In this document: positions 1 through 64,000 of the stretch, one piece after another | Position numbering within the stretch: position 1 is the stretch's first letter | Layout of the letters: each line of letters starts with the position of its first letter | Assembly (NCBI RefSeq): GCF_003003035.1 | Contig: NZ_PVTS01000010.1 | Location: 62,001-126,000 of the forward strand | Direction: 5' to 3' | DNA length: 64,000 nucleotides | Origin: Marinilabilia salmonicolor | GTDB lineage: Bacteria > Bacteroidota > Bacteroidia > Bacteroidales > Marinilabiliaceae | Notes under the pieces: model-generated | What the model saw: only the letters and a program-made list of their open reading frames with translations | What the model was told of the DNA's origin: nothing | The model's database searches: none | Made by a program: the position numbers and the translations under genes

Positions 1-1010
1 CTGGTCCAGGCAAAAATAGATGCAATGGGGTTGGTAGATGTCGGCTTTCCTGCCTGATGCTGACGGAAGTGACGAGTCACGGTACCATGCGCAGCTTCAG
101 CTTCCATGGTTTTCCCGTCCGGAGTAACCAATGTGGAAGTCATCAATCCCAGAGAACCGAATCCCTGTGCAAGAGTATCCGACTGCACATCACCATCATA
201 GTTTTTACACGCCCAGACAAACCGGCCATTCCACTTCAATGCTGCGGCAACCATATCATCAATCAAACGATGTTCATAAGTAATTCCCAACTCTTCAAAC
301 TTCGCTTTATAGTCACTTTCATAAATCTCCTGGAAGATGTCCTTGAAGCGTCCGTCGTATTTCTTGAGAATGGTATTCTTTGTAGAAAGATAGAGCGGCC
401 ACTTCTTCATGATGGCCTGGTTAAAACAGCTGTGTGCAAAACCACGGATACTCTCATCGGTATTATACATAGCCATGGCCACACCGTCTCCTTCAAAATC
501 ATATACATTAAACTCTTGAGCTTCAGACCCATCTTCAGGAGTAAAAGTAATGGTCAGTTTTCCTTTTCCTTTGGTCACGAAATCAGTGGCACGGTATTGA
601 TCACCAAAAGCATGACGACCAATGCATATAGGATGTTCCCATCCGGGAACAAGTCGGGGAACATTTTTTATAAGAATCGGCTCTCTGAAAACAGTACCTC
701 CGATGATATTCCGGATGGTTCCGTTGGGAGATCGCCACATTTGTTTCAGGCCAAACTCCTCCACCCTGTTTTCATCAGGGGTAATGGTAGCGCATTTAAT
801 ACCCACATGGTATTTCTGAATGGCCTTTGCAGCATCCACAGTGATCTGGTCATCCGAAGCATCACGACTCTCCATTCCCAGGTCGTAATATTTAATATCC
901 AGATCAAGATAAGGCAAAATAAGTTGTTCCTTAATCATTTTCCAGATGACCCTTGTCATCTCATCACCATCCAGTTCAACCACCGGATTCTGAACTTTAA
1001 TTTTCGTCAT
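1..1010 (-). CDS. icd: NADP-dependent isocitrate dehydrogenase, 3' part missing
   Basis: Oxidative decarboxylation of isocitrate to 2-oxoglutarate in the TCA cycle, cytoplasmic. The minus strand reads from ATG at 1008-1010 without a stop to the window edge (about 336 codons). The start reads [20 protein letters not shown], and conserved segments include [34 protein letters not shown] and, at the truncated end, [11 protein letters not shown]. These are the hallmarks of the dimeric eukaryote-like NADP-IDH family (usually about 400-410 residues), so roughly 70 residues lie outside the window. The open reading frame on the opposite strand is a shadow. Identification is firm. Confidence 0.95.
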
Positions 1011-1085
1011 AGGTCAATTGTTTGTATATCAATTAGGTCAAATAAACAGTTTACAAATGCACATGGTTCATGCCAGCAGGCAATT

Positions 1086-2803
1086 TTACTCAATATCGAG
1101 GTTCAACATATTGCGTAGTTTATCCAATGAGGGATTTTTTTCTGCCAGCACCTTATACTTATCAGCTGCAGTATAAGCCTTTTGAGGACCACTCTCCTCC
1201 CTGATGTACTCAGTCTCCAGACTTAGTTTGGCATTGCGAAGTTCTTTTTTGAGAAAATCAAAGAGTCCCTTTTTTTCCTTTAGCAACTCCACCTCCTGGG
1301 TTTCGTTCTTCAAAGGAAAAACCACTACTTTATCACCTTTCAGACGGGGCGAATGAGCGGTAAGCATACTGAAAAGACGGGGATTGGATTTCTCTACCGA
1401 ACGGGCATACCCATTCCATACCCGCTGCAACTGCTCGGGAGAAAAAGTCTCCTCCCAGGTTGGATCTATCCCGCTATCTGCTTCAACAACCTCCTGTTCC
1501 TCCCTGGCATTCTTCTGATTAGCAGAACCATTACCAGGTTTGGTAAAAGATTTTATGGAAACACTTTTGATTGTTTTCGGACCTTCTGTTTTTACAGACT
1601 GTCCTGAAACGCCTGCTGAACCAACCGCTTTTCCTGCCCCCGAAGCCTCGGATGCCGGCTTACTCTTCTCTCTTTCTGCTGCTTCAGCGGCTTCCTTCTC
1701 TACTTTTTTTTTTCGGTAAGCAGTCGCGACAGTTTGATGAGTGCAAATTCGGTATGCAAGCGTTTATTGCGGGCATTGCGAAACTGAATGTCACAATTGG
1801 TTGCAATGTCAAGGGCAGCTACCAGGAAGTCAACCGGACATGCCCTGGCCTGTTCCAGATATTTCTCCCGGATGGAAGCACCTACCTCAAGAAGAGCCAC
1901 AGTATTCTGATCCTTGCACATCATTAAATCGCGTAAATGACTGCAAAGGCCTGCCACAAAGTGACCGGCATCAAAACCATGATCCAGAATATCGTCCAGC
2001 AACAACAGTGTCTGAGTAGTATCCTCTTTCAAAAAGGCATCCACCAGTTTGAAATAGTAATCGTAATCCAACACATTAAGATTATCGATTACCTGCTGGT
2101 ACGAGATGTTTTTTCCTGAGAAGGCCACTATCTGGTCGAAGATGGACAGGGCATCGCGCATGGCACCATCAGCCTTTTGGGCGATCACATTCAGGCCCTC
2201 TTCTTCAGCAGTAACATCCTCTTTTTGGGCAACATATCTAAGATGCTCCACAGCATCCTCCACGGTAATCCGGTTAAAATCAAAGACCTGACAACGGGAA
2301 AGAATGGTGGGTAAAATTTTATGTTTTTCGGTGGTTGCCAGAATAAAAATGGCATGCTTGGGAGGCTCCTCCAGTGTTTTCAAAAAAGCATTAAAGGCCG
2401 CCTGCGAAAGCATGTGAACCTCGTCGATAATATAAACACTGTAGTGCCCCATTTGAGGGGGAACGCGTACTTTGTCAATCAGGGAGCGAATATCCTCCAC
2501 CGAATTGTTGCTGGCAGCATCCAGCTCATGAATATTGTAGGAACGGCTCTCGTTAAAGGAACGACAGGAATCACATTCATTACAAGCTTCGAAATCGGCC
2601 GAAATATTTTTACAGTTAATGGTCTTTGCAAAAATACGTGCACAGGTTGTTTTCCCGACACCACGCGGACCACAAAACAGGTAGGCATGCGCCAGTTGTT
2701 GATTTTTGATGGCATTTTTCAGGGTTGTAGTGATGTTTTTCTGACCTACAACCGAGTCAAATGTATCTGGTCGGTATTTTCGTGCCGAAACAATGTATTC
2801 CAT
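1086..2803 (-). CDS. dnaX: DNA polymerase III subunit gamma/tau; tau requires a -1 frameshift
   Basis: Clamp-loader ATPase of the replicative polymerase. The 0-frame product (2803 down to TAG at 1700-1702, 367 residues) has Walker A GPRGVGKT at 45-52, a four-cysteine zinc module (residues about 68-83), the DEVH Walker B and the sensor helices: a complete gamma-like protein. Directly before the TAG is GAA followed by eight more A's and G (A10 in all). In the -1 frame the reading continues without interruption through an Ala/Glu/Lys-rich linker and a tau-like C-terminal domain to a stop at 1086-1088, giving about 572 residues. The conserved 3' frame argues that both products are made, by ribosomal frameshifting or transcriptional slippage. 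A sequencing error in the homopolymer is the alternative. Confidence 0.92.
1700..1715 (-). promoter_or_regulatory. dnaX slippery A10 tract and gamma stop codon
   Basis: On the minus strand ten consecutive A's (1704-1713) are followed by GTAG, so the 0 frame reads GAA AAA AAA AAG TAG. Slipping back one base on AAA AAA gives AAA GTA GAG, the tau frame; insertion of one A by polymerase slippage would do the same. A GAAGCC/GGCTTC pairing about 10 and 50 nt downstream and a small CCGA/TCGG hairpin could act as stimulators, but these are weak. The position at the gamma/tau junction matches the recoding site of other dnaX genes. Confidence 0.75.
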
Positions 2804-2863
2804 AATTTTTTTCTATGAGCGCAACAAATATAATCAAAACGACCGGCTCAACCAACAATCTTA

Positions 2864-3595
2864 TCAATCGCGATGACGCAAAACTTCATAAATCAACACC
2901 CCGGCGGCTACGGAAACATTCAAAGAACCAATTTCTCCACGGATGGGAATAGAAACGTGAGCATCTGCCAGTTTGAGTAACTGCCCTGACACCCCTTTGT
3001 CCTCGGCTCCCATTATAAGAGCAACCGCTCCTTTGTAATCGGCCTTGCGATAATCGATATCGCCCTTTTCCGATGCTGCAGCAATCGTGAATTTGCGATC
3101 TTTCAGATGCCTCAATACATAGTAAAGGTTTTTTTCACGGCATACAGGCACCCGAAACAAAGCTCCTGCAGATGTCTTGATGGCATCAGAAGTCACAGAA
3201 ACGCTACCTTTTTCGGGAAGCACAATGGCATCCACACCGGCACATTCGGCAGTGCGGGCAATTGCTCCAAAATTCCGCACATCTGTAATACCGTCCAGAA
3301 TCAGCACAAAAGGTTCTTTACCTTGTTCCAACAAATCCTCCACCACTTTCTCGATGTTGTGGTATTCCACAGGTGGCAGATACGCAACCACTCCCTGATG
3401 ATTGTTCTTGGTAGCCCAGTCAATGCGCTCGGGCTTCACCTTCTTAAATGTAATATCCTTTTCGCGAATAAGATCCTGCAGTTCCTTTGCAAGGTTTCCT
3501 TTCAGGTTTTCGCTGATGAGTACTCTTTCTATGTCGCGACCGCCCTGAATGGCTTCCATTACCGCACGAATTCCGTATATTATCTCTTTTGCCAT
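2864..3595 (-). CDS. rlmB: 23S rRNA 2'-O-methyltransferase, RlmB/TrmH (SpoU) family
   Basis: A 243-residue SpoU-family methyltransferase. It starts MAKEIIYGIRAVMEAIQ, the typical N-terminal substrate-binding domain (about 1-75), followed by the knotted SPOUT domain with motif 1 NFGAIARTAEC, motif 2 MGAEDKG and motif 3 IPIRGEIGSLNVSVAAG. The family methylates the ribose of G2251 (E. coli numbering) in 23S rRNA, using S-adenosylmethionine. It sits about 60 bp upstream of dnaX on the same strand and may be co-transcribed. The assignment to RlmB rather than another TrmH paralogue rests on length and overall sequence. Confidence 0.9.
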   Translation of the reverse strand: MAKEIIYGIRAVMEAIQGGRDIERVLISENLKGNLAKELQDLIREKDITFKKVKPERIDWATKNNHQGVVAYLPPVEYHNIEKVVEDLLEQGKEPFVLILDGITDVRNFGAIARTAECAGVDAIVLPEKGSVSVTSDAIKTSAGALFRVPVCREKNLYYVLRHLKDRKFTIAAASEKGDIDYRKADYKGAVALIMGAEDKGVSGQLLKLADAHVSIPIRGEIGSLNVSVAAGVLIYEVLRHRD

Positions 3596-3615
3596 GTTAT
3601 TAGTTTTTAGTCAGT

Positions 3616-3648
3616 AGAGGTTAGAGGTTAGAGGTTAGAGGTTAGAGG
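3616..3648. repeat. Heptanucleotide tandem repeat (TTAGAGG)n
   Basis: Between rlmB and the ABC-F gene the 7-mer TTAGAGG is repeated four times in perfect register with a partial fifth unit. It lies between the rlmB start and the 3' end of the ABC-F gene and encodes nothing. Such short perfect arrays can vary in copy number. Confidence 0.85.
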
Positions 3649-3654
3649 GTTGAG

Positions 3655-5625
3655 TCAGGCACTTTCATCCAGTACATTTCTTTTTTGTTGCAACTCTTCC
3701 AGCTCAAGATGTGCCACTTCCCATTCCTCCATTGCGGCATCCAGATTTTTTTGAATTTTCTGATACATCTCGAAGACAGCGGGATCGGAAGCTTTTTCAG
3801 GATTTTCCATAACGGCAGACAAGCCTTCCAGCTCCTTTTCCAAACGTGCGATATCTTCTTCGGATTTGGACACCTCGTTTTCAGCCTTTTTAATACGCTT
3901 ATTCAATTCTTTTCGTTCGGCGAAGGCAACCTTGCCTGACTGGCCCGACGAGGCTCCTGACACCTCCGAATCGGTCTTGTTGGCTTTGAGAGGCACCCGC
4001 TCCAGCTCCTGAAGGGTGTCCATCTTTTTCTTTCGAAGAAATTCATATATTCCCCCAAGATGCACTTTGGTCTTTTTATTGGTAAACTCAAAAATCCGGT
4101 CCACCAAACCATCCAGAAACTCCCTGTCGTGCGAGACCACCAGCACAGATCCTTCAAAATCATTCAGTGCCTGTTTCAAAATATCCTTCGAACGCATATC
4201 CAGGTGATTGGTCGGTTCGTCAAGCACCAGGAAGTTCACAGGCTCCAGCAAAAGCATAACCATGGCCAGCCGGGTACGTTCGCCCCCCGACAACACGGAG
4301 ACTTTTTTATCCACCTCCTCACCGCTAAACAAAAAAGCGCCCAGCAAATCTCTGACTTTGGTGCGAATATCTCCGGTGGCCACTTTATCAACGGTCTCAA
4401 AAACCGTGAGATTTTCATCCAGCCTTTCAGCCTGATTCTGGGCAAAGTATCCAATCTTAACCTGATGCCCCAGCTTCACGGTTCCTTCGTGCTGCAGCTC
4501 CTGCATGATAATTCGGGCCAGCGTGGTTTTTCCTTCTCCGTTTTTCCCCACAAAGGCCACTTTCTCTCCCCGTTCAATATCAAAATCTATATCGTCGAGC
4601 ACCAACAGGTCACCATACGATTTGGAAACATGCTTTCCGCTGACCGTAAGCTTTCCGGAATGCGGAGCGGGCGGAAACTTAATATTTAACTTACTGTTAT
4701 CGAATTCATCCACCTCAATGCGGTCCATTTTCTCAAGCTGCTTAATGCGCGACTGCACCTGCACTGCTTTGGTAGCTTTGTATCTAAAACGTTCGATAAA
4801 CTGCTCGGTATCTTCAATCTTTTTTTGCTGATTGCGATAAGCAGCCAGCTGTTGCTCCCGTCTTTCGTGCCTCAGGGTCACAAACTGTGAATAGGAAGCT
4901 TTGTAATCGTAAATCCGGCCCAACGAAATTTCGATGGTTCTGGTGGTTACGTTATCCAAAAAAGCTTTATCGTGCGAAATAAGCACCACCGCGCCACTGT
5001 AATTCTTGAGAAAATCTTCGAGCCATGTAATAGACTCAATATCCAGATGGTTCGTTGGCTCATCCAACAGAAACAAATCGGGCTTTCGCAGCAATATCTT
5101 AGCCAGTTCTATACGCATTCTCCACCCACCACTAAACTCGGACGTGGGTCGCTCAAAGTCGGAAGGTTTAAAACCCAGACCTTTCAGTGTAACCTCTATG
5201 CGTGACCGGTAATCGTGCCCCCCAAACATATTAAAACGTTCGTTGGCTTCAGTCAGCTTATCTATCAACGAAAGATATTCCTCCGAGTGATAGTCTTCCC
5301 GATGGTGAATGGCCTGGGTAAGCTCTTCAATCTGCTTTTCCAGTTTCTTGATTTCAGAAAAAGCCTGTTCTGTCTCCTCAAAAACAGAGAACCGGTCATC
5401 GTGCTTCATCACCTGCGGCAGATACCCCACCGAAAAGTCACGAGGCATCGTTACCTCGCCCGATGTGGGCTCCTGCGCTCCGGTAATCACCTTCAGCAGG
5501 GTAGTTTTACCGGCACCATTCTTCCCTACCAGGCCTATTCTATCGCGCGGGTTGATCAGAAACGAAACATCCTCGAAAAGCAAAAAGGTACCAAAATCAA
5601 GTGTCAGTTGGTTAACAGAAACCAT
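3655..5625 (-). CDS. ABC-F family ATPase
   Basis: A soluble twin-ATPase protein of 656 residues with no membrane segments. The first ABC domain has Walker A GKNGAGKT at 34-41, signature SGGWRMR and Walker B LLDEPTNHLD; the second has GKNGEGKT, LSGGERTR and LVLDEPTNHLD. Between them lies the charged linker of ABC-F proteins, and the C-terminal 90 residues form a predicted coiled coil rich in Glu and Lys. ABC-F proteins act on the ribosome (translation factors, antibiotic protection) rather than in transport. The sequence resembles the YheS/Uup-type housekeeping members; nothing points specifically to resistance. It sits upstream of rlmB in the same direction. Confidence 0.88.
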   Translation of the reverse strand: MVSVNQLTLDFGTFLLFEDVSFLINPRDRIGLVGKNGAGKTTLLKVITGAQEPTSGEVTMPRDFSVGYLPQVMKHDDRFSVFEETEQAFSEIKKLEKQIEELTQAIHHREDYHSEEYLSLIDKLTEANERFNMFGGHDYRSRIEVTLKGLGFKPSDFERPTSEFSGGWRMRIELAKILLRKPDLFLLDEPTNHLDIESITWLEDFLKNYSGAVVLISHDKAFLDNVTTRTIEISLGRIYDYKASYSQFVTLRHERREQQLAAYRNQQKKIEDTEQFIERFRYKATKAVQVQSRIKQLEKMDRIEVDEFDNSKLNIKFPPAPHSGKLTVSGKHVSKSYGDLLVLDDIDFDIERGEKVAFVGKNGEGKTTLARIIMQELQHEGTVKLGHQVKIGYFAQNQAERLDENLTVFETVDKVATGDIRTKVRDLLGAFLFSGEEVDKKVSVLSGGERTRLAMVMLLLEPVNFLVLDEPTNHLDMRSKDILKQALNDFEGSVLVVSHDREFLDGLVDRIFEFTNKKTKVHLGGIYEFLRKKKMDTLQELERVPLKANKTDSEVSGASSGQSGKVAFAERKELNKRIKKAENEVSKSEEDIARLEKELEGLSAVMENPEKASDPAVFEMYQKIQKNLDAAMEEWEVAHLELEELQQKRNVLDESA

Positions 5626-5637
5626 ATAAATAAAAAC

Positions 5638-8091
5638 TTAAAACGATTCAATAGTATTGTTGTCATCATCCCCTATGGGAAGCATGGGTTGAAAAGATAT
5701 TACAGGTGTCCGAACGACCTTGTAACCGGGCAGGAATCTGAGCATAAAAATTCCGTCGTTGTAAAAGCCTCCCCAGTTGGAAATGCGTTTAAAGGAAAAA
5801 TTAAACTGAACAGGCTGAACATCCAGCAGTGGTTCGGGACAGAATTCAAAATACGCTCCCCTCCGGGTCAGCGAGGAGATAAAATAGTAAGCCACATCAT
5901 ATCCCCAGGCTCCGTAACGCGAATAACCTGATGAGGAGGAGGAATTCTGAAAATAGGATGAAACAGCATGCGGTTCTGTATGGTACCAACTTCTGTATTT
6001 CTCTATAAAATCCTGTGTTTCATCACTCTCATAATCGAAAGCAAAAAATGTAAAGAGCTGCGTATTAAGAGTGAACATATCTTCAGGCTCAATGGACTGG
6101 GCCCTGAGCCATTCAGTCATTCCGAAAAGAGAAATGTTTATTTTTCCTTTCTCTGCAATACCGGCCAAAGTTGGAACAATCTTCGAAATGGTTGCTTCAC
6201 TATTGGTGGGCACCACCACAAAATTCTTTTTCACGGGATCCAGTAAAGCCTCCAGGTTGGTCATATCCTCTTTTCCCATCATCCGGTACTCCCGGTAATT
6301 CATGTCCTTATTCAGAGAAAACTCATTAAAAAACACCGTTTGCCGGAAATTATCCAGAAATGCAGATGCATAAGGATCCTCGCCTTCAGGGATAATGGCC
6401 AGAAGATTGTAAGACTCTGACTGACGAACTATTTCATTGGCCATCTTATCAAAAAGCAAAGTATCGGGGGTATTGACCTGGAACACATAAGGATTTCTGT
6501 CGAGAACCGGATTGACATTCGACAATGGATAAACCAGTTTAATCTGATGCTTTATGGAAAATTCGGAAACCACATCCAGATCATCGGAACGTGCAGGACC
6601 AATTATGATATCCACCTCTTTCAATTCAGGATTGGAATTCAGTAAAAGTTCAATATTTCCATTATTCTGGGTGATATCGTAAACAGAAAGATCCACATTG
6701 ACGTTCTCTTCTTTCAATTTATCCAGGGCCAGCAAAACACCTTCATAAAACTCCACGAAAATTCGTGATCGTCGCGATATCACCGGATATTTCCGGGGAG
6801 TTCGGATGGTATCGCCGTTTTCAACTTTGACAATAACATTGGCTTCATCGGTGGCATCAAGGGCAAAAGGCAATAAAACCGCTACTTTTGCCGGCCGGGA
6901 AAAACCAATCCCCTCATTGTTGTCACAAAGATTTTTGGCCGGAATAAATCTTTCCACTTTCAGGGAATCAGGAACGCCGGCAACCATTTCATCGTGCTCC
7001 TCCACACCCGGAATATTCTGTACAAACCACTGATCCATGGGAATATTGAGTTCCGTACCTTTTTTCAGGTTTGAGAAATCAACATCCGGATTGACCTTGC
7101 GGATGGTTTCCATATCCACATTATACTGGCGGGAAATAGAAAACAGGGTTTCCTTACGCTTTACCTTGTGCCGTTCAAAAAGATTCTGCTGATCTTCAGA
7201 TGTCGCGACCTGTTGCTCCGAGTCACGCGGAATACGCAACATGTACCCCGGCTTAAGGTCATTGGTATCCACATCAGGATTTGCATCCCGAATAGTGTTA
7301 AGATCAACCTGATAACGTTTACTGATGGAATACAACGTTTGTCCTGGCCTGATTTCATGATAGATGTAACCCTCTCCCTGAATCACACCTGCATCTTCCT
7401 TTGTTGAGGAAGCGGCGGTTTCAGCGAATTCAGCAACCCTGGGTATTCGCACGAGAGAACCGGGCAACAAACTGCCGCTGCGCAGTCCCGGATTGTTTTG
7501 CAAAATACCTTCAACCGTTACATTGTATCTTCTGGCAAGCGAATAAAGTGTATTTCCCGGCTGAACCTCATGATAAATAAATTGGTCCTCATCTTTTTGC
7601 TGCTCCTGACGGGGTTCTTCTTTTTTTACAGGCACACGAATAATACTTCCCACAATCAGTTGCTTCTCCGACCCGGCATTGTGCTCGTAGATATCGTGTA
7701 CATCAACTCCATATTTCCGGGAAATAAACCAGGCTGTCTGCCCTTTCTCCACGGTATGGAGAATAAAATCCCCCGACCGGGCCATATTGTTTTTGTTATC
7801 GTTGCGTCCTTCAATAACAGGGATTTTAATTACCTGATCCTTTTTCAGACCTTCTTCCAGTTCCGGATTGGCTTCCAAAATCTCCTGTTGGGTAACATTG
7901 TAACGGCGGGCAAGTGCAAAGAACCCTTCTCCCTGCTTAACCACGTGTAGGAAATATTCATGACCGTCAACCACAATCCGATGTTCTCCGGGGCCCCGGG
8001 TTTGCTGTTCCTGAGCAACTGACAAAGAAGTTGTCAACAACCAAATGACTAAAACAAAAATACCATTGAGGCGGAAAGTACTATTTAACAT
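5638..8091 (-). CDS. Secreted protein with five LysM domains and a periplasmic-binding-like domain
   Basis: About 817 residues from the ATG at 8089-8091, chosen because it gives a standard signal peptide (MLNSTFRLNGIFVLVIWLL then SVAQ); an ATG 36 nt upstream is possible but would put extra polar residues before it. Five LysM peptidoglycan-binding repeats occupy the N-terminal 350 residues, each with a Y/F-x-x-HxVxxGxTxxxIxRxYxV core and an ending like xIxIP. The remaining ~400 residues resemble type 1 periplasmic-binding proteins (Peripla_BP_6, as in amino-acid ABC transporters), for example VAVLLPFALDA and the IIGPARSDD segment. No transporter genes are adjacent, so a cell-wall-anchored sensor or scaffold role is an inference. 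Confidence 0.8.
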   Translation of the reverse strand: MLNSTFRLNGIFVLVIWLLTTSLSVAQEQQTRGPGEHRIVVDGHEYFLHVVKQGEGFFALARRYNVTQQEILEANPELEEGLKKDQVIKIPVIEGRNDNKNNMARSGDFILHTVEKGQTAWFISRKYGVDVHDIYEHNAGSEKQLIVGSIIRVPVKKEEPRQEQQKDEDQFIYHEVQPGNTLYSLARRYNVTVEGILQNNPGLRSGSLLPGSLVRIPRVAEFAETAASSTKEDAGVIQGEGYIYHEIRPGQTLYSISKRYQVDLNTIRDANPDVDTNDLKPGYMLRIPRDSEQQVATSEDQQNLFERHKVKRKETLFSISRQYNVDMETIRKVNPDVDFSNLKKGTELNIPMDQWFVQNIPGVEEHDEMVAGVPDSLKVERFIPAKNLCDNNEGIGFSRPAKVAVLLPFALDATDEANVIVKVENGDTIRTPRKYPVISRRSRIFVEFYEGVLLALDKLKEENVNVDLSVYDITQNNGNIELLLNSNPELKEVDIIIGPARSDDLDVVSEFSIKHQIKLVYPLSNVNPVLDRNPYVFQVNTPDTLLFDKMANEIVRQSESYNLLAIIPEGEDPYASAFLDNFRQTVFFNEFSLNKDMNYREYRMMGKEDMTNLEALLDPVKKNFVVVPTNSEATISKIVPTLAGIAEKGKINISLFGMTEWLRAQSIEPEDMFTLNTQLFTFFAFDYESDETQDFIEKYRSWYHTEPHAVSSYFQNSSSSSGYSRYGAWGYDVAYYFISSLTRRGAYFEFCPEPLLDVQPVQFNFSFKRISNWGGFYNDGIFMLRFLPGYKVVRTPVISFQPMLPIGDDDNNTIESF

Positions 8092-8206
8092 GATCAAACT
8101 TTTCAAAATCGTTTTTTTCTGGCACACAAAATTCGCAAAAATTCATCAAAGAAAGTACCAAAGATATGCTTTTTAAAAGAAAGAATCGAAGAGCAATCAA
8201 AAAACC

Positions 8207-8242
8207 AAAGCCCCATTCAGACGAAAAATCTGATGAGGCTTT
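8207..8242 (-). terminator. Rho-independent terminator of dnaA
   Basis: On the minus strand AAAGCCTCAT pairs with ATGGGGCTTT (one G-U pair), extended inward by CAGA/TCTG past a one-base bulge, and is followed by a T-rich run. It lies about 80 bp downstream of the dnaA stop codon. Confidence 0.75.
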
Positions 8243-8324
8243 CTGTTTTTACAAACTGAAACTTGTGCTATCGGAAACAAAAAGACAAAAAAAATTTGAA
8301 TTGTGTCCGAATAAAAAATAAGTT

Positions 8325-9776
8325 TTACTGACGCAGGAGTCCTTCAATCTCTTTCAACTGATGTTTAAACTCGGTATTGGTCTCCTGCAGGTTTTTCACA
8401 GCCTTGCAGGCATGCAATACAGTAGCATGATCGCGCTGACCAATCTGAGAGCCAATGGACGAGAGCGATGAATTGGTTAAATTCTTGGAAAAGAACATGG
8501 CAACCTGTCTGGCCTGTACAATCTCCCGTTTTCTGGTTTTCGACTGCAAAGCATCCATATTTATGCCATAAAAATCGCAAACTTTCCGCTGAATCTGATC
8601 CACGGTAATTTCGCGCTGTGGCTTACTTACCAACCGGTTAACCACGGTACTGGCTATATCAAGTGTAATTTCGGCCCTGTTGAGTGTGGACATTGCCAAA
8701 AGGGAAATCAATGCCCCCTCCAGTTCACGTACATTGTCGGTAATGTGCGAGGCAATGTAATGAACAATTTCATCCGAGACCGAAATACCGTCCTTATAAA
8801 TCTTGGTTTTTAAAATATCTACCCGGGTATTGAAATCGGGAGATTGTAAATCAGCCGGCAAGCCCCATTTAAAACGGGTCAGAAGTCTTTCCTTCATCCC
8901 CTTGAGTGCCACCGGAGCTTTATCAGAGGTCAGAATCAGCTGTTTCCCCGACTGATGCAGGTGATTAAAAATGTGGAAGAAAGTATTCTGAGTTCCTTCC
9001 TTTCCGGCAAGTTCCTGAATATCATCAATGATCAACACATCAATCATCTGATAGAAATGCATAAAATCATTGGCAGAATTCCGGGCCACCGAATCGGTAT
9101 ATTGGGTGGTAAACTTATTGGCACTTACATAAAGAACGGTCTTTTCAGGATATTGCTTCTTTACCTCAATACCAATGGCCTGAGCCAGGTGCGTTTTACC
9201 TAAACCACTGTTTCCATACAAAAACAAAGGATTAAAAGCAGTTTTACCCGGATTTTTGGCTACCGCTTCACTTGCCGATCGTGCAAGACGATTGCAATCT
9301 CCTTCCACAAAATTATCAAAGGAATATTCGGGATTTAATTGTGGATCAATGTCCAGTTTTTTTACTCCCGGTATTATAAAAGGATTTCTGATTTGCGGCT
9401 GATCCTGACGGGAGTATTTTTTATCCACAGCACGATTGCGTAAGTCATGACGTTCGGCAGCCGGATAATTCACGGTGTAAGAGTTGGAAGCAGAAGGAGT
9501 ATGTTTACGAGCCATTACCACGCTGTATTCAAGCTTGGCTCCCGAACCGATAATTTCCCGAAGCGCCTTTCCGACCAGCTTAATATACTGCTCCTCAATG
9601 AATTCGTAAAAATAATAAGTAGGCACCTGAATCGTCAGCACTCTCTGCTCCAGTTTAAGTGGAACAATGGGTTCAAACCAGGTTTGAAAATCGTTTACCG
9701 GGATTGACGCCTGAATGTAATTTAAACACTCAGCCCATATTTGCTTATGATCCAGTTTGGTTTCTATGCCTTCCAT
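8325..9776 (-). CDS. dnaA: Chromosomal replication initiator protein DnaA
   Basis: A 483-residue replication initiator. Domain I (1-95) carries the typical WFEP segment, followed by a variable linker. The AAA+ domain has Walker A GNSGLGKT at 188-195 and Walker B LIIDDIQ ending near 254. The C-terminal DNA-binding domain contains the DnaA signature around RDHATVLHACKAV. Length and order are normal. The start ATG is at 9774-9776. A perfect DnaA-box sequence, TTATCCACA, occurs inside the gene at 9421-9429, but it also simply encodes VDKK. Confidence 0.97.
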   Translation of the reverse strand: MEGIETKLDHKQIWAECLNYIQASIPVNDFQTWFEPIVPLKLEQRVLTIQVPTYYFYEFIEEQYIKLVGKALREIIGSGAKLEYSVVMARKHTPSASNSYTVNYPAAERHDLRNRAVDKKYSRQDQPQIRNPFIIPGVKKLDIDPQLNPEYSFDNFVEGDCNRLARSASEAVAKNPGKTAFNPLFLYGNSGLGKTHLAQAIGIEVKKQYPEKTVLYVSANKFTTQYTDSVARNSANDFMHFYQMIDVLIIDDIQELAGKEGTQNTFFHIFNHLHQSGKQLILTSDKAPVALKGMKERLLTRFKWGLPADLQSPDFNTRVDILKTKIYKDGISVSDEIVHYIASHITDNVRELEGALISLLAMSTLNRAEITLDIASTVVNRLVSKPQREITVDQIQRKVCDFYGINMDALQSKTRKREIVQARQVAMFFSKNLTNSSLSSIGSQIGQRDHATVLHACKAVKNLQETNTEFKHQLKEIEGLLRQ

Positions 9777-10073
9777 TTTTACAATATGTTAATAATTCGT
9801 GCTTCGGTAAGGACAAAATTTGCTAAAAAAAACTGGAAAAAAAAATGGGTTATGGGTTGAAATTTCACGAATTACTTTATCCTGTTAATAGTCAAACCAT
9901 TGAAATTAACCATGAATAACAACTTGATAATCAGCAACAAACTAAATAAATTTAACTTTCAGTTAACATACACAAACACTTGAAAGAAAGGAGGTTGAAT
10001 CCGATTTTGAAAAAAAATTACTTTTTCATCAAAATCTTTTTTTTGCTCATTCTATTTAACAATAAGTAAGCTG
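9777..10073. other. AT-rich intergenic region upstream of dnaA
   Basis: About 300 bp of AT-rich DNA with several A/T runs between dnaA and the MCE gene. No clear DnaA-box cluster, no small reading frame with good start context and no convincing -33/-7 pair was found. It could hold the dnaA promoter; evidence for an origin here is lacking. Confidence 0.5.
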
Positions 10074-11321
10074 TTATTCTCCGGTTTGTCGAAGGGCTTT
10101 AATTAGTCGAATGGCTTTGCCATCCTTAAAAGCGACTACTTCGGCATCAGGAAACTGATGGATAATCTCATCACGAATGCCTTTAATTTCAGCATAAGAA
10201 GAAGAATGGCCAATGGTGTAAGTGTATTTTTGCCCATTAGTATCCTCAAAAATACGATGCTTCTCTTTTACCATTTGATTCTTAATGTCAAGTGGTTCAT
10301 TGGAACTGGCAACCTCTACCTTATATACGATTCCCTGTTGTTCGGCCCGTTCGTCAGAAACATTCAGATAAACATCCTTTCCAAAATCAACGGCGGAGAT
10401 ACTCAGGTAGCGCCCCGGATTGTGCCGGATATCGGCCAGCAACCGATCAAGGTTGGCAGAAGCGTCCATCAGGTTATAATATAAACCTTCATCCGAAAGC
10501 AATAAGCCCAGACTTCCTTCTCCCTCCTGCGCTTGTTTAAGCAAGGTGTTTACCAAAGTAAGGCTGGAATCAACTCCGGCAACCAGACTGTCGAGGTGTA
10601 CCTGTGCCAGCTGATTACTGAAACCGGCCACATTCTCCATGGTTGCAGCAATATTATCCTGTTGTCGTGCCAACTGACCTGTTACAGAATCAATATTGGC
10701 AAGCGTACTGTTCAAAGCGCCACCATTGCCCAGGGAAGCATTGACTGTGGCAGTGGTCTGCTCCAGATTTTTCATCATAGCCCGAAAGCTTTTCATCCCC
10801 TCTTCCAGACTTTCGTTGTTGTCATTTGAAAAAACTCCTGAGAGACTGTTCAGGGTACTGTCCATGCGAACCACGAGGTTTTCAACCTTATTTTTGATGG
10901 GTGCTAACTCAGCAGACAGGCCACCCTCAATATCTGTTTTCAAAGTATCTCCGGGCATCAAAACAGCACCTGCTCCTTTATCTACAAAACGAACAGCCTT
11001 AGCTCCCATCAAATCGAAATTGTATATCTGGGCCAGGGTATTTTCATTCAGTGCCATCTCCTTTTCCAGAGAAAACACAACCACAAAGCGATCTTCCCGG
11101 TCAGGATAGAATTGTATTTCCATTACAGAACCAACTTTATACCCGTGATAGTGAATGGGGCTTGCTTCGGTAAGTCCGTCAATCCTGGAATAAACGCCGT
11201 AATATAAATCGCCTGAATTAAAGATATTCTTACCTTTTAGGAAGCTCAGGCCCCATATTAATATTACCAGAGCAACAATAACGGTAACTGCAATTTTATA
11301 CTCTTTTTTAAGTTTTATCAT
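10074..11321 (-). CDS. MCE (MlaD-like) lipid-transport protein with C-terminal SPOR-like domain
   Basis: A 415-residue protein with an N-terminal membrane anchor (residues about 9-28), an MCE domain (about 38-115: LYYGVYSRIDGLTEASPIHY and VGSVMEIQF), then a long helical segment with repeated LNxT/SxL patterns, as in substrate-binding subunits of inner-membrane MCE systems that carry phospholipids across the periplasm. The last ~85 residues (from YKVEVASS to VVAFKDGKAIRL) match the C-terminal domain of the amidase encoded upstream at 11733-12863, both resembling SPOR domains that bind denuded peptidoglycan. No mlaE/mlaF partner is adjacent; a separate Mla set lies at 26.8-31.6 kb. Confidence 0.82.
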   Translation of the reverse strand: MIKLKKEYKIAVTVIVALVILIWGLSFLKGKNIFNSGDLYYGVYSRIDGLTEASPIHYHGYKVGSVMEIQFYPDREDRFVVVFSLEKEMALNENTLAQIYNFDLMGAKAVRFVDKGAGAVLMPGDTLKTDIEGGLSAELAPIKNKVENLVVRMDSTLNSLSGVFSNDNNESLEEGMKSFRAMMKNLEQTTATVNASLGNGGALNSTLANIDSVTGQLARQQDNIAATMENVAGFSNQLAQVHLDSLVAGVDSSLTLVNTLLKQAQEGEGSLGLLLSDEGLYYNLMDASANLDRLLADIRHNPGRYLSISAVDFGKDVYLNVSDERAEQQGIVYKVEVASSNEPLDIKNQMVKEKHRIFEDTNGQKYTYTIGHSSSYAEIKGIRDEIIHQFPDAEVVAFKDGKAIRLIKALRQTGE

Positions 11322-11459
11322 CGATCTTCGTTTTTTTTAATCAGGTTAGAATCTATCGTCTGATGAAATTCTCAACTCTTTTAATCATGCTGCCGCGCTT
11401 CCCTTACTTATTCAAACTCCAATAATGGAATCTCAGCGGCATGCGAGTTATGATATTTG

Positions 11460-11731
11460 TGTATAACGCAGTCCTCTCAAAAGCGAGGCTTTTCCTTTTA
11501 GAGGAATACATAATATTGTTGCGTTTTTTAAGGCCGAAGGTCTTTAAGCAATAGCCTGGGACAACGCCCCAGGAAAATTGAAACACCCTTCCCCCTCTCA
11601 TTATTGGTCGCGACGCGACCAATAATGAGAGGGGGGCATGAGGAATACCTCAAACCCCAGGGCGTTGCCCTGGGCTGTTGCTCTCAGGCTTTCAGCCTGT
11701 TTCCATCGTACCTGTCTTATGTATAACGCAG
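11460..11731 (+). repeat. REP-like palindromic element, copy A, between 12-bp direct repeats
   Basis: A non-coding element of about 250 bp flanked by the exact 12-mer TGTATAACGCAG (11460-11471 and 11720-11731), which looks like a target-site duplication. Inside are GCAATAGCCTGGG and CCCCAGGGCGTTG blocks, the sequence CTCTCAGGCTTTCAGCCTG, and a central perfect palindrome with 22-bp arms and a single middle base (11591-11635). The same element occurs in the opposite orientation at 18.3-18.6 kb. It has no transposase. It separates the MCE gene from the amidase gene. Confidence 0.8.
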
Positions 11732-11732
11732 G

Positions 11733-12863
11733 TTAAGGTATTATCCGTTGACCATCCTTAAAACCCACCACAAAACAATCAGGAACCACCTTTTTTATTT
11801 CGGGCAATTTTTCAAGGATCTCCTCATGACTTGTGGCCAATCCGGTGGTATATTTATAATAATCTCCCTCCTGATATTCCCAAACCGAATCAAATTGTTT
11901 GAAAAAGGCTTCATTGGTTTCCAGTTGATTTTGGCTGCTTGCAATCTGGATGCGATACTGCACCGTGGAATTTGCCTCTTCGGTTTCAATTGCCGGAGTT
12001 GCATTCTCCTTTTTTTCGGACGGAAAACTATTGGAGACCAATTTTGCATTCACTTCATCAAAGTGCTCCTTATAGTCTCTGATTGCCCTAAATATAGCTG
12101 AAGCCAGATAAACTTTCCCGTTTTTGGAATTCATAAACCGCTCCTCGTCCCTGTTGCTGAGGAATCCCACTTCCACCAGCACTCCAGGCATGGAAGTTTC
12201 CCGAAGTACAAGAAACCCGGCCTGTTTTACACCACGATCATGGCGTCCAACCCTCTCCCGAAACTGTTTCTGAACGGCTGAAGCAAAGCCAATGCTCTGA
12301 TCAAGGTAAACATTCTGCATCAGTTCGAAAATAATATACGATTCGGTGGAATTGGGATCAAATCCTTCATATTTAGCCTTGTAGTCCTCTTCCAGTACAA
12401 TTACAGAGTTTTCTTTTTTAGCAACTTCCAGGTTTTCTTCCGATCGGTGCAATCCCAAAACGAAGGTTTCGGCACCATAAATCCGGGAAGTGGAAATGGA
12501 ATTGGCGTGAATAGATACAAACAAATCGGCATCACTCTCATTTGCAATTTTGGCGCGCTCATTCAGCGGAACAAACACATCTTTGTCACGGGTCATAACA
12601 ACATTTACCTGAGGCAAATACTGGTTCAGATATTCTTTAACCTGCAATGCAATGTCGAGTACAATATCTTTTTCTTTGCTGGAGCGCCCTAACGCTCCGG
12701 AGTCTTTCCCCCCGTGACCGGGATCCAGTATTACCGTTTTTAGTTGAACCGGCTCCTGTGTTTGAGCTGCTGAGTAATAAGAAAACAGAAAAAATAAGAC
12801 CAGGGATACCGGAAACTTTAAAGATTTGTGTCGGATATATGAAAGTATCTGATAAAACTCCAT
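11733..12863 (-). CDS. N-acetylmuramoyl-L-alanine amidase with C-terminal SPOR-like domain
   Basis: A periplasmic zinc amidase (amidase_3, AmiC-like) of 376 residues that splits the peptide from peptidoglycan glycan strands. The ATG at 12861-12863 is preferred because it gives a signal peptide (KFPVSLVLFFLFSYYSAAQ). The catalytic domain begins ILDPGHGGKDSGALG (zinc His), continues with SIHANS and the conserved VEVGFLSN segment with the catalytic/zinc Glu. The C-terminal ~75 residues (YRIQIASSQ ... FVVGFKDGQRII) are a SPOR-like domain shared with the downstream MCE protein. Its stop codon lies 2 bp from the repeat element. Confidence 0.9.
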   Translation of the reverse strand: MEFYQILSYIRHKSLKFPVSLVLFFLFSYYSAAQTQEPVQLKTVILDPGHGGKDSGALGRSSKEKDIVLDIALQVKEYLNQYLPQVNVVMTRDKDVFVPLNERAKIANESDADLFVSIHANSISTSRIYGAETFVLGLHRSEENLEVAKKENSVIVLEEDYKAKYEGFDPNSTESYIIFELMQNVYLDQSIGFASAVQKQFRERVGRHDRGVKQAGFLVLRETSMPGVLVEVGFLSNRDEERFMNSKNGKVYLASAIFRAIRDYKEHFDEVNAKLVSNSFPSEKKENATPAIETEEANSTVQYRIQIASSQNQLETNEAFFKQFDSVWEYQEGDYYKYTTGLATSHEEILEKLPEIKKVVPDCFVVGFKDGQRIIP

Positions 12864-13043
12864 AATAGAAAAATATAAATATTGATGCAAATTTGCAGCT
12901 TTTAAATGCAAATACCATCCCAAAAATAAAAAAACTTCTGCGAATCAACTGTTTTTTGAGTCATACGATGACTTGGCCTCAATTTTGCTATAAAAAGCAC
13001 CTTAAAGACCGTTTTTTACCTTATTTTTGTGCTGATTAAAAAA

Positions 13044-15800
13044 ATGCCAACAGACCTTTTTCGACAGCTTAGAATTATATCTATCTTGATACCAAAGCAA
13101 TACAAATACAGCCTCTCGAATGTCAGGACCGGATTATTATCGGCCCTGCTCTTTTTATTTGCAATTTCGACAGCATCCAATGCTCAGAATCCGCTGATGC
13201 AGGACACGCTTTCGGAAGCTGCTCCCGACACTTTATCTCAACCTGCTGATACCACACAGACCAAAGAATCCCGCCCTCCTGTAATAGAAGCCGAGGTAGA
13301 TTATTCGGCAACCGATTCCGTGAAGTTTACCGGAGGAAAAGTATTTTTGTATGGTGATGCCAGTGTCAGTTATCAGGATGTGCTGCTAACTGCTTATCAG
13401 ATAGAACTTGATTTGGACAGCAGCCTTGCTTATGCCACCGGCAGAATTGACTCCACCGGTGCCGAGACAGGCCTTCCGGTATTCAAAGATCCCAGTGGAG
13501 AATATACTATGCGGTCGATTCGCTACAATTTTGAAACCGAAAAAGCCATTATCGAACACGTGGTAACCGAGCAGGGAGAAGGATATGTGGTCAGTGACCG
13601 TGCAAAAAAACTTGAAGACAATGTTTATTGTCTCCGAAACGGGAAATACACCACCTGTACCAACCATGATCATCCTCACTTTTATCTGAATATGACCAAA
13701 GCCAAGGTCATTCCCGGGAAAAAAATCATTACCGGACCTGCCTATCTGGTAATTGAGGATGTGACCATGCCATTCGTGGTTCCATTTGGATTTGTTCCCA
13801 GCTCCTCTACCTACAGTTCCGGTTTTATTCTTCCCTCTTACGGTGAAGAAAGCAACCGTGGATTTTTTCTGCGCGACGGAGGTTATTACTGGGCAGCGAA
13901 TGATTATTTTGATTTATCCCTGACCGGTGACATTTATACCAACGGCTCCTGGGGCACGCGTATGGCATCCAAATATAAACTAAGATACCGGTTCTCCGGA
14001 AATTTCAACTTTCAGTACATTACCAATATCACCAGCGAAAAAGAGTTGCCCGACTACAGCAAAAGTACAGATATGTCCATCAACTGGTCGCACAGCCAGG
14101 ACTCCAAAGCCAATCCCTACCGCCGTTTTTCGGCCAGTGTCAATTTCTCTACCAGTTCTTTCGATCGCAACAACGTGGGTAGCATCATCAATCCCCGGCA
14201 GTTGGCAACCAACACCAAACGATCCAGTATTTCCTATTCCAGACAATTTCCGGGAACACCATTTAATTTCTCGGCCAATGCGCAACACTCTCAAAACAGT
14301 CGGGATACCACCATTGACCTTACTATTCCCAACCTGACATTGACCATGAACCGGATCTACCCATTCAAAAGCAAAAATAAAGTGGGATCTAAAGAGAGTT
14401 GGTATGAAAAAATCAGTCTGAGCTATACAGGTAATGCCAGTAACCGGATTTCCACCAAGGAGAGCGAACTGATGGACGCAAGTCTGGCTCAGGACTGGAA
14501 AAACGGCATCCAGCACAGCATTCCGGTAAGTATGAACTTTAAGTTTCTACGGCATTTCACCTTCTCTCCCAGTTTCAACTATAAAGAAAGATGGTATTTT
14601 AAATCCATCGAAAAATCATACGACGAAGAACAGCAACAGGTAGTGGTTTCTGATACCACACAGGGCTTCAACCGGGTTTACGATTATAACTTCAGTGTAG
14701 GTACCCAAACAAAACTTTATACCTTTTTCCGACCCAGTCGCTGGCTTTTTGGTGATGGCATTCAGGCCATCCGGCACATGATGACCCCCTCGGTGAGTTT
14801 TAGTTACAGCCCCGACTTTGGTGACCCCAAATACGGATATTACGACTGGTTTGAATATTATGATGCCAGAAGAGATGAAGTTGTAAGACACGACTACTCC
14901 ATCTATGAAGGATCAATGTACGGCGTTCCCGGACGAGGTGAATCAGGCTCCATGAGTTTTGGCCTGAACAACAACCTGGAGATGAAAATCAAAAGTAGAA
15001 AAGACAGTACCGGGTTTAAAAAAATCCCCATTCTGGAGTCCTTAAACCTGAGTACATCCTATAACTTTCTGGCTGACTCGATGAACTGGTCAAGAATCAA
15101 TATGAGTGGACGGACCAAGGTACTCGGCACTGCGGTTAATTTCAATGCCCTTTTTGACCCCTATACCATCAAACTGGATGAGCGGGGAAATCCCACACGG
15201 GTAAACACCCTCCTCTGGAACGACAAGAAAAAACTTGCACGCCTGGAAAATGCCAGCCTGAGTTTCGGATTGAATTTCGGATCAAAAGACTTTCAAAAAA
15301 AGAACGATCAACAGGACCAGCAAGGGGATAACTCAGAATTCCCTGACGGGGAGAGGCCTCCTGAAAACCTGCCCACACAAGGACAGGATCAGCAAACGGC
15401 AGCCAATACCCCCACCCCCGAATATGCACCTTTTTCTATGCCCTGGAACCTGTCACTGAATTACAATATGAGGATTGTACAGGATAAGTTCAACACGGAA
15501 AAAATGGCGTACGACAAGAAATTTACGGCCGACATCAGTCTGAACGGAAATGTCACCCTGACACCAAAATGGTCGGTAAACTTCAGTACCGGATATAACC
15601 TGGACCGAAAAGAAATCTCACACACCAATGTTCGCATCAACCGCGATCTGCACTGCTGGAGCATGAGTTTCAACCTGGTGCCGGTAGGTTCTTACAAATC
15701 TTACTTCTTCACCATTTCTGTAAACAGCAGCATGCTCCGTGACCTTAAATACGAGAAACGCAGTCACCCACGTGACAATCCGGGTTTTGGTAGCTTTTAA
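13044..15800 (+). CDS. lptD: LPS-assembly outer-membrane protein, LptD family (Bacteroidota type)
   Basis: An outer-membrane beta-barrel of about 918 residues that inserts lipopolysaccharide into the outer leaflet. The start is ATG 13044; a GTG 15 nt upstream is in frame. A signal sequence (GLLSALLFLFAISTASNAQ) leads into an OstA-like N-terminal domain (GGKVFLYGDASVSYQDVLL, residues about 95-200), then a linker containing KIITGPAYLVIEDVTMPFVV, and a barrel of alternating aromatic strands to the C-terminal F. A Gln/Pro-rich insert at about 760-800 interrupts the barrel. It is divergently transcribed from the amidase gene across 180 bp. Confidence 0.87.
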   Translation: MPTDLFRQLRIISILIPKQYKYSLSNVRTGLLSALLFLFAISTASNAQNPLMQDTLSEAAPDTLSQPADTTQTKESRPPVIEAEVDYSATDSVKFTGGKVFLYGDASVSYQDVLLTAYQIELDLDSSLAYATGRIDSTGAETGLPVFKDPSGEYTMRSIRYNFETEKAIIEHVVTEQGEGYVVSDRAKKLEDNVYCLRNGKYTTCTNHDHPHFYLNMTKAKVIPGKKIITGPAYLVIEDVTMPFVVPFGFVPSSSTYSSGFILPSYGEESNRGFFLRDGGYYWAANDYFDLSLTGDIYTNGSWGTRMASKYKLRYRFSGNFNFQYITNITSEKELPDYSKSTDMSINWSHSQDSKANPYRRFSASVNFSTSSFDRNNVGSIINPRQLATNTKRSSISYSRQFPGTPFNFSANAQHSQNSRDTTIDLTIPNLTLTMNRIYPFKSKNKVGSKESWYEKISLSYTGNASNRISTKESELMDASLAQDWKNGIQHSIPVSMNFKFLRHFTFSPSFNYKERWYFKSIEKSYDEEQQQVVVSDTTQGFNRVYDYNFSVGTQTKLYTFFRPSRWLFGDGIQAIRHMMTPSVSFSYSPDFGDPKYGYYDWFEYYDARRDEVVRHDYSIYEGSMYGVPGRGESGSMSFGLNNNLEMKIKSRKDSTGFKKIPILESLNLSTSYNFLADSMNWSRINMSGRTKVLGTAVNFNALFDPYTIKLDERGNPTRVNTLLWNDKKKLARLENASLSFGLNFGSKDFQKKNDQQDQQGDNSEFPDGERPPENLPTQGQDQQTAANTPTPEYAPFSMPWNLSLNYNMRIVQDKFNTEKMAYDKKFTADISLNGNVTLTPKWSVNFSTGYNLDRKEISHTNVRINRDLHCWSMSFNLVPVGSYKSYFFTISVNSSMLRDLKYEKRSHPRDNPGFGSF

Positions 15801-16124
15801 CACGGTTGGATTGTTAACTGTTATCTGTTGGCTCTTAGCTCTTGACTCTTGGCTTCTGACTATCAGGAAATTATCAATAAACAATTACCAATGAGCAATT
15901 ATCAATGATTAGTTAAACAAAAAACCAGGAGAAGCGTTTTCTTAACCTGAAAACTCTAAAACGGTCAACTTAATTTGGACATGGTTTTGGTACGCGGAAC
16001 ACTGAACTTAAAAGCCCCACGCTTACCACCCTGATAGGGAAACCCCGACAAGCAACACCAAGCCAAACCCAGAACTCAAAACCCAGAACCCGGAACTCAA
16101 AACTCAGAACTTAAACCACCAACC
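15801..16124. other. Low-complexity intergenic region
   Basis: This 324-bp gap contains runs of short imperfect repeats: a CTCTTAG/CTCTTGG family (about 15828-15858), CAATTA-nCAATnA units (about 15870-15910), and CAGAACTCAAAA-type units (about 16070-16112) just upstream of ridA. No gene or clear hairpin is visible. Confidence 0.6.
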
Positions 16125-16505
16125 ATGAAAAGAATCATCTCCACCCCCAATGCACCACAAGCCATCGGGCCTTATAGTCAGGCCGTTATTGCCGGCAATA
16201 TGCTTTTCATCTCCGGCCAGGTACCCATCAATCCTGAAACAGGAAAACTGATAGAAGGAGATATCAAAAGTCAGACAGAACAGGTGATGAAAAACCTGGA
16301 CGCTATCCTTTCAGAAGCCGGATGCACCTTTAAAAACGTAGTGAAAACAACTTGCCTCTTAAGCAATATTGCCAACTTTAAAGCAATGAACGAAGTTTAT
16401 GGACAATACTTCCCTAAAAACCCTCCTGCCCGGGCTGCGTTTGCTGTTAAAGATCTTCCTTTGGGGGCACTGGTGGAGATTGAGGCAGTAGCAGTAAAGA
16501 AATAA
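16125..16505 (+). CDS. ridA: RidA family enamine/imine deaminase
   Basis: A 126-residue cytosolic protein of the YjgF/YER057c/UK114 family, which hydrolyses reactive 2-aminoacrylate released by PLP enzymes. The sequence is full length: PNAPQAIGPYSQA at the N-terminus, FISGQVP, the LxxAG helix and the active-site region NPPARAAFAVKDLPLGA, whose Arg binds the substrate carboxylate. It stands alone between lptD and the GH130 gene. Confidence 0.95.
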   Translation: MKRIISTPNAPQAIGPYSQAVIAGNMLFISGQVPINPETGKLIEGDIKSQTEQVMKNLDAILSEAGCTFKNVVKTTCLLSNIANFKAMNEVYGQYFPKNPPARAAFAVKDLPLGALVEIEAVAVKK

Positions 16506-16599
16506 AAATGTAGTAAAACACGAAAACAGGATAAAACAATACACAACCTGCAAAGAAGATAAATAAACGTTACCTTTATGGAAACATAAAATATCCCAC

Positions 16600-18072
16600 A
16601 TGGAAGTAACGGTAAGCAGAAAAAACTTAGTATTCAATCCTGACCCGAGCAGGGTGATAGCCCGCTTTTTGTTTACTGGTGAACAGAGGGCTCTAAGTAC
16701 CATCCGCTCCATCCTGGAAATGTCAGAAAATGAAGCATTATTGACCCTAAATCAAACACTCAGGGATTATTCTATGCGTCACAGAAATATTTCCAGAATT
16801 TTTGAAAAACACTTTAATAAAATTGCAGACCTGATTACATCTCTGGGTAAAAATCCGGATGAAATAGATTACTCAAAAAAAATACTTATAGGCTCCTATT
16901 TTACCATGGAGTACTCTATCGAATCAGCTGCGTTTTTTAATCCATCAATAGTAGAACATCCCGATCAGACGGAGATAAAACCAGGATCTAAAAGGGTTAT
17001 AATCAGCTTTCGGGCCACCGGAGAGGGACACATATCATCTATAGTATTCAGAACCGGCATTCTGGATAAATCCAACAACCTCACCGTGGAATCTATTGGT
17101 GATATGCTGGAAGAGGCAGAGCATATAAGACGGCATGTTTATGATAAAGAATCCTTTGCTCACAAACTGGAAGAAATGCAGGAAATTCACAGCCTTATTC
17201 CTCCCGCACTAATTTTGAATAAACTCCCTGAGAAATTCACTTACGGGGAACTGCGACAATGCATTGACGAATCCAGAAAATCAGTTCATTTAACTTCTGA
17301 CAAAGAATATCTTTTTAACCAACTCACCTGGTTGGCTTCCTCGCATTATGAATTACAATTCTCACTGGATACTAATATTTCAGAAAGAGTTATTTTTCCT
17401 GTTTCGGCCAATGAAAAAAATGGAATTGAAGATGCCCGTTTTGTGAAATTCACAGATGACGACAACAAGACCATCTATTATGCCACTTATACCGCATACG
17501 ATGGAGCAACAATCCTCCCAAAGCTTCTTGAAACAGAGGACTTCTACCACTTCAAGGTGAGACCCTTGCACGGTGAAATTGCACAAAACAAAGGAATGGC
17601 GTTGTTTCCCCGAAAAATTAATGGCAAATATGCTATGCTTTGCAGGTTGGATGGATTTAACAACTATATCGCATATTCAGATAACATTACCCTTTGGCGA
17701 AAGGCTGATATCCTCCAGCAACCCCAATACCCCTGGGAGCTTATTCAGATTGGAAACTGTGGCTCACCTATTGAAACGGAAGAAGGGTGGCTGGTCATCA
17801 CCCATGGCGTTGGTCCTATGCGTGAATATGCTTTAGGAGCTGCCTTGTTTGACATTGATAATCCTGAAAAAGAAATAGGACGATCCAAAACTCCGCTCCT
17901 GATACCCAACACAGAAGAAAGAGAAGGTTATGTGCCCAATGTTGTATATTCATGTGGCTCAATGACACACAATGATGAATTGATCATTCCCTATGCTATG
18001 TCCGATTATGCTTCCACTTATGCATCTGTTAATTTAAAAGACCTAATCAGCGAACTGAAGAATTCGTATTAG
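16600..18072 (+). CDS. Glycoside hydrolase family 130 (mannoside phosphorylase-like) protein
   Basis: A 490-residue protein similar to GH130 glycoside phosphorylases/hydrolases acting on beta-mannosides. After an N-terminal helical extension of roughly 180 residues, the five-bladed propeller shows FPVSANEKNGIEDARFV (containing the family NGIEDAR/EDPR signature), YATYTAYDG, KGMALFPRKINGKYAMLCR and GPMREYALGA. The N-terminal extension is the form found in Bacteroidota members next to glycosyltransferases. No signal peptide is seen, so it is probably cytoplasmic. A TACCTTTA -7-like element is at 16571-16578, but the half-sites found at other promoters nearby are absent. Confidence 0.8.
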   Translation: MEVTVSRKNLVFNPDPSRVIARFLFTGEQRALSTIRSILEMSENEALLTLNQTLRDYSMRHRNISRIFEKHFNKIADLITSLGKNPDEIDYSKKILIGSYFTMEYSIESAAFFNPSIVEHPDQTEIKPGSKRVIISFRATGEGHISSIVFRTGILDKSNNLTVESIGDMLEEAEHIRRHVYDKESFAHKLEEMQEIHSLIPPALILNKLPEKFTYGELRQCIDESRKSVHLTSDKEYLFNQLTWLASSHYELQFSLDTNISERVIFPVSANEKNGIEDARFVKFTDDDNKTIYYATYTAYDGATILPKLLETEDFYHFKVRPLHGEIAQNKGMALFPRKINGKYAMLCRLDGFNNYIAYSDNITLWRKADILQQPQYPWELIQIGNCGSPIETEEGWLVITHGVGPMREYALGAALFDIDNPEKEIGRSKTPLLIPNTEEREGYVPNVVYSCGSMTHNDELIIPYAMSDYASTYASVNLKDLISELKNSY

Positions 18073-18207
18073 CCGTTGCTGAAGTTTATTAATACCATCT
18101 CTTTCCAGCGCCATAAAATCACGGCTATACTTCTGTTTCTTTTATCATACCTCTTCTCCGCTCCTGCTTCACACTTCTGCCTGTCAGCACCTGCATTTTA
18201 ATATCAA

Positions 18208-18274
18208 TGTGTGAATTATGTAATTTATTGCTATGGAAATGTAATAGTTCTTGCACCGGAAGGAACTATTTTTA
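18208..18274 (+). promoter_or_regulatory. Conserved activator/promoter module, site 1
   Basis: TGTGTGAATTATGTAA (18208-18223), 12 bp, GAAATGTAA (18236-18244), 22 bp, then TATTTTTA (18267-18274) as -7. The same arrangement occurs at six other promoters in this window. It points toward the PIG-L/GT4/GH100-like cluster, whose first start codon is about 360 bp away beyond a repeat element, so the leader would be long. Confidence 0.7.
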
Positions 18275-18299
18275 GAAGATTGATGAAACTAATCTACCA

Positions 18300-18575
18300 T
18301 ATCCATGAAACAGGTAGGGTTTAAACGGGTTGAAAGCCTGAGAGCAATAACCAAGCAACGCCCTGGGGCTGGAGTCATCCTCCCCGCCTCCTCTCTTCAT
18401 CGGTTGCGTTGCAACCAATAAAGAGAGGAAAAATTAATTAATTACAATTTTCCTGTCAGGTTGCCCCAGGCTATTGCTTAAAGACCTTTGACCTTTAAAG
18501 ACACAGCCTCATCTGATCAAAGTGGAATTATGTATTTCACTAAAAGCGAAAAGCTCCGGTTTTGAGAGGACTGAT
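18300..18575 (-). repeat. REP-like palindromic element, copy B
   Basis: This is the 11.5-kb element in reverse orientation. Read on the minus strand it shares CAGTCCTCTCAAAA, TCTTTAAGCAATAGCCTGGG, CAGGAAAATTG, CCCCAGGGCGTTG, TTGCTCTCAGGCTTTCA and TACCTGT with copy A in the same order. The central hairpin (CCTCTCTT ... AAAGAGAGG) has diverged in sequence but remains palindromic. No clear target duplication is seen. It lies in the leader of the downstream cluster. Confidence 0.8.
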
Positions 18576-18635
18576 TAATTCACAAAACTTTCATATAGAA
18601 GAGATAATCATATCAAGAGAGATTAGAATAAATTC

Positions 18636-19283
18636 ATGGCCGGTTATATGTTAAAAAAATGCAAAAAGACTATTGTCGTAATTGTAGCTCATCCAGATGA
18701 TGAAACTCTTTGGAGCGGAGGAACAATATTAAGTCACCCTAAATGTGATTGGTTTATTGTTTCCCTCTGCCGGGGCAAAGATTCAGATCGTTCCAAGAAA
18801 TTTTTCAAAGCATTGGAAGCACTAAATGCCCAAGGCATTATGGGAGACCTTGACGATGAGCCCGAACAGAAACCACTAAAGCCCAAAAAGATTGAGACAG
18901 CTATTCTGAATTTGTTGCCTTTAAAACATTTCGATATGATTATTTCCCACAGTCCCGTGGGTGAATACACAAAGCATCTTCGTCATGAAGAAATTGGCAG
19001 AGCGGTAATAAAATTATGGCATACCAATAAAATTGCTGCCAACTGCTTTTGGGCATTCGCTTACGATGACGGAAATAAAGAATATTTACCCAGAGCGATT
19101 GAAAAAGCACCGATAATCACCAACCTTTCCGCTCAAATATGGAAAAAAAAGCATAAAATAATTACCGCAACATACGGTTTTGATAATAATAGCTGGGAAG
19201 CACAAACCACTCCAAAAACTGAGGCGTTTTGGCAGTTCGGAAATCCATCGGAAGCCACGAATTGGCTCAAAAAAATAAAGTAG
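18636..19283 (+). CDS. PIG-L (LmbE-like) family deacetylase
   Basis: A 215-residue zinc-dependent N-acyl deacetylase of the LmbE/PIG-L fold. The metal motif AHPDDE is at residues 18-23 and the second metal His lies in SHSPVGEYTKHLRHEEIG, both intact. The family removes acetyl groups from N-acetylglucosamine-type sugars (GPI precursors, mycothiol, bacillithiol). The next gene is a GT4 glycosyltransferase, as in bacillithiol-type GT plus deacetylase pairs, but the third gene is a glycoside hydrolase, so a glycolipid or surface glycan is as likely. The substrate is unknown. MAGYM offers two starts 12 nt apart. Confidence 0.85.
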   Translation: MAGYMLKKCKKTIVVIVAHPDDETLWSGGTILSHPKCDWFIVSLCRGKDSDRSKKFFKALEALNAQGIMGDLDDEPEQKPLKPKKIETAILNLLPLKHFDMIISHSPVGEYTKHLRHEEIGRAVIKLWHTNKIAANCFWAFAYDDGNKEYLPRAIEKAPIITNLSAQIWKKKHKIITATYGFDNNSWEAQTTPKTEAFWQFGNPSEATNWLKKIK

Positions 19284-19377
19284 CAAAATCTGGCACCAGG
19301 ATATATAATTTGAACTTAATCCGGAAGTCATTACAAATGAAGTACAGATTTTACGGTTTAGTTAAACATTAAAGACC

Positions 19378-20520
19378 ATGAAAGTACTTGTTTTATACGA
19401 TTATCCACCGTCGCCCGGAGGCCTGGCCACACAAGGCGACTTGCTCTACAAAGGACTGTTGGAAATGGGCGTGGATGCTCATGCTGCACATTTTGAATCA
19501 GCACAGGAAAAAGAATGGTATTATCGATGGTTTGAGCCTGACGTGGTAGTTGGAATAGGTTATTGGGGACATACCCCTCAACTGGTTCTTCACCCTCAGC
19601 GTTACGGAATCAAAGCCGTTCCATGGCTGGTAGCCGACGGATATATAGCCAACTATCAGGAAATTTTGAATGCATTGCCGCTTATTCTGGTAACGTCGAA
19701 CTGGGTAAAAGAAATGTACATACGCGATGGAATCAATCCGGATATCATCGAAGTATTGCCGGTAGGCTGCGATACCGACTCGTTTAAACCCTTCTGCAAA
19801 GATGATCCAAAGATTATTGCAGTAAGAGAAGCGCTGGGGATATCTTCCGATCAGCTCATGGTGCTCACCGTGGGAGGTGATGCCGCTTCAAAAGGAGCTC
19901 AGGAAGTAATGCAGGCACTTGCCATAATAGATGCTAAAGCACCCGATTGGAAATATGTTTGTAAAGTTTGGCCTCAGCCACGTACCAAAGCACAAAATCT
20001 GGCCGATCTGGAATTGGCCCAACGGCTGGGAATTGAGAAGAATGTCACTTATGCAACCAACACCATCTCCCGAACTTTTATGCCTTACCTTATGGGAGCA
20101 TGCGATATCTATGCAGCCCCCTCAAGATTGGAAGGTTTTGGAATGCCTCAGGTTGAAGCCGGTGCATGTGAAAAACCAGTAATTAGCTTAAAAGCCATGG
20201 GAATGCTTGATACGCTTGTACATAAAGAAACCGCCCTGCTTGCTAGAGTTGCCCGTAAAATTGTGGTTAATGAAGTTATTATCGGTGAGGAATCAGGATT
20301 TGAGGAAAAACACACGATGTTGTTTAAAACACCCCGAATTGTTGATTATCGGGCCAATGTACAGGATATAGCGAAACATCTGATGACGTTAATGAATGAT
20401 GGTGCTTTAAGATTGAGTATGGGAAAAGCCGGAAGAAAAAGGGTGATTGAAAAATTCGACTACCGGTCTGTCGCTAATCGTTTCATTCAAATTGTAAGTG
20501 AAAGATTAGAGATTGATTGA
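19378..20520 (+). CDS. Glycosyltransferase family 4 protein
   Basis: A 380-residue GT-B fold glycosyltransferase. The N-terminal donor/acceptor domain has the GGLATQGD loop, and the C-terminal Rossmann domain contains LTVGGDAASKGAQEVMQAL and the nucleotide-sugar binding region APSRLEGFGMPQVEAGACEKPV with the EGFGMPxxEA motif of retaining GT4 enzymes. It has no membrane segment. It lies between the PIG-L and GH100-like genes in the same direction with gaps of 94 and 42 bp, suggesting one transcript. Donor and acceptor cannot be told. Confidence 0.87.
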   Translation: MKVLVLYDYPPSPGGLATQGDLLYKGLLEMGVDAHAAHFESAQEKEWYYRWFEPDVVVGIGYWGHTPQLVLHPQRYGIKAVPWLVADGYIANYQEILNALPLILVTSNWVKEMYIRDGINPDIIEVLPVGCDTDSFKPFCKDDPKIIAVREALGISSDQLMVLTVGGDAASKGAQEVMQALAIIDAKAPDWKYVCKVWPQPRTKAQNLADLELAQRLGIEKNVTYATNTISRTFMPYLMGACDIYAAPSRLEGFGMPQVEAGACEKPVISLKAMGMLDTLVHKETALLARVARKIVVNEVIIGEESGFEEKHTMLFKTPRIVDYRANVQDIAKHLMTLMNDGALRLSMGKAGRKRVIEKFDYRSVANRFIQIVSERLEID

Positions 20521-20562
20521 ATACTTCCAGTATTTAAAAATCACAGAAAATCAGAACATACC

Positions 20563-21732
20563 ATGCTAAAAACCAACCAAATAGTGATCAATGAAGCCCG
20601 CAATGCAGCTATCGAGGTTTTGCTACACAATGCACATGGCCCTTTTCACAGCCTTCCACGAACAGCCGGTTGGGGTTATCCCGAACCTTATACCCGGGAT
20701 TTGATGTTTGCGCTGTTGGGCATTGCGGTCTCCAGAAACCAGGAGCTCATGAGCAGTATGCGCCATGTATTGGAGATACTGGCAAAAAATCAAACCAGCC
20801 ACGGGCATATCCCTTCATTGGTGCATGATGCCGAGGATCGTGGCGCAAGCGATACTACTCCCCTGTTTTTATTAGGTGTAGGAATATTCAGAAAAGTAAC
20901 AAACGAAAAAGATTTTCTGCAGGGAGCTCTTGAGAAAGCTCTTCAATGGATGGAATATCAAAGTCCCTCGGATCGCTGTTTAGTTGCGCAACAACCTACC
21001 AGTGACTGGCGTGATGAACAATGGGTGACTGGCTATGGTCTTTTTGTAAACACATTGACATACAGCTACCTGAGATTACTCAACCTACACGAAAGAGCTA
21101 ACCAGTTGAAGCATGACATGGGAAGATTCACCATCACCAACGGCATTATGCACAAGCATGTACATGAAGGCCTTGTAGTTAAGTACAAGCCCTACTATGC
21201 ATTCTGGTCATATAAAATTTTTAGTAGTGAACGTTTCGACCTTCTGGGAAACAGCCTGGCTATTTTGTCTGGATTGGCTTCTCCGGGCAGGGCAAATGAA
21301 ATGGTATCATGGATAGAAGAAGAGTGTATCCATATGCGCAACAACGGTGAACTTGCAGTTGATTTGCCTCCCAATTTTTTCCCTTACATTAAACCTTCTG
21401 ATCCCGACTGGCATGAAAGATACGAGCAGTACAACCAGCCCGGTGAGTATCATAATGGAGGCATCTGGCCATTTATTTGCGGGTTGTATATTGCAGCCCT
21501 TGTTGCAGCTAAAAGATATAGCCTGGCAGAGAAAAAGCTAATTGCTCTTACCCAAGCAATAAAGCTTTCAAAAAGCAAATCACTGAAATTCGGATTTAAT
21601 GAATGGATAAGAGCACAGGATGGAATGCCCATGGGCCAGGACTGGCAAACATGGAGTGCTGCCCTTTTTTTATATGCTGCCAAATGTGTTGAAACAAAAA
21701 GAACTCCTTTTTTTAATGATGCAACCACTTAA
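20563..21732 (+). CDS. (alpha/alpha)6-barrel glycoside hydrolase, GH100-like
   Basis: A 389-residue protein without signal peptide. It shows GWGYPEPYTRDLMFALLGIA near the N-terminus, DWRDEQW in the middle, and EYHNGGIWPFICGLYIAAL plus GMPMGQDWQTWSAALFLYAA near the C-terminus, features shared with neutral/alkaline invertases (GH100) and other (alpha/alpha)6 hydrolases such as GH63. Whether it splits sucrose is doubtful, given its company of a PIG-L deacetylase and GT4; it may trim or recycle a glycoside made by them. Function below fold level is unproven. Confidence 0.65.
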   Translation: MLKTNQIVINEARNAAIEVLLHNAHGPFHSLPRTAGWGYPEPYTRDLMFALLGIAVSRNQELMSSMRHVLEILAKNQTSHGHIPSLVHDAEDRGASDTTPLFLLGVGIFRKVTNEKDFLQGALEKALQWMEYQSPSDRCLVAQQPTSDWRDEQWVTGYGLFVNTLTYSYLRLLNLHERANQLKHDMGRFTITNGIMHKHVHEGLVVKYKPYYAFWSYKIFSSERFDLLGNSLAILSGLASPGRANEMVSWIEEECIHMRNNGELAVDLPPNFFPYIKPSDPDWHERYEQYNQPGEYHNGGIWPFICGLYIAALVAAKRYSLAEKKLIALTQAIKLSKSKSLKFGFNEWIRAQDGMPMGQDWQTWSAALFLYAAKCVETKRTPFFNDATT

Positions 21733-21883
21733 TTCGGTTTTTAACCCACTACCCAAACATACCAATTATTTATATTAAAGTAATGAAGCTCAAATAATCT
21801 CCAGCTTATTATGGTTTTGGTCAAAAGCATCATCCACGAAAATAGCCTCATTTATTCCGGCCAAAAATCAAAACATCTCCTTT
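21733..21883. other. Intergenic region before promoter site 2
   Basis: First part of the 440-bp gap between the GH100-like gene and the ompA-like gene. No gene is seen in it. The rest of the gap holds promoter site 2 (21884-21950) and a leader of about 215 nt. Confidence 0.5.
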
Positions 21884-21950
21884 TGTGTGAATCATGTAAA
21901 ATAAAAAAACAATCATGTAACGAATTCCAGTCACCTTATCTGTAAGTTTA
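21884..21950 (+). promoter_or_regulatory. Conserved activator/promoter module, site 2
   Basis: TGTGTGAATCATGTAA (21884-21899), 12 bp, ATCATGTAA (21912-21920), 22 bp, TAAGTTTA (21943-21950). The two ATCATGTAA half-sites are identical and exactly two helical turns apart. It would drive the OmpA-family gene starting at 22173. Confidence 0.78.
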
Positions 21951-22172
21951 TACAATTGTTTATCAGACATTTTGCATCCCCACAAGCAGGAACACACTCA
22001 TCGAACAGTGAGAGAACCGGGAAAAAAATATCGATAGGGATCCCAGGAATATTTCCTTTGATTCCGGAGCAAAAAAGGTTTTTGAGTTTTGAACGAACAG
22101 TTGCAGTGCTGCAACCGAAATCCCCTTATCCTGAGACCAAAGATTATTGTAATTAAACTAACAACCATCAAA

Positions 22173-23705
22173 ATGAAAACAATTGAAAGAATTAATTCCA
22201 AAGTCGCTATACTTTTGTGCCTTTCCTTAATGATGATAAGCACACTCAGTTATGCTCAACAAACAAAGAGTACTTTGTTTAAGAAAGCCGACCAGGCGAT
22301 GCTTGATGCAAAATTTGCACAGGCGGACCTGCTGGTTCCTGATGAATACAATAAAGGAATTGAAAACTACAGGCAGGCAGAAAAACATTTTGCCGACCAA
22401 AAAGGTGTTGAAAAAATTGAAGAATCACTTGTAGAAGCAGTAAACCATTTCAACCGGGCTGTCACGTTCAGTGTTTCCGCCAAATCGGTATTTGCCAGTT
22501 CACTTGACGCCCGGTCAGATGCCTTATTGGCAGGAGCTGACAGAAGTGCTTTAGAAACATGGAAAGAAGCTGAAGAAGTGTTCAATAAAGCAGCCAGAGA
22601 GCTGGAAAAAGGCGATCGGGATGACTCCTATAAGTATGCAACCGAAGCCATTGAACTATACCGGAAAGCAGAATTAACTTCCATAAAAACTGATTTGCTT
22701 GACAAAACCCGCGCATTACTGACAAAGGCAGATGACACCAACGTTGATCGAAATGCACCGAAAACTTTGAAAAAGGCGGAATCTTTGTTGGCAGCAACTG
22801 AAAGAGAACTGGAAACAAACAGGTACGATATGGATTACCCCCGTACACTGGCCAAGCAAGCAAAATACGAAGCAAGTCACGCCATTGAACTTGATAAGAC
22901 CATATCTAAAATGGATGACAGGGACATGGAAATGGAAGATGTTATTCTGCAATATGAGCTCCCCCTGATCAGGATTGCTGAAAAAGCCGGCTTTGTAGCC
23001 CAGTTCCAAAATGGCATTGAAAATCCTGAACAAGGAATCATTAAACATATTTCAGAACTTCAGATAGATAACAACAGACTTAATGCTGAAAATATTGCCA
23101 GAGATAATGAAATCAGAGATCTAAAAACCACTATTGATTTATTGAAAAATGAAAACTTACTGCTCCGCACGGAGTTCGATAATGAAGTTAAAGAACGTTC
23201 AGACAGCATGAAGTCAAAGATGCTGGAGTTTGAAACCGAAAAGGCGAGGCTGGATGCAAAAATAGAAAAGCAAACAAAACTAAATCAACAGTTTGAAGAG
23301 GTTTACCTGATTTTTGACAAATCTGAAGCATCAGTATTTCGCTCTGGAGATGAAATCGTAATAAGGCTGCATGGTTTTGGTTTTGCAACAGGTAAGTCGG
23401 AAATAACTCCAACAAATTTTGATCTGTTGACCAAAGTGCAAAACGCAATTAAAATTTTTCCGGAAAGTAGCGTAATTGTGGAAGGATATACCGATTCATT
23501 CGGAGGAGATGCCTCCAATTTAATGCTTTCCCAAAAGCGGTCAGATGCGGTCACCCAATATTTGAATGCCAATTCAGATACCGAAGAAGATAGTAGAATC
23601 AGTTCTGTAGGTTATGGAGAAATCAACCCTGTGGCCAATAATGAAACTGCAGAGGGACGAAAACAAAACCGAAGGATTGATGTAAAAATTCAACCCCAAA
23701 TGTAG
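22173..23705 (+). CDS. OmpA family protein with long helical N-terminal region
   Basis: About 510 residues from the ATG at 22173, chosen because it starts directly before a signal peptide (KVAILLCLSLMMISTLSYAQ). Residues about 30-380 are charged and helical, with repeated A-x-x-LLxxAxxSxxA blocks like DUF4398-type helical repeats, and a coiled coil near 300-380. The last 130 residues are an OmpA peptidoglycan-binding domain (GFATGKSEIT, VEGYTDSFGGDASNLMLSQKR cut by DAV, then GYGEINPVANNETAEGR and NRRIDV). It probably ties the outer membrane or a periplasmic complex to peptidoglycan. Promoter site 2 lies 220 bp upstream. Confidence 0.82.
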   Translation: MKTIERINSKVAILLCLSLMMISTLSYAQQTKSTLFKKADQAMLDAKFAQADLLVPDEYNKGIENYRQAEKHFADQKGVEKIEESLVEAVNHFNRAVTFSVSAKSVFASSLDARSDALLAGADRSALETWKEAEEVFNKAARELEKGDRDDSYKYATEAIELYRKAELTSIKTDLLDKTRALLTKADDTNVDRNAPKTLKKAESLLAATERELETNRYDMDYPRTLAKQAKYEASHAIELDKTISKMDDRDMEMEDVILQYELPLIRIAEKAGFVAQFQNGIENPEQGIIKHISELQIDNNRLNAENIARDNEIRDLKTTIDLLKNENLLLRTEFDNEVKERSDSMKSKMLEFETEKARLDAKIEKQTKLNQQFEEVYLIFDKSEASVFRSGDEIVIRLHGFGFATGKSEITPTNFDLLTKVQNAIKIFPESSVIVEGYTDSFGGDASNLMLSQKRSDAVTQYLNANSDTEEDSRISSVGYGEINPVANNETAEGRKQNRRIDVKIQPQM

Positions 23706-23713
23706 AGATGACC

Positions 23714-23763
23714 AAAGCCATAGGTAGAATGCTCACAAACAGGCCTGCTCCTATGGCTTTTTA
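23714..23763 (+). terminator. Rho-independent terminator after the OmpA-family gene
   Basis: AAAGCCATAGG (23714-23724) pairs perfectly with CCTATGGCTTT (23750-23760) and is followed by T's. The 25-nt loop contains a GGCC core. It begins 8 bp after the stop codon. Confidence 0.85.
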
Positions 23764-23797
23764 AAGTTCTCATGCTATGTCATAAATCAGAAAAATC

Positions 23798-23833
23798 CAA
23801 TCCTGAAACTTTTAACAGAAGCATTCAGGATTG
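23798..23833. repeat. Perfect 10-bp inverted repeat upstream of small membrane gene
   Basis: CAATCCTGAA (23798-23807) and TTCAGGATTG (23824-23833) form a perfect inverted repeat with a 16-bp spacer, 28 bp before the start of the 61-residue membrane protein. There is no T-tract, so an operator or 5' hairpin is more likely than a terminator. Confidence 0.6.
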
Positions 23834-23860
23834 AAACCAATTAAACTTAAATAAATTATT

Positions 23861-24046
23861 ATGTCTGCACTAACTATAATTGGCGTCATCATTGGTGTTG
23901 GAATTCTCCTTTGGCTAATCAACCGATACATTCCAATGCAACGCACAATCAAGGGTGTTCTAAACACTGTTGTTGTTATCATCCTAATACTATGGCTATT
24001 GAATGTCATTGGAGTTCTTGGCACTTTGCAGAGTATCAGAATTTAA
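23861..24046 (+). CDS. Small membrane protein, Thivi_2564 family
   Basis: A 61-residue protein with two hydrophobic helices (about 4-20 and 35-53) flanking NRYIPMQRTIKGVLN. The WLINRYIPM segment, the TIKGVLN turn and the VVVIILILWLLN helix match the short Thivi_2564-type membrane proteins found near stress and envelope genes in many bacteria. Function is unknown. It begins a compact set with the downstream histidine kinase (22 bp gap). Confidence 0.75.
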   Translation: MSALTIIGVIIGVGILLWLINRYIPMQRTIKGVLNTVVVIILILWLLNVIGVLGTLQSIRI

Positions 24047-24068
24047 CACCAGCCAGATGGAAGAATAG

Positions 24069-25457
24069 ATGCTAAAAGACCAGACAGCTACCACCAAAAC
24101 AATCCCCAATATGAAAAAGCAAATTAAACCAATATCCAAATCCGATAAGTTGAGGCAAGCGGCGGAATTGTTAGTAAACAAAAAGGAATCAGGTCATAAA
24201 CCTTCTCTTTCCGTATCGGAAACTTTAAAAATCATTCACGAATTGGAGATCCATCAGTTAGAATTGGAAATGCAAAATGAAGAGCTTAAAAAGGCCAGAG
24301 AAAAAGCAGAAGAAAATGAGCGACTGAAATCATCATTTCTGGCCAATATGAGCCATGAAATAAGAACCCCAATGAATGGAATTCTCGGGTTTACACAAAT
24401 ACTTAAAACCTTTGAGATGAATGAAGAAGAACGGCAAAATTATATAGAAATAATTGAAAAAAGCGGTATCCGGATGCTAAACATTATTAACGACATCATC
24501 AGTATTTCTAAAATTGAATCTCAACAAGTTGAAATCTCTATTGCGGAGACGAATATTAACGAACAGGTGGAATATATTTATCATTTCTTCAAACTTGAGG
24601 CTGAGCAGAAAAAGTTAAACCTTTCCTTCAAAAATGATCTTCCGGATGAAAAAGCATTTTTCAGGACCGACAGAGAGAAAGTTTATGCCATCCTTACCAA
24701 CCTGGTCAAAAATGCGATAAAATTCACACCAACCGGTTCTGTTGAACTGGGGTACTCTCTAAAGGATGATTTTATAGAATTTTTTGTCAGAGACAGTGGT
24801 CCGGGAATTCCGAAAGACCAACAGGAAATCATCTTTGGAAGATTTATACAGGGCACCAGAAAACTAAGCCAGAATTATGAGGGATCAGGTCTTGGATTGT
24901 CCATCTCAAAAGCATACACTGAAATGCTTGGTGGAAAAATACGGGTTGAGAATAATGCATCTCATAATGGAAATGGTGCAGGGAGTACCTTCTTCTTTAC
25001 CATATCCGCCATACCTTTTAACCCCCCAAAAAGTATAAACCGAAATGAAAATCCCGGAAAAAAGATAAATGACAAAGCCAGGGGTCTCAATATTCTAATT
25101 GTGGAAGATGATAAAATATCACGGATGCTTCTGAATACAATGGTAAAAGACTTAAGCAAGAATATTTTTAATGCAACCAACGGAATTGAAGCGGTCAATG
25201 TGTGCAGAAACAATCCGGAAATCGATTTAGTCCTGATGGATATAAATATTCCGAAGAGGAATGGTTATGAAGCCACCCGGGAGATTCGTGGTTTTAACAG
25301 AAAGGTTAAAATAATTGCACAAACAGCTTATGCTCTTGAAGGGGACAGGGAAAAATCTATTGCCGTGGGTTGTAATAATTATGTATCCAAACCAATTAAC
25401 AGAACCGGCTTAAGAAGCATGATAAGTGGGTACTTTCCAAAGTTAACTAAAGCATAA
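24069..25457 (+). CDS. Hybrid sensor histidine kinase with receiver domain
   Basis: A 462-residue soluble signalling protein. The N-terminus has a helical module with ELEIHQLELEMQNEELKKA, followed by HisKA with the phosphorylated His in MSHEIRTPMNG (His96), HATPase_c with N, G1 and G2 boxes (LTNLVKNAIKFT, DSGPGIP, GSGLGLSI), and a C-terminal receiver domain with the acceptor Asp391 in LMDINIP and conserved K in SKP. No transmembrane segment or PAS domain is present, so the signal is likely received through a partner. The same coiled-coil module occurs in the PAS protein at 37204. An alternative start ATG lies at 24111. Confidence 0.9.
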   Translation: MLKDQTATTKTIPNMKKQIKPISKSDKLRQAAELLVNKKESGHKPSLSVSETLKIIHELEIHQLELEMQNEELKKAREKAEENERLKSSFLANMSHEIRTPMNGILGFTQILKTFEMNEEERQNYIEIIEKSGIRMLNIINDIISISKIESQQVEISIAETNINEQVEYIYHFFKLEAEQKKLNLSFKNDLPDEKAFFRTDREKVYAILTNLVKNAIKFTPTGSVELGYSLKDDFIEFFVRDSGPGIPKDQQEIIFGRFIQGTRKLSQNYEGSGLGLSISKAYTEMLGGKIRVENNASHNGNGAGSTFFFTISAIPFNPPKSINRNENPGKKINDKARGLNILIVEDDKISRMLLNTMVKDLSKNIFNATNGIEAVNVCRNNPEIDLVLMDINIPKRNGYEATREIRGFNRKVKIIAQTAYALEGDREKSIAVGCNNYVSKPINRTGLRSMISGYFPKLTKA

Positions 25458-25484
25458 AAAAGATAAACCATAAAAACAAAAGCC

Positions 25485-25640
25485 ATGAAAAATCTACTTT
25501 ACATCATTGCAGTGATACTCATTATTGCATGGGCTATCGGATACCTGGGTTACAGTTCGGGTGGTCTTATCCACATTTTGCTTGTGATTGCCGTTATTGC
25601 AATAATTATCAGACTTATTCAGGGTAGAAAACCATTATAA
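25485..25640 (+). CDS. Small membrane protein, lmo0937 family
   Basis: A 51-residue reading frame from ATG 25485 to TAA 25638-25640. It reads MKNLLYIIAVILIIAWAIGY, then LGYSSGGLIH, a second helix and the end RLIQGRKPL. Two transmembrane helices around a GGLIH turn are the hallmark of the lmo0937 family, tiny membrane proteins often induced by stress. It follows the kinase gene by 27 bp and is 2 bp from the next gene, so it is part of the same transcription unit. Confidence 0.82.
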   Translation: MKNLLYIIAVILIIAWAIGYLGYSSGGLIHILLVIAVIAIIIRLIQGRKPL

Positions 25641-25642
25641 CC

Positions 25643-26698
25643 GTGACCAAAAAAGAATTCATTATACCCATGTATGTAAAAACAGTACTGGTTATTCTCG
25701 GTTTAGTAGCCTTTGTATTCACATTGTATATTGCTCAGGGCATAATAATACCCCTTGTATTTGCAACTATCCTGGCCATTGTGCTCCACCCGGCTGTAAG
25801 CATGATAATCAGGTTAAAAGTGCACAGGGTGGTAGCCATTGGCCTTGTGATGCTTCTTACTTTTTCAGTCATAGCCCTGTTTGGTACACTTTTGTATTCA
25901 CAGGCCAGCCGGTTCACAGAATCATTTCCCAAACTGGTGGATAAGTTCACCCAAATCATTAATCAGTTAATATTTTGGACATCAGGATATTTTGATATTA
26001 GCGCCAATGAAATTACCCAATGGATTACAAATACGAAAAACGAACTCATCGGGAGTGATGAAATCGGGCAAACCATCGTTGGAGTAGGCAGCATTCTGGC
26101 CTTTTTGTTTTTGATTCCGGTTTACGTATTTATGATTTTATTCTATCAGCCACTCCTGATTGAATTTTTACATCGGTTATTTGGAGAAAACAACAGAAGC
26201 AAAGTGAGCGAAATCATAAACCAAATAAAAACACTTATTCAGCGTTACCTCATCGGACTGCTTTTTGAGGTAGTAATCATCTCTTTTTTATATACGATTG
26301 GTCTCCTGATTTTGGGGATTGAATATGCATTAGTGCTTGGCATATTGGGAGCTCTGCTCAATCTTATCCCGTACCTGGGTTCCATCATTGCTGCCTCTAT
26401 GCCGATGATTATTGCCATTGTTACGAAACCATCTCCCTGGTTTGCAGTACTGGTTTTGGCGCTATATATATTCATTCAATTTATTGATAACAATTATATA
26501 GTTCCCAAAATAGTTGCTTCAAAGGTAAAGCTTAACGCATTGGCTTCCATCATTGCAGTTATTACTTTTGGTGCACTGTGGGGCATCCCGGGAATGTTGG
26601 TTGCTATCCCCCTGACAGCAATTGCAAAACTAATTTTTGACCATATCAAGCCTTTACAATCATGGGGATTTTTATTAGGCGATAACTTACCCGATTAA
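25643..26698 (+). CDS. AI-2E family transporter (PerM-like)
   Basis: A 351-residue integral membrane protein with about eight hydrophobic segments. It has the family pattern of an N-terminal pair of helices, a soluble middle region (about 70-150), and the C-terminal cluster with IGLLILGIEYALVLGILGAL, LIPYLGSIIAA and FIDNNYIVPKIVASKVKLNA. Members have been linked to AI-2 export and to Na+/H+ antiport; the substrate here is unknown. The start is GTG at 25643, with an ATG at 25670 as alternative. Confidence 0.87.
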   Translation: MTKKEFIIPMYVKTVLVILGLVAFVFTLYIAQGIIIPLVFATILAIVLHPAVSMIIRLKVHRVVAIGLVMLLTFSVIALFGTLLYSQASRFTESFPKLVDKFTQIINQLIFWTSGYFDISANEITQWITNTKNELIGSDEIGQTIVGVGSILAFLFLIPVYVFMILFYQPLLIEFLHRLFGENNRSKVSEIINQIKTLIQRYLIGLLFEVVIISFLYTIGLLILGIEYALVLGILGALLNLIPYLGSIIAASMPMIIAIVTKPSPWFAVLVLALYIFIQFIDNNYIVPKIVASKVKLNALASIIAVITFGALWGIPGMLVAIPLTAIAKLIFDHIKPLQSWGFLLGDNLPD

Positions 26699-26763
26699 TA
26701 AGCTCACTCATTCACAAAAAAAAATCTAACCCGTGACCTCCTCCCCTGCCATTCCTCGCAATA

Positions 26764-26830
26764 TGTGTGAATAATGCAATCCTTATCAGGAATTATGTAA
26801 AACAATAATTTATAAACACTCCTACCTTTA
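26764..26830 (+). promoter_or_regulatory. Conserved activator/promoter module, site 3
   Basis: TGTGTGAATAATGCAA (26764-26779), 12 bp, ATTATGTAA (26792-26800), 22 bp, TACCTTTA (26823-26830). The -7 element ends only 4 bp before the GTG at 26835, so transcripts would start at or just after this codon. Confidence 0.75.
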
Positions 26831-26834
26831 CTCT

Positions 26835-27683
26835 GTGGATAAGAATACACCATTTAAGAAAGTGACAATAAACACCCTTGTCATTAAAAACCAGGCAATC
26901 CGGCTTGGTGAAAAAACATATAATAAAACACTGGAGGCCAATATTTTCTTCGCAGGGTTAGGTGATTTCTTTTTGTTTCTTTGGCAAACGGTTAAAGAAA
27001 CTTTTTCTCCGAATTTTGAATTTAACGAATTCCTGCGGCAGAGTTTCCAAATCGGTTACAAAACGGTTCCGCTTATATCGGTAACAGGTCTCATAATGGG
27101 GGTTGTACTTACCATACAATCGCGGCCGGTTTTGGCTGATTTTGGAGCCGAATCCCTCCTTCCCGGTATGGTTGCTTCCTCAATCATCCGGGAAATGGGA
27201 CCGGTAATTACCGCATTAATCTGCGCTGGAAAAATCGGCTCGGGTATGGGGGCCGAACTGGGTTCAATGAAGGTATCGGAACAGATTGATGCCATGGAAG
27301 TTTCTTCCACTCACCCCATCCGTTTCCTGGTAGTTACCAGGGTTTTAGCTGCCACGCTGATGATTCCGATTTTAGTTTTGTATGCCGACGCCCTTGGAAT
27401 CCTTGGCAGTTGGGCGGCAGCAAACATCAAAGGAAGTGTCACATTTGTATTGTTTTTCAACCAGGCCTTCAGGGTTGTTGATTTTATGGATTTTTTACCT
27501 GCTGTAATTAAAACATTCTTTTTTGGAGCCGCCATAGGGCTCGTGGGTTGTTACAAAGGTTATTCCGCAGGGCGGGGGACAGAAAGTGTTGGCAAAGCGG
27601 CCAATTCCGCCGTTGTACTGGCCTCCCTGCTTGTGATGGTAGTGGACCTGATTGCTGTTCAGATTACAGATATGCTTTTGTAG
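26835..27683 (+). CDS. mlaE: MlaE-type ABC transporter permease
   Basis: Inner-membrane permease of an Mla/MCE phospholipid transporter, up to 282 residues with five or six membrane segments. Diagnostic stretches are GLIMGVVLTIQSRPVLADFG, REMGPVITALICAGKIGSGM and ELGSMKVSEQIDAMEV, ending in the conserved GCYKGYSAGRGTESVGKAA. The GTG at 26835 is the longest start, but the promoter geometry suggests either leaderless translation from it or initiation at the GTG at 26862 (codon 10). It is separated by 375 bp from mlaF, which has its own putative promoter. Confidence 0.92.
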   Translation: MDKNTPFKKVTINTLVIKNQAIRLGEKTYNKTLEANIFFAGLGDFFLFLWQTVKETFSPNFEFNEFLRQSFQIGYKTVPLISVTGLIMGVVLTIQSRPVLADFGAESLLPGMVASSIIREMGPVITALICAGKIGSGMGAELGSMKVSEQIDAMEVSSTHPIRFLVVTRVLAATLMIPILVLYADALGILGSWAAANIKGSVTFVLFFNQAFRVVDFMDFLPAVIKTFFFGAAIGLVGCYKGYSAGRGTESVGKAANSAVVLASLLVMVVDLIAVQITDMLL

Positions 27684-27689
27684 CTGGTA

Positions 27690-27890
27690 ACAAGTAGCCC
27701 ATAGCTCGTAGCTCGCAGCTACTGGCTCTTAGGAAAATGGCTGAAAGCTTGAAGATGAAAGTACCTCAGTCGCCCGTGGCAGAAAGCAGGTTCCTGAAAG
27801 GGGCCAATTTGAATAACCACGGGTAACAACCCGGGGTAGCAGAATAAGTGAACCGGGTCCCCGAATGGGGGCCAACAATTAATTCACTGA
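27690..27890. repeat. Intergenic low-complexity and palindromic repeats between mlaE and mlaF
   Basis: Starts with imperfect CTCGTAG/CTCGCAG units (about 27700-27725), then two tandem diverged units built around GCAGAA ... GTTCCTGAAAGGGGCC and GCAGAA ... GTCCCCGAATGGGGGCC, separated by the palindromic ACCACGGGTAACAACCCGGGGT. It resembles the REP-like families of Bacteroidota genomes and encodes nothing. Confidence 0.6.
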
Positions 27891-27972
27891 TGGTTTATTA
27901 CGAAAACCGTTCTTTGCAAACAAAGCAGTGGAGGGCCAATCCGGTACTTTTGAGACGCAGAGTTAAACACAT

Positions 27973-28039
27973 TTTGAGATAAATCCAAAGAACTTAAAAA
28001 ATTATACAAACAACACATTTCCAATCGACTGTAATTTTA
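27973..28039 (+). promoter_or_regulatory. Degenerate copy of the activator/promoter module, site 7
   Basis: TTTGAGATAAATCCAA (27973-27988), 12 bp, ATTATACAA (28001-28009), 22 bp, TAATTTTA (28032-28039). The half-sites match poorly, but the spacings are exact and the -7 is placed about 20 bp before the mlaF ATG. It may be a weak member or chance. Confidence 0.4.
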
Positions 28040-28058
28040 CTTAGAAAAAAAACAAGAA

Positions 28059-28832
28059 ATGCCGGAAAATAAAAGCTTGATACAAGACATCACACAAACC
28101 TCCAATTTGGTTATTGAAATCAATAACCTCAGTAAAGGTTTTGACAACCTGCAGGTATTAAAAAACTTGTCTTTAAAGCTTTTCGATGGTGAGAACCTTG
28201 TGGTACTGGGCAAATCAGGTTCCGGAAAATCGGTTCTTATAAAATGTATTGTCCGATTGCTTAACGCCGACCAGGGCACAATAACGGTATTGGGAAAAAA
28301 TGTAAACAACCTGAAAAGCAAGGAATTGGCAGTACTTCGGGAAAAAATTGGGTTCCTTTTTCAAAGCGGGGCTCTTTACGATTCCATGACCATTAAAGAA
28401 AACCTTGAATTCCCATTAATAAGGATAAAAAAGAAGCTATCTAAAAAGGAGAGGGAAAAAAAAATTGAAGAAGTTTTGGAGAATGTGGGGTTGAGCGACA
28501 CTTTGCATAAAATGCCCTCAGAACTTTCAGGGGGCATGAAAAAAAGAGCCAGCCTGGCACGGACTATTGTAGTGGATCCGATGATTATGCTGTACGATGA
28601 ACCAACAACGGGACTCGACCCGGTAACTTCTGACGGGATAAGCGCACTGATAAATGATGTTCAAAAGAAATACAAAACATCATCCATCATCATCACACAT
28701 GATATTGAATGTGCCCGCGCCACAGCCGACAGAATAATTATGTTACAGGATGGCGAAGTTTATATGGAGGGAAGCATCAACGATTTTGAGAATTCGGACG
28801 ATGAGTTAATCCAGTCATTTTTCAAAGAATAA
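28059..28832 (+). CDS. mlaF: MlaF-type ABC transporter ATPase
   Basis: A 257-residue ATPase that powers the Mla phospholipid transporter. Walker A is GKSGSGKS (about 55-62), the Q-loop FLFQSGALYDSMT is typical of MlaF, the signature is ELSGGMKKRASLARTI and Walker B MLYDEPTTGLDP. It starts the operon mlaF-mlaD-barrel; 10 bp separate it from mlaD. Confidence 0.93.
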   Translation: MPENKSLIQDITQTSNLVIEINNLSKGFDNLQVLKNLSLKLFDGENLVVLGKSGSGKSVLIKCIVRLLNADQGTITVLGKNVNNLKSKELAVLREKIGFLFQSGALYDSMTIKENLEFPLIRIKKKLSKKEREKKIEEVLENVGLSDTLHKMPSELSGGMKKRASLARTIVVDPMIMLYDEPTTGLDPVTSDGISALINDVQKKYKTSSIIITHDIECARATADRIIMLQDGEVYMEGSINDFENSDDELIQSFFKE

Positions 28833-28842
28833 AGAATTAGCA

Positions 28843-29787
28843 ATGGAAAATCATACACCACGTTTTAAGGTCCGGTTAGGCATTTTTATAGCCGTTGGGA
28901 TTTTAATTTTTGTAACTGCCATTTTCATTATTGGCAAACAACAGAATTTATTTAATCCTGTATTTAAAATTTCAACCAATTTTTTCAATGTAAGTGGCCT
29001 TCAGGTCGGCAATAATATTCGCTTCTCGGGCATCAATGTGGGTATTGTCGATAACATTAAAATTATTAATGACTCAACCGTGCAGGTTGACATGCTGGTC
29101 AGAAAAGATGTCCAACAGTTTATAAAGGCTGACAGCTACGCAAGTATTGGTTCCGAAGGAATTATTGGCGATCGCATTATTATTATTACCCAGGGAAGCC
29201 CAAATTCACCTGTGGCCAATGATGGACAGCACATCTTATCCAAAGAACCCATCGAAACCGATGATATCATGAAAAGTTTAAAATCCAGCGCCGAGAGTGC
29301 CGAGATTATCACCGTTCAACTTGCTGAAATAATGTCAAATATTAATAACGGACAAGGAATGCTGGGACGTTTGATACAGGACACAGTAATTGCCGAGAAT
29401 GTAAATATGACCATAGAAAATTTCAGAAAAAGTTCTGAGGGGCTGGATCAAACCATAGAAGTGACCAAAGAGAATGTGTTCGCTTTTATGGAAAGTTTGC
29501 AGAAAACCGCTGCAAAAACGGAAGTTGCCTCGGATCAACTTGGCGAAATCATGCTGAAAATTAACAATGGCGAAGGGACTATCGGAATGTTAGTTCAGGA
29601 TACTTCGTTGGTGAAAAATATTGATGAAACGGTCATTAATCTAAAAGAAAGCAGTATCCGGCTCAACGAAAATATGGAAGCCCTCAAGCACAATTTCCTT
29701 TTCAGAGGATACTTCAAACGAAAAGCCAAAGAAGAGGAGAAAATGAGAATGGAGACAGATTCAGTCATGCCGGTGAAGAGTGATTAA
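28843..29787 (+). CDS. mlaD: MlaD-type MCE protein
   Basis: Substrate-binding component of 314 residues. A single N-terminal membrane helix (IFIAVGILIFVTAIFIIG) anchors an MCE domain (about 40-120: FKISTNFFNVSGLQVGNNIR and GINVGIVDNIKI), followed by a helical C-terminal region with two similar blocks, NNGQGMLGRLIQDTVIAENV and NNGEGTIGMLVQDTSLVKNI. Such LxxD-type repeats are common in MlaD-like proteins. Two bases separate it from the outer-membrane barrel gene. Confidence 0.92.
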   Translation: MENHTPRFKVRLGIFIAVGILIFVTAIFIIGKQQNLFNPVFKISTNFFNVSGLQVGNNIRFSGINVGIVDNIKIINDSTVQVDMLVRKDVQQFIKADSYASIGSEGIIGDRIIIITQGSPNSPVANDGQHILSKEPIETDDIMKSLKSSAESAEIITVQLAEIMSNINNGQGMLGRLIQDTVIAENVNMTIENFRKSSEGLDQTIEVTKENVFAFMESLQKTAAKTEVASDQLGEIMLKINNGEGTIGMLVQDTSLVKNIDETVINLKESSIRLNENMEALKHNFLFRGYFKRKAKEEEKMRMETDSVMPVKSD

Positions 29788-29789
29788 AG

Positions 29790-31601
29790 ATGAAAAGGGC
29801 AGTAATATTTCTTTTTGTTTTTCTGATAACAAATGATTTTGCATTTGCACAAGACAGTATCGTCCCAAAGGAGCCACCCCATCTTTACGAAAACATTGAG
29901 ACTTATTCCGAACGAACAGGATTTACCAAATTTATGTTCCGGCTGTTTTTTAAACCGGTTTCGTCAGCTCCTGCCCAAAAAATGGTCAACAAGCGTCTGA
30001 AACAAAAACCTTACAAGTTCTTCGAAGGGAAAATCATCAGACAAATCAATATTGTAACGCTCGACCCGTTTGGGAATTCCATTGGAGACACCATTTCGGG
30101 GTCGCTTAACTTTTTATCAAAAGCCGGAAACAAATTTCATCTAAAGACCCGCTCCAAAACCATTCGAAATCTTTTGCTTATTCGTGAAAAACAACCATTC
30201 GATTCACTTCGGGTTAAAGAATCGGAACGGTTGGTGCGAAGCATGAATTATATTACCGATGTATCTTTTTATACCATTGAAGTGCCCGGAACCACTGATT
30301 CGGTGGATATCTTCATTCGCGAACTGGATAGCTGGAGCTTAATCCCCGGAGGTTCCAGGTCTGATTCACGCCTGACTATTAAACTAAGGGAGGACAATTT
30401 CATCGGGCTGGGTCACAGCTTTCAAAACGCAATGTTCGTGAACCGTTCATCCCGTGATATTGCTCATCGAATGAAATACTTCATCCCCAACATCAGCAAT
30501 ACTTTTATTAATTCCACCCTTCAATACGGCACCGATGAATATGGAGATTTTATTAAAACCCTGGGTGTGGAGCGGCCGTTTTTCTCCCCCCTGGCAATGT
30601 GGGCAGGAGGCATAAATTTCGCTCAACACCATCACAAAAATTCCATCTGGACTGCCAATTTTATGCCATATAAATTCAATGCACAAGATTACTGGCTGGG
30701 CAATTCGGTGCCCGTTTTCAGGGGAAATTCAGAATACAGCCGTACTACCAGATTCATTTCGGCCCTACGCTTTAAACGAGTCCGTTTTATAGAACAGCCA
30801 CCAGAAACAATTGACACATTGCAATTTTACAAAAACGAAAACTTTTTCCTGGCAGGCATTGGCATTTCAACACGTCTGTATATAAAAGACAAGTATATTT
30901 TTAAATTTGGAATAACTGAAGATGTCCCTATTGGAAAAGTGGTTGGTCTGACAGGCGGTTATCAACAAAAAAACAGTTTTCAGCGTTTCTATGTTGGCGC
31001 ACGTTTTTCGTGGGGTAATTATCATCCGTGGGGTTACATGAGTTCCAATATCGAATATGGAACATATTTCCGGTCATCAAGAGCCGAGCAAAGTGTGTTT
31101 AGGATTGGGGCAAATTATTTTACAGGGTTAATTGAAATCGGACAATGGAAATTCAGGCAGTTTATTAAGCCTCAGGTCATTATTGGGAGCCTCCGCACCG
31201 ATTACGACAGTTTAACTATTAATAACGAATATGGTCTGAGAGGTTTCAACAGCCCTGTATTGACAGGCACCAGTCGGTTACTGTTTACATCGCAAACACA
31301 AGCTTATGCACCATGGAATTTCATCGGATTCCATTTTGGGCCCTATTTAAACTTTTCGCTGGGTATGCTTGGCGATGCAGAAAACGGGTTCCGGAAGAGC
31401 AAATTGTATTCGCAGATAGGACTGGGTATTTTAATTAAAAATGACAACCTGGTTATGAATGCGTTTCAACTATCCATTTCGTTCTATCCGGTAATTCCGG
31501 GTTTAGGAACAAATATCCTCAAAACGAACTCTTTTCAGACTACTGATTTCGGTTTCCGTGATTTTGAAATTGGAAAACCGGATGCAGTTGAATTTCGATA
31601 G
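29790..31601 (+). CDS. Outer-membrane BamA/TamA-like barrel protein linked to Mla genes
   Basis: A 603-residue protein with signal peptide (AVIFLFVFLITNDFAFAQ). Residues about 75-165 resemble a POTRA domain (FFEGKIIRQINIVTLDPFGN then FDSLRVKESERLVRSM); the remainder is a beta barrel with aromatic-rich strands, as in Omp85-type surface antigens. Its start follows the mlaD stop by 2 bp, so it is translationally linked to the Mla ATPase and MCE protein. The E. coli Mla system uses MlaA with porins instead; this barrel may be the outer-membrane acceptor of this lipid pathway, which is an inference from linkage. Confidence 0.8.
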   Translation: MKRAVIFLFVFLITNDFAFAQDSIVPKEPPHLYENIETYSERTGFTKFMFRLFFKPVSSAPAQKMVNKRLKQKPYKFFEGKIIRQINIVTLDPFGNSIGDTISGSLNFLSKAGNKFHLKTRSKTIRNLLLIREKQPFDSLRVKESERLVRSMNYITDVSFYTIEVPGTTDSVDIFIRELDSWSLIPGGSRSDSRLTIKLREDNFIGLGHSFQNAMFVNRSSRDIAHRMKYFIPNISNTFINSTLQYGTDEYGDFIKTLGVERPFFSPLAMWAGGINFAQHHHKNSIWTANFMPYKFNAQDYWLGNSVPVFRGNSEYSRTTRFISALRFKRVRFIEQPPETIDTLQFYKNENFFLAGIGISTRLYIKDKYIFKFGITEDVPIGKVVGLTGGYQQKNSFQRFYVGARFSWGNYHPWGYMSSNIEYGTYFRSSRAEQSVFRIGANYFTGLIEIGQWKFRQFIKPQVIIGSLRTDYDSLTINNEYGLRGFNSPVLTGTSRLLFTSQTQAYAPWNFIGFHFGPYLNFSLGMLGDAENGFRKSKLYSQIGLGILIKNDNLVMNAFQLSISFYPVIPGLGTNILKTNSFQTTDFGFRDFEIGKPDAVEFR

Positions 31602-31833
31602 TTGTTGTTTAGATCCTTTCAGGGCTGTTTGAATAGGTTACAATTAATAATGCGAGCATTCACAGGGTGGCTTTCAAAAGTGGCCGCCCCCGATGCGTCG
31701 GGTGGTTATTGCGGGCCTTAATCTGCTCTCTTTAGAAAGGTAAGTGACTTGATTATAACAGCCTACGCAAACAATGTAAAGCCTCTATCCCCGTTAGAAA
31801 AAATTTCCAGGATATCTTCATTTAAAAATTCAA
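31602..31833. other. Intergenic region with GC-rich hairpin
   Basis: Non-coding. Around 31689-31702 a CCCGA-TGCG-TCGGG hairpin sits within a GC-rich patch unlike the flanks, again resembling the dispersed palindromic repeats. No gene is seen. Confidence 0.5.
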
Positions 31834-31863
31834 AAGGCCGCCGTTGAAAACAACGACAGCCTT
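31834..31863 (-). terminator. Rho-independent terminator of the beta-barrel gene
   Basis: On the minus strand AAGGCTGTCGTTG pairs along 13 bp (two G-U) with CAACGGCGGCCTT around a TTTT loop and is followed by TTGAATTTTT. It is 58 bp downstream of the stop of the 31921-32601 gene. Confidence 0.85.
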
Positions 31864-31920
31864 CTAACCTGAATAATTCATGACTTAATCAGGCTAAGTA
31901 TCCATTTGAGATTAAATTTT

Positions 31921-32601
31921 TTAAAATCGGTATCCAAGCGAAAGCCCGAAACCTGTATTTTTAAGAGTTGATTCATCATCACCGAGAATGCGCTTGTCCT
32001 CAGGATTGATATCCAGCAACCCGAGTTGGGTGTTCAATTGCAAAAACAATCCGGTTTGTAATTCGTAACCAAAAAAGAGGTTGGCTCCCGCATCGAACGG
32101 TTTGATGTATGCCGTGGTTAACGGGTCACCCGACTCCACCTCGTTTTTAAACTCAATATCGGTCTCAACCGATAAAGAGCCACCTTCGTAAGTGGCCTTT
32201 CCACCAACACCATAAGCTACATATGGTCCAAATCCCAGTAAAAAATAGCCATTACCAAGCACTGCTTTATACACAAAATTCAATGGCAATTCGATGTATG
32301 AAAGTTTGTAAGTGCCTGAGAAATCCCCCTCGGTCATTTTTGCTCCTTTGGTGCTGTACATCAGCCCCGGTTGAAAGAAAAACTCCGGGGCAAGGGGAAT
32401 CTGAGCATTCAAACCGACATGAAACCCGGTAAGCAGATCATTTTCAAGTTTGTCGCCGTTCATATTTTTACCATTCAGATTTTGTAAATTTACGCCACCC
32501 AGAATTGCAATGGAGGTTTTTGAATCAACAGACTCCTGGGCAAATGCCATCGAACCGGTGAGTGCAAAAACTAAAATTAAAGAAAATAGTTTTGTTTTCA
32601 T
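31921..32601 (-). CDS. Outer-membrane beta-barrel (porin family) protein
   Basis: A 226-residue protein with signal peptide (LFSLILVFALTGSMAFAQ), eight or so amphipathic strands, and a C-terminal GFGLSLGYRF ending in Phe, typical of small PorT/OMP_b-brl barrels of Bacteroidota. Role unknown. The 45 bp before its ATG contain a sequence (TTTAAAGTTTTGTAATTG then CTGATAAAAAACCAATTAAA) that is repeated 940 bp away near 33540. No copy of the activator half-sites was found upstream. Confidence 0.82.
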   Translation of the reverse strand: MKTKLFSLILVFALTGSMAFAQESVDSKTSIAILGGVNLQNLNGKNMNGDKLENDLLTGFHVGLNAQIPLAPEFFFQPGLMYSTKGAKMTEGDFSGTYKLSYIELPLNFVYKAVLGNGYFLLGFGPYVAYGVGGKATYEGGSLSVETDIEFKNEVESGDPLTTAYIKPFDAGANLFFGYELQTGLFLQLNTQLGLLDINPEDKRILGDDESTLKNTGFGLSLGYRF

Positions 32602-32759
32602 AGTTTAAAGTTTTGTAATTGCCTGATAAAAAACCAATTAAATTTGTAAGGCTCTGGTTTAAAGTTGCGTTTATTTTATTAGAGATTGCTTCGGGCATAG
32701 CCCTCGCAATGAACTTACCGATAACGGAGAAGAAGGTTTACTTAATTTATAGACAGAGT

Positions 32760-33431
32760 CTAATTAGATGCCTCTTTTTCAGCTTCCGCCTTCATCTTCT
32801 CATTGGCAGTAATCAAAAATTCAACCCTGCGGTTTTGAGCGCGGCCATTTGCTGTATCATTTTCATACCTGGGTGCTGTTTCGCCAAAACCTTTTACATT
32901 TAAACGACTGTAGGCAACTCCATTAGCCGACAGATAACGAGAAACCATACGGGCCCGTTGTTCAGACAGGTTCTGGTTATATGCTTCACTCCCTTTACTG
33001 TCAGTATGTCCCTGAATTTCAATATTGGTATCGGCATAACTTTCCAATACAACAACCAGTTTGTCAAGATTCTTTTTAGCATCTTGCGACAGGTTCGATT
33101 CATCAAATCCAAACAAAATGTTACTGCTAAATTCCACAACAATCCCCTCGCCTACGCGCTCAACTTTTGCATCGGGAACAGATTTTTCAATTTCTTCGGC
33201 CTGTTTATCCATTTGCCGCCCAATAACAGCACCGGCTGCCCCACCAGCGGCTGCTCCAATAATTGCTCCAAGGGCTGTGTTGTCCGAAGCCCTGCCAATT
33301 ACAGCACCTGCAGCTCCACCGGCAACAGTTCCGACAGCTGCTCCTTTTTGAGTTTTATTCCATGAAGCACAACCTGAAATAAAAAAAGCCGAACATAGAA
33401 TTGTAAGGAAACTCATTTTCAACTTATTCAT
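32760..33431 (-). CDS. OmpA family lipoprotein with glycine-zipper domain
   Basis: A 223-residue lipoprotein: signal peptide ending in the lipobox ISGC (Cys20), then a glycine-zipper region (GAAVGTVAGGAAGAVIGRAS and a second copy GAIIGAAAGGAAGAVIGRQM, residues about 30-73), then an OmpA peptidoglycan-binding domain (LFGFDESNLS, IQGHTDSKGSEAYN, GFGETAPRYENDTANGR, NRRVEFLI). It resembles YiaD-like stress-induced lipoproteins. Promoter site 4 places the transcript start about 25 nt before the ATG, consistent with this start codon. Confidence 0.9.
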   Translation of the reverse strand: MNKLKMSFLTILCSAFFISGCASWNKTQKGAAVGTVAGGAAGAVIGRASDNTALGAIIGAAAGGAAGAVIGRQMDKQAEEIEKSVPDAKVERVGEGIVVEFSSNILFGFDESNLSQDAKKNLDKLVVVLESYADTNIEIQGHTDSKGSEAYNQNLSEQRARMVSRYLSANGVAYSRLNVKGFGETAPRYENDTANGRAQNRRVEFLITANEKMKAEAEKEASN

Positions 33432-33463
33432 AATATACTGGTTTTAGTTACTTTATTCTTCTA

Positions 33464-33529
33464 TAAAGATCAATCAATTCCGATAAAAAACATTACACAT
33501 TTTTCATTATCCATTACATCATTCACACA
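33464..33529 (-). promoter_or_regulatory. Conserved activator/promoter module, site 4
   Basis: Reading the minus strand: TGTGTGAATGATGTAA (33529-33514), 12 bp, AATGTGTAA (33501-33493), 21 bp, GATCTTTA (33471-33464). The first half-site is perfect; the second and the -7 are degenerate, and the last spacing is one base shorter than in the other copies. Confidence 0.68.
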
Positions 33530-33584
33530 TTATTCATTCGTTTAAAATTTTGTAATCATCTGATAAAAAACTAATTAAAAATTT

Positions 33585-33773
33585 GAGAACGAATGGAACC
33601 GCTTCGCTCTCGCATAATATTTTTTAAACATATTCTTTTGTGATATTTATGCTTAAAAAATATCATGCTCGTTTCATCAGTATATAATTAAACTAAGTCA
33701 TTGGTCTGATGGAACTCGCATGTAAGAACTTATACATATTCTCTTGTGGTAATCGTTGCCATGCTCGTTTCAT
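33585..33773. repeat. Pair of imperfect direct repeats, about 70-90 bp each
   Basis: Copy 1 (about 33592-33677) and copy 2 (about 33708-33773) share ATGGAAC, CTCGCATnTAA, ACATATTCTnTTGTG and the exact CATGCTCGTTTCAT in the same order. Copy 1 carries a short extra stretch in the middle. No coding capacity is evident. Confidence 0.65.
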
Positions 33774-33799
33774 TTATTTCGAAAACTACTTGATACATC

Positions 33800-33875
33800 A
33801 GGCAGGTAAGGTGTTAACCGTCTGAAAGACTGAGACCGAGAACCCAGGGCAACGTTCTGGGTTTAGAGGTACCCC
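33800..33875 (-). repeat. REP-like remnant, copy C
   Basis: CTGAAAGACTGAGACCGAG followed by AACCCAGGGCAACG and TTCTGGGTT matches the GAAAGCCTGAGAGCAA-(n)-CCCAGGGCAACG end of the 11.5- and 18.4-kb elements. Only this end is preserved. Confidence 0.6.
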
Positions 33876-34049
33876 CCACCTTGCACTTCTTTTGGGAAGA
33901 CTTCCTTAAACAACAACATAAAAGACATGGTAACAAATTAGTTTTTTATCACTGTATAGTCATCAGCCCAACTTCGCTTAGAGACACATTATCAGACCAC
34001 AATAAGATTCATCTAAAATCTTTAAACTCTAAATATCCTGTATCTCAAA

Positions 34050-34116
34050 AGTGAGAATCCTGTAAAATTTTTTCAAAATCCTGCAACACAAAAAACTCCA
34101 GCCTTTTCTATATTTC
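34050..34116 (+). promoter_or_regulatory. Activator/promoter module, site 6 (weaker half-sites)
   Basis: AGTGAGAATCCTGTAA (34050-34065), 12 bp, ATCCTGCAA (34078-34086), 22 bp, TATATTTC (34109-34116). Spacings are exact; the half-sites carry C for A at one position. A further ATCCTGTAT is at 34035-34043. It would drive the CheB/CheR gene. Confidence 0.62.
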
Positions 34117-34172
34117 CATTTCCAAAAGAACCTGATCCAAAACAGCATCGTTTATCAGTATTTTTCATATTT

Positions 34173-37100
34173 TTGACATTAAAGGTTCAATTAAAAACGA
34201 GGATTCTCAACCACGATAAACACCAGTTTAAACACGCAGCCCAACCAAACCAATATTGGTGTTTTGATAAAACCAAATTGTTGAAAGCAAAAAGAACAAA
34301 CCAATCAGATTCCTCAAAAAAAGGAAAACCTGACTTTGAATCCGGCAAATTCCCTATCGCTGGGATTGGTGCTTCGGCCGGAGGACTGGAAGCCTTAGAG
34401 CAATTTTTGAAAAATGTCCCCGAAAAAAGCGGAATAGGTTATGTAATTATTCAACATCTGGATCCGACGCAAAAAGGGATGCTTCCAGAGCTGCTTCAAC
34501 GGGTTTCCAATATGCCGGTTCATCAGGTAAAAGACCTAATGAAAGTAAAACCCGATTGTGTCTATGTCATTCCGCCAAATAAGAACATCTCTATTTTCAA
34601 AGGGATACTTCATCTGTTTGATCCCATTGAGACTCGTGGTTTTCGACTTCCTATCGATTTTTTTCTACGCTCCCTGGCCGATGATCTGAAAGAGTTTTCG
34701 GTGGGAATTATTCTCTCAGGAATGGGATCAGACGGAAGCAGCGGGATCAAAACAATTAAAGAAAAGAACGGAATTGTGTTGGTACAAAAACCGGAAACGG
34801 CCCGTTTTGACAGTATGCCGCGCAGTGCCATTGAATCTGGCATGGTGGATATTGTTGCCTCTCCCGAAGCACTTCCCAGCGAACTCATTGATTTCCTTAA
34901 GCAGATACCTGTTGTCAAGTCAAACCGAAGTTCTGAAATTAAAGATCATAGTGCCTTTGAGAAAATCATCATTCTTCTCAGGACGCAAACCGGAAATGAT
35001 TTTTCGCTCTATAAAAAAAATACCATCTACCGGCGCATAGAGAGAAGAATGGGCATTCATAGAATTGATAAAATAGTTTCGTATGTTCATTTTTTGCAGG
35101 AGAATCCCAAAGAAATACACATACTTTTTAAAGAGTTAATGATTGGTGTTACAAAGTTTTTTAGGGACATTCCGGTTTGGGAGCGGTTAATAGAAAAGGA
35201 ACTTCCGGTTTTGATAAATCAAGTGAAGCCCCATTCACAGTTAAGGGCGTGGATCCCTGGTTGTTCTACCGGAGAAGAAGCTTATTCTCTTGCCATCCTT
35301 TTTAAAGAAGCATTAGAAAAAACACATTCAAACCCCGGTATATCCTTACAAATTTTTGCCACAGACATCGATAGCGATTCCATTGAAATTGCCCGGAAAG
35401 GATTGTTTACCGGGAATATAATTTCAGATGTATCTCCCCAGAGGCTAAATCGGTTCTTTATCAAAACAGAAGATGGTTATCGCATCAGTGAAGAGATCCG
35501 AGAAATGATCGTGTTTGCCCAACACAACATTATAATGCACCCCCCATTCACAAATATTCATTTAATTTCCTGTCGCAACCTATTGATATACATGGACTCT
35601 GAACTTCAGAGAAAGCTACTTGGGCTGTTTTATTACAGTCTCAATCAGGAAGGAATTTTACTGCTTGGCACTTCTGAAACTTTGGGTACACAAAACCATC
35701 TTTTTACACCTTTGGATAGCAGTCTTAAAATTTTTAAACGCACCTCTGCCCTTCTCAACCCGTTGTTAATGGATTTTCCATCTTCATTTTCCCAAACTGC
35801 CGAGAATTATAATGAAAACACCAAACAAGAAAAGCCCATAATGAACATTCAAAACCATGCCGACCAGTTATTGCTAAACCAGTTTGCACCTGCCGGAGTG
35901 TTGGTTAATGAAAACGGCGATATCCTTTATATCAGCGGACGAACCGGAAAATATCTTGAGCCCGCAGTTGGTAAAGCAAACCTCAACATCTTTGCCATGT
36001 TGCGACCGGGTTATCAAAATGATTTTGTCATTTGCTTTCGCAAAGCATTGAGAAATAAAGAGGCCGTGATATTACATCATGTAAAAACAGGCACAAACGA
36101 AGACTCTTTAACATTAAATGTCACCATTCACTGGATTCATAAGCCGGAACCCTTATATGGCAAACTGATGATTATTTTTTCCGAGATTCCGAAAACTGTT
36201 GAACCAAATTCACCAAAGAAAAAAGGGAAAACCTCCCCGACCAACAATAGGGAGGCAGAACTTGAGGAAGAATTGCAACATTCACGTGAACAGATGCAAA
36301 ATATTATGGAAGAGATGCAAACATCTCAGGAAGAACTTAAATCAACCAACGAAGAGCTGCAATCAACCAATGAAGAACTGCAATCAACCAACGAGGAACT
36401 CATGACCTCAAAAGAAGAGATGCAAAGTTTGAATGAGGAACTTCAAACGGTAAATGCCGAATTGCTGGCTAAAGTGGATGATTATTCAAGGGTCAACAAC
36501 GATATGAAAAACCTGCTCAACAGTACAGATATTGCGACCTTATTTCTTGACAAAGAACTGAACATTCGCCGGTACACAAACCAGGCAACCAAAATTTTTA
36601 AACTGATTAAAAGCGACATAGGCAGACCTTTTACCGACCAGGTTTCACAACTTATCTATCCCGATTTGCCTGATGATGCCCTGCAGGTTTTAAAAACCCT
36701 TATTTTTATTGAAAAACAGATTCCAACCAAAGACGGAAGATGGTTTTCCATTCGCATTATGCCGTATCGCACCCTGGATGATCGCATTGACGGACTGGTC
36801 ATTACATTTATTGATATTTCCGAACTTAAACAGGTGGAAGAAAATTTACTTAAAATGAACCTGGAAAACATGAACCTTGTTAAATCTTCTTCCAACCCCA
36901 TATTAAAGATATCTGGTAATCGAAAAATCATTGATATAAACCCTCCCGCAGAAACATTTTTCGGTAAAAGCAGTAAGGAGGTAAAAGGTCAGGATTTTAT
37001 AAAATTATTTATTCCTGAAAATTTGCAGCAAAAAGCCCAAAAGAAAATAACCTCTCTGTTGTCAAAACAGGAAAATGCCCCTGTTAAAATGAAAGTTATA

Positions 37101-37199
37101 GCAGCCGATAACAAGGAGGTTTACACCATGTGGTCGGTGTATGCATCTTTCAACAATCAGGAATTTTTATCTGCAGTCATCTCAATCACAAAACAATAA
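34173..37199 (+). CDS. CheB-CheR-PAS hybrid signalling protein
   Basis: Up to 1008 residues. CheB methylesterase domain (about 58-245) with catalytic Ser in GIGASAGG, His in IIQHLDP and Asp in GMGSDGSSG; CheR methyltransferase (about 262-520) with the SAM motif IPGCSTGEEAYSLAI and HNIIMHPPF; a coiled coil (about 690-770) of repeated STNEELQ units; then two PAS domains to the end. There is no receiver or kinase domain, and no chemotaxis genes are nearby, so the targets are unclear. The start is not certain: TTG at 34173 is in frame, with promoter -7 at 34109-34116 about 55 bp upstream. The next gene starts 4 bp after its stop. Confidence 0.9.
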   Translation: MTLKVQLKTRILNHDKHQFKHAAQPNQYWCFDKTKLLKAKRTNQSDSSKKGKPDFESGKFPIAGIGASAGGLEALEQFLKNVPEKSGIGYVIIQHLDPTQKGMLPELLQRVSNMPVHQVKDLMKVKPDCVYVIPPNKNISIFKGILHLFDPIETRGFRLPIDFFLRSLADDLKEFSVGIILSGMGSDGSSGIKTIKEKNGIVLVQKPETARFDSMPRSAIESGMVDIVASPEALPSELIDFLKQIPVVKSNRSSEIKDHSAFEKIIILLRTQTGNDFSLYKKNTIYRRIERRMGIHRIDKIVSYVHFLQENPKEIHILFKELMIGVTKFFRDIPVWERLIEKELPVLINQVKPHSQLRAWIPGCSTGEEAYSLAILFKEALEKTHSNPGISLQIFATDIDSDSIEIARKGLFTGNIISDVSPQRLNRFFIKTEDGYRISEEIREMIVFAQHNIIMHPPFTNIHLISCRNLLIYMDSELQRKLLGLFYYSLNQEGILLLGTSETLGTQNHLFTPLDSSLKIFKRTSALLNPLLMDFPSSFSQTAENYNENTKQEKPIMNIQNHADQLLLNQFAPAGVLVNENGDILYISGRTGKYLEPAVGKANLNIFAMLRPGYQNDFVICFRKALRNKEAVILHHVKTGTNEDSLTLNVTIHWIHKPEPLYGKLMIIFSEIPKTVEPNSPKKKGKTSPTNNREAELEEELQHSREQMQNIMEEMQTSQEELKSTNEELQSTNEELQSTNEELMTSKEEMQSLNEELQTVNAELLAKVDDYSRVNNDMKNLLNSTDIATLFLDKELNIRRYTNQATKIFKLIKSDIGRPFTDQVSQLIYPDLPDDALQVLKTLIFIEKQIPTKDGRWFSIRIMPYRTLDDRIDGLVITFIDISELKQVEENLLKMNLENMNLVKSSSNPILKISGNRKIIDINPPAETFFGKSSKEVKGQDFIKLFIPENLQQKAQKKITSLLSKQENAPVKMKVIAADNKEVYTMWSVYASFNNQEFLSAVISITKQ

Positions 37200-37203
37200 A
37201 CAA

Positions 37204-37758
37204 ATGAAGAACGAAAAAGGGGATTTCACCAATGCAAATATGCTTCGTAAGAAGGCAGAAAAGCAACTCAAAGAAAGTCAGGGGAGAGAATCTGGAACCC
37301 CGTTGACAAATGATGTAAACAAACTTTTACATGAGCTACAAGTTCATCAAATTGAATTGGAGATGCAAAATGAAGAGTTGCATCAGGCTTATGAAACAGC
37401 AGAGAAAGCCTTAAAAAAATACACCATGTTGTATGATTTGTCACCATTGGGCTACTTTTCCCTTGACCCTGACGGAGCCATTTGCGAGGTTAATTTCACC
37501 GGAGCCGATCTGCTCCGGGAACGCCGTTTCAGCCTTATCAACAGCAACTTTAAACTCTTTATTGCCGAAGAATCTAAAACGGCATTTAATGATTTCTTTA
37601 GCAAGATATATACCAGCAATGCCAAAGAGTCGTGCGAGATCATGCTTGGATATGATGACAAAAATCTATGCCGGGTATATGTAGAAGGCGTAGTTACAGA
37701 GGATGAACAAAAATGTCTTTTATCTGTGGTGAATATTTCAAAATTTACAAAAGACTGA
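37204..37758 (+). CDS. PAS domain protein with coiled-coil N-terminus
   Basis: A 184-residue protein from ATG 37204, four bases after the CheB-CheR gene. The first 60 residues include LLHELQVHQIELEMQNEELH, the same helical module as in the hybrid kinase at 24069. A PAS domain follows (about 75-180: MLYDLSPLGYFSLDPDGAI). No output domain exists, so it probably works by contact with the neighbouring CheB-CheR protein or the kinase that shares the module. Confidence 0.82.
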   Translation: MKNEKGDFTNANMLRKKAEKQLKESQGRESGTPLTNDVNKLLHELQVHQIELEMQNEELHQAYETAEKALKKYTMLYDLSPLGYFSLDPDGAICEVNFTGADLLRERRFSLINSNFKLFIAEESKTAFNDFFSKIYTSNAKESCEIMLGYDDKNLCRVYVEGVVTEDEQKCLLSVVNISKFTKD

Positions 37759-37791
37759 TACTTCACGGCCATCCCCTGCACCAACTGCTCA

Positions 37792-40029
37792 TTACGAACC
37801 TACTTTATGAAATTCTTCATAGGCCTGCAAAACAGTCAAATGAGAAATTAAATACGCCAAAGAACTTTCAGCTCCCTGGTTACGATTTACGCCATAAACT
37901 TCAAAACCGTCGCAACACCCTTGTGTCTCAAAATCGTACAAACTCAGCCGCAAGTCATTTTCACCCAGAAACCATAAGAAAGATGTGTAAAGCTTATTCA
38001 GAAACTCTTTATCTTTGGTTACATGAAAAGCCTGATGGTACATTAAGACCATTGCCATGGCATCTACCGGTTGTTGTGCAAACACAGAGCGTTCTCCATC
38101 TTTTTTGTACCATTTCTCATTTCCAATAACAGAAAGGTAGTTCTCCTTAAGTGTGTGCGCTGTTAGAAATTGCATAGATTTCATGGCCACTTCCAATACT
38201 TTATCTTCATTCAGAATTTCTGCCGAATGCAGCAGAGCCAAAGGTAACATTCCGTTGTCGTAGGCAAGCAGTGATTCAAACCACTGCCAGTCCGGCGACT
38301 GATTAGCATCGAATTGTTGAATCAGCTTATGAGCCATGTTCCGAAGTCGTTCTGTCATGGAGTCATCTCCCGGACTGGTTCTCAGGTAATAACAAATTCC
38401 TATCATCGTATTGGCAATACTCCTGATAGATTTTAATTTTTCAAAATTTGGAGCAGCATTAAAAAACATCAGGCGACCAGTCTGATAATAAGCATCGTTG
38501 GGAGCATTGCCTAATAAATAACCAAGAGCCCAGATAGTGCGGCCAAAAGAATCTTCTGATCCTATCTCATCAAGATAATTTCTGCTAAAACTCAAGAAGT
38601 TCCTGAATGTCCCATCCTTATTTTGCATATAATGGATATAACTCAGATAAACGGGAGATAATTCAAGGGATCGTAAATCCTTAATCTGCCTGTAGGCCAT
38701 CAAAACCATCAGCAAAGCCCTGGCATTGTCATCCAGACAATAGCCTTCTTTCAGGTTGGGAATTCCAAACTTTGCATGCTGAATAATACCGGTATCATCC
38801 GTAAGCCTGTTTATATGTGTTAAAGAAAAAGGAGGCAGAATCAGCAAATCCATTATGGTATCCTTTTTCTCCATTTCCAGGGTTCCTTGCATTACAGCTT
38901 CTTTTGCAACTGCAATGTATTTTTCACCGGTTTTGGGCCATGTAATATTTCTGCCATACTCACCGGCTTTCTCTTTTAGTTTTTTTAATTCCACAGGATT
39001 ATCCAGAAGCTCTGTCAATAAAGAGCTAAGCTCTTCCGAATTCCCAAAACTGAAGAGCTTACCCCTTCCGTTGGCCAACAGTTCGGCCGCATGCCAGTAA
39101 GGTGTGGATATCACCGCCGCCCCAACTCCTACTGCATAGGCAAGTGTCCCACTGGTGATTTGAGCCTCATGCAGATACGGAGTAATATATATATCAGTAG
39201 CCGACAAATATTTAAACAAGTCATTCACATCTAAAAACTCATTTAAAAAAAATACATTTTTTTCCAGCCCAAGCGTTTTAACCAGGCGCATTAAGTAGAT
39301 GCGATATTCTTCACCCGAATGCCTCAATACATTGGGATGCGTTTTCCCCAAAATCATATAGAAGACCTCTGGATATTTTTCAATAACCCCGGGCAATGCT
39401 TTGATTACAGTCTCAATGCCTTTGTTGCGGCCAATAAAACCAAAGGTTGTAAGCACATGCTTATGCTCAAGCTTAAACTCTTGCTTTGATTTTTCAGCAC
39501 TGAACTTAATGTCGGGCACACCATGGTCAATAAGAACAATTCGCTCTTCTGGCACATCATAAATATGAACCAAAAAGTCAATGGCCTTATGGCTCATCAC
39601 TACAATTTTACCGGCCATTTTACAAATTTCCTGCAAAACGGCCTTTTCATTGTACGAGGGAGATTTCAGTATGGTGTGCAACGTAACAATCAGAGGTATT
39701 TCCAACCGATGCAGTAAAGGAAGAATGTAAACCCCGCTTTGACCTCCAAAAATGCCAAATTCATGTTCAAGAATACAAACTTCAGCACCACTATGATTGA
39801 TGAATTTCACCGCCTGAATATAATCTTCCTGATGCTCCTGTCTGATGGTCAATTTCACCTCTTGCGGATAGTCATAAACATTGGAAAAATCATTTAACGC
39901 CACAACAAATCCGGTGTTGACATTCTCTTGACGGTTATTGTCTGAAATCACCGAATTAAATAGATCATGAGTAAACGTTCCGATACCACATTCACGTGGT
40001 GGATATGTTCCAATAAAAGCAATCTTCAT
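37792..40029 (-). CDS. Fusion of GT4 glycosyltransferase and (alpha/alpha)6-barrel domain
   Basis: A 745-residue two-domain protein. Residues 1-385 are a GT-B glycosyltransferase of family 4 (MKIAFIGTYPPRECGIGTFT, FGFIGRNKGIETVIKAL, TPYLHEAQITSGTLAYAVG). Residues about 395-745 form a helical (alpha/alpha)6-type domain (GYCLDDNARALLMVLMAYRQ, GSEDSFGRTIWALGYLLGN, ending ESSLAYLISHLTVLQAY). The layout joins in one protein the two activities encoded separately at 19378 and 20563. It follows the radical SAM gene by 37 bp in one operon. The product of the pathway is unknown. Confidence 0.85.
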   Translation of the reverse strand: MKIAFIGTYPPRECGIGTFTHDLFNSVISDNNRQENVNTGFVVALNDFSNVYDYPQEVKLTIRQEHQEDYIQAVKFINHSGAEVCILEHEFGIFGGQSGVYILPLLHRLEIPLIVTLHTILKSPSYNEKAVLQEICKMAGKIVVMSHKAIDFLVHIYDVPEERIVLIDHGVPDIKFSAEKSKQEFKLEHKHVLTTFGFIGRNKGIETVIKALPGVIEKYPEVFYMILGKTHPNVLRHSGEEYRIYLMRLVKTLGLEKNVFFLNEFLDVNDLFKYLSATDIYITPYLHEAQITSGTLAYAVGVGAAVISTPYWHAAELLANGRGKLFSFGNSEELSSLLTELLDNPVELKKLKEKAGEYGRNITWPKTGEKYIAVAKEAVMQGTLEMEKKDTIMDLLILPPFSLTHINRLTDDTGIIQHAKFGIPNLKEGYCLDDNARALLMVLMAYRQIKDLRSLELSPVYLSYIHYMQNKDGTFRNFLSFSRNYLDEIGSEDSFGRTIWALGYLLGNAPNDAYYQTGRLMFFNAAPNFEKLKSIRSIANTMIGICYYLRTSPGDDSMTERLRNMAHKLIQQFDANQSPDWQWFESLLAYDNGMLPLALLHSAEILNEDKVLEVAMKSMQFLTAHTLKENYLSVIGNEKWYKKDGERSVFAQQPVDAMAMVLMYHQAFHVTKDKEFLNKLYTSFLWFLGENDLRLSLYDFETQGCCDGFEVYGVNRNQGAESSLAYLISHLTVLQAYEEFHKVGS

Positions 40030-40066
40030 TTGTTATAAATTTAGGTAGTGAATTTCTGGACACATT

Positions 40067-41554
40067 TCATTGTTTCTCCCGAAGTCCGTAAACAGTCCTG
40101 AAATGGTAGCCATAAACTGCAAAAGTGATGGCATCAGCAAACAGTCCGGGTTTCTTAAACAAAGTCCAGAACAGTAATTTCCAATACTCTGTTCTTCCTT
40201 TATTTAAAACCCCAATAATGTACATTGACTTCAGGAAAGCACTAATCAGTGAAAAGTTTATCCCCTTCGCCTTTTTAAAGTTTCGGTTATAATTTACGAA
40301 CAGTTGACGCACTCTCCGGTAATATGGTTTGGGAGCATATATATTCCTGATTATCTGCCTATAGCCACTTATCAATTCGCCATAATCCATTTTAGGAATA
40401 AAATTCATTGATAAGTCCGTATTGTTGCCCGAAGCTTCGGTGGTCAACCTATTTTCGGTCTCCAACCGCTTATATAACTTTGTATTTTTGGGTGCATTCA
40501 GTAGTCCAACCATTGCCGAAACTATGCCACTTTTCTGAATAAACTCGGTCTGCCGTTGAAAAACACCGGGAGTATCACTATCAAAACCAACAATAAAGCC
40601 TCCGGATACCTGAATTCCGGTATTCTGAATGTTTTTTACGCTTTGAAGCAAATTCCGATTTTTATTCTGAACTTTATGGCAGGAATGAAGCGATATTTCA
40701 TCCGGAGTCTCTATTCCAATAAAAGTAGATGTTAAGCCCGTTTCAACCATCAGGGACATCAACTCCCTGTCATCCGACAAATCAATAGAACTCTGAATAT
40801 TAAATACAAAAGGATACTTATGAGCCTGCATCCAATTCTTCATGGACGGAAGTAAATTGAATTTCACTTCATTTTTGTTGCCAATAAAATTATCATCCAC
40901 AATAGAAACCGATCCACGCCAATTAAGATGGTACAGCTCATCGAGTTCTCTAAGAATCTGTCCGGCTCCTTTCATTCTTACTTTATGCCCCAAAAGGGAA
41001 GTTATTTCACAAAAATCGCACGAAAAAGGACATCCTCGTGAAAACTGAATGTTCATAAAAACATACTTTTTCATCTGTAAAAGTGAAAAATCCGGAATGG
41101 GTGAAAGAGAAAGATCTGCAAATTGATCAGTTTTATAGATCCTGGCAGGATTCCCTTTTGACAAATCATCGAGAAATAGTGGTAATGTAATTTCTGCCTC
41201 ATTTAATACAAAATGATCTATTTGAGGATAGTTGTTGTACTCCTGGGTAAAAAGCGGGCCACCTGCAACCATTTTAGTCCCTTGGTTCTGACATTTCAGT
41301 ATTATGTCATCCACCGATTTCTTCTGAATATACATTGCACTGATAAAAACATAATCTGCCCATTGAATATCAGCAGTTTTAAGTTCCGAAACATTCATAT
41401 CTACCAGTTTCTTTTGCCACCCTGCCGGGAGCATTGCCGATACAGTAATTAATCCAAGAGGGGGAACAGCAGCTTTTTTCGAAATAAACTTAAGGGCATG
41501 TTTGAAGCTCCAAAAAGAATCAGGATATAACGGATATACAAATAGTATTTTCAT
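40067..41554 (-). CDS. B12-binding radical SAM protein with DUF4070-like C-terminus
   Basis: A 495-residue enzyme with a cobalamin-binding-like N-terminal domain (residues 1-150), the radical SAM cluster motif CPFSCDFC (the usual CxxxCxxC), the YDGGxxxG-type glycine region and a C-terminal DUF4070-type domain (AMVGLLNAPKNTKLYKRLE). Such enzymes methylate or modify unactivated carbons; related ones act in hopanoid and lipid modification. It is the first gene of an operon with the GT4 fusion downstream. Promoter site 5 lies about 370 bp upstream. Confidence 0.87.
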   Translation of the reverse strand: MKILFVYPLYPDSFWSFKHALKFISKKAAVPPLGLITVSAMLPAGWQKKLVDMNVSELKTADIQWADYVFISAMYIQKKSVDDIILKCQNQGTKMVAGGPLFTQEYNNYPQIDHFVLNEAEITLPLFLDDLSKGNPARIYKTDQFADLSLSPIPDFSLLQMKKYVFMNIQFSRGCPFSCDFCEITSLLGHKVRMKGAGQILRELDELYHLNWRGSVSIVDDNFIGNKNEVKFNLLPSMKNWMQAHKYPFVFNIQSSIDLSDDRELMSLMVETGLTSTFIGIETPDEISLHSCHKVQNKNRNLLQSVKNIQNTGIQVSGGFIVGFDSDTPGVFQRQTEFIQKSGIVSAMVGLLNAPKNTKLYKRLETENRLTTEASGNNTDLSMNFIPKMDYGELISGYRQIIRNIYAPKPYYRRVRQLFVNYNRNFKKAKGINFSLISAFLKSMYIIGVLNKGRTEYWKLLFWTLFKKPGLFADAITFAVYGYHFRTVYGLREKQ

Positions 41555-41926
41555 AAATGACCTAATTTTATCTGTGAATCAACTTCTATTTTTCAATCCT
41601 TTGCTGGAATACCAAAACAATTCCACAATTTTACAAACCGACACGGTTTCAATGTTCCCTTTCAACAGCAATAATTTGAAAGATTATAAAACCAGAAGGA
41701 ATACTATAGTTGAACAATGAGTACAATTTTAGAATTAATATTTGCCTACACCTCATCGCGAAACTACTACATGAAGAAGGGAAAAAACCAGTTGCATAAA
41801 ACACGTAACCTCTCTCTATCTCCCCGTTACAATAAACTCCTTACATTAGCCAGAGTTAACATTCAGGGTTTTATTAACATACTGTTGTAAAAAAGAACCT
41901 GTAAAATTGCTGCAATAATATCTTTA
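41555..41926. other. Long leader between promoter site 5 and the radical SAM gene
   Basis: No reading frame longer than about 15 codons with a good start is visible on the minus strand here. If site 5 drives the radical SAM operon, the 5' leader is about 370 nt. A small RNA is possible. On the minus strand TAATGTAAGGAG (about 41838-41849) contains a single half-site only. Confidence 0.5.
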
Positions 41927-41993
41927 TAAATTACGGGAAACAGAGGAAAATTACTATTACATTATTACTGTAAAATATTACATTATTCACACA
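41927..41993 (-). promoter_or_regulatory. Conserved activator/promoter module, site 5
   Basis: Minus strand: TGTGTGAATAATGTAA (41993-41978), 12 bp, ATAATGTAA (41965-41957), 22 bp, GTAATTTA (41934-41927; TAATTTAT is the alternative register). Both half-sites are perfect. It overlaps the last codons of the AraC/HMA gene, pointing away from it toward the radical SAM operon. Confidence 0.75.
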
Positions 41994-42547
41994 TCTTCCA
42001 GAGTGTCCCGACTTCTGCTTTTGAGCTTTTTATAGTCGGAGGGCGATAATCCGGTAATTTTTTTAAATTGATTGGATAAGTGTGCAACACTACTGTAGTG
42101 CATTTTAAAAGAAATTTCCGAGAGATTCAGCTCATCATAAATAATCAATTCCTTTACTCTTTCAATCCTGTGTTTCAGATAGAATTTTTCAATGGTAGTA
42201 TGTTTTACCTCAGAAAACAAATTTGCAAGATAAGTGTAATCGTAGTTAATTTTATGTCGTAAATAATCGGAAAGATTTACTTTTAATTGTTCATCTCGAT
42301 TATGAACCAAATCCATAATGGCAATCACAATTTTTTCAACAAGAATATTCTTCCTGCTGCTCATCAATTCAAGCCCTGATTTTTTTAAAGAGCTGTCTAA
42401 TTTTCTTAATGTATTCTCAGAGACATCTCCTTTTATATCCGCTTCACCAATCTTTACATCATAATAATCCAAACCGATTTTCTCCAGTTCACTCTTAACC
42501 ACCATCTGGCAGCGAATACATACCATATTTTTAATATATAATTTCAT
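41987..42547 (-). CDS. AraC family regulator with HMA-like N-terminal domain
   Basis: A 186-residue regulator. The N-terminal ~70 residues resemble a heavy-metal-associated fold, with NMVCIRCQMVV carrying a CxxC pair (Cys10, Cys13) and VKSELEKIGL. Residues about 78-180 are an AraC-type double helix-turn-helix (YTYLANLFSEV, IERVKELIIYDELNLSEISF, and HLSNQFKKITGLSPSDYKKL). AraC proteins bind two direct-repeat half-sites about 21 bp apart, exactly the layout of the sites in this window. Its gene has its own ordinary promoter and no copy of the site. It is the obvious candidate for that regulon, but no binding data exist. Confidence 0.86.
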   Translation of the reverse strand: MKLYIKNMVCIRCQMVVKSELEKIGLDYYDVKIGEADIKGDVSENTLRKLDSSLKKSGLELMSSRKNILVEKIVIAIMDLVHNRDEQLKVNLSDYLRHKINYDYTYLANLFSEVKHTTIEKFYLKHRIERVKELIIYDELNLSEISFKMHYSSVAHLSNQFKKITGLSPSDYKKLKSRSRDTLEDV

Positions 42548-42962
42548 TGACTACAGAAAAATCCACTCATAAGAAAGCCTCACGAATATTTATTAAATAT
42601 ACGGTTTTGCACCACCAAAAACAATTTGAGTTCAACTCCATTTCCCGGTTATACAATCCCATAGCAGCTTTTAGGCCCCACAATTTTTCCATGAATTAAA
42701 TACTTCATTATTGATACGACAATCATTAATTCAAAAAATATCAAAAACAATCACCCCTTTTATTGTTTTTTTATAAAACTTCGTTTGTTTTTACTATTTT
42801 TATCCTCAACAGAAACAACCCTAATCCTATTTTTTTAAACATCACAGGCTAAACTATAATTTTCAAGCACTTAAAAATCCAAAAGCCCTAATTTCATAGT
42901 CAAGTTTGTATGTTTAGAGATGGCAAAAACGTTACAATAAACTATAGTCAAAAAAAACAGAC
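42548..42962. other. Intergenic region between the AraC gene and the GH20 gene
   Basis: This 415-bp divergent region holds the AraC gene promoter near 42600 and an AT-rich stretch (42700-42900). No repeat, no reading frame with good context and no half-site is visible upstream of the GH20 gene. Confidence 0.5.
42594..42624 (-). promoter_or_regulatory. Bacteroidota-type promoter of the AraC/HMA gene
   Basis: Minus strand: TTG (42624-42622), 20 bp, TATATTTA (42601-42594), about 45 bp before the ATG. This matches the Bacteroidota sigma-ABfr consensus TTG-N19-21-TAnnTTTG with A for the last G. No activator half-sites flank it. Confidence 0.5.
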
Positions 42963-45290
42963 ATGATCAAAAAGAGCATTTTAAAGACACTGGCATTAGG
43001 CTTTCTGAGCATTTTCTCAGGAGTATCCAATGCACAAAACACTGCTGATTACCAAGTGGTACCAATACCAATGGAGATCACTCAAAATCAAGAATCTCCG
43101 TTTGAATTAAGCCGGGAAACAAAAATCGTTACCGGCGACGATTCTCAGATAATGCGTCGCAATGCCGGTTTTTTGCAACAATACATTAAACAACAAACAG
43201 GGATAGAAACCATTATCGCGACCAAGGGAGAAGGTAGCCGCATTGTTCTCCAAACAGGACTGAAATCGGACAGCCCCGAAGCCTATGAAATCAATGTCTC
43301 CAGTGACGTCATTACCGTCACCGGAGCCTCTGAAGCAGGGGTGTTCTACGGAATTCAGACACTTAGAAAGTCCATTCCTGTAAAAAAGACTGCCACCATA
43401 ACCTTTCCATCGGTAAAAATAAAGGATGCCCCCCGTTTTTCCTACAGAGGAATGATGCTGGATGTGGCCAGGCATATGTTTTCAGTAGAAGAAATCAAAA
43501 CTTTCATTGATATGCTGTCGCTCCATAACATCAATAAATTTCACTGGCACCTGACTGAAGATCAGGGATGGCGGATAGAAATCAAAAAATATCCGCGACT
43601 GACCGAAATCGGTTCTATGCGAAAAGAAACAGTAATTGGTCGCAACAGCGGTCGCTACGACGGAGAAACCTATGGAGGCTATTACACTCAGGAAGAGATA
43701 AAAGAAATCGTAAAATATGCGTCAGATCAACACATTACCATCATTCCTGAAATTGATATGCCCGGACATATGCTGGCCGCATTGTCTGCTTATCCTGAAT
43801 TGGGTTGTACGGGAGGTCCTTATGAAGTATGGACACAATGGGGCGTATCGGAGGATGTATTGTGCGTGGGAAAAGATCAAACACTGAAATTCGTGGAAGA
43901 TGTCCTCAATGAGGTGATGGATCTCTTTCCATCCGAAATGATCCATATCGGAGGCGATGAGTGCCCCAAAAGCCGATGGAAAGAATGTCCCTCCTGTCAG
44001 GCAAAAATAAAAGAGTTGGGCCTTGAAGCTGATGACCACCACTCGGCAGAGGAACGCTTGCAGAGCCATTTCATCAGTCAGGTGGAAAAGATCATCAACG
44101 ATCGCGGACGCAAACTAATCGGATGGGATGAAATCCTGGAAGGCGGACTGGCACCCAATGCAACCGTCATGTCGTGGCGGGGAATGTCCGGCGGTATTGA
44201 GGCTGCAAAGCAGGGACACGATGTTGTTATGACCCCCAACTCTCATGTCTATTTTGACCATTACCAGTCAACCGATGTATCACGTGATCCACTGGCCATT
44301 GGCGGCTATTCTCCCGTGGAAAGGGTTTACAGTCTGGAGCCGGTACCTTCGGTTCTCTCAAAAAAGCAACGTAAACACATTCTGGGGGCACAGGCCAATT
44401 TATGGACAGAATACATCCCTGTTTTTGAACACGCCCAATTCATGGTTCTTCCCAGGATGGCGGCTCTTAGTGAAGTGCAATGGATGGAGCCCGAAAACAA
44501 AAACTATGAAGATTTTCTGCAGCGATTACTGAAGCTGATTGAAATCTATAAAATCAATGATTACAATTATGCCAGACACATTTTTGATTTGAATGCTGAA
44601 TTTGTTCCCAATGCCAAAGACAATACAATCGATGTTTACCTCTCATCGCTGACCAATGGAGATATTTTTTACACCCTTAACGGAACTGCTCCGGTAAAAC
44701 ATTCTCCCAAATACAAAGGGGTGATAAAGGTGAACAAAGATGCTGATGTCATGGCCAAAACCTATTTCAACGAAGAGTCCAGTAGAGTTTTCAGTGAATC
44801 GATCTCCTTCAACCTGGCAACAACAAAGCCCATCAAATCACTCCAGCCGGTTGACAAACAATATGGATATGATGGCATCTCAACTCTGGTGGACGGTCTC
44901 AAAGGAAACAATAACTACCGTACAGGAAGGTGGATTGCATTTCGTGGCAACGACCTGAAAGCTGTCATTGAACTGGGAAGTGAGCCGGTAACAATCCGGG
45001 AAGCTGCCCTTACCACCAATGTTGTCAAAGGCGACTGGATATTTGATGTGCGTCAGTTTGAAGTGCTGGTATCGGATGACGGCAAAAATTTTCGCACGGT
45101 AGCTTCGCGTGATTTTGATCCGTTACAAAGAAGTGACAGTGATGGAATTAAAAACCACGTACTCCGATTTGATCCTGTCGAGGCACGCTATGTGAAAATC
45201 ATCGGAGAATCAGAAAAATCAATGCCGGAATGGCACGGCGGTGCAGGTCTGCCAGGTTATCTTTTTGTCGATGAAATTGTGATAAAATAG
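42963..45290 (+). CDS. GH20 beta-N-acetylhexosaminidase
   Basis: A 775-residue secreted or periplasmic hexosaminidase that removes terminal beta-GlcNAc/GalNAc from glycans. Signal peptide (LKTLALGFLSIFSGVSNAQ), GH20b N-terminal domain (about 30-155), GH20 barrel (about 160-500) with FHWHLTEDQGWRIEIKKYP and the catalytic Asp332-Glu333 pair in HIGGDECPKS, then a chitobiase/Fn3-like C-terminal section and an F5/8-type-C-like domain (about 630-770). All key residues are intact. It stands alone, followed by a strong terminator. Confidence 0.94.
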   Translation: MIKKSILKTLALGFLSIFSGVSNAQNTADYQVVPIPMEITQNQESPFELSRETKIVTGDDSQIMRRNAGFLQQYIKQQTGIETIIATKGEGSRIVLQTGLKSDSPEAYEINVSSDVITVTGASEAGVFYGIQTLRKSIPVKKTATITFPSVKIKDAPRFSYRGMMLDVARHMFSVEEIKTFIDMLSLHNINKFHWHLTEDQGWRIEIKKYPRLTEIGSMRKETVIGRNSGRYDGETYGGYYTQEEIKEIVKYASDQHITIIPEIDMPGHMLAALSAYPELGCTGGPYEVWTQWGVSEDVLCVGKDQTLKFVEDVLNEVMDLFPSEMIHIGGDECPKSRWKECPSCQAKIKELGLEADDHHSAEERLQSHFISQVEKIINDRGRKLIGWDEILEGGLAPNATVMSWRGMSGGIEAAKQGHDVVMTPNSHVYFDHYQSTDVSRDPLAIGGYSPVERVYSLEPVPSVLSKKQRKHILGAQANLWTEYIPVFEHAQFMVLPRMAALSEVQWMEPENKNYEDFLQRLLKLIEIYKINDYNYARHIFDLNAEFVPNAKDNTIDVYLSSLTNGDIFYTLNGTAPVKHSPKYKGVIKVNKDADVMAKTYFNEESSRVFSESISFNLATTKPIKSLQPVDKQYGYDGISTLVDGLKGNNNYRTGRWIAFRGNDLKAVIELGSEPVTIREAALTTNVVKGDWIFDVRQFEVLVSDDGKNFRTVASRDFDPLQRSDSDGIKNHVLRFDPVEARYVKIIGESEKSMPEWHGGAGLPGYLFVDEIVIK

Positions 45291-45296
45291 ATTCAG

Positions 45297-45337
45297 AAAA
45301 GTGCAAAGGTCCCGCCCCACGGGGCCTTTGCACTTTT
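45297..45337 (+). terminator. Strong Rho-independent terminator after the GH20 gene
   Basis: AAAAGTGCAAAGG pairs perfectly with CCTTTGCACTTTT around a short GC-rich inner stem (TCCCG/CCCCACGGGG), giving a hairpin usable from both strands. It starts 6 bp after the stop codon. Confidence 0.9.
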
Positions 45338-45627
45338 AATGCAACTCTTTATTGCCCATCCTTCCGAATTCTCCCCCTTCCATTTTTCCTTAATTAAATT
45401 GCTGAAGAACCTCAATACCTCTATCCAAATGGGACAGACAGCTTCTTTAATGTCAATATAGTCCCTGACAGAATTTTTGCCCATTTCAAAAACATTTGAA
45501 CAGGAACAACAGCTTTACTGTTATTGATTTGACCTGATTGACATTCACTTTTAGTTGTGAGCGTCCGGTTAAAATGTTTGACAGAACTGAAAATAACAAT
45601 ACCAAAACAAACTATATTTTATCAATT

Positions 45628-46749
45628 ATGAGAAAAATTTTCAAGGTGGCCTTATGGGTTCTTATTGTCCTTCTGATATTTGCAGGAGGCATTGCGTTGT
45701 ATGTAAAAGATCAACTTGGAAGTATCGATTCCCTTGAAGAACGAAATGTCAAATATGGTGGGTTAAACTATTATTCAACAGAAACCGGAGAATTCATCAG
45801 TCCCGAGAAACTGCCTCATTATCCGGAAAGAACCACCGGAGGAGATCCGGGATTTTCTAGATTTTTCAAAACTTCACCTTACGCGCCGGAGACTCCCTTC
45901 CCCAAAAAAATGCTTACCAAAAATGAATTCTCCAAAACCCCGGCTGATTTTGCTACATACTGGTTTGGGCATTCTACTGTAATTCTTGAACTGGATGGAA
46001 AACGGATCCTATTCGATCCTGTATTTAAAAATGCCGGCCCGCTGCCAATTATTACCAGAAGATATGATATTTCCCCGCTAAAAAGAGAAGAACTCCCAAA
46101 GATCGATTTGGTCATCATCACCCACGACCATTACGATCACCTGGAAACTGCAACCATCAAATATTTGGCAGATAAAGGTATAGAATTCCTCGTACCACTG
46201 GGCGTAGGAGCCAGATTAGAAGGCTGGGGGGTTCCAAAGAAAAATATAACAGAATTGGGCTGGGAACAGGAAATGATCTTTGACTCCATAACGATAACTG
46301 CGCTTCCAGGCATTCATTACTCAGGAAGGAGTAATTCCGATCGAAACCAAACTCTTTGGGCATCTTATGCGATTAAAGGTAAGGAAAAAAACATTTTCAA
46401 CAGTGGGGATACCGGGTACGGTAAGCACCTAAAAGGGATTGGTGAAAAATACGGCCCTTTTGATCTGGCTTTTGTGGAAATAGATGGCTGGAACAATGGT
46501 TGGCCATTAACGCATCTGTTTCCCGACCAGGTAATTCAGTTATGTAAGGATATGAATACAAAACTGCTGTTCCCCACTCATTGGGGTACTTTTGATTTAG
46601 CCTTACACCCCTGGAACGAATCGATTCAAATGGTAGCTGACCGGGCGGCCGAAAATGATATTGAAATGGTCACCCCAATCCTCGGGGAGAAAGTAATACC
46701 TGGTGTTACGCCTACCTCCAACTGGTGGATCACGTTATCCGGGAAATAA
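45628..46749 (+). CDS. MBL-fold metallo-hydrolase (NAPE-PLD/UlaG-like)
   Basis: About 373 residues from ATG 45628, chosen because it opens directly into a membrane anchor (FKVALWVLIVLLIFAGGIAL); an upstream in-frame ATG adds 30 unlikely residues. The metallo-beta-lactamase domain shows FATYWFGHSTVILELDGKRI, the zinc motif THDHYDHLE and later metal ligands in GIHYSGR, NSGDTGYG and PTHWGTFD. Relatives include N-acyl-phosphatidylethanolamine phospholipase D-like enzymes, so a membrane-lipid substrate is plausible but unproven. Confidence 0.87.
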   Translation: MRKIFKVALWVLIVLLIFAGGIALYVKDQLGSIDSLEERNVKYGGLNYYSTETGEFISPEKLPHYPERTTGGDPGFSRFFKTSPYAPETPFPKKMLTKNEFSKTPADFATYWFGHSTVILELDGKRILFDPVFKNAGPLPIITRRYDISPLKREELPKIDLVIITHDHYDHLETATIKYLADKGIEFLVPLGVGARLEGWGVPKKNITELGWEQEMIFDSITITALPGIHYSGRSNSDRNQTLWASYAIKGKEKNIFNSGDTGYGKHLKGIGEKYGPFDLAFVEIDGWNNGWPLTHLFPDQVIQLCKDMNTKLLFPTHWGTFDLALHPWNESIQMVADRAAENDIEMVTPILGEKVIPGVTPTSNWWITLSGK

Positions 46750-46774
46750 TCCCCCCTTATTTGCCTAAAAGAAG

Positions 46775-47098
46775 TTGTACCAAAGGTACAAATTCGAGAA
46801 CCTCATCATACTGAACGAATTGAAGGATCTCTCCGTCAGGATCTTCAATACTTTATTCATAAAACTGAGACTCACCAGTGGAAAAAAATTTGAAAATATT
46901 GGCGAAGCAATGAATCGCATTGATAAACTTAACTCGGACATTCAAATTACAAGTAAAAAGAAAATTATTAGTATGCGCAATCATGTCATTCATGGTTATG
47001 CTAAAATTGATGATGGCATTATTTGGGGAGCGATTGTTCGACACCTTCCAATCCTCAAAAAAGAAAGTAGATGCCATACTCAACTGCAAATAAGCTGA
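46775..47098 (+). pseudogene. Decayed HepT-like (DUF86) toxin gene
   Basis: The readable part (FENIGEAMNRIDKL, then ISMRNHVIHGYAKIDDGIIW) matches HepT/DUF86 RNases/toxins, including the RX4HxY motif as RNHVIHGY. Just upstream, an A7 tract (about 46883) breaks the frame, since one more A would give VEKKFENIGEA. Near 47060 an A-run again breaks the frame before a VDAIL ending that is normal for the family. The N-terminal half is unrecognisable in any one frame and no MntA antitoxin gene adjoins. It is best seen as a relic. Confidence 0.65.
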
Positions 47099-47322
47099 AT
47101 ATGCCTTTTTTCCCATTCTGTTTTTAAAACCTTACAACTTGGCAGAATAGGCGTTTTTTGCAAGCAAAGTAGAGATTAGTGAAACGCTACGCCCCACTTC
47201 TTTCTTCTCCTCCAAAAATTCTTCATCACTCTTTTCTCCGATCTTTAATTACAATCCATTTGGTGTGCCATATTTTGTCCTACCCTTTCACTACCTTTAC
47301 ACCAAATTCAAACACATACCTT

Positions 47323-48219
47323 ATGTCCACACGAGAAACATTACAAAGACACACCATCATCATCAATCGTCTGAGAAAGAGTGATGCATCGTTCGAAGAA
47401 ATTGCAGACAAACTGGAGCTGGAATCGGAACTTCAGGGATATGACTTCAACATTTCAAAACGCACATTTCAACGTGACATTGAGAACATTGAATCCTTGT
47501 ACGGCATCTCCATAAAATTCAACTTCTCACGAAATGCCTGGTACATCGAAGAAGTGGATAACACCGAAGCCAATGCCCGGTTGCTTGAGGCTTTTGATAC
47601 CTTCAATGCGCTCAAGATGACCAATCGCCTGCCCCAGTATATAGATTATGAAAAAAGACGGCCTCGCGGCACCGAAAACATGAACGGTTTGCTCCATGCC
47701 ATTCAAAACAACCTGCGGGTAAGCTTTACCTACCAAAAATACTGGATAGATGAAAAACGTACACGTTATGTTGAGCCCCTGGCTTTGAAAGAGTCTATCA
47801 ATCGATGGTATGTGATAACTATGGATGCCGAAAAAAAGGAAATCCGCACCTTCGCCCTGGATCGCCTTTCAGAATTGGAGATAACCAATGAAAAATTTAA
47901 TCGACCTGAAGATTTCGATGTCAACGAAATGTTCAAATACAGCTTTGGCATCATCAGCGGGGTAAATTTCGAACCGGAAGACGTGCTTCTTGCTTTCAGG
48001 AAACCTCAGGCGGAGTACATACGCTCTTTAAAACTGCACCATTCACAGGACGTCGTAAAAGAAACAAAAGAAGAAATTCTTTTCAGCATGAAACTATTCA
48101 TCACTGAAGATTTTGTGCAGGAAATTGTATCACAGGGATCTCGCGTAAAAGTCTTACAACCGGACAGCTTAATTCATGAAGTTAAAAGGTATCACCAGGA
48201 GGCTATGGACTTGTATTAA
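47323..48219 (+). CDS. WYL-domain transcriptional regulator
   Basis: A 298-residue regulator from ATG 47323 (MSTRETLQRH). The N-terminal helix-turn-helix (about 1-70, including ISKRTFQRDIENIESLYGI) is followed by a WYL domain (about 120-200: VSFTYQKYWIDEKRTRYVEP, RWYVITMD and the FALDRLSEL segment) and a C-terminal WCX-like part. WYL regulators often sense nucleotides or DNA damage and neighbour defence genes; accessory loci begin about 3 kb downstream. A longer upstream frame lacks homology. Confidence 0.87.
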   Translation: MSTRETLQRHTIIINRLRKSDASFEEIADKLELESELQGYDFNISKRTFQRDIENIESLYGISIKFNFSRNAWYIEEVDNTEANARLLEAFDTFNALKMTNRLPQYIDYEKRRPRGTENMNGLLHAIQNNLRVSFTYQKYWIDEKRTRYVEPLALKESINRWYVITMDAEKKEIRTFALDRLSELEITNEKFNRPEDFDVNEMFKYSFGIISGVNFEPEDVLLAFRKPQAEYIRSLKLHHSQDVVKETKEEILFSMKLFITEDFVQEIVSQGSRVKVLQPDSLIHEVKRYHQEAMDLY

Positions 48220-48418
48220 GAGTAACAACTTAAAATTTAAAGAATTCTTAATTCAAAAAACATTTAAATACAAGAATACCGGGCATAATACCAACAAATC
48301 AAATGTTTACAGATGGGATTCTCCGGATCAGGTTCGTCCTACACAGATAAATTCAGAAAGACTATTCTCTTCAAAAACATGGCACCTTCTTTTCTCAAAC
48401 CTTAAAAAAATCTATAAC

Positions 48419-49060
48419 ATGAACCGAAGAAAAGCAATAAAATCGATCATGGCTATTGGAGCCATTTCTGCCTCACCTCAGTTGTTACTCGGTAAAACAG
48501 AATCAACCTCACCAACTCACTTTATTGGTTTGGGTAAAGGTGGTTACCATATTGTTCAGCATTTCTTAAAACAGAACCCAAAAGGGAAATATACGTGCAT
48601 ATCATACTATAAACCTCAAAAACTGGATCCGCGAATCCAATTCGTTCAGATTCCTCCCAGCGGTAAAGTAATTTATCCTTTTGGGGATCCATTCCATTTT
48701 CCTCCCCAACCAGGTGCAAAAGTCCAACTAACCAATGAAGTTCTTCAACTGGTAAAAGCCAATGACAAATTCGTTTTACTGGCTGGACTTGGAGGTTTTA
48801 CTGCTTCAAATCTTGCCAAAGAGCTAACGCTTATGCTTCATGCAGAAAACAAGGATTTCCAAACCATCTGTTCACTGCCCTTTACTTTTGAAGGGACAAA
48901 AAGGCGTCAAAATGCAACAAAAGCCTTAAGTGCCATTAAGCACCTTCCACAGGTAAAATATTTTGAACTTGATTCACTTAAACAAAAATATGGCGACCTT
49001 GCACTTAGCAACGCTTTTGATCGAGTGAGCAGGGAGTTTTGGGATACTTTCCGATCATAA
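48419..49060 (+). CDS. Small FtsZ-like GTPase-domain protein with signal-like N-terminus
   Basis: A 213-residue protein starting at ATG 48419 with a twin-arginine-like leader (NRRKAIKSIM) and a hydrophobic stretch to about residue 24. Residues 34-208 resemble the N-terminal half of FtsZ: FIGLGKGGYHIVQHFL aligns with the first glycine loop, FVLLAGLGGFTASNLAKEL (118-136) with the GGGTGTG loop, PFTFEGTKRRQNA (154-166) with the PFxFEGxxR segment, and LALSNAFDRV with the nucleotide-contact DAF helix. The GTP signature is altered (GGFTASN) and the C-terminal half with the T7 catalytic loop is absent, so polymerisation and hydrolysis are doubtful. Function unknown. Confidence 0.68.
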   Translation: MNRRKAIKSIMAIGAISASPQLLLGKTESTSPTHFIGLGKGGYHIVQHFLKQNPKGKYTCISYYKPQKLDPRIQFVQIPPSGKVIYPFGDPFHFPPQPGAKVQLTNEVLQLVKANDKFVLLAGLGGFTASNLAKELTLMLHAENKDFQTICSLPFTFEGTKRRQNATKALSAIKHLPQVKYFELDSLKQKYGDLALSNAFDRVSREFWDTFRS

Positions 49061-49135
49061 CATTCATCATTTATATTTACAACCAAACCAAAAAACTTTA
49101 CAAAAAGTATTACTTTCAATATTAAAACCGACTAA

Positions 49136-49855
49136 ATGGAAACAAAAAAATTCAGAGCGGCTTGTCAAAACATAGAAAATGAAATAAATTCTCTACCATG
49201 TCCCAACCCCCATATTTCCCCAATTTCTGATGGTATTGTAAACCCAGAAAAATATCTCAATTCAAAATTAAAAATCCTATGGATTCTTAAAGAGTCTAAT
49301 GATGTGGAAAATAATGAAGGAGGTGGATGGAGCCTGACTGATACCATCAATAAAATTAACAACTGGGAAGAACAAGTACAAAAAGGCAATAGTTATAGGA
49401 CATTGCAAAGAATGATTTATACCACCTTTGGCCTATTAAATAACTTCATACCCTGGCAAGAAATTCCAAGCATTTACAATTCAGAAGTTTTTGAAGCCTA
49501 TAAACAATTGGGGTATATTAATATCAAAAAAATTCCTGGGATTAATAGAGTAAGTGCCAATCAAATCCAAATAGCATATGATGAGTATAAAGAAATACTC
49601 TTAAAACAATTGGCCACTTATAAGCCAGATGTCATTATTGGAGGAAATACGCTTAGTTATTTTTATGAAGATCTAGGATTCAATGAAATGACAAAAAAGA
49701 CAGCAGAAGTAACCACCTTTTATTCTGATTATCAAAGAATATATGTCGATGCCTATCATCCTGCTTACTTTAGTGTTAAAGAACAAATTTTTTGTGATGA
49801 GATAATCACCGGTGTTAAGAACTGGCTTTTTTACGAGAAAAATAATACTGTTTGA
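49136..49855 (+). CDS. Uncharacterised protein, possibly uracil-DNA-glycosylase-like fold
   Basis: A 239-residue protein not assigned to a family with confidence. Residues about 45-60 read KLKILWILKESND, about 163-173 read YKPDVIIGGNTLSYF, and about 208-217 read YVDAYHPAYFS. This order (a hydrophobic strand, a VIxxGxx strand and a DAYHPA loop) recalls the UDG superfamily, but the catalytic loop is not obvious. No signal peptide or membrane segment. Codon use and AT content look like the adjacent accessory genes. Confidence 0.5.
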   Translation: METKKFRAACQNIENEINSLPCPNPHISPISDGIVNPEKYLNSKLKILWILKESNDVENNEGGGWSLTDTINKINNWEEQVQKGNSYRTLQRMIYTTFGLLNNFIPWQEIPSIYNSEVFEAYKQLGYINIKKIPGINRVSANQIQIAYDEYKEILLKQLATYKPDVIIGGNTLSYFYEDLGFNEMTKKTAEVTTFYSDYQRIYVDAYHPAYFSVKEQIFCDEIITGVKNWLFYEKNNTV

Positions 49856-49970
49856 TCTCAAAGCACGACAAACTGACTCCTGTCGGGTTTAAAAATTTAT
49901 CAATCATCCAAAATATAACTTCTCTTTAATTAGACTTTTCTCTATAAACCTTGAGAGTTTCAGTTCAACA

Positions 49971-50630
49971 CTAAATAACAACTCTCCACCCTCCCCGCTC
50001 AACCCTATACCCCACCTCACTCACAAAATCAGGAGAATTACTCACCGCCGCATTACAAAAGATGGTTCCCACTCCCTCATATTTCCCATATCCCTCATGA
50101 ATATGCCCAAACAAATGCAATTTTGGACGAATGGAATCAACCTTCTCCAATAACTGGGGACAACCTGCCTCATTATCCAAAATCCCACGAGGTGGCATAT
50201 GGGTAATTAAAATATCAGTATTCCCGGGTATCTTTTCCCATTCTTTTTCAATTTCCTGTCCGGCATGATAATTAAAGGCCATCCCTCCCTGAAAAAGTGA
50301 AGCCGGGGTTCCGTAGATTTTCAATCCTTTAATTTTCACGGTCTCGTTTTCCAGATAAATAACGCCATCAGGTATTAAAGACCTGGCCAACTCTTTATTA
50401 TTCTGTAAATAAAGATCATGATTGCCGCCAACAAATACTTTGTGTATGAAAGGCTGAGACTCCATCCAATCCATAAAATCCAGGAATTCATGCTCTAAGC
50501 CATAAGCGGATACATCACCGGTATGTATTAACATTTCTCCGGGCTTTAAGTCAAGTTGACGATGACAACCATGCGTATCTCCGATTACTGTTATATCCAT
50601 TGTTTTATTGAAAGTCTTTGATGGTTTCAT
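49971..50630 (-). CDS. Calcineurin-like metallophosphoesterase
   Basis: A 219-residue two-metal phosphoesterase. The metal-binding motifs are all present: GDTHG, GDVSAYG, GGNHD, ITHMPP and FGHIHEG. The short form resembles MPPED/YfcE-like cytosolic phosphodiesterases. An internal ATG at 50598-50600 would remove ten residues and start directly at MDITVIGDTHG, which looks more natural. It ends just before the accessory block. Confidence 0.88.
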   Translation of the reverse strand: MKPSKTFNKTMDITVIGDTHGCHRQLDLKPGEMLIHTGDVSAYGLEHEFLDFMDWMESQPFIHKVFVGGNHDLYLQNNKELARSLIPDGVIYLENETVKIKGLKIYGTPASLFQGGMAFNYHAGQEIEKEWEKIPGNTDILITHMPPRGILDNEAGCPQLLEKVDSIRPKLHLFGHIHEGYGKYEGVGTIFCNAAVSNSPDFVSEVGYRVERGGWRVVI

Positions 50631-50730
50631 TACCTGTTTTTTTTCACTCCTTTGGAGATAAATATGCTATTCATAATCTAATGTATGGTTTGCTGGAAAA
50701 AGTCAGCAGACCAATTTTCTCTTTGATTTT

Positions 50731-50951
50731 CTTTTTGGCATTGCCCAAAAAAGGAAACAAATCCCGATTATGGTTTTTGTGAGTTTTTTTTGCAAAAACT
50801 TTACAAAACCTATATCGGGACTAGTCCGTTTAGACCTATCAGCCCGCATCAGGCTTAATTTCCGGCTGGCCCGCAAGGCCCTGAAGTCGCCCATTAAGCC
50901 TTCTCTCCAATCGCCGGCCCGGAAAACGGACAGGCCCGCCCGCCTTTCAAC
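50731..50951 (+). repeat. Long intergenic repeat, copy R1
   Basis: Shares with R2 (52945-53100, opposite strand) CTTTTTGGCATTGCCC, CTAGTCCGTTTAnACCTATC, AAnTTCCGGC, TCGCCCATT and CGCCGGCCCGGAAAACGGAC in order. R1 has an extra ~60 bp near its left end bounded by a 16-bp imperfect inverted repeat (50762-50777 and 50805-50820). Small reading frames here are likely artefacts of the repeat. Confidence 0.82.
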
Positions 50952-51039
50952 CAGAAAACCTCGATTAAGCATTAAATACACCTATATTCAGTAAGTTGTT
51001 GATAATTTACCTTTTCAAGTGCAGTGCTGCCTGTTTCTC

Positions 51040-52692
51040 TCATCTCCCAAAGCCAATACTCCGTCTTTTCTCCCCCAATTTTTCTTCCTCACAAAAACGA
51101 AGGATGGTCTTAAAAACATCAGCTTCCCCATTCACAACACTATGGATTTCCCACTTCCGAACAATGTTATCGATTTCTCCACCGGAAAAGTCAAATTGAG
51201 AAGCAAGTTTCCTGGCATTTTCTTTAGTTAAAGACTGCAATTTCGATTGCCAGATTCGGGCTCTATTGGTAACATCCGGTTTTCTGAATTGGACTTTAAA
51301 CAGGAAACGACGCTCAAATGCAGCATCCAGGTTGTCCTGAAGATTGGTGGTAGCAATCAGAATGCCTTTGAAGTTTTCCAGCTCCTCAAGAATGATGTTC
51401 TGAATGGCATTTTCTGTTTTTACCACATTCGAGTGGCTAATGCTCTGACGTTTACTAAATACTGCATCGGCCTCATTAAAAAGCAGAATAGGCAATTGTT
51501 CGCAATCTTCTGTAAAATCAGCATAATCAGAAAACACCCTCTTAATGATTTTTTCACTCTCTCCGTACCACATCGATTTGGTTTTACTGATTTCAACCTT
51601 CATTATGTTACGACCTGTTGAACGGGCCAACTGTTTGGCCATCTCTGTTTTACCGGTTCCGGGTACCCCGTAAAAAAGAGTAGCGATCCCTTCTCCCAAA
51701 CCTTGCTGCTTCAACCTGGTTCTGATTTTTTTCAACTGTTCTTCGTGCAATGATTGTTCTAAAAGACTTAGTTGCCGGTTGGTTTCTTCATCGAAAAACA
51801 ATTTCCGGCATATTATATCATTTGTGCGAATCACATCTCCTCGCCTGGTAGCCCCCATTATGTTCACACCATGCTCTTTTAGCAGCTTCTTGCCTTTGGA
51901 GGACAACATAATTTCGATATCATCAAAAAAATCAGCGCCGTTGGTTTTAACTAATTCCAACTTCATAAGCCTGTTTTTGCCTGAAATGAAACCTCTTCTG
52001 CACTTAATGTTTTCTGACGAGTTACCATGCACATCACGAACCAATCTGTTGAGGTTGCGTGATCCTTCACCGGTTATGGCACTCCAGAATAAAACTAAAA
52101 GGATAAATTGCTCATCCAAAGGCAATCTCAAATCCTGGACATGTCTCAATAATGAAAATTCAAGATTATCTGTTACGAGATCCCGGGCAGCAAACAATAA
52201 ATCTATTTCATCCAGACCATCTTCATACACCAGATCAGCAACGGTGCCCAGCACATCCATAATGTCTTCATACGTTTCTTTCAGCAATACCGGCATGGGT
52301 TTATTCTTTAGCACAGCCTCCAACAATTCACTGTTCAAACGAAACATCGGAACTCTTCTTCCCCGACGAAACCCGACAGTGCTTTTATTTTGTCCGATAA
52401 AATTTCGTTCTTCAAGTTCAGCTATATCGTCCTGAAATTTTAATAACCGCAAAGCACTACAGTCCAGATGTCTAACTATATCATCAAAACCTACTTTCTC
52501 ACCATCGTGCCCCTTATCAAACAATACTGCCAGAAATGCAGCCTGAAAGCGATTCACTCTGAAATAATCGCATAAAACTCCCATCTCTTCACCATAATCG
52601 GAAAAAGTGGGATCCTTTAAACGGCTCTTTCTTACTTTATCGTTTATTTCTTCAAGATAGCCCAGTAACGGATAGTTCGTTTGTAGTTTCAT
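51040..52692 (-). CDS. AAA+ ATPase (ATPase_central/FtsH-like core)
   Basis: A 550-residue protein with a helical N-terminal region (1-320) of unknown fold and a C-terminal AAA+ module: Walker A YGVPGTGKTEMAK, Walker B ILLFNEADAVF with Asn in place of the usual Asp before Glu, sensor 1 ATTN and arginine finger AAFERRF. The LLFNEADA form also occurs in other Bacteroidota AAA proteins, so it is not a defect by itself. The gene is bracketed by the inverted repeats R1 and R2. It has no obvious partner gene; a role as remodelling ATPase in a mobile or defence unit is an inference. Confidence 0.85.
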   Translation of the reverse strand: MKLQTNYPLLGYLEEINDKVRKSRLKDPTFSDYGEEMGVLCDYFRVNRFQAAFLAVLFDKGHDGEKVGFDDIVRHLDCSALRLLKFQDDIAELEERNFIGQNKSTVGFRRGRRVPMFRLNSELLEAVLKNKPMPVLLKETYEDIMDVLGTVADLVYEDGLDEIDLLFAARDLVTDNLEFSLLRHVQDLRLPLDEQFILLVLFWSAITGEGSRNLNRLVRDVHGNSSENIKCRRGFISGKNRLMKLELVKTNGADFFDDIEIMLSSKGKKLLKEHGVNIMGATRRGDVIRTNDIICRKLFFDEETNRQLSLLEQSLHEEQLKKIRTRLKQQGLGEGIATLFYGVPGTGKTEMAKQLARSTGRNIMKVEISKTKSMWYGESEKIIKRVFSDYADFTEDCEQLPILLFNEADAVFSKRQSISHSNVVKTENAIQNIILEELENFKGILIATTNLQDNLDAAFERRFLFKVQFRKPDVTNRARIWQSKLQSLTKENARKLASQFDFSGGEIDNIVRKWEIHSVVNGEADVFKTILRFCEEEKLGEKRRSIGFGR

Positions 52693-52944
52693 ATTGCTGA
52701 TTTTTTTACAAAGCTAAAACCACCCTGTGCCATTTTGTGACATAGACAGAAAGTAATGGATTAGTTCTTGCGGTTTCCAATTGCCATCACCTATCGTTTT
52801 CTCTACATAATTCAAAATTACCCCCTCTTTGTTACAGGTTTATCACAAAATAACCCTCTCTTTTTTACAGTTTATTTTTTTTCAGGGAAGTAACTGTTCA
52901 AAAGCATGTTTTTGGGCTGAACGACTTTTACTATTTGAATAGCG

Positions 52945-53100
52945 CGAGGGCCAGTCCGTTTTCCGGGCCGGCGGTTAGAGAAAAGTCAAAATGGGCGACA
53001 TTCAAGGCCTTGCGCAATGGCCGGAATTTTTGGCTTTTGCGGGCGGATAGGTTTAAACGGACTAGACCTTTTTGGTTCTTTTTGGGGCAATGCCAAAAAG
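52945..53100 (-). repeat. Long intergenic repeat, copy R2
   Basis: Inverted relative to R1 at 50731-50951. Aligned in reverse complement, it carries the same blocks in the same order without the extra hairpin of R1. R1 and R2 enclose the AAA+ gene. The surrounding gap (52693-53186) has no other gene; 52800-52880 contains only T-rich runs. Confidence 0.8.
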
Positions 53101-53186
53101 AACAGCAAAAAAATAAATGGATTGAATAAATTCTCTGACACACTTTGGCATACCCTCCATCTATCTTTGAAGAAAATAAGGGAATC

Positions 53187-54299
53187 ATGACACCATGCAA
53201 CCATAACAGAATCAGTAAACTAAAAGCATTTCTGGAGCAAGCCTCCAATGTTCAGGGAATGAAAAACGGAGAAGTTATCTCCTCTACTTACGATCCCCAA
53301 AATCCGCATACCTGGGAGGGCATAGTATGGAACGATGACGGAGACTGCTTCGTAATAGACTGGAGCAACAAAAAACACCTTTCCGGAAAACTAAATCTGG
53401 ATGACTTTCAGGCACTCTCCTTCCTTTTTCTTGATGATAACAGAATCAATTCTCTATCAACCCGTAACTGTTTCAATTTGGAAGAAGTGACCTGTAAAAA
53501 CAATAACCTTTCGGAGTTAGATACTTCCGGGTGTTACACCCTACATACCCTGAAAATAACCGGAAACCCATTGAAAGAAATTACACTTATAGCCTGTGAC
53601 CGCCTGCAGCGCTCAGGTTTGGCGGCAGGTCGGGCGATTTCTTTGCAAAGCAAAGCAGCTAAGCTGAGCGCCTTATCCCACGAATCCGATTCCCTCATTC
53701 CCTTTCTTCTCAAATCCAACAACTACGATCTTACCCGTTCTGAATATCATCACTACCGAAACCTCCTGCGTGACCGCCAGATTAAACTAAACAACGAATT
53801 CTCTTACACCACCTACCAGGTTACCAAAATTGAGCAGATCAACATCCTGCTTGATCAAAAATACCGGGCAGCCATAAAGCAAGCTCAAAACCTTTGCGCC
53901 TTTGCCCAAAAGCAAGTCGAAACAGACCCATTCGTTTCTGATTATGAGATTGATTTCAAAATTGATATTTATGCATCTAAGAAATTCAGCCACATACCCG
54001 AAATGGAGGGTATTCCCATCTATTCCGGACACCCCACCATGGGATTTACCAAACTTGATTTTGAGAAGGGTAATACTTCCCCCGTCAAGAATAGTGAAAG
54101 TGGCTCTTTAAACTGGTTCCTGGAAGAAAACCACAACGAATTCCGCTTCCGGTCAGATTATCCGTTAAAAAATCAGCACCACTGCTGGCTGCTTCATGAA
54201 CTTTATGACCATACTTACCTTGCCTGGCAGGATATTTTGGATATGGAGGAGATTTGGGTAGATGTGGGGTTGGTGATGCAGCATTGTGGGGAAGTATAA
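53187..54299 (+). CDS. Leucine-rich-repeat protein of unknown function
   Basis: About 370 residues from ATG 53187 (MTPCNHNRISKLKAFLEQA). A N-terminal region with WEGIVWNDDGDCFVIDWS is followed by two or three leucine-rich repeats (about 75-140: LSFLFLDDNRINSL, LEEVTCKNNNLSELD, LHTLKITGNPLKEI), then a C-terminal half without recognised motifs that ends ILDMEEIWVDVGL. No signal peptide. The base composition is slightly AT-rich, as for its neighbours, and the 5' side abuts repeat R2. LRR regions usually bind proteins. Confidence 0.72.
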   Translation: MTPCNHNRISKLKAFLEQASNVQGMKNGEVISSTYDPQNPHTWEGIVWNDDGDCFVIDWSNKKHLSGKLNLDDFQALSFLFLDDNRINSLSTRNCFNLEEVTCKNNNLSELDTSGCYTLHTLKITGNPLKEITLIACDRLQRSGLAAGRAISLQSKAAKLSALSHESDSLIPFLLKSNNYDLTRSEYHHYRNLLRDRQIKLNNEFSYTTYQVTKIEQINILLDQKYRAAIKQAQNLCAFAQKQVETDPFVSDYEIDFKIDIYASKKFSHIPEMEGIPIYSGHPTMGFTKLDFEKGNTSPVKNSESGSLNWFLEENHNEFRFRSDYPLKNQHHCWLLHELYDHTYLAWQDILDMEEIWVDVGLVMQHCGEV

Positions 54300-54346
54300 T
54301 TAACATGAATTTGGTTTTTAGCTACATTTAGAAAAAATTAATCTGT

Positions 54347-54577
54347 ATGGAACCATATATGCAAAAACCTTTCTCCATCATTTACAATGAAGAGAAGAAC
54401 TTCGTTGAAATGAAATCTGTTGATAGAATTCCGTTTGAACCGAAAGAATGGAAACTGGAAATGCGAGAGGAGCTTAAAGCAAACATCAAAAGAATAATTC
54501 CTGATCAAAATAAAATTTTTTACGCAGCATATTGTGACAACGCCTCAGACTCAATAAAATTTGACCTGGATCACTGA
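54347..54577 (+). CDS. Small hypothetical protein
   Basis: A 76-residue frame directly after the LRR gene (47 bp). It is charged and has no membrane segment. The 3' ends of this gene and the convergent DUF3037-like gene are 6 bp apart. No family recognised; it is supported only by position, an ATG start and an uninterrupted frame. Confidence 0.5.
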   Translation: MEPYMQKPFSIIYNEEKNFVEMKSVDRIPFEPKEWKLEMREELKANIKRIIPDQNKIFYAAYCDNASDSIKFDLDH

Positions 54578-54583
54578 TATCCT

Positions 54584-55453
54584 CTACAAGTCCAGAAATT
54601 TAGATGCCCCGCTATTCTCAATCGTCTCAGCAACCATAGAGGCATCATCTGAACTTATTACGCTAAACAATCTTTCCTTTTTTCTTAAATCATTCCAAAT
54701 CTGATGTTCAAATGACTTCTTTTGTTCAGGTTCATCTGCAATCAGGAAAAATTTATTTTCAAAAGGCTCCTTTTGGTGACCATAGGAAAGATGAACGATT
54801 AAATTCACATAACTGGTGGTAGCTTTATGAATTTTGTCTCTGGAATGCGTAAAATATAGTGACTTAGCACCTACAAAGACTCCGTTCCTGCCCACACAAT
54901 CCATTTCAAAAGGGGTAACAAGAGATGGAGTGAAATTGTGATCAAACTTTTTATGAATATGAACCTTCTCTTTTACCCGTTCAATAAGATTGGTGTTAAT
55001 GCGCTCATTAAAATGTTTCTCTTCTTCCTTTTCCGGATTAATCTCCGTTTCTTCAACCTGATCAACAAACATTCTAAAGAGTTTTTGAAACTTTTCAGCA
55101 TTCACCTGGTCGGTGATAAAATTAGGTGCTGTAAATTTTAAAAGTCCATTGCTGTATCGCGACAAATATTCAAAATACTCAGAACTGAATGAACTTTTCA
55201 AATCAAAAATTTCCGGTTCTGCTTTTGACTTTTTTGCAAGGGTATTTAACTCATCAAGCTTATGGGTGATCTCTTTCTCCAGATAATCTAATACCCTGGA
55301 ATCACTGGTTAAAATCCCCTTTGCAATTCTCTTCTTTCTTTGAGAAAACTTATAACGAAAACCTTTCTGGTCAGACAATATCATCCCTATTACCAAACTA
55401 TCGTCAGACAGGGAATTAGGTGATATCTTTATAAGACTATAAAAAGTTTTCAT
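54584..55453 (-). CDS. DUF3037-like protein partnered with HipA-like kinase
   Basis: A 289-residue protein. The N-terminus (FYSLIKISPN and LVIGMILSDQKGFRYKF) recalls DUF3037 proteins, which in many genomes are encoded next to HipA-family kinases; the rest is longer than usual. Start ATG 55451-55453 overlaps the HipA stop by one base (TAATG), so the pair is translationally coupled. It could be the kinase's antitoxin-like partner or substrate. No DNA-binding helix is evident. Confidence 0.6.
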   Translation of the reverse strand: MKTFYSLIKISPNSLSDDSLVIGMILSDQKGFRYKFSQRKKRIAKGILTSDSRVLDYLEKEITHKLDELNTLAKKSKAEPEIFDLKSSFSSEYFEYLSRYSNGLLKFTAPNFITDQVNAEKFQKLFRMFVDQVEETEINPEKEEEKHFNERINTNLIERVKEKVHIHKKFDHNFTPSLVTPFEMDCVGRNGVFVGAKSLYFTHSRDKIHKATTSYVNLIVHLSYGHQKEPFENKFFLIADEPEQKKSFEHQIWNDLRKKERLFSVISSDDASMVAETIENSGASKFLDL

Positions 55454-56289
55454 TACATTTTACTTAGAATAAGACTATACTCCTCAAATACTTTTTTGTT
55501 ACGTACTTCCGAGAAAAGAAAGGCATGAATATTTTGTTGTTCCTCCGGGGTAAATTCAAGCCCATCAGGAATATAACCACAAATTTCATCAAAATGTTGT
55601 CTGCACTCCTCAATACAAAGATAGAAACTTTCTCTCGCTTTGTCCATCCATATAATATCAGCTTTGATTTTTCGCTTCAACGTCCTGCATGCCTGATGGT
55701 GCAAAATCGATTCATTATAACTAAACATCAACTCTTCAGGCATTAGATAATCATATCCGCCAGATGCTAAAATAAATGCATGATCAATCGCGGTAATGGT
55801 AATTAGTTTTTCTCCATCCGGGCACAATAGCAGGTTGTTATTGCCGGGGTTCCGGTCTTCATTGGCTATCCAGATATCAAATAAAGCCAAACGGAAAAAA
55901 TCCTCCGGATTATTCAACTCCCGTTTAAACTTATCTAATGATATGAAGGCTTCCAGTTCTATTGAATTCTCAATCCATTGAGAACCGAAACATATATTTT
56001 CATACAAAAAAGGCTTGTGCCTTACACTCAACCCCTCGGTTTGAGAAATCAATTCAGGATCTATACTAACAACCGCAACTTCCGGGGTAGGGATATCCCA
56101 TAATCGCAGAAAGTAATACCCTAAAAACTCATTAATCAATGAATTTTTATCATGACTGTTTTTTAATGCCTTAACTACATATTGATTATAATCATCTCCC
56201 AACACTTTCAACGGGGTATGACCATCAGTGGGAATCTCCTTTATTATTGAGATTCCCTCTCTATGCAGCAAGGGGGTTAGTTTTTCCAT
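55453..56289 (-). CDS. HipA-like kinase
   Basis: A 278-residue HipA_2-type kinase. The catalytic region has FDIWIANEDRNPGNNNLLL, matching the D-x-x-x-N kinase catalytic loop, and ITAIDHAFIL, matching the metal-binding D of HipA-like proteins. The N-terminal ATP-binding strands (NQYVVKALKNS) are present. It lacks the HipA N-1 domain and any HipB-like regulator, which fits the single-domain HipA_2 class. The upstream gap of 263 bp to hsdM is AT-rich with no gene. Confidence 0.78.
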   Translation of the reverse strand: MEKLTPLLHREGISIIKEIPTDGHTPLKVLGDDYNQYVVKALKNSHDKNSLINEFLGYYFLRLWDIPTPEVAVVSIDPELISQTEGLSVRHKPFLYENICFGSQWIENSIELEAFISLDKFKRELNNPEDFFRLALFDIWIANEDRNPGNNNLLLCPDGEKLITITAIDHAFILASGGYDYLMPEELMFSYNESILHHQACRTLKRKIKADIIWMDKARESFYLCIEECRQHFDEICGYIPDGLEFTPEEQQNIHAFLFSEVRNKKVFEEYSLILSKM

Positions 56290-56553
56290 TTTTTCATATC
56301 ATCCCTTCAAATATAACATTTTCAAGAGCTTTGACAATATTTTCCAATGAAAACTCTTTTTTCTTTATACTGATTACTCAAAATAATCACAACCAATACC
56401 AGTTCCGATTACCCCGCAAAAAACCAAATACCCCTTACCTACCCCCGTTGTCTTTCCACCCAAAAATATTAACTTAGGCATTCGAAAAATCAGACCTGTT
56501 TACCAAGCCTGACACCACAACATAAAACATTACAACAAACTCATTACTAAACA

Positions 56554-58998
56554 ATGGCAATCAAAAAATCGGAACTATACAGCTCCCTGTGGGCCAGCTG
56601 CGACGAACTTAGAGGTAGTATGGATGCAAGCCAGTACAAAGATTATGTATTGGTTTTGCTTTTTATGAAATATGTATCCGACAAAGGCGACAAACTCGTG
56701 GATATTCCCGAAGGTGGCAGCTTCTACGATATGGTAAAGCTCAAGGGTCAGCCCGATATTGGTAACCAGATGAACATCATCATCGGAAAACTGGCAGGGG
56801 CAAACAGCCTCAATGGTATCATCACCGTAGCCGATTTTAATGATGACGAAAAACTCGGAAAGGGTAAAGACAAGGTGGACCGGCTTTCTAACCTCATTGA
56901 AATTTTTGAGAATGAATCACTCAATTTCCGAAGTAACCGTGTTGAGAATGACGATCTGCTCGGCGATGCTTATGAATATCTTATGCGCCATTTTGCGACG
57001 GAGAGTGGCAAAAGCAAAGGTCAGTTTTACACGCCTGCCGAAGTCTCTCGTGTTATGGCCAAATTGATTGGTATAGAACAGTCGCAAAGTCCATCGGAAA
57101 CCCTTTATGACATGGCATGCGGATCGGGTTCGCTGCTGCTGAAAGCGGCCGATGAAGCCCCCAACGGCATTACCATTTACGGTCAGGAGATGGACAATGC
57201 CACCCGTGCCCTGGCAGTCATGAATATGTGGTTACACGGACATCCGGATGCTGAAATCCTGCAGGGAAACACCATTGCGGAGCCCTTGTTTCTGGAAAAA
57301 GAAAACAGCGGCCTCAAGAAGTTCGACTATGCAGTGGCCAATCCCCCATTCTCCACTAAGGCATGGAGCAATGGGCTGGATGAAGCCAACGACATTTACG
57401 AACGGTTTGATGGATTTGGTATTCCACCCCAAAAGAACGGCGATTATGCTTTTCTGCTGCATCTGCTCAAGTCTTTAAAAAGCAAAGGAAAAGCGGCCAT
57501 CATTATGCCGCTCGGTGTACTCTTCAGGGGCAACATTGAAAGTGAAATACGCCGCAACATTGTAAAGCGCGGCTACATCAAAGGCATCATCGGATTACCC
57601 GACAACCTTTTCTACGGAACGGGCATTGCTGCTTGTATCATTGTCCTTGACAAAGAAAATGCAGCTCAGCGCAAGGGAATTTTCATGATCAACGCGGCCA
57701 AAGGTTTCATGAAAGACGGCAACAAAAACCGACTGCGCTCGCAGGACATCCACAAAATGGTGGACACTTTTACCAAACAGCTAAAGATTCCCGGCTACAG
57801 CCGGATGGTGCCATTTACCGAAATCGCTGACCCCAAAAATGATTTCAACCTCAATCTGCCCCGCTACATCGACACCCAGGAGGAGGAAGACATTCAGGAT
57901 ATTGATGCCCACCTCAACGGGGGAATTCCTCAACGCGACATTGATGCACTGAGTAGTTTCTGGGAGGTCTATCCCAACATGAAAGAAGACCTCTTTACCC
58001 CGGCCAGTCGGGAGGGTTACTTCGAACTGAAAACGCCAGCCGAAGAGATTCGAAAAATCATTTTCGACCATCCCGATTTCAAAAATTTCTCAGGTAAAAT
58101 GCAGAATATTTTCAATGCCTGGCAGACCCAATCAATAGATAATTTAAGATCACTGAATAAAGAGTGCCACCCCAAAGCAGTCATCAATCATATCTCAGAA
58201 AATATTCTTGATGCTTACAAGGATAAAGGGTTGCACCCGGGACAAAAAGGCCTGCTCGACCGTTACGACATCTATCAACAATTGATGGATTACTGGTCGG
58301 AAACCATGCAGGACGATTTGTACGAAATTGCCGCCGAGGGCTGGGAAGCAGGAAACATACTGACACGGCTTACCCGAAAAACAAAAAGGGGACTTAAAGA
58401 CATCCCCGGCATTGACGGTCTCTCCGGCCGTCTCATTCCCACCGGACTGATGATTGAGGAACGACTGTCGGAACAAAAAACCGCTGTTGACAAGTTGCAA
58501 AACCAACTCGACAGTACTGTGGCAGAAATGGAGAGCATGCGTGAAGAGCATGGCACGGGAGACGGGCCTTTGGCCGATGCCTTGGATGACAAAGGGAAAA
58601 TCACTAAGGCTTCCCTCAATGCCGCTCTTAAGGAGGTTGACAAATCCGACAAAACCCAGACTGCCATCCTGAAGCAATACAAAAAACTGATGGACAAAGA
58701 AGCCACACTAAAGGTTGACATCAAAACCGCTCTTACCGAACTGGAGGAACAACTCATACAGGCCTATCCCCCGCTCACAATAGAGGATATTAAAGAAATA
58801 GTGATTGAGCAAAAGTGGATGGCCGAAATCAACCGTCGCATCAACAATGAAATGGAGGCCATCAGCCACCGCCTTACCACACGCATCAAAACTTTGGCCG
58901 AACGCTACCAAAGCACCCTGCCCCAACTTACCAACAACGTGGAACACCTGAAGGCAAAAGTGGAGGAACACCTGAAAGCCATGAAGTACAACTGGTAA
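56554..58998 (+). CDS. hsdM: Type I restriction-modification methyltransferase subunit (HsdM) with long C-terminal extension
   Basis: An 814-residue N6-adenine methyltransferase. N-terminal HsdM_N helices (ELYSSLWASCDELRGSMDA), SAM motif I DMACGSGS (186-193), catalytic NPPF (263-266), and the FYGTGIAACIIVL segment. The typical HsdM core ends near 500; the remaining ~310 residues form a helical, Lys/Glu-rich extension (coiled coil about 610-810) that in other long HsdM proteins can carry partner contacts. It starts a run hsdM-hsdS with 52 bp between them. Confidence 0.93.
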   Translation: MAIKKSELYSSLWASCDELRGSMDASQYKDYVLVLLFMKYVSDKGDKLVDIPEGGSFYDMVKLKGQPDIGNQMNIIIGKLAGANSLNGIITVADFNDDEKLGKGKDKVDRLSNLIEIFENESLNFRSNRVENDDLLGDAYEYLMRHFATESGKSKGQFYTPAEVSRVMAKLIGIEQSQSPSETLYDMACGSGSLLLKAADEAPNGITIYGQEMDNATRALAVMNMWLHGHPDAEILQGNTIAEPLFLEKENSGLKKFDYAVANPPFSTKAWSNGLDEANDIYERFDGFGIPPQKNGDYAFLLHLLKSLKSKGKAAIIMPLGVLFRGNIESEIRRNIVKRGYIKGIIGLPDNLFYGTGIAACIIVLDKENAAQRKGIFMINAAKGFMKDGNKNRLRSQDIHKMVDTFTKQLKIPGYSRMVPFTEIADPKNDFNLNLPRYIDTQEEEDIQDIDAHLNGGIPQRDIDALSSFWEVYPNMKEDLFTPASREGYFELKTPAEEIRKIIFDHPDFKNFSGKMQNIFNAWQTQSIDNLRSLNKECHPKAVINHISENILDAYKDKGLHPGQKGLLDRYDIYQQLMDYWSETMQDDLYEIAAEGWEAGNILTRLTRKTKRGLKDIPGIDGLSGRLIPTGLMIEERLSEQKTAVDKLQNQLDSTVAEMESMREEHGTGDGPLADALDDKGKITKASLNAALKEVDKSDKTQTAILKQYKKLMDKEATLKVDIKTALTELEEQLIQAYPPLTIEDIKEIVIEQKWMAEINRRINNEMEAISHRLTTRIKTLAERYQSTLPQLTNNVEHLKAKVEEHLKAMKYNW

Positions 58999-59050
58999 AC
59001 CAACAATTAATTGAAGAAAAATTTAGGTAATCAGGAAAATTCAACACATC

Positions 59051-60253
59051 ATGGTGCAGTCAATGGAAAGAAAACAAACAGATATACCGGAAGGCTATCA
59101 GAAAACAGAAGTTGGGGTGATTCCGGAGGATTGGGAGGTAAAACCAATTGGGGCAACTCTTCAAATTAGACATGGAAAATCCCAAAAGTTAGTTGCTTCT
59201 GCTTTTGGCAATTATCCAATTCTGGCCACCGGAGGAAATATTGGCTTTGCAAAAGAATACCTATATAATAAGCCATCAGTATTAATAGGCAGAAAAGGCA
59301 CTATCAACAAGCCTCTTTATATGGATACTCCATTTTGGACAGTTGATACATTGTTTTATTCTGAGGTCAATAAGGAATATTCGGCAAAATATCTTTTCTA
59401 TAATTTTTGTTCAATTAATTGGTATGCATACAATGAAGCTTCTGGAGTTCCTAGCCTAAATGCTAAAACAATTGAAAATCTTTTAATCCCCCTCCCCCCA
59501 ACCCTCGCCGAACAAACCGCCATCGCCAACGCCCTGTCCGATATGGATGCCCTCATTGATGCTCAGGAAAAACTCATCCATAAAAAACGCCTCATCCAAC
59601 AGGGGGCTATGCAGGAGTTGTTGAGGCCGAAAGAGGGATGGGTGGAGACGACTCTTTTCAACTTAACTAATAACAAAAAAGAACTTTTTGATGATGGAGA
59701 TTGGATTGAAGCAAATCACATTAGTAATCAAGGTATAAGAATTTTACAAACTGGGAATATCGGTATTGGTAATTTTGTCGATAAGACAAATAAAAAATAC
59801 TTAATTAACGAGTCATTCAATAAGCTCCATTGTAAGCTACTCCAAAAAGGAGATTTATTAATTTGTCGTCTTGCAGAACCAGCTGGGCGTGCCTGTATCT
59901 TACCAGAAATAGGGGAATCAAAAATTGTCACTTCTGTTGATGTTACAATCTGTAGACCACATGAGGATAAAATCAACAGAAAATTTCTTGTTCAATTATT
60001 TTCAACATCCGAATGGTTTAAATGTATTAGTGAAAATGTTGGAGGAACAACACATAAAAGAATATCAAGAAGTGCATTAGGTAACATAAAGTTCAGAATA
60101 CCTAACTTTTCAGAACAAAATAAAATATCTAAAGTACTTTCCTCAATGGACACCGAAATAGAGCAACTGGAAACCCAGCTTTCCAAATACAAACAAATGA
60201 AAACGGGCATGATGCAGGAGTTGCTGACGGGGAAAAAACGTCTGAACCACTGA
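59051..60253 (+). CDS. hsdS: Type I restriction-modification specificity subunit (HsdS)
   Basis: A 400-residue specificity subunit with two target-recognition domains. TRD1 starts at PEDWEVKPIGATLQIRHGKS and ends with the conserved central helix PLPPTLAEQTAIANALSDMD; TRD2 starts near WVETTLFNLTNN and ends with FSEQNKISKVLSSMDTEIEQ. The two conserved helical arms are repeats, as usual, and intact. The TRDs are much more AT-rich than the conserved regions, consistent with TRD exchange between hsdS genes. The start may be the ATG at 59051 or at 59063. Confidence 0.94.
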   Translation: MVQSMERKQTDIPEGYQKTEVGVIPEDWEVKPIGATLQIRHGKSQKLVASAFGNYPILATGGNIGFAKEYLYNKPSVLIGRKGTINKPLYMDTPFWTVDTLFYSEVNKEYSAKYLFYNFCSINWYAYNEASGVPSLNAKTIENLLIPLPPTLAEQTAIANALSDMDALIDAQEKLIHKKRLIQQGAMQELLRPKEGWVETTLFNLTNNKKELFDDGDWIEANHISNQGIRILQTGNIGIGNFVDKTNKKYLINESFNKLHCKLLQKGDLLICRLAEPAGRACILPEIGESKIVTSVDVTICRPHEDKINRKFLVQLFSTSEWFKCISENVGGTTHKRISRSALGNIKFRIPNFSEQNKISKVLSSMDTEIEQLETQLSKYKQMKTGMMQELLTGKKRLNH

Positions 60254-60358
60254 TTTATGTGATTTTTTGATGGGCTATGATTATTGGGTGGACTGTAATT
60301 ATTTGATGGATTATTATTTTTTCAAAAAGCTAACTTAAAACCAACTAAATAGAATACT

Positions 60359-60778
60359 ATGATTAACCCTAACTACAAATACTCGGACATTACCGGCAAT
60401 GTCATTGGTTGTGCCATGAGAGTACATTCTGCCTTAGGCAATGGATTTCAAGAAGTCATTTACCAAAGAGCTCTGGCCATCGAGATGGAAGAAACTGGTA
60501 TTTCTTTCAGCCGTGAGCATACCATGCCCATTTATTACCGGAACCAACAAATCGGTACACGCAGGGTCGATTTCCTGGTGGAAGGAGTGGTATCGGTTGA
60601 AATAAAGGCCGTAACTACTCTGGATGATACCAATCTCGCCCAGGCCATCAACTACCTGGAAGCTTATGATCTTGAAGTGGGGCTGCTCATCAATTTTGGT
60701 TCCAAAAGCCTCCAGCATAAACGGATTGTTAATCGCAAGTTCAACCAAAAAAATCAGGGGAATCCTGAAATCACATAA
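60359..60778 (+). CDS. GxxExxY protein
   Basis: A 139-residue protein with the family motif GFQEVIY at about residues 29-35 and the nuclease-like core RRVDFLVEGVVSVEIKAV (D and E-x-K) near 70-85, as in PD-(D/E)XK-type folds. GxxExxY genes recur beside restriction and mobile loci, but their function is unknown. It sits between hsdS and the DUF262 pair. Confidence 0.83.
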   Translation: MINPNYKYSDITGNVIGCAMRVHSALGNGFQEVIYQRALAIEMEETGISFSREHTMPIYYRNQQIGTRRVDFLVEGVVSVEIKAVTTLDDTNLAQAINYLEAYDLEVGLLINFGSKSLQHKRIVNRKFNQKNQGNPEIT

Positions 60779-60872
60779 ATCAGTGGTGCAGACAATTGTT
60801 CGGCGCTAAGTGGCTACAATTTAGGAGAGTGAATAACAACAAAACAGGTAATCTGGAAAATTATATAAAATT

Positions 60873-62222
60873 ATGGCTCAGACAACAAGTGAAAAAAATC
60901 AATTAAATACAGACATAATATCTATAAAAGACTTACTTACCTTAGATGGATTGCAAATTCCAGTTTACCAACGTCCTTACAAATGGAAGATTAAAAATGT
61001 CAATCAATTACTTGATGACATTATCACGCATAAGGACAAATCAGCATACAGAATCGGCACGATTGTTTTTCATAAGGACGAAATGGATATATTGAATATT
61101 GTTGATGGTCAGCAAAGAAGTATTACCATTTTGCTTATTGCACTGGCTTTATTGGAAAATGAAAAAATAAAAAAGATAGCTTCAAAAGAAAAGTATCATC
61201 TTGTAACACCAAACCTATTTTCTAAATCTCCACTCAAGAATTCAATTTCCAAACAAAACATTAAGGAAAATTATGCCGAAATAAAACAAAGGATAAAGGA
61301 ATTTGATTTTGACTCTCTTCGTTTTTTTTATGATAAATGCCAACTCGTTAAAGTAGAGCTTTCAGATGTATCAGAGGCATTTCAGTTTTTTGATTCTCAA
61401 AATGCAAGAGGGAAAGATCTATATCCTCATGATCTGTTAAAGGCCTTTCATTTACGTGAAATGGTAACTACAACAGCAGAACAGGAACGAAATGCTATAA
61501 TTGAAGAATGGGAAAGCTTGGACCAAAACACTTTAGAACGTTTATTTGAAAAATATCTATTCCGTATTAAAAACTGGTCAAAAGGTTATTCTGCGCGCAT
61601 ATTCACAAAAAATCAAGTTGATCTTTTTAAGGGCATTTCACCCGAGATAAAAGAGCCATACCCTTTTGCCTCCATTTATCGTATCAGCAATTATTTTATT
61701 GAAGGTTACAATCAAAACATCAATAGAAAAATTGACCTTAATCATATGAATTTCCCGTTTCAATTGGATCAGGCAATAATTAACGGAAAACGATTTTTTG
61801 AGTTTATTACTCACTATAAAAAAATGATTTCCGAAACAACCAACGGTTTTATTGACAATAACATCATAAAAACATTGAATAATTATCCAGGAAAATTCAG
61901 AAAAGGAGATCGATATGTCAGAGCATTATTTGACTGTTGCCTTATTTTTTATATAGACAAATTTGGTTTTACTGAAATGGAAAGAGCAATTGAAAAAATT
62001 TTCATTTGGACTTATAAATTACGTGTAGAACATTACAGCATACAACTGGCTACCATCGATAACCATGCTTTAAATGAACCTTCCTTATTTAAAATAATTA
62101 AAGAAGCCACTCATCCCAAAGAAGTATTCTCTACTTATGTAACTGGCCCTTACAGAAAAATACCTAACCCAAAAACAACAGACATTGTGAACCTTTTTAA
62201 TGAAATGGGATATGAACAATAG
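60873..62222 (+). CDS. DUF262 protein without HNH domain
   Basis: A 449-residue protein. The DUF262 (ParB/Srx-like nucleotide-binding) domain has IPVYQRPYKWKIKNVNQLLD and the motif VDGQQRSITI at about residues 70-85. It keeps its helical C-terminal region but has no DUF1524-like His-x-x-P nuclease motif. Its last codons overlap the start of the next DUF262 gene by 11 bp, so the two are translated together. It may act as the NTP-binding partner. Confidence 0.85.
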   Translation: MAQTTSEKNQLNTDIISIKDLLTLDGLQIPVYQRPYKWKIKNVNQLLDDIITHKDKSAYRIGTIVFHKDEMDILNIVDGQQRSITILLIALALLENEKIKKIASKEKYHLVTPNLFSKSPLKNSISKQNIKENYAEIKQRIKEFDFDSLRFFYDKCQLVKVELSDVSEAFQFFDSQNARGKDLYPHDLLKAFHLREMVTTTAEQERNAIIEEWESLDQNTLERLFEKYLFRIKNWSKGYSARIFTKNQVDLFKGISPEIKEPYPFASIYRISNYFIEGYNQNINRKIDLNHMNFPFQLDQAIINGKRFFEFITHYKKMISETTNGFIDNNIIKTLNNYPGKFRKGDRYVRALFDCCLIFYIDKFGFTEMERAIEKIFIWTYKLRVEHYSIQLATIDNHALNEPSLFKIIKEATHPKEVFSTYVTGPYRKIPNPKTTDIVNLFNEMGYEQ

Positions 62223-64000
62223 TAACGATATAAAAGAATTAACAATAAAGGAGCTTTTTAGTACAGGTAAATATGTCATTCCCCGTTACCAAAGAAACTA
62301 TGCATGGCAGGAGAAAGAAATCACTCAGCTTATTCAAGATGTGTATGATTATGCCTTAAAAGATAAAACTAATTATTATATTGGAACATTGGTTGTTTAT
62401 GAAAGAAGCCACAACGGTCACACCTATTACGAAACTATTGATGGACAACAAAGACTCACTACTCTTAACCTTATAATTAGTGCCATCAAACGAAACTTCG
62501 CCAATCACGACAAAATATATAATTTCCCCTTTGAACTAAATTTGGCATTTGATAGCAGAAAGAAATCTACATCCACCCTCCAGGCTATTGCAGAAATTAA
62601 CGGCAGCAAGGAACCCTTTTTTCGTGATGAAATCAACTATGAATCAAATATTAAGCAAGGCTATTGGGATACCGTTAAATTCTTAAAAAATGAATTAAAA
62701 GAAGACAATACCATCATTAATTTCTTTCGCTTTCTTACTGAAAATGTTAAAATTTTCAGGGTAAAAGTCCCTCACGACACAGATTTAAACCATTATTTCG
62801 AAATAATGAATAACCGTGGTGAGCAATTGGAAAAGCATGAAATTTTAAAAGCAAAAATGCTGGAAACTCTAAAAAATGAGGATTCCTTAAAATATTCATT
62901 CAATCTGATATGGGAAGCTTGCTCTGATATGGATCGATATGTACAATACGGATTTTCTACATCAAGAGGAAATCAGAAAAAGGATGAACGAAAAATTATA
63001 TTCGGAGTAGATTGGAACAATTTACAATTCAGTACTCTCGATGAAATTGCGAATTCCATTATTGAATCGAATGAAACTAATACATTTGATTACAATGAGG
63101 ATTCATTAACAATTGAAGAGATAACAAAACAACCTAGAAATAACCAAAATCTGGAATCAACGAAAAGCAACGATGCTGAACGATTCAGCTCTGTGGTTTC
63201 TTTCCCCAATTTCTTACTTCACGTATTAAGGATTGTTACAAAAGAAAATATTCCACTTGATGACAAACGTCTTTTAGACACCTTTAACCATTACCTTGAA
63301 AAAGGCCCATGTTTCGTAAAAGAATTTGGCTTTGCTTTATTAAAAACAAGGTTCTTATTTGATAAATACATAATCAAAAGGGAATTTTTAAATGACAACG
63401 AACAATGGAGTCTAAAACAATTGAAGTTAGAAAAAGACAAGCCAAGATATGTTAATTCTTTTGGAGAAGACGAAAATGGTCAAAATAAAGAAATCATTAT
63501 GCTTTTATCAATGTTCCATGTATCTTCACCTACTCAAATCTACAAACATTGGTTAAATGCAGCACTTTACCATGTTGTCTTCTATGGGGCTCAAAGTTTT
63601 TTATATTTCCTTCATGATTTGAGTAAGGCTTTCTTTTTTGACCGCTTTTTGGCAAAAGAACCTCTCGACTATTATGATATCATCTACCAAAACCAAGGAA
63701 TCCCAAAACAAAACTCTAAAAATGTCAATTGGGATATTCTGAATAAAGGGGTTCAAGTTGAAAACTTTATTTTTAATTACCTTGATTTTGAGCTCTGGAA
63801 AAGAAAAGCTGAAGGTTATGAAAAATTTGAATTTGCATTTAGGAGCAGTGTAGAACATTATTACCCTCAAAATCCGGTTGCTAATATTGAAAAACTAAAA
63901 AAAGAAATATGTGATAATTTTGGGAATCTATGTTTGCTAAGTAGCAGTAAAAATTCAAGACTAACCAATCATACACCCGAAGCAAAAAAGGATTATTACA
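62212..64000 (+). CDS. DUF262/DUF1524 protein, cut by window end
   Basis: Open from ATG 62212-62214 to the window edge (over 596 codons). DUF262 domain with IPRYQRNYAWQEKEITQLI and IDGQQRLTTLNLIISAI, then a long helical middle, and near the edge SSVEHYYPQNP followed by NFGNLCLLSSSKNSRLTNHT, the usual layout of the DUF1524 His-Asn-His-like nuclease end of GmrSD-type enzymes. With the upstream single-domain DUF262 gene it forms an overlapping pair next to a type I RM locus. Confidence 0.87.
   Translation, partial: MNNSNDIKELTIKELFSTGKYVIPRYQRNYAWQEKEITQLIQDVYDYALKDKTNYYIGTLVVYERSHNGHTYYETIDGQQRLTTLNLIISAIKRNFANHDKIYNFPFELNLAFDSRKKSTSTLQAIAEINGSKEPFFRDEINYESNIKQGYWDTVKFLKNELKEDNTIINFFRFLTENVKIFRVKVPHDTDLNHYFEIMNNRGEQLEKHEILKAKMLETLKNEDSLKYSFNLIWEACSDMDRYVQYGFSTSRGNQKKDERKIIFGVDWNNLQFSTLDEIANSIIESNETNTFDYNEDSLTIEEITKQPRNNQNLESTKSNDAERFSSVVSFPNFLLHVLRIVTKENIPLDDKRLLDTFNHYLEKGPCFVKEFGFALLKTRFLFDKYIIKREFLNDNEQWSLKQLKLEKDKPRYVNSFGEDENGQNKEIIMLLSMFHVSSPTQIYKHWLNAALYHVVFYGAQSFLYFLHDLSKAFFFDRFLAKEPLDYYDIIYQNQGIPKQNSKNVNWDILNKGVQVENFIFNYLDFELWKRKAEGYEKFEFAFRSSVEHYYPQNPVANIEKLKKEICDNFGNLCLLSSSKNSRLTNHTPEAKKDYY

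Follow-up and report, generated by a model that had tools for sequence, protein, structure and literature searches.

Genes A and B, two overlapping DUF262 genes at the end of the window (the whole stretch of 64,000 nucleotides of Marinilabilia salmonicolor DNA that was analysed), very probably encode a type IV restriction system made up of two proteins, which is of the TgvAB type, belongs to the GmrSD/SspE superfamily and lies as a cassette in the hsdS-hsdR interval of a complete type I operon (probability about 0.88). Underlying this assignment are the genes themselves, their domains, intact motifs and folds, and the conserved pairing and joint evolution of the two proteins, each of which was observed directly. 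A sequence-only reading had proposed a two-subunit modification-dependent restriction system within a type I RM island, and our analysis favours such a function for the pair, TgvAB having been shown to be a system of this kind (PMC11411939). The novelty implied by that reading does not hold, since the two-protein arrangement in the type I slot is already published as TgvAB (PMC11411939) and the family is widespread. What is new here is modest: a pair from a mostly Bacteroidota branch, its capture by this type I lineage, apparently as a separate event, and an additional gene of the GxxExxY family. The recently described two-protein type IV system is thus extended by a member from this branch.

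Organization of the operon and domains of A and B

The genes were arranged in the order hsdM, hsdS, GxxExxY, A, B, hsdR and a gene for a 255-aa protein, all on the plus strand. The features within the window were as follows.

56554..58998, plus strand: hsdM, type I RM methyltransferase, 814 aa
59051..60253, plus strand: hsdS, type I RM specificity subunit, 400 aa
60359..60778, plus strand: GxxExxY (PDDEXK_3) gene, 139 aa, between hsdS and A
60873..62222, plus strand: gene A, TgvA-like, 449 aa, DUF262/GmrSD_N and helical DUF7834, without a nuclease domain
62200..64000, plus strand: gene B, TgvB-like, DUF262/GmrSD_N, middle region and DUF1524/GmrSD_C, with the stop 119 bp beyond the window

The pair was located downstream of hsdM-hsdS, as had been claimed from the sequence alone, and the GxxExxY gene was absent from the gene list of that claim. 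When B was completed from the genome contig, it encoded 639 aa with both DUF262 and DUF1524, and hsdR started 2 bp after it. B had two candidate starts, ATG 62212 and ATG 62200, which gave overlaps with A of 11 and 23 bp, respectively, confirming the overlap that had been put at 11 bp.

In a Pfam search, A matched PF03235 (GmrSD_N) at residues 19-193 (3e-30) and PF25202 (DUF7834) at residues 206-424 (1.1e-74), and gave no match to DUF1524; the DUF1524 H motif was absent from all A proteins of the 85-locus set described below. B matched PF03235 (3.4e-34, 119.2 bits, cut-off 33.2) and PF07510, GmrSD_C (32.1 bits, cut-off 23; the E-value of 1.2e-07 is for the part inside the window). These domains confirmed that one DUF262 protein has the nuclease end and the other does not. 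A and B were the sole DUF262 matches in the genome (E up to 0.001), and their identity of 28% was confined to the DUF262 part. The motifs YQRPY (YQR), IVDGQQR and FDSQN were all intact in A, and YQRP, DGQQR and FxxxN were invariant or nearly so in a 50-row alignment covering several phyla. The corresponding motifs of B (YQR, IDGQQR and FEIMN) were likewise intact and invariant or nearly so in a 44-row alignment, in which H553, N576 and N585 of the nuclease end were invariant. No NCBIfam model matched A or B, and the HEC-06, Orf5 and SspE models of PADLOC-DB (2023) were matched only partially.

The genome contained eight members of the GxxExxY family, the others being on contigs C2, C3 and C4, and comparison of the 85-locus set showed no such gene at any locus but this one. 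Because no other locus has one and the genome holds eight family members, the gene between hsdS and A is most simply regarded as a roaming passenger, and it could also have a role in the system.

Relation to TgvAB and other DUF262 systems

TgvAB of V. cholerae VPI-2 (VC1767-VC1766) was described by Vizzarro and colleagues, the two tgv genes being inside a five-gene type I operon, hsdM-hsdS-tgvA-tgvB-hsdR (VC1769-1765) (PMC11411939). TgvA and TgvB each have DUF262, and DUF1524 is confined to TgvB; restriction of T-even phages whose cytosines are modified requires the two proteins together, and protection is abolished by mutation of either DGQQR motif or of H571 or N602 of TgvB and is independent of HsdR nuclease activity (PMC11411939). 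Among 41,142 genomes, the pair occurred 1,341 times and the five-gene operon 79 times, with Shewanella, Acinetobacter and Pseudoalteromonas named as genera with the five-gene operon, most homologues outside type I operons, and SspE and BrxU reported as structural matches (PMC11411939). TgvAB was also among the DefenseFinder calls of a 2026 paper (PMC13268207).

Judged against the published description of the V. cholerae proteins, the window pair has each sequence-level feature of TgvAB. The genes are adjacent and co-directional, the first with DUF262 only and the second with DUF262 and DUF1524; they follow hsdS and precede hsdR in a type I operon, in the order A-B; both proteins have the QR, DGQQR and FxxxN motifs; and the H...N...N His-Me finger is in B only. 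In the Vibrio tapetis relative (L070), the catalytic histidine was H577 and the last asparagine, by our count, N609, near 571 and 602 of TgvB. Unlike TgvAB, the window locus has the GxxExxY gene between hsdS and A, and its A falls, in the tree of A proteins, within a branch that is mostly Bacteroidota.

The AlphaFold models of A and B had pLDDT values of 90.2 and 84.5, respectively, and, as for TgvAB, SspE and BrxU were among the best structural matches of both. The best fold match of A was SspE (Z 15.5, rmsd 17.2, 274 residues aligned), with DndI (Z 13.2, rmsd 6.5, 360 residues) and BrxU (Z 7.2, rmsd 16.1, 305 residues) following, and B matched SspE (Z 18.4, rmsd 21.4, 478 residues), DndI (Z 17.1, rmsd 7.3, 452 residues) and BrxU (Z 7.9, rmsd 17.9, 354 residues). 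The high rmsd to SspE and BrxU suggests common domains in different relative positions, and, judged by its model, A resembles a protein of the SspE/BrxU type that lacks the nuclease end.

B shares the domain order, DUF262 then DUF1524, with the type IV enzymes GmrSD/Eco94GmrSD and BrxU, and it was above the Pfam cut-offs for both domains of the GmrSD type IV family; those enzymes consist of one protein, or have S and D as separate proteins, whereas the window locus has a further DUF262 protein. GrwAB of the WASA V. cholerae lineage is also a two-protein DUF262 system with one DUF1524 partner, but DUF1524 is on GrwA and GrwB has a long multi-domain C-terminus (PMC12409362), whereas the nuclease-less partner in the window is short. 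SspE and DndI, the best fold matches of both proteins, are single proteins tied to phosphorothioate systems, whereas the window has two proteins in a genome where a search for DndC gave no match. RloF of Campylobacter jejuni type I loci is likewise encoded by a DUF262 gene between hsdS and hsdR, but it is described as a single R-linked gene, and the window has two DUF262 genes.

From these comparisons we infer activity at the window locus, an A-B complex and the kind of modification that is sensed. A and B would act together on incoming DNA, both DUF262 domains binding and hydrolysing NTP at the DGQQR pocket and sensing modified bases, and the His-Me (H-N-N) nuclease end of B would then cut. 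The type I enzyme would attack unmodified foreign DNA, and the pair would attack DNA that had been base-modified to escape type I restriction. We know of no modified-DNA phages of this host.

There is some chance, though we think it unlikely, that the pair senses a modification other than sugar-modified hydroxymethylcytosine, such as phosphorothioate, like SspE and DndI, or 7-deazaguanine, like GrwAB, a different two-protein DUF262 system that protects against 7-deazaguanine phages. The ranking of phosphorothioate-linked SspE and DndI, rather than BrxU, as the best fold matches would fit such a target, whereas TgvAB, which has the most similar architecture among characterised systems, targets modified cytosines (PMC11411939). 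Dnd-type sulphur self-marking was not found, as a search for DndC in the host genome gave no match, and this speaks against a Dnd-style phosphorothioate dependence.

Rather less probable is a role of A in regulating B, or as an anti-inhibitor that shields B, for example from inhibitors such as IPI* that phages inject, instead of as a co-sensor or structural subunit. The authors of the TgvAB study, unable to explain why TgvB alone is insufficient, raised this role themselves, but their V. cholerae TgvA DGQQR mutants lost all activity (PMC11411939). A also keeps every DUF262 motif and varies in close step with B in several phyla, which argues against this role. The alignments and models obtained here supply residues for probing why TgvB needs TgvA.

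Conservation and evolution of the pair

Conservation of the pair in other genomes was tested with a set of 85 loci, consisting of the window locus, four from a sample of the phylum, and the best 80 relatives (one genome per species). Among 296 genomes of the phylum, all four others matching most of A had B directly beside it. In the full set, B was directly downstream of A on the same strand in all 83 loci whose contig continued past A (82 by reading frame and L050 by tblastn), an arrangement far beyond chance. Of the 75 pairs in which an overlap could be measured, 70 had one, most often of 8 or 11 bp, and the distances of A and B were correlated with r = 0.94 (69 loci). When only loci of the window's type I lineage were compared, the correlation was 0.99 for A and B, 0.48 for A and hsdR, and 0.92 for hsdM and hsdR. 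Across these 85 loci from several phyla, the two proteins evolve as one unit, apparently mobile between type I operons, and this supports the view of type I loci as platforms for enzymes against phages that evade type I restriction by base modification.

Loci of Shewanella, Acinetobacter and Pseudoalteromonas had the five-gene operon, with full-length homologues of approximately 42-45% identity to A and 40-44% to B. A had no match in four genomes of the same genus, which indicated that this lineage has the cassette as an accessory element. A scan of 50,697 phage records gave one weak partial match. An A homologue was present on 897 plasmid records, of which 854 were from Klebsiella, and the listed Klebsiella rows had approximately 40% identity. 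A second tgvB-like copy, broken by stop codons, was seen at G033:C1:5077976-5079530, the genome concerned having an intact pair as well.

The arrangement with hsdM and hsdS upstream and hsdR downstream was found at 22 of the 85 loci, including the window, whereas 44 had no recognisable hsd relative nearby and the remainder were partial or differently arranged. Because about half (44/85) had no recognisable hsd gene close by, type I embedding is not a defining property of the pair. In the tree of A, in which L012, L013 and L014 had very long branches, the window protein was placed in the mostly Bacteroidota branch, adjoining pairs of other type I lineages or of none, and separately from the pairs of Proteobacteria that share the window's type I lineage. 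On this tree the pairs were apparently captured separately at the same slot, the direction of each event being left open. A more far-reaching version, which we regard as improbable, is that the pair of the mostly Bacteroidota branch senses a modification other than sugar-modified hydroxymethylcytosine, and that the hsdS-hsdR slot of this type I lineage is a recurrent landing site where TgvAB-type pairs of different branches were captured separately, here along with a nuclease-like GxxExxY protein that contributes to the function.

It is very unlikely that A and B function as components of the type I enzyme and not as a separate system. Although A and B form one co-directional run with hsdM, hsdS and hsdR, with short gaps or none, the loci without a nearby hsd gene and the far closer tracking of A with B than with hsdR argue for a separate system, as does the finding that HsdR nuclease activity is dispensable for protection in V. 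cholerae (PMC11411939). A decayed duplicate of B that had lost its nuclease end, which the shared DUF262 domain and its 28% identity might suggest for A, was ruled out, since A keeps its NTP-pocket motifs nearly invariant across phyla and has a conserved C-terminal family of its own (DUF7834), and since B adjoins it in 83 of 83 loci. Of the two outcomes that had been named as refuting the sequence-only reading, a lack of conservation of the pair and decay of its first gene, neither was observed.

Neighbouring genes

The 255-aa protein encoded after hsdR had no NCBIfam match, and from its sequence it was read as metal-dependent hydrolase-like. On contig C4, a stretch of approximately 13 kb contained five of the eight GxxExxY members. 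As for a possible BREX neighbour, the sole PglZ match in the genome was a single 520-aa frame on another contig. Approximately 5 kb past the window edge, a gene on the minus strand (L003:14067-17048) encoded a protein of 993 aa that combines a helicase with a TOTE conflict-system primase domain, which is a further defence or conflict element near the type I operon. On the other side, a HipA-like kinase gene (PF20613) was followed, with a 1-bp overlap, by a gene for a 289-aa protein with no Pfam match (window positions 54584-56289, minus strand), and positions 51040-52692 (minus strand) encoded a 550-aa AAA ATPase that matched the PADLOC IetA models (4.6e-26).
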